In this document: positions 1 through 64,000 of the stretch, piece after piece | Layout of the letters: every line of letters begins with the position of its first letter | Position numbering within the stretch: position 1 is the stretch's first letter | From: Stentor roeselii | Lineage: Eukaryota; Ciliophora; Heterotrichea; Heterotrichida; Stentoridae | DNA: 64,000 nucleotides | Assembly (NCBI GenBank): GCA_006503475.1 | Contig: RSEH01000143.1 | Span: 57,924-121,923, forward strand | Direction: 5' to 3' | Position numbers and translations under genes: made by a program | Notes under the pieces: generated by a model | The model's database searches: none | Told to the model about the DNA's origin: nothing | The model's input: the letters and a program-made list of their open reading frames with translations, nothing else

Positions 1-135
1 GATATGAAGTCTATGGCGGATAAGTGTTATAAATATGCTTATGGGAATTTTAAAATGCAGAAAAAAAAACTTATTGATATGAAGATTGAAAGGGAGAAGT
101 TAAGGTCTTTGGATTGCTGTAATGGTCAAAAATAG
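1..135 (+). CDS. 3' end of an unidentified gene (partial)
   Basis: The frame is open from the first base to a TAG at 133-135 and encodes 44 residues rich in Lys, Met and Tyr, with the C-terminus ending CCNGQK. The composition suggests a charged helical tail. The start lies outside the window and no family can be recognised from this stretch. It is followed by about 175 bp before the next start on the same strand. It could be a chance open frame, but the lack of stops in an AT-rich region and the codon choice favour a real gene end. Confidence 0.45.
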   Translation, partial: DMKSMADKCYKYAYGNFKMQKKKLIDMKIEREKLRSLDCCNGQK

Positions 136-310
136 GAAATTGGGGAAATTATTTAAGACATGCTTTATGATAGGTTGATAATTATAAATAAGGTAGAATT
201 TTAGTGGTTGTTGACTTTTGGATGTTTATTAATTTTATATCTGATCATACATTTTTTGAACTTTTTGAATTATTAATATCTTAAAATAACCTAACTTCAT
301 ATGTATAAAT

Positions 311-2299
311 ATGAGCAGTTCCTCAAGTGACAGCATGGGAGACTTCGACATGGACATGGGGGACACAGGAGAAGGAGTAGAAATAAAAGTAGCATCATCA
401 ATCCAACAAAGTTTATTCAAAACTCAAGCAATAATCGAAGAAGAATCCGACCCAGAGATGGGAATAGAAGAAGAAAACATGGACGACTGGGAAGACGATT
501 CAAAAGCTCCTTCAATATACAAAAAATCATCTTCGATCCACTCATCAAAACCTGCCCCAGTCCCAAAGTACTTCAGCTTATTCGACGAGAAGCCAAAACC
601 AAAGCGTCGTCTTTGCGACGTCAAAGAAAGATTTTACAAACACCAAGAAAAAATCAAAGAAAAAGTCGAAAAACTCTCAAAAGAAGTCCAAGAACGAGAA
701 GTCGAAGAATGCACTTTCAAACCAACGACTCTCAACAAAAATCAAACAAAAGGCGTGCAAGAGTTTTTGAAACAGGTCCAGAAATACGAAGACTGTAAAA
801 AAGACAAGTTAAATCAAAAAATCGCTGAAAAAGAAGCAATGATTAAAACGATGAAAAAGACTTCAAAACCTAATCTTTGCAGCAAGTCGTTAAAAATTGC
901 AGCGAAAGTTGAAAGGAATGGAATTGAAAAACTTGCTAAGGCGAAAACTCAGCAAAAACCACCTCCGGACCCTCATCCTTATAAACCGACAGTGAATCAA
1001 CGTTCGAAAGACTTGTTTCGTGGTCAGCGGGTGGAACAGTTGCTTTATGAAGATGCACTGAGGCGGTCTTCACGTTCTTTAACTTCGACTCCTGTGATGC
1101 AGGAAAAGTTTATTTCTGCTCGTTCTGAACAGGTTCTTTTGGATAAGTTTAAGAAAGACTTTGAGGATCATTTTGCTTATCTTGATACGAGTGAAAGTTC
1201 GGCGATTAATTACACGAAATTCACCACTCTTCTGGCGAATATGAACTTTATTTCTAGGTCTTCTGTGAAAATTCATAAACAAAAACTACTTGCTATTGAA
1301 CTTTGGAATTTGGTTGGAGGGGATGAGTCAGGATCAGTGAATTTTTTTAATTTGCAAAGCGTCTTGACCTGCGTAATGAACTTCAAAGACCCAACAATTC
1401 CAGCTCATTCCAGTCAAATCGGTCTAGGTCAGATGATCGACGAGGTATTTTGCGTGAGACCAGAAGAAATAATAAAAATTCACCAAAAGTTCTCTCTTTT
1501 ATTCGAAGAACGAACTCAATCACGAAAGGCATCAATTCCGGAAGAAAGCGTGATAGAGACTCGAAAAAAATCCGACACTCAACACGAGGATCGTCTAATC
1601 TTCGAAAAAACAAGACTTCAAGAAAAATGGGACCAAATCCGACAACAGAAGATTTTTGATGAAATAAACGAATGCACTTTTCAACCCCAGATAAAAAGAG
1701 GGCCAAGAACAATAGCGAGCAGTTCTGATCTAAACGAATCAAACATTAGCTCCTACAGTTTTTTCTCAGAAGCGAAATCGACAGGCCAGCGGCGAAATGA
1801 CGTCCTTTTCGAGTATTCCAAACTTTTTAACCAGCAGAGGCTAAACACTTCAAAACTGATTTTAGACCATGAGTCTCAAAATGAGGTAAAATCCTGCACT
1901 TTTAAACCGACTATTAAAAAAACTCCGAAATTTGAAGAAGTTCCTGAGGCTAAAGGCGTGAAAGACATGATTTCTCGACTTAGAAATTCAAGAAAAAATG
2001 AGAAAATCGTTCAGGAAAAGCCGTTTTTATTTGGCTTGGAGAAGAAAAAACAGAGGATTAAGATTGACTTGAACTCGTCTTGTTCTTCTGTAGAGTCTCT
2101 TAAGAGTGAAGTGAATAAATCGTTCACCTCGGATGTTGATGAGGTCAGTGTAAGGGTCGACTTGCCTGGCGGGAAGAAATCTTGGCTTAGGTTCAACTCG
2201 GGCGACGACAAGTCGAAAGTCGTTTCGACCTTTTTGAGGACTCAGAGCTTTAATGGCAGTCCTCAGGTTAAAAAGCAGTTAAAGAAGATATTTTCATAG
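311..2299 (+). CDS. Ciliate-type protein with CTFKP motifs and EF-hand-like pair
   Basis: This 662-residue hydrophilic protein has an acidic, Ser-rich N-terminus (about residues 1-70) and a basic coiled-coil stretch (about 100-220). A motif of the form EC-T-F-(K/Q)-P appears three times, near residues 133, 455 and 570. Around residues 285-350 there are two degenerate EF-hand-like segments, with loops beginning DTSESS and GGDESGS; these lack some calcium ligands. Such CTFKP proteins are common in ciliates and flagellates and have no assigned biochemical role, so I give none; a cytoskeletal or ciliary location is only a guess. The start is an ATG preceded by TATAAAT. Its TAG stop abuts the stop of the next, convergent gene with no bases between. 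Confidence 0.85.
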   Translation: MSSSSSDSMGDFDMDMGDTGEGVEIKVASSIQQSLFKTQAIIEEESDPEMGIEEENMDDWEDDSKAPSIYKKSSSIHSSKPAPVPKYFSLFDEKPKPKRRLCDVKERFYKHQEKIKEKVEKLSKEVQEREVEECTFKPTTLNKNQTKGVQEFLKQVQKYEDCKKDKLNQKIAEKEAMIKTMKKTSKPNLCSKSLKIAAKVERNGIEKLAKAKTQQKPPPDPHPYKPTVNQRSKDLFRGQRVEQLLYEDALRRSSRSLTSTPVMQEKFISARSEQVLLDKFKKDFEDHFAYLDTSESSAINYTKFTTLLANMNFISRSSVKIHKQKLLAIELWNLVGGDESGSVNFFNLQSVLTCVMNFKDPTIPAHSSQIGLGQMIDEVFCVRPEEIIKIHQKFSLLFEERTQSRKASIPEESVIETRKKSDTQHEDRLIFEKTRLQEKWDQIRQQKIFDEINECTFQPQIKRGPRTIASSSDLNESNISSYSFFSEAKSTGQRRNDVLFEYSKLFNQQRLNTSKLILDHESQNEVKSCTFKPTIKKTPKFEEVPEAKGVKDMISRLRNSRKNEKIVQEKPFLFGLEKKKQRIKIDLNSSCSSVESLKSEVNKSFTSDVDEVSVRVDLPGGKKSWLRFNSGDDKSKVVSTFLRTQSFNGSPQVKKQLKKIFS

Positions 2300-3505
2300 T
2301 TAATCATTTGACTTGTATTGACTGTTCTTAAAAGTGTCGCCTAAGAGGTGCTCTCGGTTGAATGCGTTGTTGGCTAACTCGCTTCTATCTACTTTTCTTG
2401 CGTTTGTTGCTCGGATTTCGTCGCTTTTCTTTATTTTTTGCTGGGTTTGAAGAGCTTTTTCACCTCCACAGCCCCAGATTTCGATGAGGATTATTGTTAT
2501 GGGTACTTCGTGTCCTGATGTTTCTACGAGTTTACCGTTCTCATAAGTTCCACACGAGTCACTCACATACGATCCTCTATCAAGGTCAAAATCAAGCCAA
2601 ATCCTAGCATCTTCTTTACCCCCTCCAAATCCAAGTCCCTTGGGAAACTTAGCCGATTTACTAATTTTCGAGTTCAAATAAACATACTTCCCCTGCATAT
2701 TTCCATATTCCGGTTTAAAAGTTTTAAACCCTCCAACCAAACTAAACAAAAAAGTATCCATAGACCCTGAAATCGAAGCATTATCCCGAATATCTTCTCC
2801 AATATGAGCTCCAATAATCCTTTCATTATCCAATTTGATAACAAGAATCATGCTTCCCATGTATCCAGAAATGGCCTGAGCCATTTTCGTAAAGCTGAAG
2901 CCGTCCTGGTCCGATAGAAACAACGGGTGCAATTCTGAAGCCGACGACTGCAGGTTAAACGTCGAGTAAAACAAAAGGTCAAGCACCTGGTGAATCGACC
3001 GGCCTGCAAAGGGCACCAAAGGCGGACCCCCTAGTTCCAGGTTCAGCACTCGGGACTTGACGAAGCGGGAAAAGGAAGAACCGAGTAATGGAAAGTGATG
3101 CTCGAAGTAATCACTTATTCGCTTCGCGTCGCAGGATGGAAGGTTGATGAAGGGCAATAAGGAGGATGGACCTGATACCATTGAAAGAAGGTGGATTGGA
3201 AGTGAGGAGGAAAGGTCTGATTCTTTTAAAATTTCGATTAGGATCAGTAAGGATGATGTGTTTAGAACGTCTAGGTTCATACTTTTGCCGTAGATTATTA
3301 ACTCTAAAGCACCTATGAATCCGGAGAAGTCTTTACGATTTTTCATGTGGCTTTTCAGGTAATTTTTTACTTTTTCGTCGAAATCTGGGATTGATGATAG
3401 TGCGAACAAGGGGGATTCGAGGATTTGAAAGGTTTGTTTTAGGGTTTCTAGTTCTGAGGGCTTAAAGAATGATTTGGATACATTGGAACTACTTTGACCT
3501 CCCAT
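2300..3505 (-). CDS. TLDc-domain protein, MEAK7-like
   Basis: The 401-residue protein begins MGGQSSS, a good N-myristoylation signal. Its C-terminal half carries a TLDc domain: a hydrophobic strand around SMILVIKLDNERIIGA, then SGSMDTFLFSL, a YVYLNS strand, a GLGFGGG turn and a terminal LIEIWGCGG. This order and the acylated N-terminus match MEAK7 (TLDC1), which in animals binds lysosomal membranes and promotes mTOR signalling. Length is close to the family norm of about 450. The N-terminal helical part may correspond to the weak EF-hand region of MEAK7. Membrane attachment is inferred from the signal. It ends tail-to-tail with the 311-2299 gene at zero distance. Confidence 0.82.
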   Translation of the reverse strand: MGGQSSSNVSKSFFKPSELETLKQTFQILESPLFALSSIPDFDEKVKNYLKSHMKNRKDFSGFIGALELIIYGKSMNLDVLNTSSLLILIEILKESDLSSSLPIHLLSMVSGPSSLLPFINLPSCDAKRISDYFEHHFPLLGSSFSRFVKSRVLNLELGGPPLVPFAGRSIHQVLDLLFYSTFNLQSSASELHPLFLSDQDGFSFTKMAQAISGYMGSMILVIKLDNERIIGAHIGEDIRDNASISGSMDTFLFSLVGGFKTFKPEYGNMQGKYVYLNSKISKSAKFPKGLGFGGGKEDARIWLDFDLDRGSYVSDSCGTYENGKLVETSGHEVPITIILIEIWGCGGEKALQTQQKIKKSDEIRATNARKVDRSELANNAFNREHLLGDTFKNSQYKSND

Positions 3506-3630
3506 GTTTACAACTTTGTGATGAGATTACACAGATGGGTTAATGAATTTGATGTTTTGGGTTTAATGATTGATGAGGTTTGTGAGACTTTAAAAAGATT
3601 CAATTTTAGTTTATGTTAAGTAGTGAAGAG

Positions 3631-3831
3631 CTAAAATATTAATTTGACCTCAGTGATTTCGAAGAGTAATCGGGACTCAACATCTAAAAGCTCGAAATTC
3701 CCAAAATTCAACCCTTTATTCAACCTGAGAAATTTTACGCCATCCACAGTCAAATCCCTAAAAAACTTATTAACTTCAGATTTAAAAAGCTCGTTTGACT
3801 GATCATGAGTCACACAAGTAAAAATCATCAC
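3631..3831 (-). CDS. Small hypothetical protein
   Basis: A 66-codon frame starts with two Met codons and ends TAA. The protein has a mixed alpha/beta look, with short hydrophobic strands alternating with charged residues. Codon choice resembles neighbouring genes (for example TCG and GAC). It sits between the MEAK7-like gene and the kinase gene, on their strand. I recognise no family and found no 15-nt intron that would extend it past the stop. It may be a genuine small gene or a chance frame. Confidence 0.4.
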   Translation of the reverse strand: MMIFTCVTHDQSNELFKSEVNKFFRDLTVDGVKFLRLNKGLNFGNFELLDVESRLLFEITEVKLIF

Positions 3832-3922
3832 AAAAACAAATTATAAATCAGTAAATCAATTTTTCATAAATTTTCAAAGTGAGCTGAGAAAATCATCATA
3901 AAATTATTCCATTTATATCCGA

Positions 3923-5377
3923 CTAAATTTTAGTCAATATCATATTTTCAAACTCATCAAAGTCAATGACTCCATTCATATTCTGATCAACTTCCCTGAC
4001 CAGTTGATTCCAAACTTCATCTTCACAAAGGTTTCCTCCAGCCAGTACCTTTTTAAGTTCAGCAGCTGAGATACTTCCACTTTGGTCCTTATCAAACAAA
4101 TCAAAAGCCCTTTTCAAATTCTGCTTATTATTGAGAGCTTTTCCATCAAGTGAGGCTTTCAAAAACTCAGAAAAATCAACAAATCCATTATTATCCGAAT
4201 CAATCTCCGCGAAAATCTTGACGACTTCTTCATTTGCAGCATCAGGTCCCATTTCTCGACTGAAATAAACGACGAGTTCATCTTTGCTGATTTTTCCATC
4301 TCCATTGATATCCATTTCTTTGAACACCCTACTCAAGTCTTTGGTTTCAGCGACTGACAAGCATTGAGTAGCGATGAAAGTATTGACAGCTTCTCTTAAT
4401 TTCGAGCTTTTATGAAATTGCATTAAATTTGTTATTGTGTGATGAACGACTTCTTTTTGAAGAGATTTTTCTTTGATTCGGTTGTTGAACCATTTGTGTT
4501 TTAAAGCTTCTGATGCTGAAAGTCTGTTTGTTGCAGGAGTGAGAAGTTTTTTGACGATGTCTTGAGCGTCTGAAGAGATTTCTTGCCATACATCGTTTGA
4601 GAAGTTCGGAGTTAATTTCTTGATTTTTTCAAGAATTTCCTCGTCGTTATGTCCGTCGAAGGGGGGGTACCCTGCGAGTAAAATAAACAAAATAACCCCT
4701 GAGGACCACAGGTCACATTTTTCATTGTAACTTCCTTTAATCACTTCAGGAGCGATGTAATAAGCAGTGCCAATCGGCCCTTTAATGAAATTTCCTGGAT
4801 GGACTTTAACAGCAGCTCCGAAGTCGATAAGTTTAATATCCATGACGTCACCTTTTTCCTCAAGTAAGATATTTTCAGGTTTTAAGTCACGATGCACGAT
4901 TTTCTTGCTGTGCATGTAAGCCACTGCAGAGATCAACTGATAAATAATCGTCGCTGCAACACTTTCACTGAAAGACTGTTTATTTAAAATCTCATCGAAA
5001 AGCTCTCCGCCATTGCAAAGTTCCATCACAATGTAAAAACGTTTCGCATCTTCAAAGAACTCGTAAAGTCTGATAATGTTAGGATGATCTAAAACTTTAA
5101 GCAACTGGATTTCTTCCATTAGTTTTTCTATTGTTAAGTTAGAAACTGCCAGGTCTTTTCGAAAGATTTTCACTGCTCGGATCTCGTTGGTTTCTTTGTG
5201 AATCACTTTTCGAACCTCTCCGAAAGAGCCACTTCCGAGAACTTTCCCGATTTTATAAACTTCTTGGAAAGATCGAGGGTTGGCTTGGACAAAGTGACTT
5301 GGTTCGATGATTAAATTTTGAGTATTTAAAACTTTTGGCTTTTTTGGTTTTATTAGTTTTGCAGTGCCACAGCCCAT
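3923..5377 (-). CDS. Calcium-dependent protein kinase (CDPK)
   Basis: This is a complete CDPK of 484 residues. The N-terminus MGCG is a dual myristoylation/palmitoylation signal. The kinase domain starts near residue 40 with a GSGSFGEV loop (48-55), catalytic Lys near 70 (AVKIF), HRDLKPEN near 162, DFG near 185 and APE near 209. A junction segment is followed by four EF-hands, with loops starting DINGDGK, DSDNNGF, DKDQSGS and DQNMNGV, each with a Glu at position 12. In this family calcium binding to the EF-hands relieves autoinhibition so that Ser/Thr proteins are phosphorylated at membranes. All catalytic residues are present. A TATAA string lies a few bases before the ATG. Confidence 0.96.
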   Translation of the reverse strand: MGCGTAKLIKPKKPKVLNTQNLIIEPSHFVQANPRSFQEVYKIGKVLGSGSFGEVRKVIHKETNEIRAVKIFRKDLAVSNLTIEKLMEEIQLLKVLDHPNIIRLYEFFEDAKRFYIVMELCNGGELFDEILNKQSFSESVAATIIYQLISAVAYMHSKKIVHRDLKPENILLEEKGDVMDIKLIDFGAAVKVHPGNFIKGPIGTAYYIAPEVIKGSYNEKCDLWSSGVILFILLAGYPPFDGHNDEEILEKIKKLTPNFSNDVWQEISSDAQDIVKKLLTPATNRLSASEALKHKWFNNRIKEKSLQKEVVHHTITNLMQFHKSSKLREAVNTFIATQCLSVAETKDLSRVFKEMDINGDGKISKDELVVYFSREMGPDAANEEVVKIFAEIDSDNNGFVDFSEFLKASLDGKALNNKQNLKRAFDLFDKDQSGSISAAELKKVLAGGNLCEDEVWNQLVREVDQNMNGVIDFDEFENMILTKI

Positions 5378-5503
5378 GTATTATAAACGAACATTTAAAT
5401 GAAGATTTAAATTAACATTAATTTATTGAAGTAAAAGATTTGTATTTAGGGATTTTAGTATAAGGGTGAATTAGCTACAAGTTTATTATTAATGTTTTAA
5501 AAT

Positions 5504-6979
5504 TCAGTCCTGAGCTGATTCATTCACAGTGACCTAAGTATTTATTACCATGACTTCTAGAACTTCTTGCTCGTTAAAGTTGTAGACTTTAGATATCTCT
5601 TGGAAAAGAGTTGAAATCACGTCTTCATGGACTTTAAAGCTCATCATGATGTTCCCAAAGCTAACCATCTGGCAAAAAACAAGACTTTTCAAGTGTTCAC
5701 TGTTCAAGTCATCTTTTCTCTGATTTTTAATCTCATCTGCAATTGCACTTCGAACAACTTTTTCCCAAAATTCCGATTTTTCCCAGAGAGTATGACTTAA
5801 AATCGCGTTTTGAAGGTAGTTTTTTCCAGATTCCGCCAGTTGATAGAAGGTCTGCGATAAAATAATGCAGTTTTTAGCGATGGTGATATCCTGGCACCGT
5901 TCACATTCATTTAAAACAGCGACCATAAGTTCAGAAACAAGAGAAAATCCTTTATTTTCAAGTTTAAAAATACCTTGAGTCCTTTTTTGATTCATAGTCC
6001 AAGACCAGGCCTTTCTTCCCAGATGTTCTTTGATGATTGCGTTGAATTGAAGGTACTCTTGAGGGTTTAGGTCGTTTCCTTCCCAGGCCTTGCTCACAAT
6101 GATGCCGACTTCAGTTCTGTAAAGACTTTCAACTGCTGAAGAAGTTCCCAAGTCGAAAGCGGCGACTTCCATGATAGAAGCGTGTAAATGAGGAGCTGAA
6201 TGAATTCCAATGTTTTTGAATAAAGGATGACTGCCTTCATAAGCTTCGAAGTAACATTCAGGGTACTTGAAAAGTAAAGAAAAGTCTTCATTTGAAACAC
6301 GTAAAAATATTTTCTCATCTTTGATACCTTCTCCAGTCTCCAACAATGAAAACTCTTTAAGGTCAATGTTCAGATTATCAACTATTTCCTGTTCTTGTAA
6401 CTGAAAAGAAACAACAAATTTCTTCGTCTTTGCCTGGAAAGTCTTCCGGTAACGGTTGTACTTTTCTATTGACTCCACGTAATTTTTGTATAAAGTGTCT
6501 AAAGACGACTTGCTGGACAACAAACGATTTAAAAGTTTTTCTTTCTTGTTTAAAGAAGTCTCGTTGTCCAGTGCAACTGCGACTTGCTCACATTGGCAGC
6601 AACATTCCCAGTACTTTGACTTGGCTTCTTGAACTTTTTGAGTCAGACGAGATTTACGCCTTTCAGTTTTGCTGCCTTCGATGAAAGACTCGCGGATTAG
6701 GGAGGCTTGGGTTGAAATCACTTTAGAAAGACTGTTGCCGAGATTTTCTGAAATACTTGCTGCGAGTTTCGAGGCGGATGAGGATACTTCGAGAATTATT
6801 GACTTTAGGACTTCGGAGAACTCGGGGAAAGGAGATGGGGACAACTTTTGACTGAGACGTTCCAGGTCTTTTGAGTATAGGTCTTCGATTAGGCTTCTTT
6901 CTTTGAAGAAGAGGACCAAGTCTTCTACCCATTTTCGCAGATTGACTGATTTTTCATGAAGTTTTTCGATTGAGACCAT
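5504..6979 (-). CDS. F-BAR-type protein with SBF2/KIAA0513-like C-terminus
   Basis: The 486-residue protein starts with an FCH/F-BAR-like helical module (about residues 1-235), including the family-typical LYSKDLERLSQKL. The C-terminal half (about 280-470) contains LVSELMVAVLNECE, a block of Cys/Ile-rich helix, TFYQ and a Trp-containing helix. This resembles the SBF2/KIAA0513 family, an assignment that needs a profile search. F-BAR proteins bend or sense membranes in endocytosis. The first stop at 5534 lies in a 15-nt intron (5534-5548); splicing adds VTVNESAQD before the TGA at 5504. No neighbour suggests a complex. Confidence 0.75.
5534..5548 (-). other. 15-nt intron in the F-BAR gene
   Basis: On the minus strand the sequence is GTAATAAATACTTAG. 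It is phase 0, supplies an in-frame TAG, has A at position 10, and its removal adds nine codons to the 3' end. Confidence 0.75.
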
Positions 6980-7254
6980 TATTAGAGTGATGGAGATGGG
7001 GAGGAATATTTTAGGAGAGGAGAAGGGTTTGGAGATTGAAACTTTGATCAGGGTGTTGAAATAAGGAGTTTTCTGGGTCTTTTAGAAAAAAATTGATTTA
7101 GTGTTTAGGAAGAGTTTAAAAGGTGAATGTTTTAGGAATAGTTTGAGTTTTTCTTGGAATTTTGATAGGTCTTTAGAACTTTTCATTGTTCTTTAGTCAT
7201 CTTTGTCAGTGATTCCTAATCAAAATCATTATCGAAACTGACAGAATATAAATA

Positions 7255-7596
7255 ATGGGAAAAGAATTCTTAGAATACTTCGACTCGAAAAATATCTATG
7301 GTTGTAGCAACTGTAAAACCCATTTTTCAAATAAAACTCATGTCATGTCTAAAAACTTCAATGGAAAGTTTGGCAGATGCTTTTTAGTCAGCAAAATGTT
7401 AAATATTCGACAAGGCCCTAAAGAAGAAAAGAGCTTGATGACTGGTCTTCATATAATTCGAGATATTTTTTGTAAGGGTTGCAATACTTATTGTGGATGG
7501 ACTTATGTTGAAGCTTATGAAATCTCAGAAAAGTATAAAGAGGGAAAGTTTATATTGGAAAGAAATAAAGTAGTGAAACAAGAATGGGCTTATTAG
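7255..7596 (+). CDS. Yippee-like zinc-binding protein
   Basis: The 113-residue protein is a full-length Yippee (YPEL) protein. It has the two CxxC knuckles that bind zinc (CSNC near residue 18 and CKGC near residue 70). The family hallmarks are present: LMTGLHIIRD, GWTYVEAYE and the C-terminal YKEGKFILE. Yippee proteins are small conserved fold units related to the CULT and Mis18 domains; in eukaryotes they associate with centrosomes or act in the GID/CTLH ubiquitin ligase. Length fits the family. A TATAAATA string immediately precedes the ATG. Confidence 0.95.
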   Translation: MGKEFLEYFDSKNIYGCSNCKTHFSNKTHVMSKNFNGKFGRCFLVSKMLNIRQGPKEEKSLMTGLHIIRDIFCKGCNTYCGWTYVEAYEISEKYKEGKFILERNKVVKQEWAY

Positions 7597-7766
7597 TAGG
7601 AAATTAAATTTTATTGATTTATATAGTTTGATTGCCTTAAAAATCGCAATAAAATCATCCACTATTAAATCCTAATTCCCCATCAACTATTTTAAATCCT
7701 TCTCTCATCAAATCTTTTCTGATCATAGCTAACAAAATCAACAATGGTGGCAGTTATCTAATAAAA

Positions 7767-8555
7767 ATGGGCTGTGGAGGTTCAAAGTCTCACAAGAAGG
7801 AAAAATGTAACATGGACATGGAAAAAACAGAAGTCCAAGACGTCGACAGCATTTTTGACGCCATCGCTGCGCCTCTCTCAACACTAGCCGAGATCAACAA
7901 CCTGTTGAAAAAAGGCATAAACAAGATCAGAAGACGAACTCACGCATACCTAGTGACCGGCTGCACATTAGAAGACTCCATCACTGCCCTACTTTACGGA
8001 TTATCAGCAGATACTGATGGCGACTTCGATAAAGTTGAGTTGAAAGTCTCATCAGACGCTCCTTATCTAAAAATCAGCAAACACAAGGTCGATAAAGAGT
8101 TTCATGAAGCCATCGATGCCTGGAACTACCTGATTGAAAAGTTAGAAGAGGCTATTGTGAAGATGGTGGATCTTCCAGGACAAATATCGACTATTGTTCA
8201 GGAGTGCTCGTCATATGGTGAACGCGCGAAGGCTGCCATTGAAAGCGCCGGACTGGGTGCTTTAGACGCGTTAAAGGCAGGAAAAGCGATATCAATCAAT
8301 CTTGGGAAAATAAGCAAAGCGACTGTTGTACTCGATGAAACTCGAAAGATCATTGATGAGATTCTTAAGACTGTTAAAGGACTTCAAAATAAACTTGATC
8401 ATGAAGGCAGATCAAGGATTCATGCTGTTGGGAAAGAAATTTCTAAAGCGAAAGTTAAGAATATGAGGGATATTGTTGTGCAGTATTGGCCTGAAAAGAC
8501 GAAAGTTGATGTCAAACTTGAAAGACCTCGTAAGTCGAAACCTGCTGCTCACTAG
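7767..8555 (+). CDS. Orphan acylated protein (MGCGGSK)
   Basis: The 262-residue protein starts MGCGGSK, a strong dual acylation signal. The rest is soluble and mostly helical. A predicted core (about 30-230) is rich in Ala, Lys and Glu, with an amphipathic GLGALDALKAGKA segment, and the tail is basic (RPRKSKPAAH). I recognise no domain. Residues near 85-90 (DTDGDFD) resemble part of an EF-hand loop but lack the flanking helices' signature, so calcium binding is not claimed. The likely location is the inner face of a membrane. A 13-bp sequence that includes its stop recurs 800 bp downstream. Confidence 0.85.
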   Translation: MGCGGSKSHKKEKCNMDMEKTEVQDVDSIFDAIAAPLSTLAEINNLLKKGINKIRRRTHAYLVTGCTLEDSITALLYGLSADTDGDFDKVELKVSSDAPYLKISKHKVDKEFHEAIDAWNYLIEKLEEAIVKMVDLPGQISTIVQECSSYGERAKAAIESAGLGALDALKAGKAISINLGKISKATVVLDETRKIIDEILKTVKGLQNKLDHEGRSRIHAVGKEISKAKVKNMRDIVVQYWPEKTKVDVKLERPRKSKPAAH

Positions 8556-9365
8556 TTAGTTACTTAATCTATCTAGTCTATTTAGTGTTTGAATTATTTG
8601 ATGAGAATCTTTTAAATTTGAGAAATTTAGTGATATTTAAGGTTGGATTGTTTTTTGTTTTGGTGAAGAATTGTTTGGTTTTCTATATTCATGATGTTTC
8701 AGTTTGGATTATGGATTTAACGAGGAATGATGACTAATTACTTTGTTTTGAAAGATATTTATTGATTAGGAAAGTTTAGATCGATGTTTCGTTAATTTAA
8801 TTGAATTTTGAAAGTTATTATTATTGGAAAAATTTTTAGATAAGTTATGTTGAGGGTAAAGAAAAAGTAATCTTACGTCAATATATAATCCTAATTAATC
8901 ATACTAACAAAACTTACTTAGACTATCTTATTTATGAAATTCCTGCTATATTTACTTGTTTAACCTCACCTTATGAATACAATTCATTTAAATACATTAA
9001 CCATATTAATTTCTAAAATTCTTTAATATGATGAAGATAATAAAAGTTAATTCAACTAAAATCCATAAATAATAAAACCAATTTCTTCAAATAAAATAAC
9101 TGAATCCCTGAAATATATCTATTTAACACATCCATGCTAAAGACTTTATTAATATAGCATCACTCATGGTATATAAATCTAACCACAACAAGAAACCAAA
9201 ATTAAGTTAAAGACATACCTCAACTTTTAATGACAACAAAAGAATCTTGAATGCATCCAAAGTAAAAATAAGCGACTTAATAGTGCGCAGTAGACCTGAT
9301 AAATCAATAAATTCATAAACATTAAAACCACAAATCTCGAAGCACAGAGTTTACTAGTTAGTTAC
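8551..9365. repeat. Direct repeat ACTAGTTAGTTAC bracketing an AT-rich spacer
   Basis: Two identical 13-mers at 8551-8563 and 9353-9365 bracket about 790 bp of non-coding DNA. The similarity continues imperfectly into TTAATCTA versus ATAAATCTA. The left copy includes the stop of the preceding gene. A target duplication of a decayed insertion is possible but unproven. Confidence 0.4.
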
Positions 9366-9371
9366 ATAAAT
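8556..9371. other. Long AT-rich intergenic region
   Basis: This lies between the stops of two convergent genes and has no supported gene. The 13-mer ACTAGTTAGTTAC occurs at both ends (8551-8563 and 9353-9365). I see no tRNA-like arms and no long frame. Confidence 0.6.
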
Positions 9372-10028
9372 CTAATTAGCCAGTGTAGTGCTGAACATCT
9401 TGGATGGGTCCATAGGAGGGCGATTTAAAGGAGAGTTCGGATGATTCTTTAACAGCTCGGCGAGGGTCTGGTCTTGAGCCTTATAAAAAGTGTACATTAA
9501 AGTTATTTCTTTCACTTCTGATAAAACTGGATCGTTGCAGATTTTTGGGTCAAGGTAAAAAAATAAGGGAAGGTCAACTGATTCGTTTGGGTTTAACATT
9601 TGCTCGTCGAAGCAGAAACACTGGATTTTGTTGAAGTACTGAACGATCTCATCTGGCTGTACCACGTAGGCTGAGATTCCGATCACTGGGTCGTTTGTTT
9701 CGTTGAATGCTCTGAAAAAGGCTAGCACGGTCTCACCAGCATTTATGGTTACTGAATCCTGCAATGGAAAAAATGACCAACCAAGCTCAGGTTCTGACAT
9801 TCCCTGAAAGTGTAATTCGAATTTCCTATGAATTTTTTTAGGATCATGCATTTTTGAGTAGTCAAAGTCTTTTTGTTTCAACCCTGTCCCAGTGTAGCCA
9901 GTTCTTTCACAGAAGATTCTGTAAAATAAAGGCATCAAGTAAGTAAGTCCAAAAGTAAAACCAAACAAGCCTCCTGCATAATACCATCCAGGTTTGGCGT
10001 TACCCTTGAAAAACCCTTTGCCGAACAT
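9372..10028 (-). CDS. COX11: COX11, cytochrome c oxidase copper chaperone
   Basis: This 218-residue protein belongs to the COX11/CtaG family, which delivers copper to the CuB site of cytochrome c oxidase in the mitochondrial inner membrane. A single transmembrane segment lies near residues 13-33. It is followed by the beta-barrel domain with WSFFPLQ, GETVLAFFRA and the copper-binding CFCF motif followed by DEQ, then the PLFFYLDP strand. The ATG at 10028 is chosen because upstream codons in frame contain only TTG. The start lies 125 bp from that of the divergent BTB gene. A classic targeting peptide is short or absent, so import may rely on the basic N-terminus. Confidence 0.93.
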   Translation of the reverse strand: MFGKGFFKGNAKPGWYYAGGLFGFTFGLTYLMPLFYRIFCERTGYTGTGLKQKDFDYSKMHDPKKIHRKFELHFQGMSEPELGWSFFPLQDSVTINAGETVLAFFRAFNETNDPVIGISAYVVQPDEIVQYFNKIQCFCFDEQMLNPNESVDLPLFFYLDPKICNDPVLSEVKEITLMYTFYKAQDQTLAELLKNHPNSPLNRPPMDPSKMFSTTLAN

Positions 10029-10153
10029 TTTTATATTATGACGTCTTGTCAAATACTAATTTATATTAAATACTCAATAGTCTTTTATTCAAATTATTTT
10101 CTAAGTTTTATTTGAAAAGAGAAAAATCAATCTTTTCAATATTAAAAGTTTAA

Positions 10154-11524
10154 ATGTCGAAGAGTATTGACGATTCTGAAGCAGTCATTAAAAATTTATC
10201 GAAATTGTTGATGAACTCTAAAACAAGTGATTTTACTATTATTCTTGAAGATTCTGGATGTCGACTACCGGTGCATTCGCAGATACTCTCTTGCTCCAGT
10301 TCATATTTCACAGGACTTCTTTACGGTCCTTATGTCGAAGGTTCATCTCGCGAGCTTCGTATAAGTGACATGGAAAAAGAGCCTTTCGAGTCTCTTTTAA
10401 AATACATGTACACCGGTAAGCTAGAAGTAAGAATCAATCAAATAGTGAGTCTCCTTCAAGCAGCTGAGAGATTTTTAGTAACAGATGCAGTTTTATCCTT
10501 AATAAAAATCACAAACGAGTACATCGAAGAACTCGACAGCAGCGAGTCTTCATTTCAAACAATCTGCGAGCTTCTTTCAATATCCCATTCCAACAACAAT
10601 GAGAAAATATGCGAGATGTGTTTAGAGTTTATCGACGAAAACACTGAGGCCTTTTTGCAAAGCGAGGCAGTTTTATCCTTAAGTGAAGAACTGATGACTC
10701 TAGTCATTGAAAGAGACACACTTTTTGATGGGCTGAATGAAGTGTCTCTTTACCTTGCCTGTCTCAGATGGGCAAGGGGATCAGGGACTTTAGACCCGGG
10801 AAGCCAGGAAAACTTTGAAATAGAAAATATTCAAAAAGACCAACTCGAGGCTTTAAGTCGAATAGTCAATCATGTCAGACTCGCTTTTATTGAACCGAAG
10901 TATATCATCGGGTTTATTGAAAAATCTCAGCTTTTTTCATATAAAAAACTTTTCGATGCACTTGCCTTCAGCATTGACCCTGAAAGTTGCTTGGAAATGA
11001 CGAAAATTAATAAAACTCAGAGAATTGGAAGTCAAAAACCTTGGGTTTGGGATGAAGAGAGAATTGGAAATAATGTTCTTTTGTCTAGTGATAAAACTTT
11101 AGCTATTGCTCATCATCATAACTGGGAAAAAGTAGTGGGAAATGTGGTTTGGCATGCTGGGGTTCATTTGTTTCAGGTTTTTTTGGACTTGAATATTTCG
11201 GTTTCTAGTAATTTGTGGCAGATTATTGTTGGGGTTGCTAGACCTGATACTCCTTTGGATGAACATTTAGGCGCTGGGTTGAATGAATGGGGACTTGCAT
11301 GCTATTCAGGACATAAAATTTTTAATAGGGATAGAAGAGAAGAGTACTCATCGGGATGCTCAAAAGGTGATATCCTACAAGTAAAACTAGACCTACACCG
11401 ACGAACTTTAGAGTACTTTAAAAACGGCGAAAGTCTTGGCATCGCATTTCAAAACCTATCAGGTCCAGTAAGTCCAGCAGTATCTCTTCTAAAAGGCCAA
11501 AGAGTCCGTCTAATATGGGACTAA
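10154..11524 (+). CDS. BTB-BACK-SPRY domain protein
   Basis: The 456-residue protein has a BTB/POZ domain at about 20-125 (SDFTIILED, PVHSQILSCSSSYF, YMYTGKLEV), a BACK-like helical region to about 270 and a C-terminal SPRY/B30.2-like domain (about 320-456) with GVHLFQVFLDL and GDILQVKLDL. Proteins of this kind act as substrate adaptors for CUL3 ubiquitin ligases, with SPRY or kelch as the target-binding module. That role is inferred from family knowledge. It is tandem with the RING gene 27 bp downstream, which makes a shared ubiquitin theme possible but not shown. Confidence 0.88.
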   Translation: MSKSIDDSEAVIKNLSKLLMNSKTSDFTIILEDSGCRLPVHSQILSCSSSYFTGLLYGPYVEGSSRELRISDMEKEPFESLLKYMYTGKLEVRINQIVSLLQAAERFLVTDAVLSLIKITNEYIEELDSSESSFQTICELLSISHSNNNEKICEMCLEFIDENTEAFLQSEAVLSLSEELMTLVIERDTLFDGLNEVSLYLACLRWARGSGTLDPGSQENFEIENIQKDQLEALSRIVNHVRLAFIEPKYIIGFIEKSQLFSYKKLFDALAFSIDPESCLEMTKINKTQRIGSQKPWVWDEERIGNNVLLSSDKTLAIAHHHNWEKVVGNVVWHAGVHLFQVFLDLNISVSSNLWQIIVGVARPDTPLDEHLGAGLNEWGLACYSGHKIFNRDRREEYSSGCSKGDILQVKLDLHRRTLEYFKNGESLGIAFQNLSGPVSPAVSLLKGQRVRLIWD

Positions 11525-11551
11525 ACTAATCCTAAAAATATAATATTTAAT

Positions 11552-12160
11552 ATGGACCTATTCAAAGGACTTTTCTGCAAACGAAGAAGACCTATCGATT
11601 CACCTTCTCCAAAAAAGCGGTCTCCAGGCCATCTGTGCAAAATATGTTCAGAGTCGATCATCAGCAGCAGGACCTTATCCTGCGGAGACTCTTTCTGTGA
11701 GACCTGCTTAACTGAATATTTACTTCAAAAAACAGTAGAGACTATTTAGAAATGTCCTGTTTGTGAAGCGGAAATTCAAAAGTCTCCTGCTTATCCTTGC
11801 TTTTTATTAGATGACTCTTCTGCCACTAAAGAAAAATCTTCTGAAAATTATTTTGATCGGGTTAGAAAGTTTAAAGAATTCAAAGAAATGGTTAAACTTC
11901 AGCAAGTTACTGAGGGAATGAAGGTGGATGTTAAGGATACTGAAGGAATTTGGTGCTCTGGAACAGTAAAATCGATTATAAATGTAGAAAATTCAACTTT
12001 ATTACTAATTCATTATGACAAATGGGACTCGATCTTTGATGAAATCTTTCAGATTGATTCTCCTAGACTTGCTCCTCAAGGATTTTATATTAATAGGAAT
12101 ATTTTGAGGTATCGACTTGTCAAAAATGATGGAAACCGACAAGCTGAAGTGATTAATTAG
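11552..12160 (+). CDS. RING-finger protein with Tudor/MBT-like C-terminus
   Basis: The coding sequence is join(11552..11734, 11750..12160), giving 197 residues. The RING reads CKIC, then CGDSFCETC, then CPVC; the last pair is only obtained after removing a 15-nt intron that contains the in-frame TAG. At the usual histidine ligand position there is Asp, which some RINGs tolerate. The C-terminal part (about 115-190) has a GIWCSGTV strand, LIHYDKWDSIFDE and SPRLAP, typical of Tudor/MBT-like folds that read methylated ligands. E3 ligase activity is therefore likely but unproven. It follows the BTB gene by 27 bp. Confidence 0.82.
11735..11749 (+). other. 15-nt intron in the RING gene
   Basis: The sequence is GTAGAGACTATTTAG, phase 0, ending in an in-frame TAG with A at position 10. 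Removal joins the RING between its sixth cysteine and the terminal CPVC. Confidence 0.92.
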
Positions 12161-12424
12161 AGTAAGATTTGATATTTTTAAAGGGCTTGGGGGTAAGGCT
12201 AAATAATTTAAAAATGATGATTTATCAGAAAATTTCGATATTTTTAAAAGACTTTCTTGTAATTTTTTGTTTCAAGTTTAATACGAAAGTATTTTATCAC
12301 TTTATTGTTGGTAAATAGAAATAATGCGAATGTTCATTCATTGATTATTGAAAAATCAATAATTATTCAACAACGATCAAACAATGGTTAAGTTATAATT
12401 GATTAATTTTTAGTAATAGTTAAA

Positions 12425-15400
12425 CTACTTATAATACCTGCCTTCCACAGAAAAAACCTGATGAAGTTCTCGATGTTCAATAAGTTCAGTAAGATTTATC
12501 AAATTTCTTCTCTTTAAAATAATACAGCGATAAACCAAAACTGAAGTAACAGTTAAAACAATAATCAAAATGACCGAAATCACAGGTATAACCCAAATTT
12601 GTAAGGAAGTCTGATGATCACTGCTAACTTCATATCCTAAAATTTCCGAATCCATTTCCTGAGTCAAGCATTTATTATTTCCATTCTTGGCAATAATCTG
12701 AAAAGAAAATTTCTCATTTTTCTGCTTTTTTAATTCTTGAAAATCATTTTTAGTCATTTTGAATTTTGAGATATAAGGATCACTGAGATTAATTTTGCAG
12801 ATTTGATGAGAGGAGCAGACGAAAAAAGCAGTTTGGGTATCGACGAATTCGACATGAAAGTTAAAATTATTTATATGTGGCCGAGTGAATCTTATGTCTT
12901 TGATGATACTGGAGGAGAACTTAACAGAATTATCAATAATTCGAAAGTAATAGTAACTATAATTGTAAGTCACTGGAAATACTAAAAATTTATTGAAGTA
13001 GAATGAATCGTAACTTATTTTTGAAGGAACTGTGAAAATGCTCATTTTGTGCAAGGTGTAAGGATATCTGGTGACGTAATAAGTTAAATTCAGCAGCTGA
13101 TTGAATTTATAATAAATTATCTTTGCATCGGATGTTACAAGATTCAAGGTTTTATAATTGAAACCTACTGAAATAAACGGATCATCTACCCGGTGCTCTA
13201 TAAGAGCACGCTCAATTATTTTATCTTCAAATAACTCTAATAATACCATCCCCCGATACCTGTCAACAATAGCCACATTAAGCCGATCCCCAAAAAATCC
13301 ATCAATAGAAGTAGCGAAAAATTTATCAAGTCCAAGTCTTTTAAAGTTGATATGAGTGTCATTTTGTTTATACAAAAAATTGTTTTTTAGTGTCATGTTA
13401 ATGACCCTTACCTCGTTATTTAAATATTTGTAACTTGGAGTTATTTGAATGTGGCTGATGAGCATAACAAAGACAGAAGAAGACCCTTGATAGGCTAGGT
13501 TCAAAGCATATGGCCTGTAGTCCAATTTAATGAAAATTATGTTTTCATCGACTTCCAAAGAGTGAAAATTAAATTTCATGAACACTAAGTAAAAAATTTG
13601 ATTTGTCTCAACCACTCTAAACATTCCATTCATATACATGCTACCCTCTGTCAATATCTGTGAGCACACTGCTAACAAGTGAACTGAAGGATCAACAAAG
13701 AACAGAAATTTCACAGTAGGACAAATAAAACCGCTAAAATTCTTCACATTTGAAAAATTTAATTGAAAAACTTCAGTTGACGAGGTATTTAAAAAGCTTA
13801 AAACTGAGATATTATTCGAAAATATCAAAGCATCCTTATAAGGAATAGACGTCAATGAGTATATAACGATTGAATCATCGGAATAATTATAAGTCACATT
13901 GATTCTTTGAGTCAAAGTAAGAGGATATCCCGATTTAATAGTTTTATTCTCCGAGTTCTTTACAACCAGCTCAAATTCCATGTTATTTCCTGAAAACATC
14001 ATCATCAAGTCCCCACTCACCATCCGATCATAATTCATTTTCTGAAACATTTTCAAATAAACCTCATTCGCCATCTGAACAACTTGTCCATAAACAATCA
14101 ACTTTAAAACAACATCAAAACTTTTAACATCTCTCTCATTTTTCGCGTTAATTGAGAAGTTGTAAGAATATTCCCCTGAAGTCATTCCAGTGTAGTTGCT
14201 GATGTTTACGTCTAAAGGAAGAAGAAAGTTGCAAGGGTATAAACTTCCAATTTTCGGGCAGGAACTTTTAAAGACTTGCAGATTTTTTGAGTTTTCTTCA
14301 GAACAAGAAGTAAAGAGCCAAGGGTCTGAATCGTAAAAATCTGCACCGATTACTTTGCAAGATGATTCGAGGAGAATGTCGAGAAAGTAAATGTTTAGCT
14401 TGCTTCTAGGACCATCAAGAATTATTAGGTGGTTGTTTTGACTGCAGTATAAAAAGTTGTTTAAGGAAAAAATTTCGAGATTTCCATCAGGCAGGTCGAT
14501 TTCTCGAATTGTGAAGTTTAGATACATGAAAATTTGTAGAACTCCTGGAGTGAAAACGAAGAAATTTGGGTAGTTTGCTATGATTTTATATGAATTTTCT
14601 AAGGTTAATAGAAATGATCCGTTGATTGGATTAGGGAATTCGATTGATATGAGGATGATACTGAAATTTGAGTTGATTAGCAAGATGTGGTGATTATTTG
14701 TTTCATTAAATATGCACAAGTCGATTATGGTTAAGGTCGTGTTGATAGATCTTAAAATTTTCAGTTCTTTGGAGGCTGTGATGTTTAGTATTGTGATTGA
14801 GTTCTGGGTGTAACAGACTATATAGCTGTTTAATGTCTTTAACTTCTCACAGATGAAAGGGATTTCCCAGATTATTTCATTTGGATCTTTTAAACTAATT
14901 AAAAAATTGGTATCGTTTCGATAAGATGTCAACAAACCAAGTGACCCAGAAGCAACTGAATAAATTTCATCGAATTCTTCTGTTTTTATAGAAAAAAGAT
15001 ATTTTTTTTCATACACGCACTCCATTATAACATTTTTCGATACTAAATATATTCTTTTTCCATAGATCAAAGCTTGATCAATGTGATCAGTAGTTTCATT
15101 ATTAATTATTTTGCTAAGTTTTTCAAATGAAAATTGGGTTAAATCAAAAATTTGATTTTGAAAATTTGAAGAGTTTAATTCAAACGACATATTTCTTCCA
15201 GATAGAATCAAATAAGGGTCGACATAGAAGTTTTTATTGAATCCTTCAAATAAAATCTCTAAAAAAATAACTTTTTGTGCAGTCATCTCATCTAAATTCA
15301 AATAATAAATCAAATCCGTATCCTCAATCAAATTCAATTCAAAAAATATCGTCTTATTTAAATTTGAAGTAATTTCACAAGTACAGTTCTCTTCTTCCAT

Positions 15401-16597
15401 AAATAAAGTAGCGGATGCTAGCTCATAATCTAAAATAAAAGTTTCCAAAGAGTTTTTATTAGAAACAATCATCAAAATATCATCAAAATTCGACTGAAAA
15501 AAGAACCATTTCGATTCAAAAAAAGATTCAATAATCTCAGAAAAATTATTTTGAACCACTTTTAAACGGGTGGAAACCGAATCATTGAATATGTAAAAAG
15601 ACCTGTCCTCACTCACAGTCAGCAGCAAGTTATCAAATGAACTAGCACCAGTCATCAAATAACCCAAACTTCCTTCCAGGAAAAACATGATATTCAAATT
15701 ATTACTTTGAATAAAGTAACTTCCATTTATTCCTCCAACTGATAAAACTTTAGAATCAATAACTGAATTGTAAAACGAGTTCCAAACCAATTGAATCGTT
15801 GTGAAATTAGTCTCAAGAGGTAAAAAGTCGAACTTTGAGCTGAAGTTTTGATAGTTAAAGACGATCTTGCTCACTCCAACATTTTGCACAAGTGAATAAA
15901 TTTCAAGAGTTCCATTTCTAAAGTCCTGAAATGAAACATCGACAATATTTCCTATCATTAGATTGAAACTCATAATGAAAACTGCATCGAGGTCTTTGTC
16001 AAGCTGATACAAAAAGACTAAAGCTGAATTTTCGTCGTAGTTTCCAATAAAAGGGATGAAGGAACTGTTGTCAACTTCGCATGACTGAAGATTTTTCAAG
16101 TACCTCAGATCCCACATGGGGATCTGATCAAGGACAAACGTTGAATCAAGGAGTCTAAGTGAATAAATATAATTTATTTGGCTTTGGCATAAAACTATTA
16201 GTCTTGAGTCTCTTTTACTTGTCCAAAGGTTAATCCCAATTACTGGGAACTCAGTTGTTAATGATGAATTCAGCTCTAAACTACTTGTTGAAACGTTGAA
16301 GGAAAAGATAAAAATTGTTGTTCCTTTATAGTCGATTATAGTGACTTTTTCATCGAAATAAAAAGAAAGCAACTGGGGAAATGAGACTTCTGGGTTGTTT
16401 TCTGAGTAATTTGTGTAGTTGTAAGAACTTTGTGGTGAAATTGTAAAACCTTGTAGGATTTTTACGTTTTCGCATGGGGATGAGAGATTTAGGTTAGGTC
16501 CTGAGAAGTAATCGTATGGGTTTATTGTGTAGGAGTCGTTTTTGAAGAGGTAGAGATTGAGACTGATAGCCTGTTTGATTAAATAAAAAAATAGCAT
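12425..16597 (-). CDS. Giant type I membrane glycoprotein
   Basis: The 1390-residue protein begins with a hydrophobic signal-like segment (MLFFYLIKQAISLNLYLF). It has a long extracellular region with very many N-x-S/T sites, then one transmembrane helix near residues 1325-1350 (VIPVISVILIIVLTVTSVLVY) and a short basic cytoplasmic tail. The ectodomain is full of short beta strands and looks like WD/beta-propeller-like repeats followed by an immunoglobulin/cadherin-like part around residues 800-900, but I cannot name a family. Large surface proteins of this type are frequent in ciliates. Codon use and the uninterrupted 4.2-kb frame support a real gene. Confidence 0.85.
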   Translation of the reverse strand: MLFFYLIKQAISLNLYLFKNDSYTINPYDYFSGPNLNLSSPCENVKILQGFTISPQSSYNYTNYSENNPEVSFPQLLSFYFDEKVTIIDYKGTTIFIFSFNVSTSSLELNSSLTTEFPVIGINLWTSKRDSRLIVLCQSQINYIYSLRLLDSTFVLDQIPMWDLRYLKNLQSCEVDNSSFIPFIGNYDENSALVFLYQLDKDLDAVFIMSFNLMIGNIVDVSFQDFRNGTLEIYSLVQNVGVSKIVFNYQNFSSKFDFLPLETNFTTIQLVWNSFYNSVIDSKVLSVGGINGSYFIQSNNLNIMFFLEGSLGYLMTGASSFDNLLLTVSEDRSFYIFNDSVSTRLKVVQNNFSEIIESFFESKWFFFQSNFDDILMIVSNKNSLETFILDYELASATLFMEEENCTCEITSNLNKTIFFELNLIEDTDLIYYLNLDEMTAQKVIFLEILFEGFNKNFYVDPYLILSGRNMSFELNSSNFQNQIFDLTQFSFEKLSKIINNETTDHIDQALIYGKRIYLVSKNVIMECVYEKKYLFSIKTEEFDEIYSVASGSLGLLTSYRNDTNFLISLKDPNEIIWEIPFICEKLKTLNSYIVCYTQNSITILNITASKELKILRSINTTLTIIDLCIFNETNNHHILLINSNFSIILISIEFPNPINGSFLLTLENSYKIIANYPNFFVFTPGVLQIFMYLNFTIREIDLPDGNLEIFSLNNFLYCSQNNHLIILDGPRSKLNIYFLDILLESSCKVIGADFYDSDPWLFTSCSEENSKNLQVFKSSCPKIGSLYPCNFLLPLDVNISNYTGMTSGEYSYNFSINAKNERDVKSFDVVLKLIVYGQVVQMANEVYLKMFQKMNYDRMVSGDLMMMFSGNNMEFELVVKNSENKTIKSGYPLTLTQRINVTYNYSDDSIVIYSLTSIPYKDALIFSNNISVLSFLNTSSTEVFQLNFSNVKNFSGFICPTVKFLFFVDPSVHLLAVCSQILTEGSMYMNGMFRVVETNQIFYLVFMKFNFHSLEVDENIIFIKLDYRPYALNLAYQGSSSVFVMLISHIQITPSYKYLNNEVRVINMTLKNNFLYKQNDTHINFKRLGLDKFFATSIDGFFGDRLNVAIVDRYRGMVLLELFEDKIIERALIEHRVDDPFISVGFNYKTLNLVTSDAKIIYYKFNQLLNLTYYVTRYPYTLHKMSIFTVPSKISYDSFYFNKFLVFPVTYNYSYYYFRIIDNSVKFSSSIIKDIRFTRPHINNFNFHVEFVDTQTAFFVCSSHQICKINLSDPYISKFKMTKNDFQELKKQKNEKFSFQIIAKNGNNKCLTQEMDSEILGYEVSSDHQTSLQIWVIPVISVILIIVLTVTSVLVYRCIILKRRNLINLTELIEHRELHQVFSVEGRYYK

Positions 16598-16936
16598 TTA
16601 TTTGGCTTAAGGATTGAATATTTTAAGTGAAGTAGGCTTAGAATAAATAGATATAAATTTCTTAAGATTTGTGTTAGGAAATTAGAATACTAATTGATTG
16701 TTAAATAAGCATAGGTAACTTAGGTAAATAAGCTAAAATAAAATAATTATTATTATAAACTTTTACTACCAATATCATTCATGAATATATTTGTTTCCGA
16801 TAATAATTCTAGAACCAGAATGTTTTAGTAGCTAAATAAATAAGGATTATAATTGATTCATTATTTAGGAGCTTATCTTGCAGAATATGTAAAAATAGAA
16901 TTATAAATGCTACTAAAGTAATACACTCTTGATGTG

Positions 16937-17101
16937 ATGAAAAATATTTCTGCTGGGGAAACTGGTCAGGTTTACATTAGATGGGTTGAAAATAACGCAC
17001 AGCAATCTGTATATAAAAGCTCCAAGGTTTTCATTCTTATTCCACTCAGTCCAAATACCTTCTGTCCATTCTGTATTTTTTCTTTCGGTAATTATAAGTA
17101 A
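16937..17101 (+). CDS. Possible small protein, 54 aa
   Basis: ATG at 16937 opens 54 codons ending TAA. The product starts MKNISAGETG and ends with an aromatic and Cys-rich tail (FCPFCIFSFGNYK), and its composition is less AT-driven than flanking DNA. A chance frame is quite possible; there is no family match and no clear promoter. Confidence 0.2.
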   Translation: MKNISAGETGQVYIRWVENNAQQSVYKSSKVFILIPLSPNTFCPFCIFSFGNYK

Positions 17102-17579
17102 GGATTATATTTTATAAGTATCCCCGCAATCGATAATCCAAACATGTAGGGATCATCGACCTACAGGATACAAATATACTATATAACTATATTATTTTTT
17201 GGGTATAAAAGTACATGAAATTTATTAATGTGCAAGATAATTATAATTTTAGGCTCTATGATGCGGAGGCAATATTTCCACAAGCCAAATTTATAATTAC
17301 GATCATATAGTTGATATTTACTATACCCAGCCCAAATCCATTCCGATTGAAGTTTAAAGTTTTTTGAAAACTGTATAGGGATATTTCAGTGCTTTTGTAA
17401 CACTTTAGAGGGATTCTAGCTTAATTTAGCTTGCTTTGTATTGGAAATCATGAATTAGACCAAGTCAAATCAAAATCTAAGATCAAGTCAAAGTCATTTC
17501 AATTTACTATAAAATATCAAGTTATTTAACTTTAATATAAAAATATCAAATTGTTTTGCTTCAACATAAAAAAATAACC

Positions 17580-17710
17580 TAGAGGTCTCTCGTTTGTGAA
17601 TGAAAAAATCAAGTTCAATAAGTTTAGTACTAAAATTATATATTCAATATCATAATCAATAACAAGATGATAAAATAGGTAAAAAATCTAATCTAAATAA
17701 GAGACCTCTA
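17580..17710. repeat. Short inverted-repeat element
   Basis: TAGAGGTCTCT (17580-17590) is matched by its reverse complement AGAGACCTCTA at 17700-17710, enclosing about 109 bp of AT-rich sequence. It could be a miniature inverted-repeat element or form a long hairpin; no flanking duplication is evident. Confidence 0.35.
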
Positions 17711-17987
17711 AGTCTCAATAGTGGGTCCACAAACCTTAAATTTTTTACAATATTGAAATTATCTAGCGTTTCATCTTTTTGGGGATTCTCTATAGGATTT
17801 ACTATAAGAAACACAGTGGGTCCACGAGTCCACAAATTTTCTATAATAAAGATAAATTAATGAGAGACGGACTGCGCTAGATTGTATTTGAGATTACGAT
17901 TATAATCCTATCTTGTTGAAAAGAATATAAATTTGTGATTATTGAACATAAACTTCTTCACTAACTATTCTAATTAGCTAAACTACT

Positions 17988-18641
17988 CTACTCAACCTTC
18001 AGTTTTTTCTTTCTCTGCTGGAACATATAAAGGTACAAATACGGTGCGCCAAAAGTAAATGCAGGGACAACAACTATCCAGAAAAAATATAAGAAATCAA
18101 AGCTAAAATTCCAAGAATTGGGCATTGTAAATGAATTGATTCTTGGGCAACACTTTTTGAAAATTTCATAAGCATCGTAGTAGACCATGATTTCAGATAC
18201 AAAGCCCAGAGGATACAAAGGAATAAACATAGTATACCTAGCCCAGTAGATCCATCGATTCATCCCAAAAGTATCATTGACGAAGTAGTACCCGTATCGT
18301 ATAACTTCAGAGCAAGACCACGCAATCATAACCATGAAGATCCAGTAGCACTAAATAGTTATTACCCCAGGCACCACATCCATTGCACCAAAAATGTTAA
18401 TTACTCTTCCTGTAAGTTGAAGAAGAGTTGGAACTAACGGAGAAGGTGATATTTTAAAAATCGAATGAAATACCTGATTTTTTCTTACTTCTAGAAACAT
18501 CGACATCTGGAGTAATTTCAAGTGAAAACTAATGGAATGGTCTTTGTATATATCCTTTGGGCCTTGTGTCATGATGCGGACTAACAGAACTGACCAACCT
18601 AGTAACTGAAGAAAGTTGTAGGTTGTCATGTAGAGCTTCAT
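17988..18641 (-). CDS. 3-hydroxyacyl-CoA dehydratase (HACD/PHS1 family)
   Basis: The coding sequence has one 15-nt intron (18351-18365), giving 212 residues. HACD performs the third step of very-long-chain fatty acid elongation in the ER, dehydrating 3-hydroxyacyl-CoA. Family marks are YNFLQLLGWSVLL near the N-terminus, WSCSEVIRYGYY and the catalytic YPLGFVSE, in which Tyr, Gly and Glu have the Y-x2-G-x3-E spacing of yeast Phs1. About six hydrophobic segments are visible. The C-terminus RKKKLKVE is a basic ER-type tail. The ATG at 18641 is used; the frame open before it has only TTG. It is divergent from ENY2, with starts 88 bp apart. Confidence 0.9.
18351..18365 (-). other. 15-nt intron in the HACD gene
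   Basis: On the minus strand the sequence is GTAATAACTATTTAG, phase 0, with a terminal in-frame TAG. Splicing joins the GAMDVVPG segment to CYWIFMVMIAWSCSE, restoring the conserved HACD core. Confidence 0.93.
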
Positions 18642-18729
18642 TTTTATATACACAAATATTCCCGACCTCACATCCAAAAATCAAAAAAATAATCCCCAAC
18701 CAGTTTCAGCCTAAATAACCGCCATAAAA

Positions 18730-19056
18730 ATGTAATCCCTAGAAAGGAACCAAAACGAACTGAACCTGAAACAGCGAAAAGAGGCAATCGAGGAGAAGCT
18801 GATCCAAACAGGTGAAAAAGAGCGACTTTTGGAGTACCTTCGTCAAAAACTGATGGAAACCGGTTGGAAAGACGAGCTGAAGAACTACTGCAAAGGTAAT
18901 CGAAACTCAGAACTGATTCGAAACAAGGGTCTAGACAAAATCACTGTTCCCGACCTAGTCGAAGAGCTGAAGCCAAGAGCCCGAGCGACGGTTCCAGCGA
19001 AGGCGAAAGAAGAGCTATTAGCCCGTATAAAGACTTTCATAGAGAACAACCCTTAG
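18730..19056 (+). CDS. ENY2: ENY2/Sus1, SAGA DUB and TREX-2 subunit
   Basis: The coding sequence is join(18730..18731, 18747..19056), giving 103 residues. ENY2 is a small helical subunit shared by the histone H2B deubiquitinase module of SAGA and the TREX-2 mRNA export complex. Visible hallmarks are [36 protein letters not shown] and the Pro-containing [13 protein letters not shown] helix, all aligned over the full family length. The initiator codon is unusual: AT comes from the first exon and G from the second, because a 15-nt intron cuts the ATG. The unspliced RNA would read ATG-TAA. The only other in-frame starts (TTG or later Met) would delete the first conserved helix. The stop lies 4 bp from the convergent MORN gene. 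Confidence 0.93.
18732..18746 (+). other. 15-nt intron splitting the ENY2 start codon
   Basis: GTAATCCCTAGAAAG fits the local consensus (GTA start, A at position 10, AG end). The two bases before it are AT and the first base after it is G, so the ATG exists only after splicing in this frame. Confidence 0.85.
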
Positions 19057-19060
19057 TTAA

Positions 19061-20068
19061 CTATTCAATCCACCTGATCCTCTTTCCAAACTTCCACTCG
19101 CCCTTCTTAACCCTTTTTCCTTTTTCATAAAAAAAAGCGATTCCGTGTTGTTTTCCCATTTTCCAAGTCCCTTCATAGCGTTTGCCTTCTGCCCAACGAT
19201 AAACTCCGAAGCCTTCTTTGAGACCATCAACGAACTCTCCCTCGTACACCCGCCCGTCAGGCCACTTCAGGATTCCCTTGCCGTGCATTTTGCCGTCTTT
19301 CCAGGCACCTTCATAGACCCTCCCGTCATTCCAGGAGTACTGCCCGTTGCCTTCGATTTGGTCATTGTGAAAGGACCCTTGGAACTTGGACCCGTCGAGC
19401 CATTCGATGACGCCCGAGCCTTTTTTTACACCTTTTTCGTAAGTCGCGACACAAACTGACCCATCAGGGTAAAATTCAGTTCCCCTTCCGCTGTGTTCTC
19501 CGTCGTGCCAAGACCCGCTGTATCGAAACTTCTGCTTTGGACAGTTCAAATCGCCTTCTCCGTGAAAGTTTCCATTTCGAAAAGACCCTACATAAACATC
19601 TCCGTTATTTTTCACTAAAGTGCCACGACCTTCATATAAATAATTCAAAATTTGCCCTTTGTAAAAACTTTCATTGGAAAAAATAAGACCTTCTGTTAAA
19701 ACTTCAGGATTTTTCAGAGAAGGACTGAAAAAAAATTGGTTGTTGTTTAAATTTATCAGTTCTCCGTCGAGTAAATAGTCGAAATCAGATCGACTTTGAA
19801 GAATTGATAATAATGATGCACCGAGGTAAGGCCTGATGTCGATTTGAACTGAGGTTGAAACGGGAGAGGCTCTTTTTTTTTGACGTCTTAAAAAGTGCTT
19901 TCGAGAGAAGTAAGAACGGACTAAGGCTTGAATGCTTTCTTCGATTGGGTCTATTTGGAGATCGATTAGTTCACTTTCAACTACTTCTTGTTGGTACTTG
20001 TTTGGCACTTCAGGACTTGAAAGCGCGATTTGCTCTTCGATGTTACTGACGCAACTGCAGGTTCCCAT
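19061..20068 (-). CDS. Acylated IQ/MORN-repeat protein
   Basis: The 335-residue protein begins MGTCSC, which suggests myristoylation plus palmitoylation. An IQ-like basic segment (IQALVRSYFSRKHFLRR, about residues 43-60) could bind calmodulin or centrin. From about 130 to 325 there are roughly eight MORN repeats, each with the Y-x-G-x-W/F core and G-x-G turns (for example YEGAWKDGKMHGKG). MORN proteins scaffold membranes and cytoskeleton in protists; cortical location is an inference. It lies 4 bp tail-to-tail from ENY2. Confidence 0.92.
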   Translation of the reverse strand: MGTCSCVSNIEEQIALSSPEVPNKYQQEVVESELIDLQIDPIEESIQALVRSYFSRKHFLRRQKKRASPVSTSVQIDIRPYLGASLLSILQSRSDFDYLLDGELINLNNNQFFFSPSLKNPEVLTEGLIFSNESFYKGQILNYLYEGRGTLVKNNGDVYVGSFRNGNFHGEGDLNCPKQKFRYSGSWHDGEHSGRGTEFYPDGSVCVATYEKGVKKGSGVIEWLDGSKFQGSFHNDQIEGNGQYSWNDGRVYEGAWKDGKMHGKGILKWPDGRVYEGEFVDGLKEGFGVYRWAEGKRYEGTWKMGKQHGIAFFYEKGKRVKKGEWKFGKRIRWIE

Positions 20069-20183
20069 TGTAATGTTTTCAAATTGGATTATATGATAAT
20101 AATGGCTGGGGTTTTAAATTTTCTTCATGTTTTTAAGATGGAAATTTGGAGAATCATGGAGAACTGGAGGGTAATAATTTAAA

Positions 20184-21215
20184 TTAAGGATCTTCTTGCA
20201 CCTCGCATTTATGGTTCAGGAAATCTTTTAGTTTGTTTAAAACGATTTCAGAGTTGGTTAGCTTTTCTACGAGAGACATGTTATAAGATAACTGATAAGC
20301 TGACTTTTTCGTGTTTTTTCTCTGTTTTTTCACTTCTTCGATGCAAGCGATGATAGTTTCTTCAATCTCACTCCTACTGTTCAGTTCTCGAAAATAAGCA
20401 TTTCTCGCAGCTCGAACGTTATTTTTTTCTATAGTTAAAAGTTTCTGTAGTTTTTGAATGATTTTCTGGTATCGTCCAGCGTGGTCTTCATTGACGATAT
20501 CAGTTTCACAAGCCATGGTATTAACTTTGATTTCTTTCTGGCTTTTAGATGTTTCTCTAGTTGTTTTAATATTCGGAAAAACCACATTTTTTTCCTTTAA
20601 CTCAAAAATTTTTTTCTGTAAGGCGTTGATTTCCAAGTCCTGAACCTTCAACAAATGTTTTAACTCTTTATTCTGAGTTTCCAAATGCGTGTTTTTCGCT
20701 TCAATCACACCAATGCTGCCCTTTAAGACTTCAAGTTCATGTTTCAGAAGATTTTTCTTAGCAGCTCCTTTTTCCAGGTCTTCAAATTTTTCCTTTTTTT
20801 CTTTTTCGAGGTTGTCGTTGATTTCTTTTAACTTTGAATTAAAGACAGCGATGATGAGTTCTTCTCGGTTTGTTATTATTTCGTCGATTTTTCCTTGGAG
20901 GTTGGAAATGTTGGAGTTTATTTCGTTGTGGATCTCGGAAATGCTCAACTGGTGCTTTTCGCTTAAGTCGTTGAGGAGCTCGTGGTTGTTTGAAAGCTTT
21001 TTCAGTTCTTGTTGGTAGAGTTTTATTAAGTTGCGATATTGAATCTCGTTTTTTAGCATCTCGTGATTTCTTTGCTCGAGGTAACCCAGGTTTTTTTTAA
21101 GGATCACTATGTCTACTTTTAATTGCTCGTTTTCTTTGTGGAGCTCAAGTTGACGTTGGCTTGGGTCTTGTCGCACTAGAGGACTTTCTATTTGTTTTAT
21201 TGTATGGGTTTTCAT
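20184..21215 (-). CDS. Coiled-coil protein
   Basis: The 343-residue protein is almost entirely coiled coil from about residue 20 to 215 (Glu, Lys, Leu heptads such as LEQRNHEMLKNEIQ). It has a second helical part at about 245-320 and no recognisable catalytic domain. It may be a structural protein of the cortex or basal bodies, but this is only compositional. It is divergent from the kelch gene with only 12 bp between the two start codons, so the two probably share regulation. Confidence 0.85.
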   Translation of the reverse strand: MKTHTIKQIESPLVRQDPSQRQLELHKENEQLKVDIVILKKNLGYLEQRNHEMLKNEIQYRNLIKLYQQELKKLSNNHELLNDLSEKHQLSISEIHNEINSNISNLQGKIDEIITNREELIIAVFNSKLKEINDNLEKEKKEKFEDLEKGAAKKNLLKHELEVLKGSIGVIEAKNTHLETQNKELKHLLKVQDLEINALQKKIFELKEKNVVFPNIKTTRETSKSQKEIKVNTMACETDIVNEDHAGRYQKIIQKLQKLLTIEKNNVRAARNAYFRELNSRSEIEETIIACIEEVKKQRKNTKKSAYQLSYNMSLVEKLTNSEIVLNKLKDFLNHKCEVQEDP

Positions 21216-21227
21216 TTATAACTTGCT
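21216..21227. promoter_or_regulatory. 12-bp divergent start-to-start interval
   Basis: Only TTATAACTTGCT separates the ATG codons of two divergent genes. A TATAA string lies in it. Any core promoter for both genes must be inside this interval or inside the neighbouring coding sequence. Confidence 0.4.
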
Positions 21228-22244
21228 ATGGGAGGAAAATGCTTTGGGGTCAAAGAATCTTATGAGAGCCAGATTCCATTTCCTAAATTCACTTACCTGA
21301 CCTCAGAAGCAGCAATGAAGATAAAGTTTATCTCACCAAGTGAAATGAAAGCAACAAAGATCCCACTTCAGCCTGACAAGCGTCTTCCAGCGAATGCACT
21401 AGTATGCAAAACTTCCTCATCAAACTTCATAATCGTAGGAGGTCTAAGCCTTTACCGATGGTCTCAATGTTCATCAGTTTACGAGTTGGATTTTGAGTCA
21501 ATTAAAATAACCCCTAAAGCCGAATGTCCATTTATCCCTATCGGCGGCTCTCTTCACAAACACAACCGTCAAGTCTATTTGATCGGCTCATCAAGTGATA
21601 TGAACTTCCGAAATGATGGGGAATTGGAGAATGAGCCTTATCCTTTTAAGAAAATTAAAACTTCCAGCGCTTATCATGGGTACAAAGCACTTAAACCGGC
21701 TCTTTTTTATCGTTACTCGCTTGTTCGAGACAGGTGGAAAGAAGTCATAATCACTGAGCACTTCTGGGAAGGAGACATTCCAGACGAAATCAAAGTCATA
21801 CCAAACCAGCTTTTATTACCAGGAACTTGCAAAGTAAACGAAAAAATCTTATTTTTTTCAGGACTGACTGAAAAAGACCAGAAGTGGCAAGCAAACGAAA
21901 ACATTTACTGGTTCAGTCTCGAAACCCGAAAAATCGGAGTAATGGCAACAAAGTTCATTTTCGGAGGTTTAACTGAAATGAGATGTGCCAGGGTTACAAA
22001 AAACAGAATTTTGATATTAGGAGGGTTTGACTCTGAGAGTAACTACAATTCAATGATTTTTGAATATGTGATGGATTCCGGGATTCGGAGGTTTAATGGA
22101 AATATAGAGCAAGATCGTTTTTTCTGTGATAACAACTTGCCTGTAGGTAAGTATCGATATGGAGTCTTTTTCGGTTACCCAAGCGCTCTCTTGATTAGAT
22201 GCAAAGATGAAAAATTAGAGTATCTGAACTTAAGATGTGAATAA
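21228..22244 (+). CDS. Kelch-like beta-propeller protein with acylation signal
   Basis: The 338-residue protein starts MGGKCFG, a myristoylation signal with a Cys that could be palmitoylated. It has about five or six kelch-like blades, seen as hydrophobic strands ending in GG (FIIVGGLSLYRW, RILILGGFDSESNYN) with downstream Trp/Tyr. No BTB domain is attached. Kelch propellers bind partner proteins, often actin or ubiquitin ligases; none is suggested here. It shares a 12-bp start interval with the coiled-coil gene and is followed directly by a minisatellite. Confidence 0.82.
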   Translation: MGGKCFGVKESYESQIPFPKFTYLTSEAAMKIKFISPSEMKATKIPLQPDKRLPANALVCKTSSSNFIIVGGLSLYRWSQCSSVYELDFESIKITPKAECPFIPIGGSLHKHNRQVYLIGSSSDMNFRNDGELENEPYPFKKIKTSSAYHGYKALKPALFYRYSLVRDRWKEVIITEHFWEGDIPDEIKVIPNQLLLPGTCKVNEKILFFSGLTEKDQKWQANENIYWFSLETRKIGVMATKFIFGGLTEMRCARVTKNRILILGGFDSESNYNSMIFEYVMDSGIRRFNGNIEQDRFFCDNNLPVGKYRYGVFFGYPSALLIRCKDEKLEYLNLRCE

Positions 22245-22553
22245 TCTTCAAATAATCATTTCCCTGAATCATATCCTTCCATAAATAAACTATTCTAATC
22301 ACATTAATCTTCAAATAATCATTTCCTAAATCATATCCTTCCATAAATAAACTATTCTAATCACATTAATCTCCAAATAATAATTTCCCTGAATTATATC
22401 CTTCCATGAATAAACTATTTTAATCACATTAATCTTCAAATAATCATTAATTTCCTGAATCATATCCCATGAATAAACTATTCTAATCACATTAATCAAA
22501 TAATCATTTCCCTGAATTATATCCTTCCATGAATTAACTATTCTAATCACATG
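22243..22553. repeat. Minisatellite, about five units of 60-63 bp
   Basis: Units beginning CAAATAATC start at 22249, 22312, 22374, 22437 and 22497. Each contains TTTCCCTGAATCATATCC and ATAAACTATTCTAATCACATTAATC or close variants. The array begins at the stop of the kelch gene and its last unit runs into the 3' coding end of the thioredoxin-like gene at 22543. The period near 63 keeps a spurious minus-strand frame open. Confidence 0.95.
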
Positions 22554-22932
22554 AAATAGTTCCAGTATGCGCATTCAACCTTGCAGTGGCCACAAGTTTA
22601 ATATAATTATCATGTGAACTCACCCCGACATCTGCTTATTTCTTACACTTCAGGTCTTCTTCCCAACCAAGTCTCTGGATTCTCACAGGGTTGCCTTTGA
22701 AAAAAACAACTATGGCTGGAGTACTGATGACTCCTAGTTCCGCGGCAATATTGTAAATTTTATTCGCATCAACAATAAACAGGTCAGGTCCTCTCAAATT
22801 CTGAAAAAATCTGGCAACTGATAAACTAAAAGGATTCCATTTCTCTGCGAATAGAACTAGTCTTGGTTGTTTGTCTTCACATGATTTTTGTAGCTCGGTG
22901 TTTACTTTGCTCCACTCATCCCAGCTTTCCAT
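22543..22932 (-). CDS. Thioredoxin-fold protein lacking the CxxC site
   Basis: One 15-nt intron (22632-22646) gives 124 residues. The fold is recognisable: RLVLFAEKWNPFSLSVARFF at the active-site helix, LFIVDANK, then GVISTPAIVVFFKG with the cis-proline. The canonical WCGPC is replaced by WNPFS, so it cannot act as a dithiol reductase. It may be a binding or chaperone-like member. After splicing the tail reads YVGVSSHDN and onward to a TAG inside the last unit of the adjacent minisatellite. Confidence 0.82.
22632..22646 (-). other. 15-nt intron in the thioredoxin-like gene
   Basis: On the minus strand the sequence is GTAAGAAATAAGCAG, phase 1, with in-frame TAA and A at position 10. It is nearly identical to the intron at 36706-36720. 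Confidence 0.85.
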
Positions 22933-23128
22933 ATTTACGATTCAGATTAAGAATTGATATTGAATTGGCTTGAGAGTTTTTTGATTGAATTTGATGAATT
23001 ATTGGTTTTGTGTTTTGGGTTTAGGAAATTAGGATTGATGATTGGGTTGGTTATGTTGAGTTGATTTTAGAGTTTTTTTTGGAGTTTTGATTATAATTTC
23101 AATCATCATATACTTAAATATAGCGAAA

Positions 23129-23758
23129 TTAAACTTCTTTAAACTTTTTCCTAATATTTTTAAGAAATCCTGGCAAATCATGAAACTTTTCCAACAAAAT
23201 CGCGATATGACTTCGTTCAAAGAAGTAATCAGAAACCTCTCCCATCTTCCAAAATCCATCATCACAAAAGATATCAACCCAGAACTCTCTATTAGGTTGA
23301 TCAAGTTTAACATTCCAAAACACAAAGCGGGTGTTGTTTTCTTTATATTCAATGCGCAAACTCGAAGTTTCAATAAAAACTTTGAGTAAATCATTAGTAA
23401 AAATCATCTGATTCTGCAAATCTTCCTTAAATTTCATTAAAGCACTACTTTCACAGTCTTGTACATGTTCAATTAAAGAACTTTGCTTAATCAATTCAAG
23501 TTTTTCTGAGTCAATTTCAAGAATTTCCCTTAAAAGGCTGCCTTTTTCATGAGAATCTTTGAGAGAAGCTTCAAGACTCTCAAGATGATCACTTGAATCA
23601 AATCTTTTTTTTTCAAGTTCTTCGAACTTGTCTTGAAACCTTTGATGTTCCTTCGAAAAAGCCCTGAAAAGATTATCTCCTTCGTTTCGCATTGTTTCGA
23701 CAATTCGGTTTTTAAGAGCTTTGAACAATTTGTTGGTGTCGTGAAATGAGGGGTTCAT
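23129..23758 (-). CDS. SPC25: Probable Spc25, Ndc80-complex kinetochore subunit
   Basis: The protein has 209 residues when started at the ATG at 23758. It is a long N-terminal coiled coil (about 20-140) followed by a small globular domain (about 145-209) with RFVFWNVKLDQPNREFWVDI and a terminal FLKNIRKKFKEV helix. This order, length and the C-terminal pattern match Spc25, which pairs with Spc24 to anchor the Ndc80 complex to the kinetochore. In a ciliate it would serve micronuclear mitosis and meiosis. An upstream in-frame ATG (23785) would overlap the divergent importin start. The two likely starts lie 10 bp apart. Confidence 0.72.
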   Translation of the reverse strand: MNPSFHDTNKLFKALKNRIVETMRNEGDNLFRAFSKEHQRFQDKFEELEKKRFDSSDHLESLEASLKDSHEKGSLLREILEIDSEKLELIKQSSLIEHVQDCESSALMKFKEDLQNQMIFTNDLLKVFIETSSLRIEYKENNTRFVFWNVKLDQPNREFWVDIFCDDGFWKMGEVSDYFFERSHIAILLEKFHDLPGFLKNIRKKFKEV

Positions 23759-23768
23759 TATAAAGATA
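23759..23768. promoter_or_regulatory. 10-bp divergent start-to-start interval
   Basis: TATAAAGATA separates the Spc25-like ATG from the importin ATG at 23769. If the second importin Met (23784) is used, the gap is 25 bp. It contains a TATAA string. Confidence 0.4.
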
Positions 23769-25817
23769 ATGAGCGCGGGAATCATGGATTTCGAACGAGC
23801 CTTAAGAAATATCTTATCAAATCAAGCGGAAGACCGAAAAAACGGAGAAATTTTTATTGAAAACCTGGAAAAAACTCAAGATTTTTACATGTTTCTTCTG
23901 ACAGGTCTTACTTTTTCTCATCATCTTGCCTGTCTTTCAGCGATTTTATTCAGAAGAAAAATAATCGAAACTCGGGTTTTTTTAAACTTGGATAAAAATC
24001 AGCAGGTCCAAGCGAAAAATCTTCTTCTGGCTTCAGTTACTCCTCAGCAGGAAGCAAGTTTCTTGAAAATAATCGCATCTATAATCGTGCCTTTGTTTAA
24101 ACTAGAAGAGAACTTCGAAGAAGCTTACAGTTTTTTAATCTTCACGAAGGAAAACTTGAATAACAGCTTTTTCATGTATTTAATTGAAAACTTCATCACC
24201 CTTTGGCCTGCATTCGTGGAAGGGTCACGAAAGCAGCTTTGCTCTTTATTATGGGAAAATACTCAAGATTTAACAACTCAAGTCCTCGCCTGTCAATTTT
24301 TATGCCTCGTTTCTTTTGAGGAGCAGTTGATTTCTCCAGCTTTCTCTGAAAAACTTTTAGAAGTTCTTCGAAACAACGTGGAAAATCGAGAACTTTCAGA
24401 TCTTTTACATGAAATTTTTAGTTTAATTGAAAAAAAATCGAGAATCTTGCAAGATCGAATTGAGGAATTTTTAAGTCTGTTGGTTTTGATATCGAGAAAT
24501 CAAAAATGTGAGGATAATAAAGTTTCTGCTGTTTTAATGATTTGTGAAGTGGTTCATTCTGGGATTTCATTGAAAACTATTCAGGATTTACTTGTTTTTG
24601 CTTTTCAGCTGTTGGCAGATGTTGAATATTTTTCTGATGTTGAGGCTTGGGGAAGGGATGTCAAGGATTTTAATGTGGTTAACAACGATAATTTATTTCT
24701 TGGAAAGGATCTTTTGTTGAGCTTGCTGTTGAATGATCATTGTTGCAAGTCGTATTTGACCTTGGCTGAAGCACATATCAGGTCTGGACATTGGGTACAT
24801 CAACAGGCGGGGATTTTGTCACTTGGGTTTTACTGTCTTGAGGTAAAAAAGTATGAACATTTTTATTTGATGGTGCTTCCTTTTGTTAAAAGTAATAATC
24901 CTCGGTTGAAATGGGCGGCTTGTTTGAGTTTGAATTGTTTTTTGCATATTTGTCCTGGGGAATTTTCTTTTAATTTTGACATCTGGAAAGAACTGCAACT
25001 TGGTATTGCTAGCAATTTTGAAAACTTAGCCATAGCATCCATTCAAACATCAATATGTTTACTAGAAGCCTTAAAACGAGGTCCAAACTTAGACTCAGGA
25101 GATTTCTCAAGTTACATGATCACTATTTTCGATCTTTTCCAATCACCATCATTGAAAACATCAGTTCTCCTAGAGTTACTAGAACTGATAATTTTTATCG
25201 ACCAAGTGAAACCTGAAGTTTTCAAACTTTATTCATCGCAGATAATCAACGGTTTAGATTCAATCATAAAATCCGAGTTCCCATTAAAAATCCGAGAAAA
25301 ATCAATAAAGACCTTTTCCTATTTCTGCCTAGAAAAAATTGAAATGGCTGAATATTTCTGCTCCTTACTTTTTCCCTTATTCGGTCAAAACGATGAAATC
25401 GACAACGTAATAATTGAATCCAGTCCTCTGCTGATGAAGACCCTTCAAGAGAGGTTTTACCCTTATTCTGACTTTTTAATGAAAATCATCATAAAAAACG
25501 CGAGTATCGGTTTGAATTTCTTTGACCCATCAGGAAAAATAGTCATTGAGTTCCTTAAAGACGGGTCTAGTGCTCAGCTTGGTTTGAACACAATTGATTT
25601 GAATAAAAAAATCATTGCTTGTAAAGCTTTAAATGAAATGGCTGCTCTTGGAAACGTTTTTAGTCCTTATGTTGAAGAAACTTTGAGAGTTGTTGGAGGC
25701 TTGACTGATTTCAACAGATGTAAAAAAATTTCGAGATATGCGAAAAAGACTATCTTGTCTATTCAAAGAATCAGGCAGCTACAAGAGACTGAAAGAAGGG
25801 AGTTAATGGCTTATTGA
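23769..25817 (+). CDS. Importin-beta family HEAT-repeat receptor (importin-5/4-like)
   Basis: The 682-residue alpha-solenoid has an N-terminal importin-like HEAT pair (NQAEDRKNGEIFIENLEKT, LSAILFRRKIIE) and a central segment. The latter contains VEAWGRDVKD, the LLLSLLL helix and HQQAGILSLG followed by NPRLKWAACLSLNCF, patterns seen in importin-5/RanBP5. These receptors carry proteins through nuclear pores with Ran-GTP. Family members usually have 1000-1100 residues, so this copy is about a third shorter, mainly at the C-terminus. Stop is TGA. It is divergent from the Spc25-like gene. Confidence 0.85.
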   Translation: MSAGIMDFERALRNILSNQAEDRKNGEIFIENLEKTQDFYMFLLTGLTFSHHLACLSAILFRRKIIETRVFLNLDKNQQVQAKNLLLASVTPQQEASFLKIIASIIVPLFKLEENFEEAYSFLIFTKENLNNSFFMYLIENFITLWPAFVEGSRKQLCSLLWENTQDLTTQVLACQFLCLVSFEEQLISPAFSEKLLEVLRNNVENRELSDLLHEIFSLIEKKSRILQDRIEEFLSLLVLISRNQKCEDNKVSAVLMICEVVHSGISLKTIQDLLVFAFQLLADVEYFSDVEAWGRDVKDFNVVNNDNLFLGKDLLLSLLLNDHCCKSYLTLAEAHIRSGHWVHQQAGILSLGFYCLEVKKYEHFYLMVLPFVKSNNPRLKWAACLSLNCFLHICPGEFSFNFDIWKELQLGIASNFENLAIASIQTSICLLEALKRGPNLDSGDFSSYMITIFDLFQSPSLKTSVLLELLELIIFIDQVKPEVFKLYSSQIINGLDSIIKSEFPLKIREKSIKTFSYFCLEKIEMAEYFCSLLFPLFGQNDEIDNVIIESSPLLMKTLQERFYPYSDFLMKIIIKNASIGLNFFDPSGKIVIEFLKDGSSAQLGLNTIDLNKKIIACKALNEMAALGNVFSPYVEETLRVVGGLTDFNRCKKISRYAKKTILSIQRIRQLQETERRELMAY

Positions 25818-26713
25818 GTATATGAATAGTTTTATATTAAAGTTTAGAAGTTTGTTCTTAGTTTTAATTGTTTTACTGAAAGATTGAGAAATTTACGGAA
25901 ATAGAGAGTTTTAAGGAATATTTACTGAGATTTATTTTAAGAGATTTCCGAAAATAATCAGTCTCAGTGAGTTCGAGGAATTTCTGAAAATTTTAGATTG
26001 TTTAGAAGAAGAGTATGGTATTAAAGATTAAAAATCACTTTGGAAATAGATTCTTTAGTTGATTACTAGAATTTTTAGATTTGAAACTAAAATTTTTTTC
26101 ATGATTTATTTTTATATTTTTGGTTTATATGTTAAAGAATCTGGGCATTTATTAGAATAAATAAACAAGCATTCTTTGGGTCAAATTACTATGCAAAGTA
26201 TTTATTAAATTTCATGTCCTCATTTTCATTTTCCGATGAACAATCAAACACTCCCATATTCTCAGTAACCTTTAAAACTTTTGGAAACTTCTGTGAATAA
26301 ATCATGAAGTCCTACAATCAAAATCAAACACCTTTTAAAGTTTTTAAATAATTCCCCTAATAATCGATTTTTTATCATTCTTTCAGACATTCTCATAGAT
26401 AAACTTACATATGTCCTATTCATGATTATCTAAAAAAATGAAATTTTTGCTTATACTTTGATGATTCAACTATCTCATCATACCTGCTAATCACAAAATA
26501 AACAAAAAGTCCAAAAACAACAAAAATTTTCTTCAATTTACTTGCCTAACGTCTATTCTTAAAACAGTATTCTAATAAATCGTTTCACAATTCATAAACA
26601 CATTCATACTCTCATTCCTTAGAAATGCCTTCTAAAACTTTCTTCATTTAAACCCTTCAGACATTTTTAACACTTCAACTCTAGACGTCACTTTCTGTTC
26701 TAAAATCTTAAAA
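25818..26713. other. Intergenic region with possible coding relics
   Basis: There is no intact gene. On the plus strand near 25940-26030 a frame reads RFPKIISLSEFEEFLKILD and ends at TAA, but upstream it is broken by a frame change. On the minus strand near 26210-26670 short coding-like pieces in different frames are interrupted by stops. No 15-nt introns reconnect them. Confidence 0.4.
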
Positions 26714-27229
26714 TTAGCTAATTAGAGAGTTCAAAGGGACCTGCTGAGTTCGAATCTTCTTACAAATCTTTTCCTTAGACATGACAGTTATATCCTTGAT
26801 CAGCATGGGCTTGACAAACAATCCAAGTTGTTCGAGACAAGGACTATCATTGGGTTCAATCAGTAAATTGAACCCTGAGAAGTGACAACTGACTTCATTT
26901 ATCAACAGTTTAAAGTTCGCCATGTGTGTGGACTCAACTTCATTGAAAACCAGATTCGCATCAGTGGTTCCCTTTAAAATTTCAGCCCCGTTCAAATTTT
27001 TCGTCAGCTCTCTGAAAGGCTTGCCCGAGGTGAAAATTTTGACTTTCAGAGGGATTTTTTCGGTCTTCGGAAAATCGATGTTAGAAGGAACTTGAAGTTT
27101 TACTTGGAAACGGAAATATTTCCCTTTACATAAGGGAATGCTTAGGTCTTCCTTTAGTTTGAGCTTCAGTTGGTATTGTTTTATCGAAAGCCGAAAAGGA
27201 GTGGACAATGATAGGTTTAGTTTGTTCAT
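26714..27229 (-). CDS. Hypothetical beta-rich protein
   Basis: The 171-residue protein has many alternating hydrophobic strands (KYFRFQVKLQVP, IPLKVKIFTSGKPF, NFKLLINEVSCHFSGF), suggesting a beta sandwich or C2-like fold. No signal peptide or membrane segment is visible, and I recognise no family. It is divergent from the 27945 gene across 715 bp. Confidence 0.75.
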   Translation of the reverse strand: MNKLNLSLSTPFRLSIKQYQLKLKLKEDLSIPLCKGKYFRFQVKLQVPSNIDFPKTEKIPLKVKIFTSGKPFRELTKNLNGAEILKGTTDANLVFNEVESTHMANFKLLINEVSCHFSGFNLLIEPNDSPCLEQLGLFVKPMLIKDITVMSKEKICKKIRTQQVPLNSLIS

Positions 27230-27944
27230 TTATGGTGAATATAAAACATTAATTCATAGATATTATAGGGAATCGGACTACTTTTAGGAAGGTTTGAGAG
27301 GTGAAGGAAAGAAAAGAAGGTTTTTAAGGAATGGGAGGCTTTGAGAGGAAGTTTGAAGGGATGAAGGAAAAGTGTGCGGTTTGATGAAATTGGTTTTTAG
27401 GGTTTTTTCTCTGATTGAAATGGTTTAGTGAATTATATTTGAATTTTTTTACTAATATTTATTGAGTTTAATAATTAGTTTAATGTAAAACTTATACAAT
27501 TAGCCAAAAATTCCAGCATTTTTGAATGGAAGAAAATGTCGATGGAAGGATTACTTTGATGCGATTTTCAAAATTTGAAGAATCTGCTATAAGAGTTTTT
27601 ATTTTAGATTATCTTAAGAAAAAGCACAATTAAGGATTATCATGCAACATAGACCTTTTGATAATTTTCATTCAAGGGTTGTTCCTAGAATTCCAAATGA
27701 ACATCAAAATCCTTAACAAAGATTTAGTCTTAAACAAAAGAAGCTCTCTAAGCGTCTAATCAAAGATCTATTAAACTAGTCCTCTTCCAAACAACCTCCA
27801 TATAGCCTTAGCCTGAACTATTTAACCAGCGAAGTGAATCCCATAAAGAATTAATTTCTCTCCATATTGGCAAATGCCAAGCCACTGAGACCGCCAACGT
27901 CATCTAAGGTCCATCGCTGCGAGATTATCCATAAATAATCTAAA
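27230..27944. other. Divergent intergenic region
   Basis: This separates two divergent starts. It is AT-rich until about 27780, then less so up to the ATG at 27945. No RNA gene or frame is supported. It may hold the promoters of both genes. Confidence 0.5.
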
Positions 27945-28577
27945 ATGGGAACAGGACAATCAAGTGGCAATGCAAACCCGATCCCAAAGAGTCAGCTGGT
28001 GCGTATCCTAAAGCGAGCTCGAAAGTTATCCATAAAGCGTCTTCTCCCTCTGAAAAGACAAAGCATGGAAGAAAGACGTCAGTTTTACAAGGTCGATGCA
28101 GTAAAATACCGTGACTGCATCTTCGGTTTCATCCAATCACAACAGAAGTTAGTTCAAGACATAGTCCTTGAGATCTGCAGCGAGCAGAACGTATCAACAT
28201 TGAGTTTAACCTCAGCAATCAGTAGTTTCATGATGGACCCAGAGGTTCACCAGCTGATGGTCAACTTCCAGACAATATCAGGTGACTTATGCGAAAACTA
28301 CCCGATTCCAGAAGACTTGACAATTGACCACCTTAAGCGAGGACTTGAGCTTCAAATACGAGAACTTGCCGGGTACCCCATTAAAGACGGCGCCTCTTCA
28401 GCCCTTGCCCAGACAGCCGTTTGCGACGAGACTTTCGCAGTGATGGGAATCGACGAACTGACCTTCGGCGCCCTTGCCATTAAATTCGAGAAGTCCACGG
28501 ACCCTGAACTCGCGAGGATTAAAGAAGAGTGGAACAAGGCAAGCAAGTTCGAACTGACAATGAACCAAGGACATTAA
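27945..28577 (+). CDS. Orphan acylated helical protein (MGTGQSS)
   Basis: The 210-residue protein starts MGTGQSS, a myristoylation signal, followed by a basic stretch (about residues 18-55) that would aid membrane binding. The remainder is helical (VKYRDCIFGFIQSQQKLVQD and so on). No domain is recognised; the length and acylation recall small EF-hand or regulatory proteins but no EF loops are present. GC content is higher than in its surroundings, suggesting high expression. Its TAA overlaps the convergent FYVE gene's TAA by 3 bp within TTAA. Confidence 0.85.
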   Translation: MGTGQSSGNANPIPKSQLVRILKRARKLSIKRLLPLKRQSMEERRQFYKVDAVKYRDCIFGFIQSQQKLVQDIVLEICSEQNVSTLSLTSAISSFMMDPEVHQLMVNFQTISGDLCENYPIPEDLTIDHLKRGLELQIRELAGYPIKDGASSALAQTAVCDETFAVMGIDELTFGALAIKFEKSTDPELARIKEEWNKASKFELTMNQGH

Positions 28578-29404
28578 TTATGACTTACAGACATTCGAGC
28601 TCCTGAGAGACTTTCTAACTTTCTCTTGCAGAGAGAACAGGCGGATTTTTTTAGAGTTTCGATTGAAATCAAGTCATTGTCTTTTGACCTTAAATCACTT
28701 TCTTCTGATTCGAGTTTCAGTCTTTTTGAGTCTAGTTGGGATTTTTCGGCTTTCAGGTTAATCAACTTTAAGTGTTCTTCAGAGATTTTTTCGGATAACT
28801 CGTTTTCAGTGGATTTCATTTCTTCGAGTCTTTTGAGGTAGTCGTCGATTCTTCCCTTTGCTTTGAGGTTTGAGTCGATTTCTTCTTTTAGTCGATTTTC
28901 TAAGTCCTCTTCTTTTCTTTTGGCTTCTTTTTCAGCTTTACTGATGGCAGCTTCTAAAGCGTGAATTCGAGATGTTCTGTCGAATTTTTCATTGAATAGT
29001 CTGGAGTTGGTTTCAGAGGCGATTTCGATTTTGTCTTTGATTTCGTTGATTTCGTTTAGAATGTTTTCCTGCAGGTCTTGTTTTATGTGTTTTTTGTCGC
29101 ATCTGTCGCAAATTCGCAGTTTTTTGTCTTTTCCTTCTCTTACGTATCTTATCACGCTGTGGTCGTCGCAGACTGACTCTTGACAGTCGCGGCAGTGATG
29201 ACGTCTCATTGTTAAGGTAAACTTTCGATTGCAGATGAAACATGTCTTGTTTTCTTTGAACTTTTTATCTGGGTCGAGAAGGGAACCGATCTTTGAAAAG
29301 GATGATGTTGAACTGTTGAAACTACCGAAACTTGCCCCGCTGCCTGCTGAGGAAAAAGATTCTTTGAATTGGCTCATGCTTCGTAAATGTGCTTTTGAGG
29401 ACAT
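28574..29404 (-). CDS. FYVE zinc-finger coiled-coil protein
   Basis: The 276-residue protein has a Ser-rich N-terminus and then a FYVE-type finger at about 55-108: CFIC, RRHHCRDCQESVC and CDRC. The RRHHCR signature is the PI3P-binding site, so it should bind endosomal membranes. The CG normally after RRHHCR is CQ here. From about 110 to 255 it is a coiled coil, and a CSLCKRKL at the C-terminus offers a possible extra zinc knuckle. Endosomal tethering is the usual role of such proteins. It overlaps the 27945 gene by 4 bp at the stops. Confidence 0.88.
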   Translation of the reverse strand: MSSKAHLRSMSQFKESFSSAGSGASFGSFNSSTSSFSKIGSLLDPDKKFKENKTCFICNRKFTLTMRRHHCRDCQESVCDDHSVIRYVREGKDKKLRICDRCDKKHIKQDLQENILNEINEIKDKIEIASETNSRLFNEKFDRTSRIHALEAAISKAEKEAKRKEEDLENRLKEEIDSNLKAKGRIDDYLKRLEEMKSTENELSEKISEEHLKLINLKAEKSQLDSKRLKLESEESDLRSKDNDLISIETLKKSACSLCKRKLESLSGARMSVSHN

Positions 29405-29829
29405 TGTTTATGTGGAGAAGTTTTTGGTTTGAGAAGGAGAGTTTTGGGTTTGGAGGATTTGGAAGGTGGAAATGTTTTATGGTTTGGAATTTCTTGGGAT
29501 TTAGAGGAGGTTTGGATGTTTGAGTTTTTATAAACTTGCAGTTAAAGTGAGTGGTTAGTTTTTTTATGGAAATTTATAGGGATATATTGGAATAAATTAA
29601 AGTTTGATAGTATTTTACTAAAAGACAATCATTTATACTAAATTTGATAAATCAAGATATAGATAATTCTGAATCAATCAAGTAAAAAAATATGAAAGGA
29701 AAAGGGAAATATTTTATAAAATTCAGCTAAAATCATACAATCATCATTTCCTAGATTCATATTGTTGAAAATATCTCTTGTCAATTAAACTCAATTAAAT
29801 CGAATGAAATTCTTATCAAATCTAATTCA
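29405..29829. other. Divergent promoter region
   Basis: 425 bp of AT-rich DNA lie between the starts of the FYVE and casein kinase genes. I see no gene or RNA in it. Confidence 0.5.
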
Positions 29830-30939
29830 ATGGAAGGAGGACGAATTCGAGTAGCAAAGCAGTACCTGATCCAAAAGAAACTCGGCTCAGGGTCCTTCGG
29901 AGAGGTATACCAAGGTCTAAACCAAACCACAAACGAAGAAGTCGCAATAAAACTAGAAGAATCCCAATCCAAATTCCCTCAAGTAATATCAGAGGCAAAG
30001 ATCCTAAGTTCCTTACAAGGTCCGGGTTTTCCTAAAGTTTTCTGGTACGGATCAGAAGGTCGTTTCAACATAATGATCCAAGAGCTCCTAGGTTCTTCTC
30101 TAGAAGACGTTTTCACTAAAAACGACCGAAGATTTTCCCTAAAGTCAATCCTAAACATTTCCGAGCAGATCTTCACACGAATCGAGTCAGTTCATTCTCA
30201 AAGTTTCATCCACCGCGACATAAAACCTGACAACTTTATGTTCGGTTCAGGAAAAAAACACTCGATTTTATACATCATCGATTTCGGCTTGAGTAAAAAA
30301 TATCGAGACTCTAAAACAAAGCAACATATTAAATTCAGTGATAAGAGGACTTTAACGGGAACAGCGCGATATGCTTCGATTAACTCTCACTTGGGGCATG
30401 AGCAAAGCCGAAGAGACGACTTAGAAGCGATCATGTATTTGATCATCTACCTTTTCCTTGGCGCTCTTCCTTGGCAGGGTGTTCAATGCAATAACAAGAT
30501 GGAAAAGTACAGGACAATCATGGATATTAAAATAAATTCAACACCTGAAATACTTTGTAAGACACTTCCTGTTGAAATCTCTCAGATGTTGGCATATGCA
30601 AGAGGACTTAGATTTGAAGACTCTCCGGATTATTCTTATTTTAAGTCGCAAATCGCGAAAATCGCTGAAAAGGAAAATATTCAAATTGACCAGAAGTTTG
30701 AATGGAATTCAGTAAAACCTAAAAGAAAAAAAAAGAAGAAAAAAACGAAAGTTTCAGAGAAAAGCATAGAAGATGTGAAAATTCCTCAAAAAGAAGATGA
30801 TATCAAAACACTTCTTTCGAATAATCACTGGCCTGAGTTCTTAGATAGAGAGAAAATCTTTAAAAACAACAGAGATTTGAAGGAAGTGATTAAAACTCCA
30901 GAAGAAACTTTAGAAGATAAAAATTGTGTTTTAATGTAA
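29830..30939 (+). CDS. Casein kinase 1 with C-terminal CAAX-like box
   Basis: The 369-residue CK1 kinase has a GSGSFGEV loop near residue 19, Lys near 41 (VAIKLE), HRDIKPDN near 128, DFG and the CK1-specific [11 protein letters not shown] and LGALPWQG. The C-terminal tail has a basic run (about residues 298-310) and ends CVLM, an excellent farnesylation-type CAAX box. CK1 acts in membrane traffic, signalling and cilia; yeast Yck kinases use palmitoyl cysteines, so lipidation here is plausible. The last 9 bp overlap the convergent kinase gene. Confidence 0.95.
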
Positions 30940-32139
30940 GTTGTTATTATTTACATATGTTATGTGTTTACTTTCCAGGTACTCCGGGGCAAAAACTTTC
31001 ATCTCGTTTATAAAAGAGTTGAAAACCTCTGAGTCGTTTTTCAAGTTACTCGAGACAGAAGCTCTTAAAAACTCTTGAAAATCCCAAAATTCCGACAGAC
31101 AATTCAAGTCATTCGAATGAACCAATTCCGAAACTCTTACTTTTCCTTCAAAGTTTCTATCAAGTTTTTCAAAGTACCCTCTAAACTTCTTGATTTCTTT
31201 TCTACTGTAAAAATTCTCAACAATGAAATCTTCGAAAATTCCATTCAAAGGTTCATCAGTGAATTCAGCGAAACATTCAAAGTTGTTGTCAATGAGATTC
31301 TTTGAGAACCAAGGATGTTTACAGGCTTCTTTTGCGTTGATTCTGCAACTTGAGTCTCTTTTAAGCATTTTTTCAAGTAAATCTCTGGCTTCACAAGAAA
31401 TTGAATTGTCGAGGACGATGTCTTCTGAACGGATTTTGTCTTGGATTTCGTCTGAGTTACTGCCGATGAATAAATGTTTTCCTGTTAACATTTGGTATAA
31501 CATCACCCCGCTACTCCAAATGTCGACTTTTTCGTCGTAAGTGCCTGCAAAGACTTCTGGAGCTGTGTAGGATAAAGTACCGTATACGCCTTTGCCTTGC
31601 TTTTCTAAAAGCGCCGAACTGTCGAAGTCGGCTAGTTTGCAATATACTCCGTGTTTACCTAGAGAGTCGATTAGAATATTCTCTGGCTTTATGTCGCGAT
31701 GGACTACTCCTTGTTCGTGGCAATAGGATAGAGCTGATAGGATTTGTCTTATGATCTCACATGCAGTCTTTTCTGCAACCCTAGTCGTTTTCCTCAGAAA
31801 AGTGGAAAGATCTCCATGTTGAAGATATTCTACAACCAGGTAGCTCCGGCTTTCTTCTTTGAAAAAATTTGCCAGGCTAATAATGTGAGGATGATGAAGT
31901 TTTTTTAAAATCAAGGCTTCCAAGCCAGCGCCACTTGGAGAGCCTTCGATGATTTTAACCACTTTCATCGACTGAGTTGTCTTCGAACGACATAACCGAA
32001 TTTCGCATGTGGAGTTCTTACTGAGGACTCTTTCAGACAAGGAATAACAATCTGAAAAACGAGGGGAAGGTTTGGGGGAAGAAGATTGAGAGGGCTTAGG
32101 GAATACAAGCTCCGCTTCATGACCGCATATCGAACCCAT
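30931..32139 (-). CDS. CDPK-like kinase with altered DFG motif
   Basis: The 402-residue protein starts MGSICGHE (myristoyl/palmitoyl signal). The kinase domain (about 35-290) has a Gly-poor P-loop region ([12 protein letters not shown]), Lys in MKVVKI, intact HRDIKPEN and APEVF, but DFD in place of DFG. After it come a CDPK-like junction and one weak EF-hand (loop [12 protein letters not shown]) plus a remnant. Loss of the P-loop glycines and the DFG glycine suggests reduced or absent activity, though the catalytic Asp residues remain. It overlaps the CK1 gene by 9 bp at the 3' ends. Confidence 0.85.
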
Positions 32140-32768
32140 TACTTTAAAAATTATAAAGATGTCAATTTCATTGAATTAGATAGTCTCGGGTAGACTATGA
32201 ACTTTATGTTTTGTTGGAACGGGTTTAGTTTGGATTGAAAAAGATTGAAATTGTTGGAAATTTTAAGGAAAGTGGGATTTGGAGTATTTGAAGAGCTTTT
32301 TTCAATTTATTATTGTGATTCATATTTTTAGATTCTGGGAGGTATGGATTAGATTTTATTGAAGTATTAGGTGAGACGATTTTAACTTGAAATTCTAGAA
32401 TTGAATGGAAGGGCTGATTTGTTTATGATAAGCTAAAGTATTTAGGTAGTTTTCCAAAGGTTCGAGGATTCTTCTAGTGAAGAAATTCTTGACAACATAA
32501 AGAATATCAAAAAACTCAACTTCAAGATAAGATCAATTAGATTATTATTCTCAAATTGTTGATCATTAGAACATCTATCAATATATCTGATCCCTTAAGG
32601 ATAACAATTGCCAATCTCCATAAATCCCCCACTATAAATATGAAATAAAAATTCTAGAATGATCGAGTATTCAACTCAAATCAACTCTCTAATTAACTAA
32701 AACCTTGTTAAAATCTCAAAATTTTCTAATTTATATCATTATCTAATTACTCTAACTCTTCTCTTTAT
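32140..32768. other. Intergenic region, nothing recognised
   Basis: 629 bp of AT-rich DNA lie between two minus-strand genes. No frame, tRNA arm or repeat is convincing. Confidence 0.5.
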
Positions 32769-33176
32769 TTAGAAAGTAGTACACTTACTCGAGCAAAAAA
32801 TATCTTTCCGTTTCAATTCTTTTTCACTTCTAATTTTTTCCTTAAATATCTGAATGAAATTAAAATCTTCACCACCTTCAAGTTTTTTCTGCTGTTCTTC
32901 AGCTCGACCCTTAATATTTTTTGCAAGATTTTGTAATTCTTTAATTTTGTTCAAAGCCTTAAGTTGTCCTGCACATAACTTTCCCTTTGGTAGATCACAC
33001 GACCTGCTTTTCTGAAGCATTGGAAGATCCAAGTGAATTTTCTTTGGTTTCTGCTTGAAAGTTAGAAAATCAGGACATGATGAAAAATCATCAGAGTCTA
33101 GTTGTTCAGAAGGAAAAAATGTGATTGAATAAGTCTTTTTGGGAGATGGTAAAGTGCAAGAATCAGGTTCAGTCAT
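32769..33176 (-). CDS. Small orphan with CAAX-like terminus
   Basis: The 135-residue basic, Ser-rich protein has a short helical stretch (about 75-105). It ends KCTTF, so a Cys lies four residues from the end. The C-terminal sequence CSSKCTTF could be prenylated and palmitoylated, as in the small paralogues at 43.6 and 44.7 kb. No domain is recognised. Confidence 0.65.
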   Translation of the reverse strand: MTEPDSCTLPSPKKTYSITFFPSEQLDSDDFSSCPDFLTFKQKPKKIHLDLPMLQKSRSCDLPKGKLCAGQLKALNKIKELQNLAKNIKGRAEEQQKKLEGGEDFNFIQIFKEKIRSEKELKRKDIFCSSKCTTF

Positions 33177-33346
33177 CTAAATAACTTTTATAATAAAAAC
33201 TGTTAACAAGTTTACGTATATCACTAGAAATTTTAAACAACATGGAAACCCTAAAAATCTCGGAAATAAAGTAAAAGGCTTATTAACTTATAATAAAAAA
33301 TTAAACTTGTAGTTAAATCTTCTTACTTTAAAGAAATTCCCTGAAC

Positions 33347-33880
33347 TTAGAAGTCAGCTTCTCGAAATTGACTGATCCTTCCAGACTGGCTCAAATAACT
33401 AGGAGATTTCACTTCAGATAAAGTAAAAACTCGAGTAGTTTCAGGTTTATAAGCCGTCAAATAAAATTCAGATTCGATTTTTTTCTGACTTGAGTTTCTA
33501 GAATGTAAAACAGCTGATTGTGTGCCATTCAGTTGACTTCTTCCAGTTTCTCTGATTTTTAGTATCTTTGGAGGTGCCAAAGGTTTTCGTATATGATAAA
33601 TGTACTTCTGGGTTTCTTCTAAGAATTGAAGAGTATTTCGAGTTTTTAGTCTTTCCATTCGAATGTCAAGGAATCTTGAAGGCGATGCAAGAGTAAACCA
33701 TTTAACTGGAATTGAAGACTTCCACATGTACCTCACAGGAGAAAACTCGCGAGTGTTTACTTTGAATTTTTTTATTGTCTTTGATTTGATGGGGTATTTA
33801 AATGTACTGCATTCTCCCATCACACCGATTGATAGGTAGTCAGGAGATGAGTGGCTTGGCTTGTAAAGCTTTCCTTTCAT
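33347..33880 (-). CDS. Hypothetical basic protein
   Basis: The 177-residue basic protein is rich in Ser, Lys, Arg and aromatic residues and probably largely disordered. It has no signal peptide or membrane segment. A helical piece RLKTRNTLQFLEETQKYIYH lies near residue 75. No family is recognised; small basic proteins like this are often ciliary or microtubule-associated in ciliates, but that is only a guess. Confidence 0.7.
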   Translation of the reverse strand: MKGKLYKPSHSSPDYLSIGVMGECSTFKYPIKSKTIKKFKVNTREFSPVRYMWKSSIPVKWFTLASPSRFLDIRMERLKTRNTLQFLEETQKYIYHIRKPLAPPKILKIRETGRSQLNGTQSAVLHSRNSSQKKIESEFYLTAYKPETTRVFTLSEVKSPSYLSQSGRISQFREADF

Positions 33881-34774
33881 ATTTCTTATGGTTTTTACTT
33901 ACGTTATTTTAGTTCTTGAAGAAAGTTTAGGATGTTTGTGGCTGAGAAAATATTCTGGACTTTCATGGTCGGCTTTTCAAAGATTGAGTGAAAATAATGG
34001 ATTTTAGATTGAAAATATTTATTTGGAAGAGACTGGAATGAATTGTTTCTTTAAGGAAATATGAAATATTTGATGATTTGATTTAAGGGAATATTGAATA
34101 TGTTTTGGATAAAATCAATTAGAATGATGCTGATAAAATTTCTAGAGTTACAAGTGAGGTTTAATATTTTATCAAGAAATAATTATAAGATAATTTTTGA
34201 ACTCTTTTGAAGTTATATAAAAATATGAATTATCTTTACTTGCAAATGAGGTAAAGTCTTTTAAGATAAGAATATCATTCTCCTAAAAATATGAATTATC
34301 TTATCAATATCTAAGTACTCATCTTTGTCTAACTCAAACTCTGAAAAATTATTCCATTAAGTATTTATTAAAGTTTATATTGTAAAATACTGACTAAAAT
34401 GCCAGTAACTTAAAAGTTTTTGAATTTTTTTTCCTAGTTGAAAAAAACTGCTTCTAGGTCAATAAAACCCTTGAAAATCTTCAAGATATTTTCAGAGAAC
34501 CTCATAATAAAACTAATCAGTTTAAATCCAACTTAAATTCGATTAAAGAAAACTTAACTATTTTCATCGATCTAAAAAATTTCCAGAAAATAATTCAGAA
34601 GTATTTGAAAAACCGAGAATGAATGAAAGATCCAGGCCAAATTATGTTAAATCTTTTGAAATAATAGTAAAATCGCAACATTTCTTAGGTTTTCCCATAT
34701 ATTTGACTTAAATAATAACAAATATTATATAAAACCACTGGCCATGCTAAAAGTATAGCCAATAATGAATATAA
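33881..34774. other. Intergenic region with one short coding-like frame
   Basis: The region lies between divergent starts. At 34458-34622 a plus-strand frame of 54 codons (VNKTLENLQDIFREPH near its start) ends at TGA and looks like a helical coding piece, but it is preceded directly by TAG and no 15-nt intron joins it to an upstream exon. Confidence 0.4.
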
Positions 34775-35173
34775 ATGGAAGAAACATCCTCAAGCTCGTA
34801 TCAAGGAACAGATACGAATGGGCAGTTCATATTTAAGTGCCGCTATTGCGAAAGGAACCTTTCTTCGAGACAAAATTTGAAAGAACATCTTTACACTCAT
34901 ACGGGTGAAAGGCCTTATGAGTGTCCTGAACCCGGATGTGGACAAACTTTTCGACAAGGAAGTCTTTTGTCTATCCATAAAAAGATACACTCAGAAGTGA
35001 AAAATTGTCTTGGAAAACCAAGCATACGGAAAAAATGTTCATATTTAAAACTTTCTGATGTACTTAATTATCATAGGAACAACTTTCATCTTCCTCTTCA
35101 GGATGATGAAAAGGATAAAATTATAGTAGAGATTGGAAACGATTTTTATTTTATCAAGACATTTTTAACTTAG
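34775..35173 (+). CDS. Two C2H2 zinc-finger protein
   Basis: The 132-residue protein has two tandem C2H2 fingers (about residues 22-75): CRYC with H-x3-H, the TGERPYEC linker, then CPEPGC with H-x3-H. The linker is the classic DNA-binding one, so it may be a small transcription factor. The C-terminal part (about 80-132) has a further Cys/His group that could be a degenerate third finger. TATAAATGG forms the start context. Confidence 0.9.
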   Translation: MEETSSSSYQGTDTNGQFIFKCRYCERNLSSRQNLKEHLYTHTGERPYECPEPGCGQTFRQGSLLSIHKKIHSEVKNCLGKPSIRKKCSYLKLSDVLNYHRNNFHLPLQDDEKDKIIVEIGNDFYFIKTFLT

Positions 35174-35301
35174 TTAATCATTTTTCGGAAAGAGATTTTT
35201 AAGGGGGAAATTGTAAATGGGTAGATTTGGTTATTAGGGATTTATAGGTTCTCTTATTGAATTCGGTTATAATTATTTGTAAATATTTATTTGTTTTAAA
35301 T

Positions 35302-36117
35302 CTAATCTATACTAACAAGTCGTTCTACTTTTTGAGTATTTTTAAATACAAAAAGACTAACAGATTCGTTAAATCCATAGATTAATGAGTTACTCACTCC
35401 TATAAAAGCATATAAAAAGACTCCTACAGCATAAATCCAAATATTTTCATAGTATATCTGAGCGATTCTGTATAAAGTCAAAGGTAACGAGCATATAATC
35501 ATAGAAACAGGATATAATCTTATTCTCTTAATTAATACATCACCTTCAAATCTAAGTTGATTCGAATAACGTGTTCGTTCTTTTATTTCCTCGATAACAG
35601 CTCTATAAATAAAGAGATTAACCAAAAGAACGATAATAATAGGACCAAAAAGGAAACCAAGTCTATATATATACCCTTCATCCTTATCAGTAATCCAACA
35701 ATGTCCAAGCACTTCACCAAACCGATGAAGCAAAGCAAGGACTAAACTAATAACAAAAGACACAAAACAAATAAAAAAAAAACTAATCTTTGCAAATCTT
35801 TTCGCCTCATCCAAAGAAGACTTCAACTGTTTGAATAATATGCAACTCATTGCACCAACCCATAAAGTCGAAGATAATCCGCAAAATTCTACTAAGAAAG
35901 CTTGAAGCTGGCATAAGTAATAATCATGAAGAAAAGTAGGAATTGCAAAAGTAAGACCATTTAAGCAATCGATGCAGAGTAAAGTCATCACAAGACTATA
36001 AGAAAAAGTTTGAAGTTGTGGAAATTTGATATAAACTATTAAAATGAACAAAGTGAATGAAAATGATAAGATACCTGAAATAGCTCCGAGTAAATAAATC
36101 AGAAAAAAATTTTCCAT
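35302..36117 (-). CDS. Seven-transmembrane receptor, cAMP-receptor-like
   Basis: The 271-residue protein has about seven hydrophobic segments separated by short loops, a Cys in each of the loops after segments 2 and 4, and a basic third cytoplasmic loop (about 175-195). The layout (MTLLCIDCLNG, GHCWITDKDEG, SLPLTLYRIAQIYY) resembles Dictyostelium cAR/class E receptors. G-protein signalling is therefore likely by family, ligand unknown. The ATG at 36117 is used; upstream only TTG is in frame. Confidence 0.8.
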   Translation of the reverse strand: MENFFLIYLLGAISGILSFSFTLFILIVYIKFPQLQTFSYSLVMTLLCIDCLNGLTFAIPTFLHDYYLCQLQAFLVEFCGLSSTLWVGAMSCILFKQLKSSLDEAKRFAKISFFFICFVSFVISLVLALLHRFGEVLGHCWITDKDEGYIYRLGFLFGPIIIVLLVNLFIYRAVIEEIKERTRYSNQLRFEGDVLIKRIRLYPVSMIICSLPLTLYRIAQIYYENIWIYAVGVFLYAFIGVSNSLIYGFNESVSLFVFKNTQKVERLVSID

Positions 36118-36362
36118 TTTTATCGCCAATATTGGAGAGAAAAGACTTTATTAAGAGACTTTCTAGAATAGTTTTGAAGTTATTCTGGATGGCTAGTTTA
36201 ATGTTTTATGTGTTCAAAGTGATTAGATCCTTTATAAGTTTTGAAGAATATATAATTTTATTTGTTTAGGTGAGGGAGAATTTAATAATTATACACTATA
36301 TAATATTAGCATAAATTAAGTAGTAAATACGAAAAATTCTCATAGTTGAAAGGATTAAATTA

Positions 36363-37985
36363 TTAGGTAAAACTTGAATTGATATGGTAAAGTAAAGAAT
36401 TGTATGAATCAAAGTTTTGCCTTTTGCTATTTGGAATAATCCCTTCTTTCAAACACTGCACTAAAATAGTAGCATAAAATCCTACATATAGCGTATCCAT
36501 TTTATGTAATGATGCAGGCATAATGCTTCTATGAACGCGATAACCTAATAAAATAGTGCAACCAAAACCTGTTAAATACCTTACAAGAGCTTTTAAGAAG
36601 GCTCCTATTGTTCCGATGAGAAAATACCAAGTATCCCAGAAAGAAAAATAATAATAATTCCTGATAAAATTATCCTTATTTCGAAGTCTTGGAAAGTAAA
36701 GAGCCCTGCTTATCTCTTACCCAAGAATTACTGGAACAAGTCCTATCCAGAATTCAGCATCTCTTCCTTTAATATAATGCCATCCATATTTGTAAGTTTC
36801 TTTAAAACTTATGATGTAAACTCCGATGAACATAACAAAAGCAAAAATGAAATTTAAGAAAAAACTGTTCAATACAAACTGTGAGCAAAAGAAAATAGAA
36901 CTATGAGCGCTAAAGGTCCAAATAAACTTCAAAGTTTCTGAATCTTCTCCTTCTTCTCTTATTCGCAGCATGATTTTTTTGAACTGGTAAAGTAAATTAG
37001 CAATAGAAAGTATTACAACGGATAGAGCTGCAGTAATACCTATAACTATTGCAGGATAAACCGGTTCCAGTAAATAAATAATGAAATTTATGATAGTAAT
37101 TCCTTGCTTCATTGTAAAAGAAGCAGGAGACTCTAAGTCAATATAAATGAACACAGCTAAATCTGGCTTTTGTTCAATATAATGACGATAGCTATATAGA
37201 GCATCAATAATTTCATAAACCTGATAGAACGCTATCAAAATCTAAGTAGCCATTACAGTTAAATTCGCAACAAAACACAAACCAAAAGAAACTGTGGCTG
37301 CAGCTTTAATTCTTAATGGGTATTCTAAATCTTGTTGAATTACTTGATAAACTTCTTTAAAAATTTTGCATTTGCAGGTTTTTAAAAATATGAACTTCAT
37401 TACCCAGCTTATATAAGGAAGTATTTGTATATATTTAACGAAGTTAGGAAAAATCAGAACAAAAGTCCAATGAACTATAATAATGAAAGATACAATCATC
37501 CTGCAATAAGCGTATATAAATAATGAATTATATACAACGAAATCACCACTTGAGCTAGAACAATATAATACCTAACTTAAAATTACATCTGTGAACATTA
37601 ATATGAACTGGTAGTATCCAAACATCGCACAACAAACTTTCAAATAATAAGGAGTATTTTTCAAGTTTCCAATAAATGATAAGAAATAATAGTGACTTAC
37701 ATATTTTGAAAAAACATTGTTGAGCATAAACATTTCCGGAGTAGATTGATGACTCTTCAAATAAGGCTCACATAAAGCATAAGAAGAATAAATTCCCATT
37801 AAGCGAACATTTAAGCCCAACATATAAATTCCTGCAATGAAAATGGATAATTCTCCCGAGTGCATTTTTTCTTTAAGAAAATCGATAAATGAAGAAACAA
37901 TAAATCTAAGAACTCTTACATCTCTAAAATGATCTGCCCAAAATTCATTGCCTTGGAAGTTGATATATTGACTTTTTCTTTCCAT
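36363..37985 (-). CDS. Polytopic membrane protein, STRA6-like, three introns
   Basis: Three 15-nt introns (37572-37586, 37242-37256, 36706-36720) connect four exons into 525 residues. About nine hydrophobic segments are seen. The C-terminal part, with NKDNFIRNYYYFSFWDTWYF, ALVRYL and GYRVHRSIMPASLHKMD followed by YVGFY, resembles STRA6 and its relatives, which mediate retinoid uptake in animals. An N-terminal GLNVRLMGIYSSYALCEP block fits the same family. The match is a pattern judgement; function in a ciliate is open. The gene follows the 7TM receptor on the same strand. Confidence 0.6.
36706..36720 (-). other. 15-nt intron 3 of the STRA6-like gene
   Basis: On the minus strand the sequence is GTAAGAGATAAGCAG, phase 2, giving an in-frame TAA if retained; A at position 10. 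Confidence 0.88.
37242..37256 (-). other. 15-nt intron 2 of the STRA6-like gene
   Basis: On the minus strand the sequence is GTAATGGCTACTTAG, phase 0, ending in an in-frame TAG; A at position 10. Confidence 0.88.
37572..37586 (-). other. 15-nt intron 1 of the STRA6-like gene
   Basis: On the minus strand the sequence is GTAATTTTAAGTTAG, phase 0, ending in an in-frame TAG; A at positions 9 and 10. Confidence 0.88.
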
Positions 37986-38163
37986 TTTTATTGTAAATAA
38001 TTTATTATCTGTTTATCAGCTATATTCCTAATTTTTCAACAGATCATCAAATTAAAATAAAAAATTCTCCTAAAACATCACATAATCTAAAAGTCTCACT
38101 CTTATCAAATCCATTCTTCAATCCTCACTTCATATTTCAAAATTTCCACAATAATTATAATCA

Positions 38164-38709
38164 ATGTGGAAACCGGGCAACTTTAAAGGTTTTTCAAAGC
38201 GAGAATCACGTCTCGAGCATTCAATTCACAAGCAACGTCTTTCAAGAGTATCATCGCGTATAGACAACACACCTCCAAAGAAGATGACTCACGTAAGTCT
38301 GAACTGCAAAGGCAGGTTCCTGGAGCAATCAAAGAAGAACTCGATCCAGTCCTCGAACAAGCTTTTAGTTGACAGGCTAATCCGAGTCTCATCTCGTAAA
38401 AACTCTTTGTCAGAGCCAATAAAAAGGCCAAGTTCTTTGAACCGTTCCAAGAAAGTTGAAGAAATCAGTCGAATCACAAGTGAAAACTTTAAAATTTTCA
38501 ATAAACTCAAAACATGTAGACCTTATTATCCTGTTGATAAACTTGAAAAGGACTTCAGGTATTCAAGTAGACTGAAGAAGAGAATTTCGCAGGCACCTCG
38601 GGTTGTTAAGGTCTTGAATAAAACTCATATTTTGTTCAACCCTGCGAAAGATGCGATTAGCTCGGTTAAGTGTCTTGGAAGTGCTCATTTTGACTTCGTA
38701 CTTAATTAA
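38164..38709 (+). CDS. CFAP97/Hemingway-like ciliary protein
   Basis: The 181-residue basic protein carries, at about 100-140, a helix-rich segment with NFKIFNKLKTCRPYYP, DKLEKDFRYSSRL and KKRIS. This matches the CFAP97 (Hemingway/KIAA1430) motif found in cilia and flagella proteins. The N-terminal 95 residues are Ser/Arg/Lys-rich and disordered. Its role in axoneme assembly is inferred from the family. The next gene starts 13 bp after its stop. Confidence 0.6.
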   Translation: MWKPGNFKGFSKRESRLEHSIHKQRLSRVSSRIDNTPPKKMTHVSLNCKGRFLEQSKKNSIQSSNKLLVDRLIRVSSRKNSLSEPIKRPSSLNRSKKVEEISRITSENFKIFNKLKTCRPYYPVDKLEKDFRYSSRLKKRISQAPRVVKVLNKTHILFNPAKDAISSVKCLGSAHFDFVLN

Positions 38710-38722
38710 TGTAATTTAGGAA

Positions 38723-39703
38723 ATGAGCTTTGGAAGTGAGGAAGAGTTTACTTTAATGCCTTTACAAGTACTTAAGAAAGGGGGATTGTTTGAAAGTCAG
38801 TCGAAGGGACTTGATAGTGATCGGGCGTTTGAGAATGAATTTTTAGATGAATGCAAAGAACAGGGGTTGATTATTAATGCAGAGGAATTTGGTGAATTTG
38901 AATCTAGGAATGAAAATAGCTTTGATGCTGAAAGTTATAATTTGTGTCTGTCATCAAGGAGTGACTTGAAATACTTGGATCATCTGGAAGGAGAAAATAA
39001 TTCTGGTATACAAGAAAATAGTGAAACTTTGATAAAAGATGAGAAAGGAGCACTATCGACTTGCATCGAAAAAGGAAAACTAATGATAGCTTGGAAAGCT
39101 CTTAAAGAACTAAAGAAGTTTAAAATGGTTCAGCTAAAATTCAAGAATATCAGCAATAAAAACCAAAGGCTCCTAAGAGAAACTCTCATCTCTGCAAATT
39201 TAAGGTACTTTGGACTTAAAAGAGCCTTTTTTTACAAGTTTTTAAGATTTTCTAAACAAACACAAAAAAAGCAAAAAATAAATAAAGATACTTTGAATTG
39301 GGTAATTGCATTATCAAGAAAGGAAGCAGTATCTGCAATGATTATTTTTCAGGGTATATTAAAATTGTTTAAAAATAAGAAGAAGCTTATTTTTAACAAT
39401 CTTTCTTTGAAAATTTCGAAAAAATTACGAATTCTACTTGGTAACATCATCAAAAGGCCACTTTTTGAGGTTTTCAGTCAATTTTGGATATTTTTAATAG
39501 ATTTCAAATACAAGGTTCGATTAATTCATTATTCCTCTGCAAAGCTTTTTAATATTGTGAGCAAAAAGGATCTTAAATGTAAATCAAGGGCTATTTTGAA
39601 GTTAAAGAACTCCAAAAATGTTGGTTTTTCATTAAAAGTAAAGATTTTTGTTCTTTCATTGTTGATTCTTATTCTCGGGTATTTTTTAAACTTTGTCAAT
39701 TGA
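38723..39703 (+). CDS. Hypothetical tail-anchored protein
   Basis: The 326-residue protein has an acidic N-terminal half (to about 115) and a very basic helical middle (about 120-295). It ends with a single C-terminal transmembrane helix (VLSLLILILGYFLNFV) and three trailing residues. That layout fits a tail-anchored protein of the ER or mitochondrial outer membrane. No domain is recognised. It lies 13 bp after the CFAP97-like gene on the same strand. Confidence 0.72.
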   Translation: MSFGSEEEFTLMPLQVLKKGGLFESQSKGLDSDRAFENEFLDECKEQGLIINAEEFGEFESRNENSFDAESYNLCLSSRSDLKYLDHLEGENNSGIQENSETLIKDEKGALSTCIEKGKLMIAWKALKELKKFKMVQLKFKNISNKNQRLLRETLISANLRYFGLKRAFFYKFLRFSKQTQKKQKINKDTLNWVIALSRKEAVSAMIIFQGILKLFKNKKKLIFNNLSLKISKKLRILLGNIIKRPLFEVFSQFWIFLIDFKYKVRLIHYSSAKLFNIVSKKDLKCKSRAILKLKNSKNVGFSLKVKIFVLSLLILILGYFLNFVN

Positions 39704-39848
39704 CTTAAAAATTAAATCTAAATAACTATTATTTGATTTAGATAAAAAATTCTTAGTATAAAACCTGATTATTAGATCTGATGATTATCAGAGATCATAA
39801 AATATCGTTGATAATTCAAACTATAGTTCATTTTTCATTCCGTTAAAA

Positions 39849-40373
39849 ATGCTTTACTTTTTGATTCATTTAGCCTTGTCTCAAGACTGTCACCCTCAAT
39901 GTTCCTGGAAATGCGACGACCCAAAATGCGAAGCAATCTGCTCTCCAATCTGTGAGCCAGTCTCATGCCACACTGAATGTCTTCCACCTGTTCAACCATC
40001 CTGCGAGGTGAAATGTGCAGAGCCCGCCTGCCAAATAAAATGTCCAGAAGCTCCATGCACGTCAGACAACTGTTCCTCCTGCTTCGTGGACTGTGCAAAT
40101 CCAGAGTGCGTCACCCGATGCAAGTCATCGCCTCCAGAATGCGAAGTGGTTTGCTTGCCTTTGAAATGCGCTCAAGAATGCCATAAGCCGAACTGTCCGA
40201 AGCCAAAATGCGAGTTAGTCTGCGAAAACCCTCATTGTTCTCCTTTAGTTGAGTGCTGCTCTTGCGAGAGTGAAAAACAAGCTGTGAAGAGAGACGAAAT
40301 ATTCAAAGAAGGTGAAGCTAATAAGAACTGCTGCTCGTGTGGAGATAACCAAGCAGTACTCAATATCAGTTAA
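39849..40373 (+). CDS. Secreted Cys-rich repeat protein
   Basis: The 174-residue protein has a short signal peptide (MLYFLIHLALSQ) and about 38 cysteines in C-x3-C, C-x2-P-x-C patterns (HPQCSWKCDDPKCEAIC). The repeats of roughly 10-12 residues probably form a disulphide-linked rod or wall component. Similar Cys/Pro repeats occur in ciliate and other protist secreted proteins without a defined role. The last 40 residues are less Cys-dense and end with a CCSCG segment. It is convergent with RRP9, 27 bp between stops. Confidence 0.82.
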   Translation: MLYFLIHLALSQDCHPQCSWKCDDPKCEAICSPICEPVSCHTECLPPVQPSCEVKCAEPACQIKCPEAPCTSDNCSSCFVDCANPECVTRCKSSPPECEVVCLPLKCAQECHKPNCPKPKCELVCENPHCSPLVECCSCESEKQAVKRDEIFKEGEANKNCCSCGDNQAVLNIS

Positions 40374-40400
40374 GTGTATTAATTTAGAGTAAACAGTTAT

Positions 40401-41666
40401 TTAAGTAACCTGAAGAGATAAGTTCAACTGAATCACTGTTATTCCTGGCTTTGCTTTCAACGTTTCGGTCCATCTTCCAAGTTTATGGTCGCTGGAAACC
40501 CCGGCTATTAAATATTTTCCGTTTTTGCTGAAGTCCAGACTTGTTATGTACCCTGGAACTTTTATTTGAGATTTTAAGAGCAGGGTACCTTCGAACTGGT
40601 AAAGGTTTATTGAACCGTTGTATGAACCTGAGGCTACTATGTCTGTATTTCTTAAACTTGCTATAGATGTTATCCAGCAGGAATCGTGAGGGGAGGCTAC
40701 TATTGAAACTGGCTTTTTTTTACCGGTTTTCCAAACACAGATATTTCCATCTTGACCTCCAGTGATGAAAGTGTCAACGTTGATTATTCTTATACAGTCA
40801 ATACTTTGAGTGTGTCCATTATAAACAAGTTGAGACTCTTCTGCAGTTTTCCACATCCTAACACTACAATCAAATCCACAACTAAAAGCTTTATCATGTA
40901 TAAAACAATCCAAATCATGAACAGGCGAATAATGTCCATGCAAAGTATCTAAAACAACTCGATCATCAACTTCCCAGACCTTAACAGTGCGATCAAAAGA
41001 GCACGAAAACAAAGTATGCGAGTTATAAGCAAACTTAACAGCACTAACAGTATCCTTATGTCCTTTAAAGCAAGCAAAGTGTTCAAAGCTATCAGTTTTC
41101 CAAACATGAATAAGTCTATCCTTCCCAGCACTAGCAATAAACCCTCCATCATCCGAAACACAAACAGTTAAAATCTCATCAAAATGGCAATTTCCATTCC
41201 TTTTATGCCTAAAGCCTTTGATAATCTTTTCTTTAGTTCGCGTTTCCAAGTCCCAGATGATGAGACAACAGTCTTTAGACCCTGTCACACATTTAGTCCC
41301 AGAAGGATAAACGGCGACACAAGTGACTCCAAGAAGATGTCCTTTCAAATGACAAGACTCGTAGTTTTCCTTCAGTGATTTAGAGACTTTCAACGTCAAC
41401 TTTCCTTTCGCTTGAAGCTATTTAAAGGGTACTCCTGTGTTTTCAAGTTCTTGAGCTATTGATGATCGATTTTCGGATTTTGACTCTAGCTCTGATATTA
41501 ACTTCTTCGCTAAACGAATTCGCTTCTCTTCTGGAGTCTCGGTCTGCTCGAAAAAGTCGTCTGATAGACCTTCGGATATCGAAGCTTCGTCGGAAAGGAT
41601 TTCTTCGTCTTGGAATTTCACTTTTTTCCTTGGCTTGTCAGAAAGCTTTTTCGACCTTTTGACCAT
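40401..41666 (-). CDS. RRP9: RRP9/U3-55K, U3 snoRNP WD40 protein
   Basis: One intron (41418-41432) joins an acidic/basic N-terminus to a WD40 propeller, 416 residues in total. RRP9 binds the B/C motif of U3 snoRNA and acts in nucleolar 18S rRNA processing. The N-terminal ETPEEKRIRLAKKLISELE is the conserved RRP9 helix. Blade features EESQLVYNGHTQSIDCI, SLRNTDIVASGS and the terminal HKLGRW are typical of the family. Without the intron the WD40 part would lack any ATG (the frame starts with TTG). It is divergent from the MORN gene, 182 bp apart. Confidence 0.94.
41418..41432 (-). other. 15-nt intron in RRP9
   Basis: On the minus strand the sequence is GTACCCTTTAAATAG, phase 0, with terminal in-frame TAG and A at position 10. 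It joins ELENTG to LQAKGKLTLKV. Confidence 0.93.
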
Positions 41667-41848
41667 TTATCAGGAAGTTATTTGTTTTGGATGAGATGTG
41701 GAGAATTGGGTGATTTTTAGTGGTTTTAGAGATGGGAGTATTTTTAGGTTGTTTTTGGTTATTTTTAAGATTGGGTTTTTTATGGTTTCTGGGAATTTCA
41801 TAAATTTTCTTCTCTGGTTATTTTAAATGTTAAGGAATATAATTTACA

Positions 41849-43429
41849 ATGGCTAACTCTTTCTTAGAGCAAAATTGGGTAACTGAAGGGCAAAAATTGG
41901 TGGAAAATATTGTTAAGACTTGGTCTGATCAATACAAGCACCTAGTAAAATACATCGACCGTTCCTACACCGACTTCATGTAACCGCAACACAGGTACCT
42001 AGCTGAGTTCAGCAAGCCAACATTTTCAAACCCAGTTCCAATAGCGACAGTGAAAGTCCATTTCACGATAACCTTCGGAACGAAGCCGATTGGTATAAAG
42101 TTCCAATTCGAGAACGAGAACCTGAAGCATTCAGTGAACATGACTCTTCGAACATCTCAAATGGAGACCTGGATCGACCGAATCTACAACGACAAGTTAA
42201 AGCTTCGAACAACGATGGACCTTGTGACGCGCTTCGAAGAGACCCGCCTCGTGCCTCCCAAGAACAACGACGACGAAGAAGACCCTTTTTACGCAGGGTG
42301 CACCCTTCTCGAGTCCACCGTCGGCGAAGTGCTCGTCCACGATGAAGTCGACGAAGACACTTTATCAATCTACGAACTGATGTTAAAGTACTTAACAGAA
42401 ACCGCCTTGAAAGGCGCTTCAGAGACCAAGCAAAGAATAATAAAAATTTCTAATTTCAACGCAATTGCCCAGGTCCTCGGGAAACAAGAAGAAGCTAGCA
42501 ATAAAAGAGCAGCTGAAAAAACAACTGAAACGAAATTACTTGAATTTTACAAACTTTACCCACATATTCAAGCTATTGAAAGTAGACTTGGAAGAGTCAC
42601 CGTTGTTTCTGACCAGGGGTATCTTTATGAGAAAAATGAATTTGGAAAAGTAGAAAAAGTTCCACTTGACCAGTCAGTTCGACCTCAACGAAAGGAAGCT
42701 CAGGTCTTTGAAGAGCAAAGACCTGATGGAAGCACCACGGAATACATTTACAAGGGCGAGTGGAATAAGAAAAAAGGTACAAAGGAAGGCAAAGGCGTCT
42801 TGGTCTGGCCTGAAGGTGTTCAGTACTCAGGCAGCTTGTTTGACAACAAGTTAAACGGCTATGGAAGACTCATTCATCGATTGGAAGATGTTTATGAAGG
42901 AGACTTTTATAACGGCAAGGCTTATGGACCTGGAGTTTATCATCACTCGAATGGAATCAAGTATAATGGGGAATTCGTTGATGACCTCCCTCATGGACCT
43001 GGATGTGAAGAATGGCCTGATGGCTCTGTTTATGAAGGCAACTGGGAAAGAGGAAATAAAAATGGATTTGGAAAGTTCACTTGGAATAATGGAAATACTT
43101 ATCAAGGCAACTTCGCGAATGGACTCATGCATGGAAAAGGAACTTTCAATTGGGTGGATGGAAGGAGCTATACTGGTGATTTCAATAATGGAAAATTGTA
43201 TGGAAAGGGAATTTTTTCTTGGCCTGATGGAAGAAAGTATGATGGAAATTATATCAATAATGAAAAAAATGGATATGGTGAACTCTTTTGGCCTGATGGA
43301 AAGATATATAAGGGAAAGTGGGATAAAGGAGTCATGCATGGAGAAGGATTTTATACCTCACCTAATGGAGAGACTAAGAGAGGACTTTGGAAAAATGGAG
43401 AAAGACAGAAGTGGTATAAAGATAATTGA
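41849..43429 (+). CDS. MORN-repeat protein with unique N-terminal domain
   Basis: The coding sequence is join(41849..41979, 41995..43429), 521 residues. The N-terminal 230 residues form an unassigned mixed domain (VHFTITFGTKPIGIKFQFENE is part of it). From about 255 to 510 there are roughly ten MORN repeats (YEGDFYNGKAYGPG, YEGNWERGNKNGFG and so on), ending LWKNGERQKW. The ATG at 41849 is preferred because it gives MANSFLEQNW; the first TAA is within a 15-nt intron. MORN proteins organise membrane-associated cytoskeleton in protists. The repeats also open long false frames on both strands. Confidence 0.9.
41980..41994 (+). other. 15-nt intron in the MORN gene
   Basis: The sequence is GTAACCGCAACACAG, phase 2, giving an in-frame TAA if retained; A at position 10. 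Removal gives DFMYLAEF. Confidence 0.9.
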
Positions 43430-43647
43430 GAATTTTAGAAAAGAATTAGTATTCTTAAAAATGTTAATCACAATTTATTGAAATAGAAAATCATCAGTAT
43501 CATTTTTACTGGTGTTTCACCAACTTGAAATTTTGATGATATTCTAATTTTTATCATTTACCCTTGGAATGCACTCAATAATTTTCCTGATTTTCAAGCG
43601 TTAATATTTATTTTAACAATATTGATTCCATTGGTGCTATAAAATAT

Positions 43648-44007
43648 ATGTCAGAAAAACTTGTCAGCTCTCTTTATTTCAACTCAGATATTTCAATCAC
43701 TATCACAGCTCATGAAGATGAAGCTACAAAAAGAAAAACTCTTGAAGAAAGCGAGCTTAACAAAAGTCATAGCGCAAATTTCAATCATCTCAGTCCAACT
43801 TCGTCTTTGGAGATTAAGCCAAAAAAACGATCAACTCCAATGGAGATACGGAAATATATGGTTTCAAAGACAGAGGTGATTAAGAATAATACTGGAATAA
43901 CCTCCTCAGTTTCTCCGAAGAGCTTTCATTCTAGAATTCCATTAGAACACACAAATTTACCTAAAGATCGAAAAAAAACCAGCATGTGCAATTGCTGCGT
44001 CTTTTAA
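43648..44007 (+). CDS. Small paralogue A with C-terminal cysteines
   Basis: The 119-residue protein starts MSEKLVSSLYFNSDISITI and has a conserved HSANFNHLSP block. It ends CNCCVF, with Cys at position -4, so a prenyl/palmitoyl tail is possible. The gene at 44726 is its paralogue: MSE..., YFNSNQSITIT, SAKFNYLSPE and CNC near the end. The middle is Ser/Lys-rich and disordered. No family outside the pair is recognised. Confidence 0.75.
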   Translation: MSEKLVSSLYFNSDISITITAHEDEATKRKTLEESELNKSHSANFNHLSPTSSLEIKPKKRSTPMEIRKYMVSKTEVIKNNTGITSSVSPKSFHSRIPLEHTNLPKDRKKTSMCNCCVF

Positions 44008-44725
44008 TTTAGGACTAAGCTTAAGATTTTCTTAGAAATTTTCTATTTTGGAAGTGGGATATTAAAGGTTTTTTTTATATGTAAAATAATTATAGCAAAT
44101 GTTTTTCTTGATGGTTTAAGTTTTGGTTTCAATGGTTTTATGTACTGAGAATGAATAGATTTTTGAGGTTTACAAGAAATTTCAATATTGGGTTTTAAGT
44201 ATTTAGGTATAGTACAAAGAAACTTACCATTTTCTTGGGTAATTATGTTTTAGTTAAACAATTGAATTTAGTTTTAAACTATCTTTGCAAGATTAAGATT
44301 TAGTTTTATAAAAAAGATTTTAATGAACAGTCGAAATGCATTTCTTCAACTATCTTTGCAAGATTAAGATTTAGTTTTATAAAAAATATTTTAATGAACA
44401 GTCGAAATGCATTTCTTCAATCTATTATCAAATAGATTTATATATTTACCTATTAATGTATAGATATTACTTGGTTCACACTATATTCGGTTTTTATGAT
44501 AAATGGGCGATAATATAAATTTCTTATCACAAATATTATCAAACCAAAAAATAAGATAATTTTTTAATGTAATCTCAACGCATTGAACAAATTTGATAAT
44601 TAAACATAAAAATTCCGCATAATATGAATCCCAAGATGAATATCTATTAATAATCTACACGACAACTAATAATCCATAATCTTTCACTAATTCTAATCAA
44701 AGTTCTTTTACATGATTATAAAATT
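44008..44725. other. Spacer between paralogues with a 71-bp duplication
   Basis: The AT-rich spacer separates two tandem paralogues and contains a 71-bp tandem duplication at 44277-44418. No gene is supported. Confidence 0.55.
44277..44418. repeat. 71-bp tandem duplication, two copies
   Basis: The unit AACTATCTTTGCAAGATTAA... starts at 44277 and again at 44348. The copies differ at one base seen (AAAAAAGATTTT versus AAAAAATATTTT), so the duplication is recent. Confidence 0.93.
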
Positions 44726-45082
44726 ATGTCCGAACATACAATAAAGTCGTTTTACTTCAATTCAAATCAGTCCATCACAATTACATTGACTGAAGGCAAA
44801 TTAGTGAAAGAAAATCGAAACCTAACAGAAATAGACCATTCTAAAACCAAAAGCGCGAAATTTAATTATCTCAGCCCAGAAACAAGTCCAGTCTTTCGAT
44901 CATCTTCTCCTTTTTCAAGAGACCCATCATGTAAATTTACAAATTTCGTAGTAAATAGAAAAAGATATCACTCCCTTCCTGCCATTAGCAGTTATAAAAA
45001 AATTGATCTTCAGAAGCTATCTAAGAAATTCGATGAAAAAAAGAAAATCAAAGTCAGAAGGTGTAATTGCGAAATTATTTGA
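44726..45082 (+). CDS. Small paralogue B with C-terminal CNCEII
   Basis: The 118-residue protein shares its N-terminus (YFNSNQSITIT), a KSAKFNYLSPE block and a CNC tail with the 43648 protein. It ends CEII, a weak CAAX-like form. The middle is basic and Ser-rich. The pair looks like a tandem duplication. Lipid anchoring is an inference from the tail only. Confidence 0.75.
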   Translation: MSEHTIKSFYFNSNQSITITLTEGKLVKENRNLTEIDHSKTKSAKFNYLSPETSPVFRSSSPFSRDPSCKFTNFVVNRKRYHSLPAISSYKKIDLQKLSKKFDEKKKIKVRRCNCEII

Positions 45083-45247
45083 GGAAGAAATTTAGATTAA
45101 ATAAAAACGAATATCTTTAGATAATAGAAAATATAAGAAATAATGACGAGCCTGAAATTTTGCATTCATGTGAAAATGATTTAATATGGAAAAAGCATAT
45201 TTAAACTATCAGAAATCCTTATATTAAATATATTCTGGATGATTAAA

Positions 45248-48200
45248 TCAATCGAAAGCTTCGAGATAGTCCTTACTGGACATTAATACAAAAGGATGAT
45301 CAGGGTCTTTACTCTTATCTCTTAGGTTCAGTGAGTTGAATAGTGTGACTTGAAATCCAGTCACCCTTTCGATGTACATTTTAAACACTTTTGCTAAAAA
45401 AACCTCCTCATTTCCAATCTCACCGTTGTTGATAAAAAATTCTTCGTCAAGTATCAAAAACGCTTTATTCGTTTCATTAAAAGTGACAAGAATCTTCGAT
45501 ATTCCTGTTAAAGGAGTTTCTTCAATCATTTCATAAAATTCATTAAACTTCAAATTAAATTCTTTTTCTTGTTGAGTTTGAATCTCCACTAAAGAAAAGC
45601 TAAACAACCGAGATTTACTTATTTTTATCAAATACGAGTTGATTTTTTGAATTGTTTCTTCACTTGAGGCGATTCCAAATTTTTCTAAAACAAGGAAAAG
45701 TTTCAAAGCTGATAAAAAATCTTCTCTTGTCACTGGAAAATATTCAGAATAACCACTGGGGTAAAGGTTTATACTGGAATCACAAGAAATCACATAACGG
45801 GGCTCGAACTGGGTGTTGTAAATAAAGGGGTCGTAATAAAGTAAACCGTTTGATAGTCTTTTTAGTCCTGAGGGTGGATTTTCTTTCAATTTTTCAATAG
45901 GAACTGGAAAGTTTTGAAGAATTGGTGAAGAATTTGAGGAAAATTCTTTTGTGAAAATTAGGTTCACTAAATCAGTCTTTGATAGAGAATGTAGAATTAA
46001 ATTATTTGAAAGGAGGCTGAAAATTGATTCTAGATGATTATGAAAATCTCCAAAAAGTGAAAGATAGTCAAGTATTTTCACTGATTCTGCTAGAATATCA
46101 CTGCCTTGTTTTTGGAAACTCTTTAAATTCTCTATAAAACTATCAAGGAATTTCAAATTTAATACATTTTTTTTAATCATTCCATCTAAAATCTTTAGAT
46201 TTTCTTTATTATCATAAGTGATCTCATCTAATTCTCTGTAATTTCGTTCTGGAAAATAAAAAAAGTCTTGATTTTTTCCTTGAATCAATCCAACTTTACA
46301 GAAATTTTCTCTTAAGCCAGAAAAAACTTCATCTAAATGGTTCTGAAAAAAAGAGAAAATTTGTATCAAGTCTTCATGACTGAAATTTTCAAAGTTTTTA
46401 CAAACAAAAACAGAAAAAACATAAAAATCAATAGAGTCCTTCTTCGATATCAATTCTTTTATAAGCTTTAATTTAGACTCCCAATCAACTTGCTGGTAAT
46501 TTTTAGGCTCATAAGTCAAGTTTTGTGTAATTCTCTTTAAAAATTTTGTATTAACTCCATTTCTAATCACAATTAAAATCGTCTTGAATAAAACATCCCC
46601 GAAAACATCAGGACTTTGAATGATATTCGTTAAAAGCTCCTCAGTTATTTCTGGGACTAGATCAAGTTGATAACAAAGAGGTAGATAATAAGGTGATGTT
46701 GTGTCAACCCATTTTAAATCATATAGGCTTGGGTCGGGTTTGCATGAAGACAAGTAAAAAAGTATATTTGTATCGGTTTTATTTTTAAAATTGATGAATT
46801 TTAAAGCGGATTTTAAGACATCAGTTGCTGTTTCGCCTTCAATTTTAAATCTCCAAATAGCTTTACAGGCATAATATATATTTTTTTTATTCAAGTATTT
46901 AAATACATCTTCTTCTGGTTTGTAAGCCAAAGCAAAATCAGAATGAAACCTTAAAATAACTGGACAGTTCGGCCGATAATCATAAATAATCTTATTCACG
47001 AATTTTATAAGTTCTACTTTTTCTTTACAGAGTAAAGTTTCAAACGAAGATAACTGATAATTAAAAACTGGAACTTCTTCACAAGACTCAAGCAGAGCTG
47101 TTTGCATTTCGATTACCAATGAAATGACACTCGGCAAGGTATCAAAAATATCTTTAATCCTTTTAAAAGTTCTCCAAACCAACGAAAAAAACTCAGGGTT
47201 TTTCAAACAACGAGAAAAAACTATTGAAAATTTTAAAATTGACTCAAGGTTCATCTTTGCATAAGGGTTCATTAATCGAAGCAAGTAATTCGGTTCCTTC
47301 ATGAAAAACGACCCGAAGCCTTTTGAATAAACGACATAGGTTATATCTGCGATTTTGTGAAAAGACTCTGTGGTTATTTCCATGTTTTCTTCAAACCTAG
47401 GTAGTCTTTACCAGTTAATGAGTAAATAAGAGAGATCTTGTGTTAGAAGGCCACTGTTGGTTAGACTTTCGAAAAAGGTCAGGATTTTAGATTGAGGCTG
47501 GATGCTTAAGTAGTCTTTGTCTACTTCATCTAGAGTTTTTATTATCTTTTGAGAGATATGATACCCTGACCTTTGAATGCCATGAAAAGCGTCGACTTTA
47601 TCACCGATACAGTAGTCTGAAAGCCTTTCTTCATACATTTTTATATGTTTTTCTACCATTTGATCATCTATTGAAATTGCTGAAGTCGGAAAATTTGAGA
47701 CTATAAGTAAAAGTTCTTCATTTGTCAGGTATTGAGGGATTAAAGGATGTTTAACCATCTCATTTTGCAACACTCTCAGAGGCTCTGATATTGAATGTTC
47801 TCTAAGTTTGTAAGCGGAGTCTATTAATCTGAGAAGATCTTGAAAATTGCAGGTCGATACTCTGGCTAAAGCCTTCTCTAGCATGTAATCAAGAAGTTTG
47901 TTTGGAAATGACTTAATTTCAAAAGCATATTTTCTATCAAAAACATTCAATAACGAGTTCATCGCTGTTAAACAGATGCTTATGTCCTTAAAAGACAGGG
48001 TTGAAAAGTCTCTAACAACCAAAGCTACAATTCTTTTTATGTTCTTATTGAGATGCAAAAGGTAGTAAAGGTCATCAGCTTCTACTTCAAATGGTTTTGT
48101 GTATCGACTTAGCAAGTTTATCATATCGCGAATTGGGATATATTCAAATCTTTTGTATTTGCAGAGGAGTCCAAGGAATGTCGATGTTCCTTTCAGGGAC

Positions 48201-48529
48201 ATATCAAGAAATTTCATAAGATCTGTCTTCTTCATACCTCTTGTGTCAAAATTCGGATCTCTTTTTTTTATTTCTTTAACCAAAAAGTTGCTTTCGAAAT
48301 GAATATAATGATTTGGCTTCTTCTTTTTGATATGTCCAGTTTTTTTGGATTTTTTTCTTGGTTTAGTGAATTTGGGTCTTTCAGGTTCTAAGCGATCCAA
48401 CTTATTTAGTTTTTCCATCATCTTCGGTAAACTATCATCAGTAAAGATTCCCTTGTAATTGAGTTCATTGACCATAGCATTTCTAATGGCTAAGTAGTGC
48501 TCCATTGACATGAAGATCCTACGAATCAT
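45248..48529 (-). CDS. Large helical protein, possibly organellar RNA-binding
   Basis: One intron (47397-47411) joins two long frames into 1088 residues. The N-terminus (MIRRIFMSMEHYLAIRNAM) could be a mitochondrial targeting helix. A basic stretch near 55-75 (KPRKKSKKTGHIKKKKP) is followed by helical repeats over about 100-800 that look like PPR/FASTK-type solenoids (for example LLSRYTKPFEVEADDLYYLL). The last 150 residues are mixed alpha/beta and may be a nuclease- or RAP-like domain; I cannot identify it. A role in mitochondrial RNA metabolism is inference only. Its start lies 10 bp after the stop of the upstream gene. Confidence 0.72.
47397..47411 (-). other. 15-nt intron joining the helical protein gene
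   Basis: On the minus strand the sequence is GTAAAGACTACCTAG, phase 2, giving an in-frame TAA if retained; A at position 10. Without it the locus would read as two genes. Confidence 0.88.
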
Positions 48530-48539
48530 TTATATGCTA

Positions 48540-49409
48540 TTATTTTAAATAAGTCCCAGTAATGATATTAAAGTCTCGCTTTCCATGAGAAATATCACTC
48601 AAGTTCTTATGTCTTGTTATGTTTATCGCTGGTGAAGTTGGAATGAAAATATCTGAAGTATCATGATAATGATGAGGCATGGTACTTGAAAGTCTCTTCA
48701 GTCCTCTTTTCGCTTCGACTTGTCCCTTTGTGTCTTGTTTAAGACTTAAGGCAGGGTCAACGAAGTGAATTGTGCTAAGTCCTATTTAATCAGTACTTCT
48801 CAAACGTGAATCTTTTCGATTCTCTTGAAGATGCTGGATTTTTTCTTTTCTTTTCAAGTCTTGCCAGTTGTAAACTTCGAAGCCTTTCACCTCAGGACAT
48901 TCATTTTTTATGATTCTTTGTCTTTTCGCGATCATTATTCGAGCGTCTTTCAATGACTTGCATTTTTTTTGAGTTTCTTTCAGACCTTCGATCAGGTTTT
49001 TTCTTCTCTCTGGACTTAAGACTCCTCCGAGCATGTTGAAATCGTTTTCTTGTCGCTGTTGAACATCTCTTAGCTGGTTGTTTATATCAGTTATTGCTTT
49101 ATGTGCCTTGTCGAAGGATGATTCTAAGACCTGGTTGCTATTTGACACTTTAAGTCCAGTCCTACTCCCAGAATTTTGCATTTTGCATAAAAAGGCGGAA
49201 TTTGAAGATGGCTGTTCAGTTTTAATCACAGTAACTTTAGAACTGGTATAATTACTGAAAGGCCTTGAAAACATTTTCTGTCCAACATCAGAATGAAGTA
49301 AGTTGTCAAACTGAAAAGCAGTAGAAACTCTGAGTGGATTATTAAGAACCGGGTCAGGTACGAAGATGTCTGAATGTTTTGAATGATGTGACTTTGGTCT
49401 TTTAGACAT
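48540..49409 (-). CDS. Hypothetical Ser/Lys-rich protein
   Basis: One intron (48782-48796) extends the frame to 284 residues. The N-terminus is Ser/His/Lys-rich; a central coiled coil (about 100-190) is followed, after the splice, by a tail with a second copy of a DIFIPxSP-like string (DIFVPDPV near residue 14, DIFIPTSP near 250) and GKRDFNIIT. The last motif recalls ciliate/apicomplexan cytoskeletal proteins but I cannot name a family. It lies 12 bp from the stop of YOS1 and 10 bp from the start of the next gene. Confidence 0.72.
48782..48796 (-). other. 15-nt intron in the Ser/Lys-rich gene
   Basis: On the minus strand the sequence is GTACTGATTAAATAG, phase 1, with in-frame TAA and A at position 10. 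Removal adds about 80 codons. Confidence 0.85.
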
Positions 49410-49421
49410 TTATGAACGAAT

Positions 49422-49694
49422 CTAGCCTATTAAGATTTCTAACACAATGAAAATAGAATTCATGAAGATTAGGGGGACTAGTTAGATCTTACTTCTGCCA
49501 TAAGTCCGGGATGCGTATAAGAGAAAAGCCAGTTGTTTCTTCATCGGGTTTGAGTACCCGTCTATGTTTTCCACTGAGTCTAGACCGTCTATTTGGTGAT
49601 TACAGTGCTTTAGGAAGTAACGAGGGTTCAGAATTGCCAAAGCATTTAACATTAGGATGAAAGCTTCCACTAGGCAGTATATGCTAAACGCCAT
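49422..49694 (-). CDS. YOS1/IER3IP1, ER-Golgi transport protein
   Basis: One intron (49478-49492) gives 85 residues, the normal family length. YOS1 (IER3IP1 in animals) is a small ER membrane protein needed for COPII vesicle traffic. Marks are the N-terminal MAFSIYCLVEAFILMLNA helix, LNPRYFL and, after splicing, RIPLIFMNSIFIVLEIL, which matches the conserved VPLIxxNxIxI segment. The C-terminal hydrophobic helix is only created by splicing, which confirms the intron. The stop is TAG at 49422. Confidence 0.92.
49478..49492 (-). other. 15-nt intron in YOS1
   Basis: On the minus strand the sequence is GTAAGATCTAACTAG, phase 1, with in-frame TAA and A at position 10. Confidence 0.93.
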
Positions 49695-49884
49695 TATTTG
49701 TTTATATTTTAAGGTTTTTGGAAAAGTTTGAGATTTTAGGTTTTAGTATTTTTTCTGATGTAGGATGGAAGAAAACCCTTTACTAATACTCAAACCCCGA
49801 TCCCCTCCTAACCTCTTCAACTCTGTAACTCTAATAATAAATTCTAATTTCCAAATCCTCCCTAAACCCAGTTGAAATAATCTA

Positions 49885-52350
49885 ATGGCAGCTCCAAACG
49901 AAAAAATCGGTGCATTATTAGACTTCGAGAAAGCCGATCTCTCAATCGCAAAAACCCACAACGTAAAATCCAAACAGCTTGCCTGCAGAGTGCGTCGTTT
50001 AGACACGAAAGCCGAATACGACCGAGACAACATCTGTCCATGTTGCAGCCTTCCGAAAGGTGCTCCATTATTCGACTTATCCTGTCAAATCTCAGATCTT
50101 TCAGAACTCGGAGTCGGTTTCCCTCTTTTCTTCTACTTCGCAAAAAGTGCGATAATCCTGTCATTTTTGGCTTTTTTCATCGTCGGTATTCCCTGCGCTT
50201 ACAGCAACATTCAAGCGAATGACTCCAGCCCCTTGTCATTAAAAACAGCGAGTTGGTACCAGTCGGCTTTTATTCCTGAGTCAAGTGAATTGCCTATATG
50301 GCAAACATGGCTTCATGGCGGTTTTTGCTTCTTTATGATACTTTACATGTTTATTTTCAAGAGGTTTCTTAAGAGAAAGACGCAGAATTTCGATTTTAAT
50401 CATACAACACCTTCTGACTTTACTGTCTGGGTTAGAGACCTGCCTTTTAATTATAAACAAATTGAGTTAAAAAACTTTTTATTGAAAAAAGCTGTCAGGG
50501 GAAGGCAAAATGTTGAGATTTCTGCGATTTCTCCTGTTTATGATATCAAGTTTTATGTGCAGCAGGTTAGAAAGATGGAACATTATAAAGGAACTCTTTC
50601 ATATGTTGAAGACTATCGAAAAAAATTCAAGAAAAATCCACCGAATCCTTGTTGCAAGTCAGGAAATTTTAACATAAAAAGACTAAAAGCTAACATTTCT
50701 AATATTCAGAAATGGCTTGATAAGTTTGAAACTGTTCATAAAAAAGTCTTTAGTACCTCAAACTCCGCTTTTGTCACTTTTAAGAGTCAGGATATCTCGA
50801 AACAATGCATCAAAAACTGGAAAAAGTCGATTTTAGACCATGTTTCATTGTTTTTATTCAAACCGATTCTTTGTTGTTGTTGTTGTTGTTTCAATAAATG
50901 GAAGTTTAAAGGAAAAGTCTTGTCGATTACTCGAGCCCCAGAGCCTAGTGACTTGATTTGGGAGAATTTAAGTGTCAAGCCTTTTGCTAAATTCTATCGT
51001 CGACTTTTTACTATTGTTTGTACTTTGGGTTTGTTAATGCTTCTCTGTTTTGTCCTGTTCCAAGTCAAGACTTTTCAATACAAGATTCATGAAAAATTAA
51101 ATGATGGAGATATTTCTAAAATGAGAGTAAGAAGCATGAGTATCATGATGGGATTGATTATTATTTTCGTAGCAAGAGTCATCGCTATTAGTGTTAGAGT
51201 TTTTTCTTCCATTGAAAAACACTTCAGCTGGACAGGGTATCATATGGCAGTTGCGAACAAGTTAATCTTTGCCACTAGTCTCAATTCAATTGCTGTCTTA
51301 CTCGTAGTAAACTTGATAGTTCCCCGTCAATTCCCAGTTTCAATTCCAGGAATCGATCGAAATGATAACACTGTTCCATTATACAAAGAATATGGACTAG
51401 CCAGTGATTTATTCTGGTTACTTTGCACTGATGCCGTGGTTTCGCCACTGACTTACTTCTTGTCTCCGCTTTACCTGGCAAAGCTATGCAAAAGACGAGC
51501 AGTTAAAAATTCCGCAAACCGAGGAATAGTTTCCATCACTCAAGGCGAAGCGAATCAGATCTGGGAAAACCCTGCAGTTGACATGGCTCAGAGATATGCG
51601 AATTACATGAAAACTTTAATGATTATTTTCGTCTTCGCTCCTATTTTTCCAGTTGGACTCTTAATCGGGTCATTTTCAATGTTCTTGCAATACTGGACAG
51701 ATAAATATCTTCTTCTTCGAAGACATGCCAGGCCTCCTCAACTAGGTTCGAAGATTTCTGATAATATCATGAGATGGATGCCGATTTTGATTCTTAGTTA
51801 CGCGGTAATATTTATTCAGTTAAGCAATCTAGTGGCTTACACCCTGAAGTCAGAAAAATCTACAAGTTTCTTGCATTGGATACCTTATGCTGTTTTAGCT
51901 TTATCTGCATTTTTCTTCATATTTCCATGCAAATGTTGGTTTTTAAGAAATAGTAGGAAAAAAGTGACTTATGATGAAAATGACTTTGAAGTTCAAAATT
52001 TGAATTTTGTTGAAGATTACTTGAGATGTAACCCAGTCACAAGTAGACAAGGGTGGAAAGATTGGCTTGATTTAATTGAAAGTAAAGAATAGGCAGGGAA
52101 AAAGGGAAGGGATGAAAAGGAAAATATTGAAAGACAGTTGAAAGAAAAAATACCGGGAGAGAGGGAATCGGTTCATCAGTATGCTTTGGTTCAGAATGAA
52201 AAAGCGATGAATTCTATGAATTTTGCTAGTGTTCATCCCAGGAAATCTACAAGTATTTTAAAGACTTTTGCTAGGATGTCAGGTGCTGGATATGCACAGA
52301 TTCCTGCTAATTCGGATCCTGATCTAGCTATTAAATTTAAAAATAGATAG
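49885..52350 (+). CDS. OSCA/TMEM63-family cation channel
   Basis: The coding sequence is join(49885..52081, 52097..52350), 816 residues. OSCA/TMEM63/CSC1 proteins are mechanically or osmotically gated cation channels. There are about ten hydrophobic helices. A cytosolic domain at about 170-340 contains DFTVWVRDLPFNY and SNSAFVTFKSQ, as in the PHM7_cyt domain. The pore region includes FAPIFPVGLLIG. A run of six Cys (ILCCCCCCF) near residue 330, encoded by a TGT repeat, is a plausible palmitoylation cluster. The C-terminal tail after the intron is soluble and Lys/Glu-rich. Location is the plasma or endolysosomal membrane by family. Confidence 0.9.
52082..52096 (+). other. 15-nt intron in the OSCA/TMEM63 gene
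   Basis: The sequence is GTAAAGAATAGGCAG, phase 1, with in-frame TAG and A at position 10. Removal adds 84 codons of tail. Confidence 0.88.
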
Positions 52351-52697
52351 TTAATTAAGTTTAGGACTGAGTTTTCTTAAAAGGTCTTGGTATAATGAAT
52401 TAGGATAAGATTTCAGGACTGTGAGTAAATATTAACTGAGATATGTATTTGGAAGTATGGAAAAATTTTATCGACTTATAAATAATTTCATATAAAATTG
52501 ATAAAATTTCAAATTTTCTCTACTTTCAAACCTTTAAATAATTCAAACCATTAAAATTTTCCTCCAACATAAAAGAAATCCAAAAAAATTTCCTCTAATA
52601 AAAAACCTTAAAATAATTCCCCAAGTCACTAATTCCTTCAACATTTAAAAAATTCCAAAAAACCATCTGAACCCTTCGGATATCTTAATTATTACAA
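52351..52697. other. Intergenic region, nothing recognised
   Basis: 347 bp of AT-rich DNA lie between two plus-strand genes. No frame or RNA is seen. Confidence 0.5.
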
Positions 52698-53126
52698 ATG
52701 GAGTCAATATTCGGTCCAAGTCTAATCAGTAACAAAGGATCAGTCCAGACCCGTTCTTTACAATCAACTCCTTTAATCTTAATTTTAGCATCAGCAAGTT
52801 GGTGTCCTCCATGTCGTCAGTTTTTCCCAACATTGCTTTCATTTTACAACTCAGTGAACCAATCATCAAAGCGATTAGAAATCATTTGGCTAAGCCGCGA
52901 CCGTTCAATAGAAGACTTTAATAGCGTAAGAAAGAACTGTCCTTGGCTAGCTGTTCCATTCGACCAAGACAAAATTGAGTCAATTCTTCAAAGATTCGAC
53001 ATTGATGTCATCCCGAAGCTTTACCTTCTCAATAGTGATGGAAGTTTGGCACATACTGAGTGCAGACAAGATATTGTCACGAAAGGTCCTGCGGCGGTGA
53101 ATGACTGGGTAAGGATTAGAAATTAG
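52698..53126 (+). CDS. Tryparedoxin/nucleoredoxin-like thioredoxin protein
   Basis: The 142-residue protein has the WCPPC active site (residues about 37-41) in SASWCPPCRQF, the family-typical WLSRD strand, and the FDIDVIPKLYLL segment with the cis-proline. WCPPC is typical of tryparedoxins and nucleoredoxins, which reduce peroxidases and other targets. The protein is short but complete for a single thioredoxin domain. It is convergent with the aldo-keto reductase gene, 22 bp apart. Confidence 0.93.
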   Translation: MESIFGPSLISNKGSVQTRSLQSTPLILILASASWCPPCRQFFPTLLSFYNSVNQSSKRLEIIWLSRDRSIEDFNSVRKNCPWLAVPFDQDKIESILQRFDIDVIPKLYLLNSDGSLAHTECRQDIVTKGPAAVNDWVRIRN

Positions 53127-53148
53127 ATTTAAGAATAAGATACTTGAA

Positions 53149-54003
53149 TTAAACTAGGATAGTGTTTGGGTCCCAACATGTCCTTTTTGAGGTTTTTAGT
53201 CGGATATCGGAGAGTTTTTTCATGTTTAATTCTGATAGTTCAAAGTCCAGTTTTGAGTTTTCTTCTAGACGATCTTGGTTTGAACTTTTAGGTAATATTA
53301 TGTTTCCTTTTTGAAGGTTCCATCTTAATAATACCTGCGCTTTAGTAACTTTTAATTCTTCAGCGATTTCAGTTAAAGACTCATCCTTCCAAAGATCCTG
53401 CAGTCCTCGAGCAAGAGGCGAATAAGCTTCAATCAGTATTTTTTCATTATTACAGAAAGTTTCAAGGTCTGGGTCTTGGCACCAAGGATGAAGTTCGAAT
53501 TGATTGACAGTTGGTTTGACTTTAGAGATTTTCAATAGTTTTTCTAAATGTTTTATTGTAAAATTTGAAACTCCGATGGCTCTTATCTTGCCTGAAGCCT
53601 GCATTTCTTCCAACGCTTGCCAGGTCTCATGTCGCAAGTCTACTTGTTTTGGGTCTGAAGGACTCAGACCTTGCACCCCTGGCCAATGAACGAGCATCAA
53701 GTCAATGTAGGAGGTTTTCAGCTCGGTTAAAGATGATTCGATTGCTTTAATGGATGATTGGTAACCTTGCATGTTTGGAGGAATTTTTGATGAGATGAAA
53801 ATAGTTTCACGTGGATAGGATGATATGCTTTCTGAAATAACTTTGTGATTACGATAAAATATTGCTGAGTCAATGTGACGATATCCAAGAGAAAGTGCTG
53901 AAGAGACCACAGACTGACAAACACCCAGAGGTATCTGATACGTTCCTAATCCAACAACCGGTATTTTAACAGAGTTGTTAAGTGTAAGAGCCGCTTTGAT
54001 CAT
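53149..54003 (-). CDS. Aldo-keto reductase
   Basis: The 284-residue (alpha/beta)8 barrel protein has the catalytic tetrad visible: Asp in HIDSA, Tyr in IFYRN, Lys in ISSKIPP and His in LVHWPG. GVSNF, QFELHPW, AYSPLARG and the C-terminal ILPKSSNQDR (NADPH-binding) follow in the usual order. It reduces aldehydes or ketones with NADPH in the cytosol; the substrate cannot be told. The length is slightly below the usual 300-320 because the C-terminal loop is short. Confidence 0.95.
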   Translation of the reverse strand: MIKAALTLNNSVKIPVVGLGTYQIPLGVCQSVVSSALSLGYRHIDSAIFYRNHKVISESISSYPRETIFISSKIPPNMQGYQSSIKAIESSLTELKTSYIDLMLVHWPGVQGLSPSDPKQVDLRHETWQALEEMQASGKIRAIGVSNFTIKHLEKLLKISKVKPTVNQFELHPWCQDPDLETFCNNEKILIEAYSPLARGLQDLWKDESLTEIAEELKVTKAQVLLRWNLQKGNIILPKSSNQDRLEENSKLDFELSELNMKKLSDIRLKTSKRTCWDPNTILV

Positions 54004-54070
54004 AAGTCAGTAATACAATACTGTAAAATTACTGAAAATTAAAAAATCCCTGATAAATCTCTAAACTAAT

Positions 54071-57000
54071 CTATCTCCACTTGAAGTTATCCCTTCGATC
54101 CTTAATGGCCTGATTGAGTTTCTTAAAGTCTTCTTGGTATTCCTGAGGAATCAAAGTGCACATGCTCCACGCGTTTTTAGTATCCTGTCCAATTTTGTTA
54201 ATCATCGGCGAATACACCAAGAAAAACAACAACAAGCTAAAAACACTATAAAGACTCATCTGAACCTGTTGATAAACTTTCATTCCAATCTGTTGACTGC
54301 GGTAGTCATCTTCATAAAGTTCCGAGGAGTACTCAAGTGCGTCATACAAATAAAGACTATCCAATTCCCTCAACAACTGAACATCTTCATTCATCAATAA
54401 AGCATTTGCTTCTTCAATGGTCGTCACGTTGCTTGCCTGAATTTTCAGCAAAATATTCCTGGCAAGAGTCGTGTAAAGCCCAAGAGCACTGTGAAGTCCT
54501 TGAGTCATTGCATTGTCCCCGACAGTGGCGCATTTACTTGAGTCACTTCGATTCACAGGGGCAGTACAAGCGTCTTTAAACAGTAAATCATCATGTTTAT
54601 TGCTTCGAACCTCGTTAAAACTAAGACCTTCTTCACTATTTCCGAAAATCAGCGAATTTTCCACGTAGTCCAACTCTTCAATTACCTTCTGTGCGTAGTT
54701 AAAAGCAGAGCCGCGGTCTTGCTTGGTAGGAACGACGTACTTATACCCGAATGAAGGGACTTGTTCTAAAATAGACTCAGTTACCCAATGGTTCACTGCT
54801 CGTGACAGTTCCTTGCGACGACTGGCCCAGTTGATATGAATCGGCTCTTCCTTCAAGATATTTCCAACAACATGGTACCCTGTATAATAAACCAGGGAAA
54901 AATAAGCTAAACTGATGATAAAAAAACACAAAAGTTTCGCGACCATTATTTTTCTCTGTTTCGGGTCATAAGCTAAAACTTTTTTCTGCTCAGCGATTTT
55001 TTTCTTTTTATTCATTGAAGGTTTTTTTGTATCTTTTTCACTTTCATCAGGTTTTCCTGCAGTTTCATCTTTTTTCTCCTCGTCTTGGTTCATCTCTTCA
55101 TTGTTATGTTCGTCAAGGTCCATATTTGCCTGTTCATTTAAAATATTGAGACGATCACAACATTTCGCTTTCATCACTCGACATACATATGCCGGTATTT
55201 CAAAGAAAATTTCCCAGATCTCTCTTCGGGACTTTTCAATTGTTTTAATTGCAGGGATGATTGCGAATCCTGCACAGAAAAATAGTAAAATAACTGAAAC
55301 AAGAATAAGTAAAATAGCAGTAATCCTCTGTTTTTCCAGGTCTTTCTTAGCAGCACTGACGTAGTAGTCAGAAGAGATGTTTAAGTACTGCAGAGTCTCT
55401 CCCATTCCATTGCGATAAAGGTAAAAAGCTCTTCTGTTATCAAGTCCGATGACTTGACTTTTGTATTCTTGATACAAAAGAAAGCCTTGAAGGATGAAAT
55501 TTGAAGTAGCATCAAATAAATTGCTTTTAATTTCCCTGATATGGTCACCTTCGAGTAAATAAGCTGAAATGTCTTCATCGACGTAGATGTCTCGGTCTTT
55601 AGAGCTGAGGACTTGATAATTCTTGTAAAGCTCCAAGTTGATCTCATGCATGTCGTCAGTGTCGTAAGTCAACCAGTTGAAGTAAGTGTCTCTGGCAGTC
55701 GTGTCTTTGAAACCTGTTGATTTATCTGCTAGTTGAATCATTCTTGCGTAGAATGAAAGACTTCTTGCATAATGTCGGCAGTTGCCGACTAGGTTCACGT
55801 AATGACTGAGTTTTTCATTTGAATTTACTGATTTTCCGATGATTTCGTAAGTTAGAATAGAAGTCATTATCAGGACCACGATTGTGATGATTAAAGTGAT
55901 TTTGAATCTTAAGACGTATTTTTTGGTACTCGCAAATTCGTAGGAAACAAGACCTTTTATTGACTTGTTGAACTGGGCTAAACTCGCCATGCTTGAATTC
56001 ATACTTTTCGATGAGGCGCTTTGACCATCGGCGCCTTCTCCATGTTCCAGCTGTTCTTCTGAAACCTTCTGTGAGTTATCTGAACTTTTATCAGAAAAAT
56101 CTTCATCACTTTCACTTTTTGATTCACTGCCACTGTTAGAGTCACTGCTGCTTGAACTGTTTTTATCCTTTGAAGGTCCAGGAACCGCTTCATAAAAGAT
56201 CTTAACTGACTTCGAGTCATCTTTTTTTTCCTTGTTCGGATCTTCAACACTTGCAGTGCTACTTGAATTTCCTTCTTTTGCCTTTTTCAAGCTTTCCCCA
56301 GAGAGGACTGCCTTATCCATGACTCTAGTACTATCAGCTTTCGAAGCACTTGACTCATCACTTTCCTCTGACTCACTTTCTTCTGAGTTTTCTTCAGATT
56401 CACTTTCTTCCTCTTCCGATTCACTTTGCCCACTTTCTTCACTTTCTTCACTTTCCTTACTTTCCTTATTACTATCAGAGATACTTTGACTTTCATCAGA
56501 ACTTGAATGTTTATTTTCAGTCGGGTTGGTTTTTTCAATGTTTTTTTCAACTGGCAAAATAGAACTGATGGGTTTTGAGTCTTCTTTAAAGCCTTCGTTT
56601 TTTGCATCGTTTTTATCTTTTTTCTCGATCATCTCGATTTTTAAGATAAAATAGTGATGCTCACCAATTGACAAGTCGTTAAGGCGCAGTCTTAGTCGAC
56701 AGTTGAACTTGTCATGATCAGAAGAGTGTTCAAAACCGTCTGGACTCATCATGTTTTCTTTGTTTTCCTCGAAGTTGTTGATGATGCTCGTGATTTTCTG
56801 GTCTGTGTTCTTGCTTGAGCCGATGTCGAAGATCTCGCTGCATTGAACTGTGAAACCTGTTATTATGAATTCGGGGTTCATCATTATTATCTCGTATTTT
56901 GGACTTGTTGGCTTTATTATGGCGGAAAGATAAGGTGGAAGTTCACCGTTTGGAACTACTTTTACCAGAAGTCTTGCTTCGAAGATGTTGTTGTTCTTGT

Positions 57001-59068
57001 TGGTGAAGTAAAGGACTAATTGCTGGTTGTCGATTATTGAATATTTTCCGGATTCGTGGAATTTTTTTATGTACTCGTCGTGGTTCTCGGAAAAAGGGGA
57101 GGGGATTATTAGAGAGATGTTTCGACCTACTAGCTCTGCTGATAAGTAACCTAGTTGTTGACAAGCAGAGGCATTAGCCTTCTGAATTTCTCCAATAGTT
57201 TCAAAATCTCCAGAAACCCTTAAAATCGCATTATCCGAGTCAAAAAAAGACAAAGGCTGAGTCAAGCTATTGATGATATTTGCATTGACATTCTTCTGCT
57301 GAGCTTCCTCCTGCATTTCAGCCTTATTAAGATATCTCTGTCCAAGATCTGAGAAGTTATTCAAGCTGCTTAAAAACCATCCATACATCCTAAGGGCCTG
57401 AGTATTTTTCGAGTTTAACTTGAGAAGTTTCTGATAATTTCCGCGAGTGACTCCAATCATTTTCGACGTCTCTCCTGCCAACTTATTCAATTTTTGAATT
57501 TTTGGAGTCTTGCTTTCAAGTTCTGCCCAAAAGTAAAACTGAGACCTTGTCACTGTCTCATCATTTTTCTGAGCGTTTTGAAAAGCCTTTTCAAACATTT
57601 CATAGTCATAAGCGTCGTCTTTCATGTTCGACATGTAAAAACTTTCAGATGTTTTGCGGAAGTGGAATAAAGCGTATTGTGAGTCGATTTTATTTGCGAT
57701 TACTAGGCCTTTGAAACATTGAACCATTGCGAGGATGTAGTTTTCGAAAATGTGCAGCTGGATTAGTCCTGACCAGAGATACAAAAGCTCTGCATTGGGG
57801 AATTTTTTGAAGGCTTCGTTAAAAAGATTTTCCAGTTCGGTCAGGGTCTCAGTTTGCAGAGTTCTAAACTCTTGGTTGTCTTCTTCATCGTTTTCTCCAT
57901 ACATGCTTTTAAGGTTCTTATTTTTCGCTTCTTCTAAACGCATCACTAACATTCTTGCCTTGATTTCTACTTGATATGGGTTCGTCAGGTGTTGGATTTT
58001 TTTCTCGAGAAGGGTTCTTGAACGCTTGATTACTGCTAGATGGCAGATTTGAACTAGGCAGGGTGTTAGGAAGTAAAAAAGCATTGTTACTGATGAGTTT
58101 GACTGGTCAGTACTTTTGAAAAATTCTCCGATCAACATGCAAAACACTGCTGAAGTAAAACAAACTATGCTGGCTAACCTTAGGTTGCACATTGTCATGT
58201 TGTAGTAAGGAATGTATTGAGTGTAAACATAGCAAAGTACCAATCCAATAACCAGACAAATAACCAAAAACAAAATAATCTTCCCGGTAGTTTCAATAAA
58301 ATAATAACAACAAATAATTCCCAAATAAGAAGCCAATCTCAATAACTTAAATCGACTATGCGGTTTCGCCATGACTCCTCCACACATCGCACAAATATCA
58401 AAATAAAGCATTCCACAAAGACAAACAATTCCAAAGTAAATAAGCGTAAAGATAACAAAAACAATCATAAACTGATACCCACTGGGCAGACTAAGACACT
58501 GACTTTTATTATTCAAGGCACATCTCATAGAAAACACCAAAGAATCCAGAAACGGAATAATCAATAAATTAGTGATCAAAGTGATCAACCCTTTCATAAC
58601 CTTCGTCAAAAAGTTCATGATCGAAACGCTGACCCCTTTAACAAAAGCCAAAACAATCCCGATGACAATTACTGCAAGAGTAAAAAATCCAATAATCACC
58701 AAAAGCGCCATGAAACTACTGGACCCGGTCCTAAAGTACCGATCAAATCGAAAGACCCAGCAGACGTCAATCAGCCATTGCGTCTGAGTCAAGTTCCAAG
58801 GACTGTCTTTTCCATAAGGTCCTAGTTCTGAGTATTTCCCGTCATTAAGCACGATGCTGAGCAGTTGAAAAGCTTCAATGGCGATCATCAACATATGATA
58901 ATGGACCGCTATTGACAATTTCATCGTGTTTAGCCTGAAAAACAAGCCAAAAAGATGAGTCTTCAGGTACTTCATTATCTGGTTGTTACCTTCTGACTCA
59001 CTTTCTCCTTCTTCTTGGTCAGCTTCGTTGAGTTTGAGATACTCAGCCTCGTCAACATGTCCTCTCAT
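54071..59068 (-). CDS. TmcB-like giant membrane protein with PAS domain
   Basis: The 1665-residue protein has an N-terminal block of about seven membrane helices (about 60-345), a TPR-like helical region (about 370-600), a PAS domain (about 630-750: ANASACQQLGYLSAELVGR, SLIIPSPFSENHDEYI) and a long acidic Ser/Glu region (about 860-1040). A C-terminal half follows with several more membrane helices (for example near 1070 and 1250). The order matches TmcB-like proteins, which are expanded in ciliates. PAS suggests ligand, redox or light sensing. Signalling is likely, but the output is unknown. It starts 14 bp after the stop of the upstream kinase gene. Confidence 0.85.
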   Translation of the reverse strand: MRGHVDEAEYLKLNEADQEEGESESEGNNQIMKYLKTHLFGLFFRLNTMKLSIAVHYHMLMIAIEAFQLLSIVLNDGKYSELGPYGKDSPWNLTQTQWLIDVCWVFRFDRYFRTGSSSFMALLVIIGFFTLAVIVIGIVLAFVKGVSVSIMNFLTKVMKGLITLITNLLIIPFLDSLVFSMRCALNNKSQCLSLPSGYQFMIVFVIFTLIYFGIVCLCGMLYFDICAMCGGVMAKPHSRFKLLRLASYLGIICCYYFIETTGKIILFLVICLVIGLVLCYVYTQYIPYYNMTMCNLRLASIVCFTSAVFCMLIGEFFKSTDQSNSSVTMLFYFLTPCLVQICHLAVIKRSRTLLEKKIQHLTNPYQVEIKARMLVMRLEEAKNKNLKSMYGENDEEDNQEFRTLQTETLTELENLFNEAFKKFPNAELLYLWSGLIQLHIFENYILAMVQCFKGLVIANKIDSQYALFHFRKTSESFYMSNMKDDAYDYEMFEKAFQNAQKNDETVTRSQFYFWAELESKTPKIQKLNKLAGETSKMIGVTRGNYQKLLKLNSKNTQALRMYGWFLSSLNNFSDLGQRYLNKAEMQEEAQQKNVNANIINSLTQPLSFFDSDNAILRVSGDFETIGEIQKANASACQQLGYLSAELVGRNISLIIPSPFSENHDEYIKKFHESGKYSIIDNQQLVLYFTNKNNNIFEARLLVKVVPNGELPPYLSAIIKPTSPKYEIIMMNPEFIITGFTVQCSEIFDIGSSKNTDQKITSIINNFEENKENMMSPDGFEHSSDHDKFNCRLRLRLNDLSIGEHHYFILKIEMIEKKDKNDAKNEGFKEDSKPISSILPVEKNIEKTNPTENKHSSSDESQSISDSNKESKESEESEESGQSESEEEESESEENSEESESEESDESSASKADSTRVMDKAVLSGESLKKAKEGNSSSTASVEDPNKEKKDDSKSVKIFYEAVPGPSKDKNSSSSSDSNSGSESKSESDEDFSDKSSDNSQKVSEEQLEHGEGADGQSASSKSMNSSMASLAQFNKSIKGLVSYEFASTKKYVLRFKITLIITIVVLIMTSILTYEIIGKSVNSNEKLSHYVNLVGNCRHYARSLSFYARMIQLADKSTGFKDTTARDTYFNWLTYDTDDMHEINLELYKNYQVLSSKDRDIYVDEDISAYLLEGDHIREIKSNLFDATSNFILQGFLLYQEYKSQVIGLDNRRAFYLYRNGMGETLQYLNISSDYYVSAAKKDLEKQRITAILLILVSVILLFFCAGFAIIPAIKTIEKSRREIWEIFFEIPAYVCRVMKAKCCDRLNILNEQANMDLDEHNNEEMNQDEEKKDETAGKPDESEKDTKKPSMNKKKKIAEQKKVLAYDPKQRKIMVAKLLCFFIISLAYFSLVYYTGYHVVGNILKEEPIHINWASRRKELSRAVNHWVTESILEQVPSFGYKYVVPTKQDRGSAFNYAQKVIEELDYVENSLIFGNSEEGLSFNEVRSNKHDDLLFKDACTAPVNRSDSSKCATVGDNAMTQGLHSALGLYTTLARNILLKIQASNVTTIEEANALLMNEDVQLLRELDSLYLYDALEYSSELYEDDYRSQQIGMKVYQQVQMSLYSVFSLLLFFLVYSPMINKIGQDTKNAWSMCTLIPQEYQEDFKKLNQAIKDRRDNFKWR

Positions 59069-59082
59069 TTATAATTCACTCA

Positions 59083-60399
59083 TTAATGATTTAAACTAGA
59101 AGAAAAGTCTTCAAATGTTATCATTTCTGTCGGTTTTCCTGATGATTGACTGGAAGATTCTGACTTGAAGTAACGGATTATGTCCTGGGGACTTATTAAG
59201 TTGTCGTTGTCGTTGTCGAGGTGGTCGAAGATTTGCTCTAAGATTGATGGCGTTAGAAGATGGTCCCAGGGAGTGTTTCGGATTAAAAAGTCAGAAAAGG
59301 TCAGGTATGAGTCTTTTGGATACTCTGGGCTTAGGTCTTTTAAATTTATTCGACCGTCGCTGTCTTGGTCGAGGTAAAGAAATATTTTGCCTAGGTTGAT
59401 ACTTTCGAGGACTTTTATTATACCGATGTTTATTAAGAGACGGTGGGGCTCGCTTTTTAATTTGAAGGAAGAGGATTTTTGGAAGATTGATTGGATGTCT
59501 GAAGCTTGCATCACGAAGGACATGTTGAATGATTTGTTTTGGAGAAGGTCGTAGGCTGATGAACGGTTTTTTTCTTTTTTTTCGAGCATGCTGGAGATTA
59601 TTTTTTTGGTTTGAGGAGACACAGAGTCCCAAGCAGAACCTTTAAACATAATAGTTTGATGTCTAATTTTTTCCATCATATCTTGTTCGCTATCACAGTA
59701 GAAAGGATGAACCCCAGTAAGTAAAATACAAAAAATGATCCCAGCGCTCCAAATATCACATTTTTCAGTATATGCTCCATCGATTACCTGAGGACTCATA
59801 TAAAAAGTTGTTCCTTTTTTCTTGTCACATTTTTTTTTATGCATGAACTTAGCAGTTCCAAAATCGATGATTTTCAAAATAGAGTCTTTATCTGAAGACT
59901 CAAAAATTAGGTTTTCTGGTTTTATATCTCGGTGGACTATTCTGTGTTTATGCAGATAGTTTAAGCCGGATAGAATATAATACATAAGTCTCAAGGCTCT
60001 TTGCTCAGTAATCTTTTGCTCTTTATTAATCAAATCAATCAAAGCCTGTCCTGAATAATACTCAGAAACGATATGAATCGAGCCTCCATCTGAAAAACTT
60101 TCCATAGACCTTATCAAAGTTGGATGGTCAATAGTTTGAAGAATTTCTACTTCTTTTTTAGCTTTCCTCAAATTTCTCTCTGAATTCGTTGAAATAGTCT
60201 TCATAGATCTCTGAACTTTTGTATTGAGACATTGGACAAGCTTCACGTGACTTGTGGCTCCTTCCCCAATCTTTTTTACTACTGAGTAGTGAGTGTTGAA
60301 GCTTTCATCTGATTCGATGAACATTTTAAAATCACAGCGACGAGGTGGAAGGCTTTTTGGAGTTTTCTTTTGAGTCTTTTTCCCGCAGCAGTTTCCCAT
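59083..60399 (-). CDS. CDPK-like kinase with altered APE motif
   Basis: The 438-residue protein starts MGNCCGKK, a strong dual acylation signal. The kinase domain has GEGATSHV near 44, Lys in [12 protein letters not shown] near 158, DFGTA and the usual DIWSAG. The APE motif reads SPQ, with Glu changed to Gln. C-terminal EF-hand-like loops DQDSDGRINLKD and DNDNDNLISPQD are visible, the second with Asp at position 12, and the usual four are reduced to about two. It is probably an active or partly active calcium-regulated kinase. The next same-strand gene starts 14 bp after its stop. Confidence 0.9.
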   Translation of the reverse strand: MGNCCGKKTQKKTPKSLPPRRCDFKMFIESDESFNTHYSVVKKIGEGATSHVKLVQCLNTKVQRSMKTISTNSERNLRKAKKEVEILQTIDHPTLIRSMESFSDGGSIHIVSEYYSGQALIDLINKEQKITEQRALRLMYYILSGLNYLHKHRIVHRDIKPENLIFESSDKDSILKIIDFGTAKFMHKKKCDKKKGTTFYMSPQVIDGAYTEKCDIWSAGIIFCILLTGVHPFYCDSEQDMMEKIRHQTIMFKGSAWDSVSPQTKKIISSMLEKKEKNRSSAYDLLQNKSFNMSFVMQASDIQSIFQKSSSFKLKSEPHRLLINIGIIKVLESINLGKIFLYLDQDSDGRINLKDLSPEYPKDSYLTFSDFLIRNTPWDHLLTPSILEQIFDHLDNDNDNLISPQDIIRYFKSESSSQSSGKPTEMITFEDFSSSLNH

Positions 60400-60806
60400 T
60401 TTAGATTATTTTGCAGGATTTTTAATCTGGAGATGAGGAAGTTGAGATCGAGATTTAACTTTGGAACGGAGTTTTTCTGGTAAATTTGGAAGAAATTGAA
60501 AATTTAAGGAAGATTTGGAAATAAATACCTGAAAAATTTAAAGGGAGATAATGGTGTAAATTTTTAGGTAAATTATAAGAAATATCATCGAGGTATGTTA
60601 TTTATTTTTTCTGTTGAGTATTTAATTTAATCTTAAATCTGATCTTTTTATTTAGGTCTCTGATTTATTCTTAGATATTGGAAAGGTAAGGTTTTAGAAA
60701 TTCCGATAAAAGAGAAAATTTCGAAGAAATTTCTGATTAATACCCCAGAAAACTCCTAAACTAAAAAACCAATATCTAAATACCCGAATTACCTAAATCT
60801 ACCTAT
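60400..60806. other. Intergenic region, nothing recognised
   Basis: 407 bp of AT-rich DNA lie between the kinase start and the end of the frameshifted secreted-protein gene. No feature is evident. Confidence 0.5.
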
Positions 60807-61489
60807 TTAAGACCAGCAATTTGCCTTTTGATCATTGATCTCAGCCCAGAAGCGAGTCCAGTACTGTCCTCGAACTCCATACCCATAAAACCCCCACCCT
60901 CCAGATTGTGTAGAAGTTGGCCAAGTGGAATAGCAATAACTCTTATCATCCATTCCAACCACATATCTTCCATCATGAATTTCCGCAATTCTAAAGCCAG
61001 ATCCTAAAGTGTCGGCACAAATTTTATTTGCCGCATCTCTAGAAGTCAACTGAGTTCCTTGAACAGGGCTTGTAACAGCCAAATAGCCTTCACTCCATCC
61101 GCAGTAATACTCTTTATTCATCGCTGCTGATCCACATTTTACTTTATAACATGGCCTTTTAGCTGACATTTTATTTATACATAGGATTGGGAGAGAATGA
61201 TTGCATGGGTATCACCTGAATAAGGATTGCAACCTCCTGATGTGGAGCTCCATGGACGGTATGTGGGCACTGCGGGAGTCCCTCCACAATGAGCGCCGAA
61301 TATTTCTTGATCGCCATCTACATAACCGAAGTAGCCAAGAGTCATCCCATACTTAACTCCCTGAAGCCTTCTTTCTTTCATTTCCTCAGCATCCTCCTGT
61401 GAAGGTGCATCGTTTTCGTTCAGAAATCTTTCTCCGTTTGAAAAGAGTGAGATTGAAACAATAAAAAAACTGAGAACTTTAATGTTCAT
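60807..61489 (-). pseudogene. Secreted Cys-rich protein gene with a frameshift
   Basis: Two frames, 61489-61175 and 61169-60807, appear to be one gene. The first has a signal peptide (MNIKVLSFFIVSISLFS) and ends soon after GGCNPYSGDT. The second frame is open 23 codons upstream of its ATG and reads PCNHSLPILCINK, then KRPCYKVKCG, GWSEGYLAV and GRYVVGMDD. No 15-nt GT-AG intron can join them; one extra base in the GGG run (61207-61209) would. The second part has many Cys yet no signal peptide, which fits one secreted precursor. It may be a real frameshift, a programmed shift or an assembly error. Confidence 0.6.
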
Positions 61490-63061
61490 TTTTATAGGAA
61501 AAATGAATCAAGTAATTTGATTTTTACTTGAAAAATGAAACCTGAAAATAATTCAAATTTAGATTCAATTCAGCTCCCTAGACAATATTTGAGAGTCAAT
61601 TTCTGGATCAGAGATCATATTTAAGTGTTTTCAATGTACATAGAAGTTGTCTATATTCAAATTTTTAATTTTTCCTATAAAATTTGTATATAGAAAAAGA
61701 TGAAAATAATATTGATAATAGCTATATTTGAAAGAAGATTAATTAAACATAATAAATCATCTAATATAAATTAGAAGACCATGTCCAAAATATATCTGCT
61801 CATAAACTACTTCAACACATTAACTTTATGAATATAACAATTTTTAAAGTACAAATGAGTGTTTTTTAAATGATTTTAATATTAAATTGAAAGTTTTTGG
61901 GTATTATATAGTACCTGAAGTATGATATCATAATAAATCTTTTCAATATAACTAAAACCAAACTGTCCGAGTTCTATACAGTATTTTATTATGAAGGTTA
62001 ATGAAATCGACTTATTCTTATGGTAATGAAGGTTTCCATGTATGGTTTAGTACTTCAATCGAGTTTTTTTAAAAACTAAAGTTTTAGTTATAACATAATG
62101 AAAAATGAATTGTAAATCAAAAAATCGAAGGATTATCTTTTATGGTGATGTCATAATTGTTAGAGTGAAAATTAGTCTATTAATGAGTTTAAATCGTCAT
62201 TCCTGCCCGGTTCACCGAGACCTGAAACTAGACTTCACCTCTTTCGACTTATAGGATTAATAACTGTAATCGCTCGTTCCTGGGTAGATTCACCGTTCTG
62301 AATATGAAGATAGAACTCTTTTTATTTGAATATAAGCTTAAAAGTAGTGACAGTACAGGGCTAGGGCACCTTCTGAATGCAAGAAATATTTGAGGAAAAA
62401 ATATTTCATCCAAAAATCCATCGCCACTCTTTATTGTAATTCTTAAAAAACTTGCGGCCTCGAGTAAAAACACTAGAAATGCGTTTGGCTCTTAGATATT
62501 GCGCAAAATACATATACCAACCTAGATTCACCATTTTTCTCTTTTACAGATCGAGTTTTTTAATCAAAATATAATCTAAATAAAATTCCACAAAAAATTT
62601 ACATAGATTTGAAAATTAATGTTTTAACCTAGCTTGGTAATAATTTCAATGATTTTTAAATATTGTCACAATTAAATAATGATTTTCATTAAACTGTATA
62701 TTGATGAATCAAAAGGCTCAATAGGTAAAGGTTTGGAAAAAATAAACACTAATCTATTTTCAATATTTATTTCCCATTAAAGTTTATTGATTTCGATAAA
62801 ATTGATAATAAAATTTTATATTTGTAGTGAGTTTATTGGCAAAATTTACATAATCTTATTGAGGTAATGCATAAAATGTAAATTCCAATAAATTTTCAAC
62901 TAAATGTTAAAAAAATTATCAAGATATAATATTATTCAAACTTTATGCTCTGTAAATTACTATAAAGCAGTCAAATTAAGTTATTAAAGGAAATCACTCC
63001 TAATGAATCTATTATTCATTTATCCTAGAAAAAATTTTAATAAAATACTTATACCTTAATA
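61490..63061. other. Long intergenic region with a GC-richer island
   Basis: About 1.57 kb without a supported gene. Positions 62190-62520 are less AT-rich than the flanks and have two similar strings, TCCTGCCCGGTTCACCGAGA and TCCTGGGTAGATTCACCG. A 74-codon minus-strand frame there lacks codon or family support. A structured RNA is possible; I recognise no rRNA, tRNA or snRNA. Confidence 0.45.
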
Positions 63062-63853
63062 TTAACCTCTCAATCTAAGTACCAAATGAACTAAGCTCTG
63101 ATCTACTATATTATAATCGTCCAAAGACAAATGATCTTCTAATTGTTTTGCAATAACTGATTTTTGCTGATAAGAATCATTAAATACTTTTGATGAAAAT
63201 ATTAATCTTTGCTGATCAGGAGGAATACTTGTTTGATCTTGAATTTTTTTTCTCAAATTTTGGATACTATCACTAGAATTTATATTTACACTCACCGTTT
63301 TACCAGTAAGTGTTTTTATAAATATTTCTATTTCCTCAGGTTCATTAATTTTCAATTTATTTATAAATAATTCTTGCTTTTCATTCAAAAAGAAGTATTT
63401 GTAATCATAGTTCTTATATAAATTCAAAGAATTTCTAATATAATTTAAATCTTCATATCTAATCGGGCGATTCTGTTTAATAAATTCCTTTTCGGTTAAT
63501 ATTAAGATCTTTTGTTTTATGGAAATATCTTTAATCATAATCTTTAATTTTTTAGATACTTCGATAGATTTGAAAATTAATTTCTTATATTCGAAACTGA
63601 TTTCTTGTATAAATGTTAGAATTTTTTGTCTAAAAATCTTTTCTTTCTTGATTAAATTTTTGAAATATCTAACTATATGTTCCTGATGATCTTTTTCTAT
63701 TTCCTTTTCGATTTTCATTGGAGTATGAGCAAGATTAAGATTTTCAGATGCATGCATTCCAAAATGTTCTACACAACAAATAGTTAAAGTTTTGTTACAA
63801 TCACAGACTAAAATAGGAGGGTTGGAGCATCCTTTGATGAAGCAGGTTTCCAT
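63062..63853 (-). CDS. B-box-like zinc finger fused to a ubiquitin-like domain
   Basis: The 263-residue protein starts with a B-box-like finger (about 4-45: [23 protein letters not shown]), continues with a basic helical region and ends with a ubiquitin-like domain from about 174 ([37 protein letters not shown]-like end). The domain is close to ubiquitin but has a duplicated segment: [14 protein letters not shown] is followed by [14 protein letters not shown]. The C-terminus is LRLRG with one Gly and a TAA, so it cannot be processed to a conjugable diGly. It is probably an adaptor or ligase-linked factor. The codon bias is more AT-rich than in neighbours. Confidence 0.85.
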
Positions 63854-63881
63854 TTATTATAAGTGTCTATATTATTTTAAT

Positions 63882-64000
63882 TATTTGAGGATATTTACTT
63901 GTTAGATGACTCTTTAGCAGCTATGGATCAATATATTGGCAAGTCTTTATTTGAACAGTGCATTTTAAGGCATCTGGCAGGGAAGAACAGGGTGTTTGTG
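63882..64000 (+). CDS. ABC transporter fragment (D-loop region), continues past window
   Basis: The frame is open from 63882 to the window end and reads DIYLLDDSLAAMDQYIGKSL and onwards to GKNRVFV. This is the Walker B/D-loop region of an ABCC-type transporter (usual form IYLLDDPLSAVD). The first in-frame ATG is at 63924. The preceding TAA and the start of the divergent gene at 63853 leave no space for Walker A or the LSGGQ motif. It therefore looks 5'-truncated: a gene relic, an exon after an unseen intron, or an assembly junction. Confidence 0.7.

Follow-up and report, generated by a model that had tools for sequence, protein, structure and literature searches.

A probable 15-nucleotide intron at the start codon of ENY2 in Stentor roeselii and its counterparts in an AMPK/SNF1-like kinase family

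Results

The ENY2 locus

The window, a stretch of 64,000 nucleotides of the Stentor roeselii genome, carries on its + strand a gene with two short introns (Table 1), which is ENY2/Sus1 as judged from its predicted product. The spliced product of 98 aa, with MNQNELNLK as its predicted N-terminus, matched all 83 columns of the Pfam family EnY2 (PF10163) with an E-value of 3.6e-28 and 98.1 bits (cut-off 27). It also matched human ENY2 (4dhx; E 5e-29) and yeast SUS1. The five residues that intron 2 would encode are absent from the aligned homologous proteins. The A-rich context at positions −4 to −1 of the ENY2 start matches that of 146 modelled starts.

Both flanks of the gene are narrow. The divergent neighbour (17988–18641, − strand) encodes a PTPLA domain (PF04387), contains two 15-nt introns and lies 88 bp from the ENY2 start. 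On the other side, a convergent MORN-repeat gene is modelled to end at 19061, which leaves four bases (19057–19060) beyond the ENY2 stop. At this distance, the two genes must produce either overlapping transcripts or transcripts whose 3′ ends are extremely short.

Table 1. Features of the ENY2 locus (positions in the window)
Feature	Position	Strand	Remark
ENY2 gene	18730..19056	+	
Split start codon, bases 1 and 2 (AT)	18730..18731	+	AAAA directly before
Intron 1, 15 nt, GTAATCCCTAGAAAG, within the start codon	18732..18746	+	weak consensus (G11, AAG acceptor)
Exon 2, from the start-codon G to the G before intron 2	18747..18895	+	
Intron 2, 15 nt, GTAATCGAAACTCAG	18896..18910	+	in frame, without stop
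Exon 3 including the stop TAG	18911..19056	+	
Next in-frame ATG (Met37)	18853..18855	+	start there loses domain columns 1–25 of 83
Intergenic region, 88 bp, common to ENY2 and the divergent PTPLA-domain gene	18642..18729	.	

Tiny introns and genetic code of the surrounding genome

Genes were modelled in 264 kb (the window and 20 pieces of 10 kb) using a home-made gene model, which was trained on the same sequence as it was applied to. Genome-wide searches covered 44.4 Mb in 522 contigs, the window included, and the kinase and pattern loci described below were seen as 10-kb pieces and 248-nt flanks. Gene density in the modelled 264 kb is high. The introns are 15 or 16 nt long and favour GTAA, an A at position 10 and a terminal YAG; position 4 is an A in about three-quarters of them. 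Introns of 15 or 16 nt have been described for Stentor (PMC9505925), and those of Stentor coeruleus share length, GTA start, A10 and AG end with the introns found here according to that description. The introns described for Blepharisma stoltei likewise have 15 nt (PMC9942806).

In the gene model, TGA fitted better as a stop than as a sense codon, the difference being about 100 nats, and a code with TGA as Trp was rejected on this ground. Among 154 complete genes of at least 100 aa, 86 end with TAA, 49 with TAG and 19 with TGA. The genetic code of this heterotrich ciliate thus appears to be the standard one.

A probable intron within the start codon

According to the preliminary description, the ENY2 start codon is split by a 15-nt intron and the unspliced RNA reads ATG-TAA. 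Direct reading confirmed this arrangement: A18730 and T18731 are followed by a 15-nt GT..AG segment and then by G18747 and AAC, and without splicing the sequence is ATG TAA. The TAA at 18733–18735 interrupts the ENY2 frame upstream of the domain. Position 18730 is the sole + strand ATG between 18628 and 18853, and the ATG at 18628 itself lies inside the oppositely oriented neighbour gene. Similarly, the segment at 18732–18746 is the sole + strand 15/16-nt GT..AG segment within 18643–18790. A scan of introns of 14–17 nt yielded no alternative intron that produces a start and no alternative ATG, and the + strand of the intergenic region contains no other ATG and no 15/16-nt GT..AG segment. The spliced frame alone opens the whole of ENY2, as had been claimed, since a start at the next in-frame ATG would cost the first 25 of the 83 domain columns.

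The gene model still chose intron 1 when the 15-nt intron profile was built without it. Masking of the ATG cost 9.9 nats and shifted the modelled start to 18853. The 528,000 positions on the two strands of the 264 kb contain five sites at which AT and G flank a 15-mer scoring at least as high as intron 1, a count that includes the ENY2 site and any real internal introns. From this frequency, simple arithmetic gives a probability of about 2e-4 for a chance match among the approximately 20 available in-frame places.

A second ENY2 gene (L023:1480-1782, − strand; G000:C354:114004-114252) is located on contig C354 of this genome. It encodes a protein of 101 aa, which matches EnY2 with an E-value of 3.9e-20 and is 41% identical to the window ENY2. 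This paralog is intronless and begins with a plain ATG. Its Met aligns without a gap with the Met that splicing would create in the window gene, and nine residues precede QRKE in both copies. The aligned plain Met is the strongest independent evidence for the split start. No relative of ENY2 was found in the viral_contigs or genome_contigs collections, and the window's genome is the only heterotrich genome that the analysis covered.

Sequence, homology and the paralog together lend good support to a start codon that would be made by splicing and thus to a dependence of full-length ENY2 on splicing, as the preliminary description had proposed. Intron 1 is presumably removed from the RNA, and unspliced RNA would not be translated into ENY2.

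Intron 1 is a weak member of its class

Intron 1 scored 8.4 bits, which is below 45 of the 47 other 15-nt introns (median 13.1), and intron 2 reached 13.6 bits. The expectation that intron 1 would fit the local 15-nt consensus therefore held in part: GTAA, the A at position 10, the terminal AG and the length are all present, whereas the G at position 11, the AAG acceptor and the low score depart from it. The preference at these positions is not absolute, as a pyrimidine is absent from position 13 in two of the 47 other introns and G11 is found in one, with the restriction that these 47 were picked by a profile disfavouring G11. Compared with the introns described for S. coeruleus (PMC9505925) and B. 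stoltei (PMC9942806), the AAG acceptor and G11 are atypical, and intron 1 differs from them further by its position within a start codon.

Search for split start codons in the genome

The pattern AT-GTAAN5ANNYAG-G (YAG class) matched 146 sites in the genome, compared with 20 for the reversed pattern, so that real introns between AT and G should account for many of the matches. One hundred of the 146 matches were listed, of which 96 were classified; of the other four, one is the kinase L123 and three are located in L003 or in the window. Among the 96, seven were flagged as split starts, 14 were open upstream, 14 followed an ATG by a few codons, 32 were coding in another frame and 29 fell into no class. 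An internal or near-start intron is thus supported by coding evidence in 60 of 96 cases (14 + 14 + 32). Six of the seven flagged splits were accepted, five in kinase genes (L030, L033, L040, L052 and L090) and one, L073, in a gene unrelated to ENY2 or the kinases. The first 54 residues of the L073 product matched no Pfam family. The seventh, L100, was left out: within the stretch of sequence covered, its sole upstream in-frame stop is a TGA 18 codons away, and the intervening 18-codon stretch looks coding. Six loci (L025, L027, L051, L062, L091 and L092) were rejected as start splits, each lying a few codons behind an in-frame ATG. The proteins of L025, L027, L051 and L062 start with MSFPQM-KLD or a similar sequence, and their 15-nt intron splits an ATG codon located five or six codons after the start.

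For the RAG class (a purine before the terminal AG), to which ENY2 and the kinases L105 and L112 belong, 72 matches were obtained compared with 47 in the control. The 15 most intron-like of these, as judged by eye, included no clear split and two that were open upstream. A split after the first base of the codon (A|TG) showed little excess, with 108 matches compared with 86 in the control; 24 of the 108, selected by eye for good intron sequence, comprised no clear split and three that were open upstream. The A|TG position accordingly did not confirm the background rate of start-codon introns.

If introns were placed uniformly, about 7.6 AT|G splits would be expected genome-wide, a figure that uses the 49 introns counted in 178,923 coding bases together with approximately 27,600 extrapolated genes. 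The three independent lineages detected (ENY2, the kinases and L073) are, for an incomplete search, in line with this expectation.

A start intron at one shared place in a kinase family

Using 37 residues of one split-start kinase as query, we obtained 25 family members with E ≤ 1e-6; as 150 of 169 candidates were scored, the family has at least 25 members. The loci are labelled L104–L123 and L124–L148, and 5′ ends were fetched for 20 members besides the five found by the pattern. In the one member tested (L030+L130, 149 aa), the kinase domain was recognized with an E-value of 7.1e-43 (Pkinase). Its best PDB match was AMPK alpha-1 (4.4e-47), and it is closest to AMPK alpha, SNF1 and MARK.

An AT|G split at one shared place was seen in 13 of the 25 kinases (the five seeds and eight of the 20 others), a proportion which overstates the unselected share of 8/20 because the pattern that led us to the family picks out splits. 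Eleven of the 20 non-seed members have a plain ATG without a split, including the most distant member, L122, whose frame is open further upstream and whose start is unsure. One member is ambiguous (L108; G000:C505:60838-61088) and was not counted as split. Its 15-mer, which starts with GTAC, keeps the frame open, so that one ATG would serve as the start with or without splicing. All 13 kinase start introns begin with GTAA, and their unspliced RNAs hence read ATG-TAA. This uniformity needs no selection to explain it, because five of the 13 were chosen by a pattern demanding GTAA and about three-quarters of all introns have an A at position 4.

A tree built from 130 columns shows the split and the plain kinases intermixed, with poor branch support. 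The split labels required six changes, compared with a mean of 8.1 after shuffling, and a value as low was reached in 47 of 500 shuffles, indicating weak clustering. The presence of the intron at exactly one place in distant members is most simply explained by an old intron that was lost several times. From the sequences, a single old start intron with repeated loss is therefore likely in this family. A second, internal 15-nt intron occurs at one shared place in 11 of the 25 kinases (L108 included); the frequencies of the two introns do not differ significantly (Fisher p 0.78). Overall, start introns of the kinases score no lower than other introns (Mann–Whitney p 1.0).

Excess of G after the branch-site A

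ENY2 intron 1 and six of the 13 start introns of the kinases have a G directly after the branch-site A, compared with six of the 60 coding-supported introns from the YAG-class pattern. For the start-codon introns including ENY2, this gives a Fisher p of 0.0018 in a post hoc comparison whose rows are not independent, the kinases being related. The internal kinase intron has G11 in one of 11 cases, which for the kinase start introns alone yields p 0.08. The excess might mean that start-codon introns are not just ordinary ones. A mobile start-intron cassette, suggested by the identity of ENY2 intron 1 and the start intron of kinase L112 at 14 of 15 bases, was rejected because two of the 47 other introns also match some kinase start intron at 14 of 15 bases.

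Discussion

The reading that we favour, with a probability of roughly 0.83, is that the ENY2 start codon is split by a 15-nt intron, an ordinary tiny one that is tolerated at this position and not a device built for ENY2. A spliceosomal intron would follow the second base of the codon, and splicing would join AT to G and create the sole AUG that opens the whole ENY2 frame. The unspliced RNA would present an AUG-UAA start-stop and give no full-length ENY2 from that AUG. Start-codon introns would arise at about the background rate and may then persist for long periods, as in the AMPK-like kinases. Tolerance is suggested because the kinase start intron is about as frequent as an ordinary internal one (13 and 11 of 25, respectively). 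Likewise, since the number of lineages agrees with the expected one, the splicing dependence of ENY2 can be seen as a by-product of intron placement that is tolerated. The presence of intron 1 is probably close to selectively neutral. Tolerated drift is also a simpler account than a dedicated quality check on a SAGA/TREX-2 subunit, as put forward in the preliminary description: nothing specific speaks for such a check, the paralog has a plain start, the kinases share the split, and the background rate stands against it.

Two regulatory readings were also considered. Start-codon introns may constitute a retained regulatory class in energy/nutrient-type kinases and ENY2, in which retention gives AUG-UAA and the weak branch-site G11 is a shared feature; splicing efficiency would then directly set translation. 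We regard this as unlikely. More narrowly, and with slightly less likelihood, the weak intron 1 may act as a regulated switch, its retention giving an AUG-UAA message and less ENY2, so that a SAGA/TREX-2 subunit would be under splicing-coupled feedback. The unusual weakness of intron 1 and the G11 excess that it shares with other start-codon introns would fit a switch, and so would two known systems. Yeast SUS1 contains two introns; the first has non-consensus sites and, depending on growth conditions, is described as retained in more than 15% of transcripts (PMC4691836). The window ENY2 belongs to the same protein family and resembles it in having two introns with a weak first one; regulation of retention has been shown in yeast (PMC4691836) and would be a hypothesis for the window gene. 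Start-stop elements (AUG-stop) in 5′ leaders are thought to pause ribosomes (PMC11057154). The AUG-UAA on unspliced ENY2 RNA is similar to these, but would exist in the unspliced RNA only and vanish as splicing makes the true start. Against a switch stand the paralog, which manages without the intron, and the kinase start introns, which are neither weaker (p 1.0) nor commoner than an ordinary intron. By analogy with yeast SUS1, a regulatory use of the ENY2 start intron is possible. Intron 1 of the yeast gene presumably leaves its start codon unsplit.

If the 15-mer were not an intron, translation would have to begin at a near-cognate codon (for example a CTG downstream of 18736) or at Met37. 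The weak acceptor and the in-frame CTG codons just downstream would agree with this. However, the Met of the paralog aligns with the spliced Met, conserved domain lies upstream of Met37, and the intron signals are found exactly at the only ATG, which makes such a start very improbable. A real start in a coding or non-coding upstream exon joined by a longer intron, outside the 14–17 nt covered by our scan, can practically be dismissed given the reported Stentor intron lengths of 15 or 16 nt (PMC9505925) and the mere 88 bp to the divergent neighbour, with no other + strand ATG there.

The favoured reading, a tolerated start-codon intron, provides a natural set of genes in which translation is expected to depend on splicing, namely ENY2, at least 13 AMPK-like kinases and L073, with paralogs that lack the start intron alongside. 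Start codons split by introns occur in other eukaryotes, and translation there needs splicing. The present case differs from these in that the introns have 15 nt and recur over much of one kinase family. Literature searching for split, interrupted or disrupted start or initiation codons led nowhere, which is no proof that the phenomenon is unpublished, and the term ‘start codon’ has no occurrence in the main texts of PMC9505925 and PMC9942806. The set allows a clean comparison for the questions whether splicing is coupled to translation start and how start-codon introns come and go. It also bears on how efficiently the spliceosome deals with 15-nt introns close to the 5′ end. Gene finders that demand an intact ATG will truncate or miss split-start genes.
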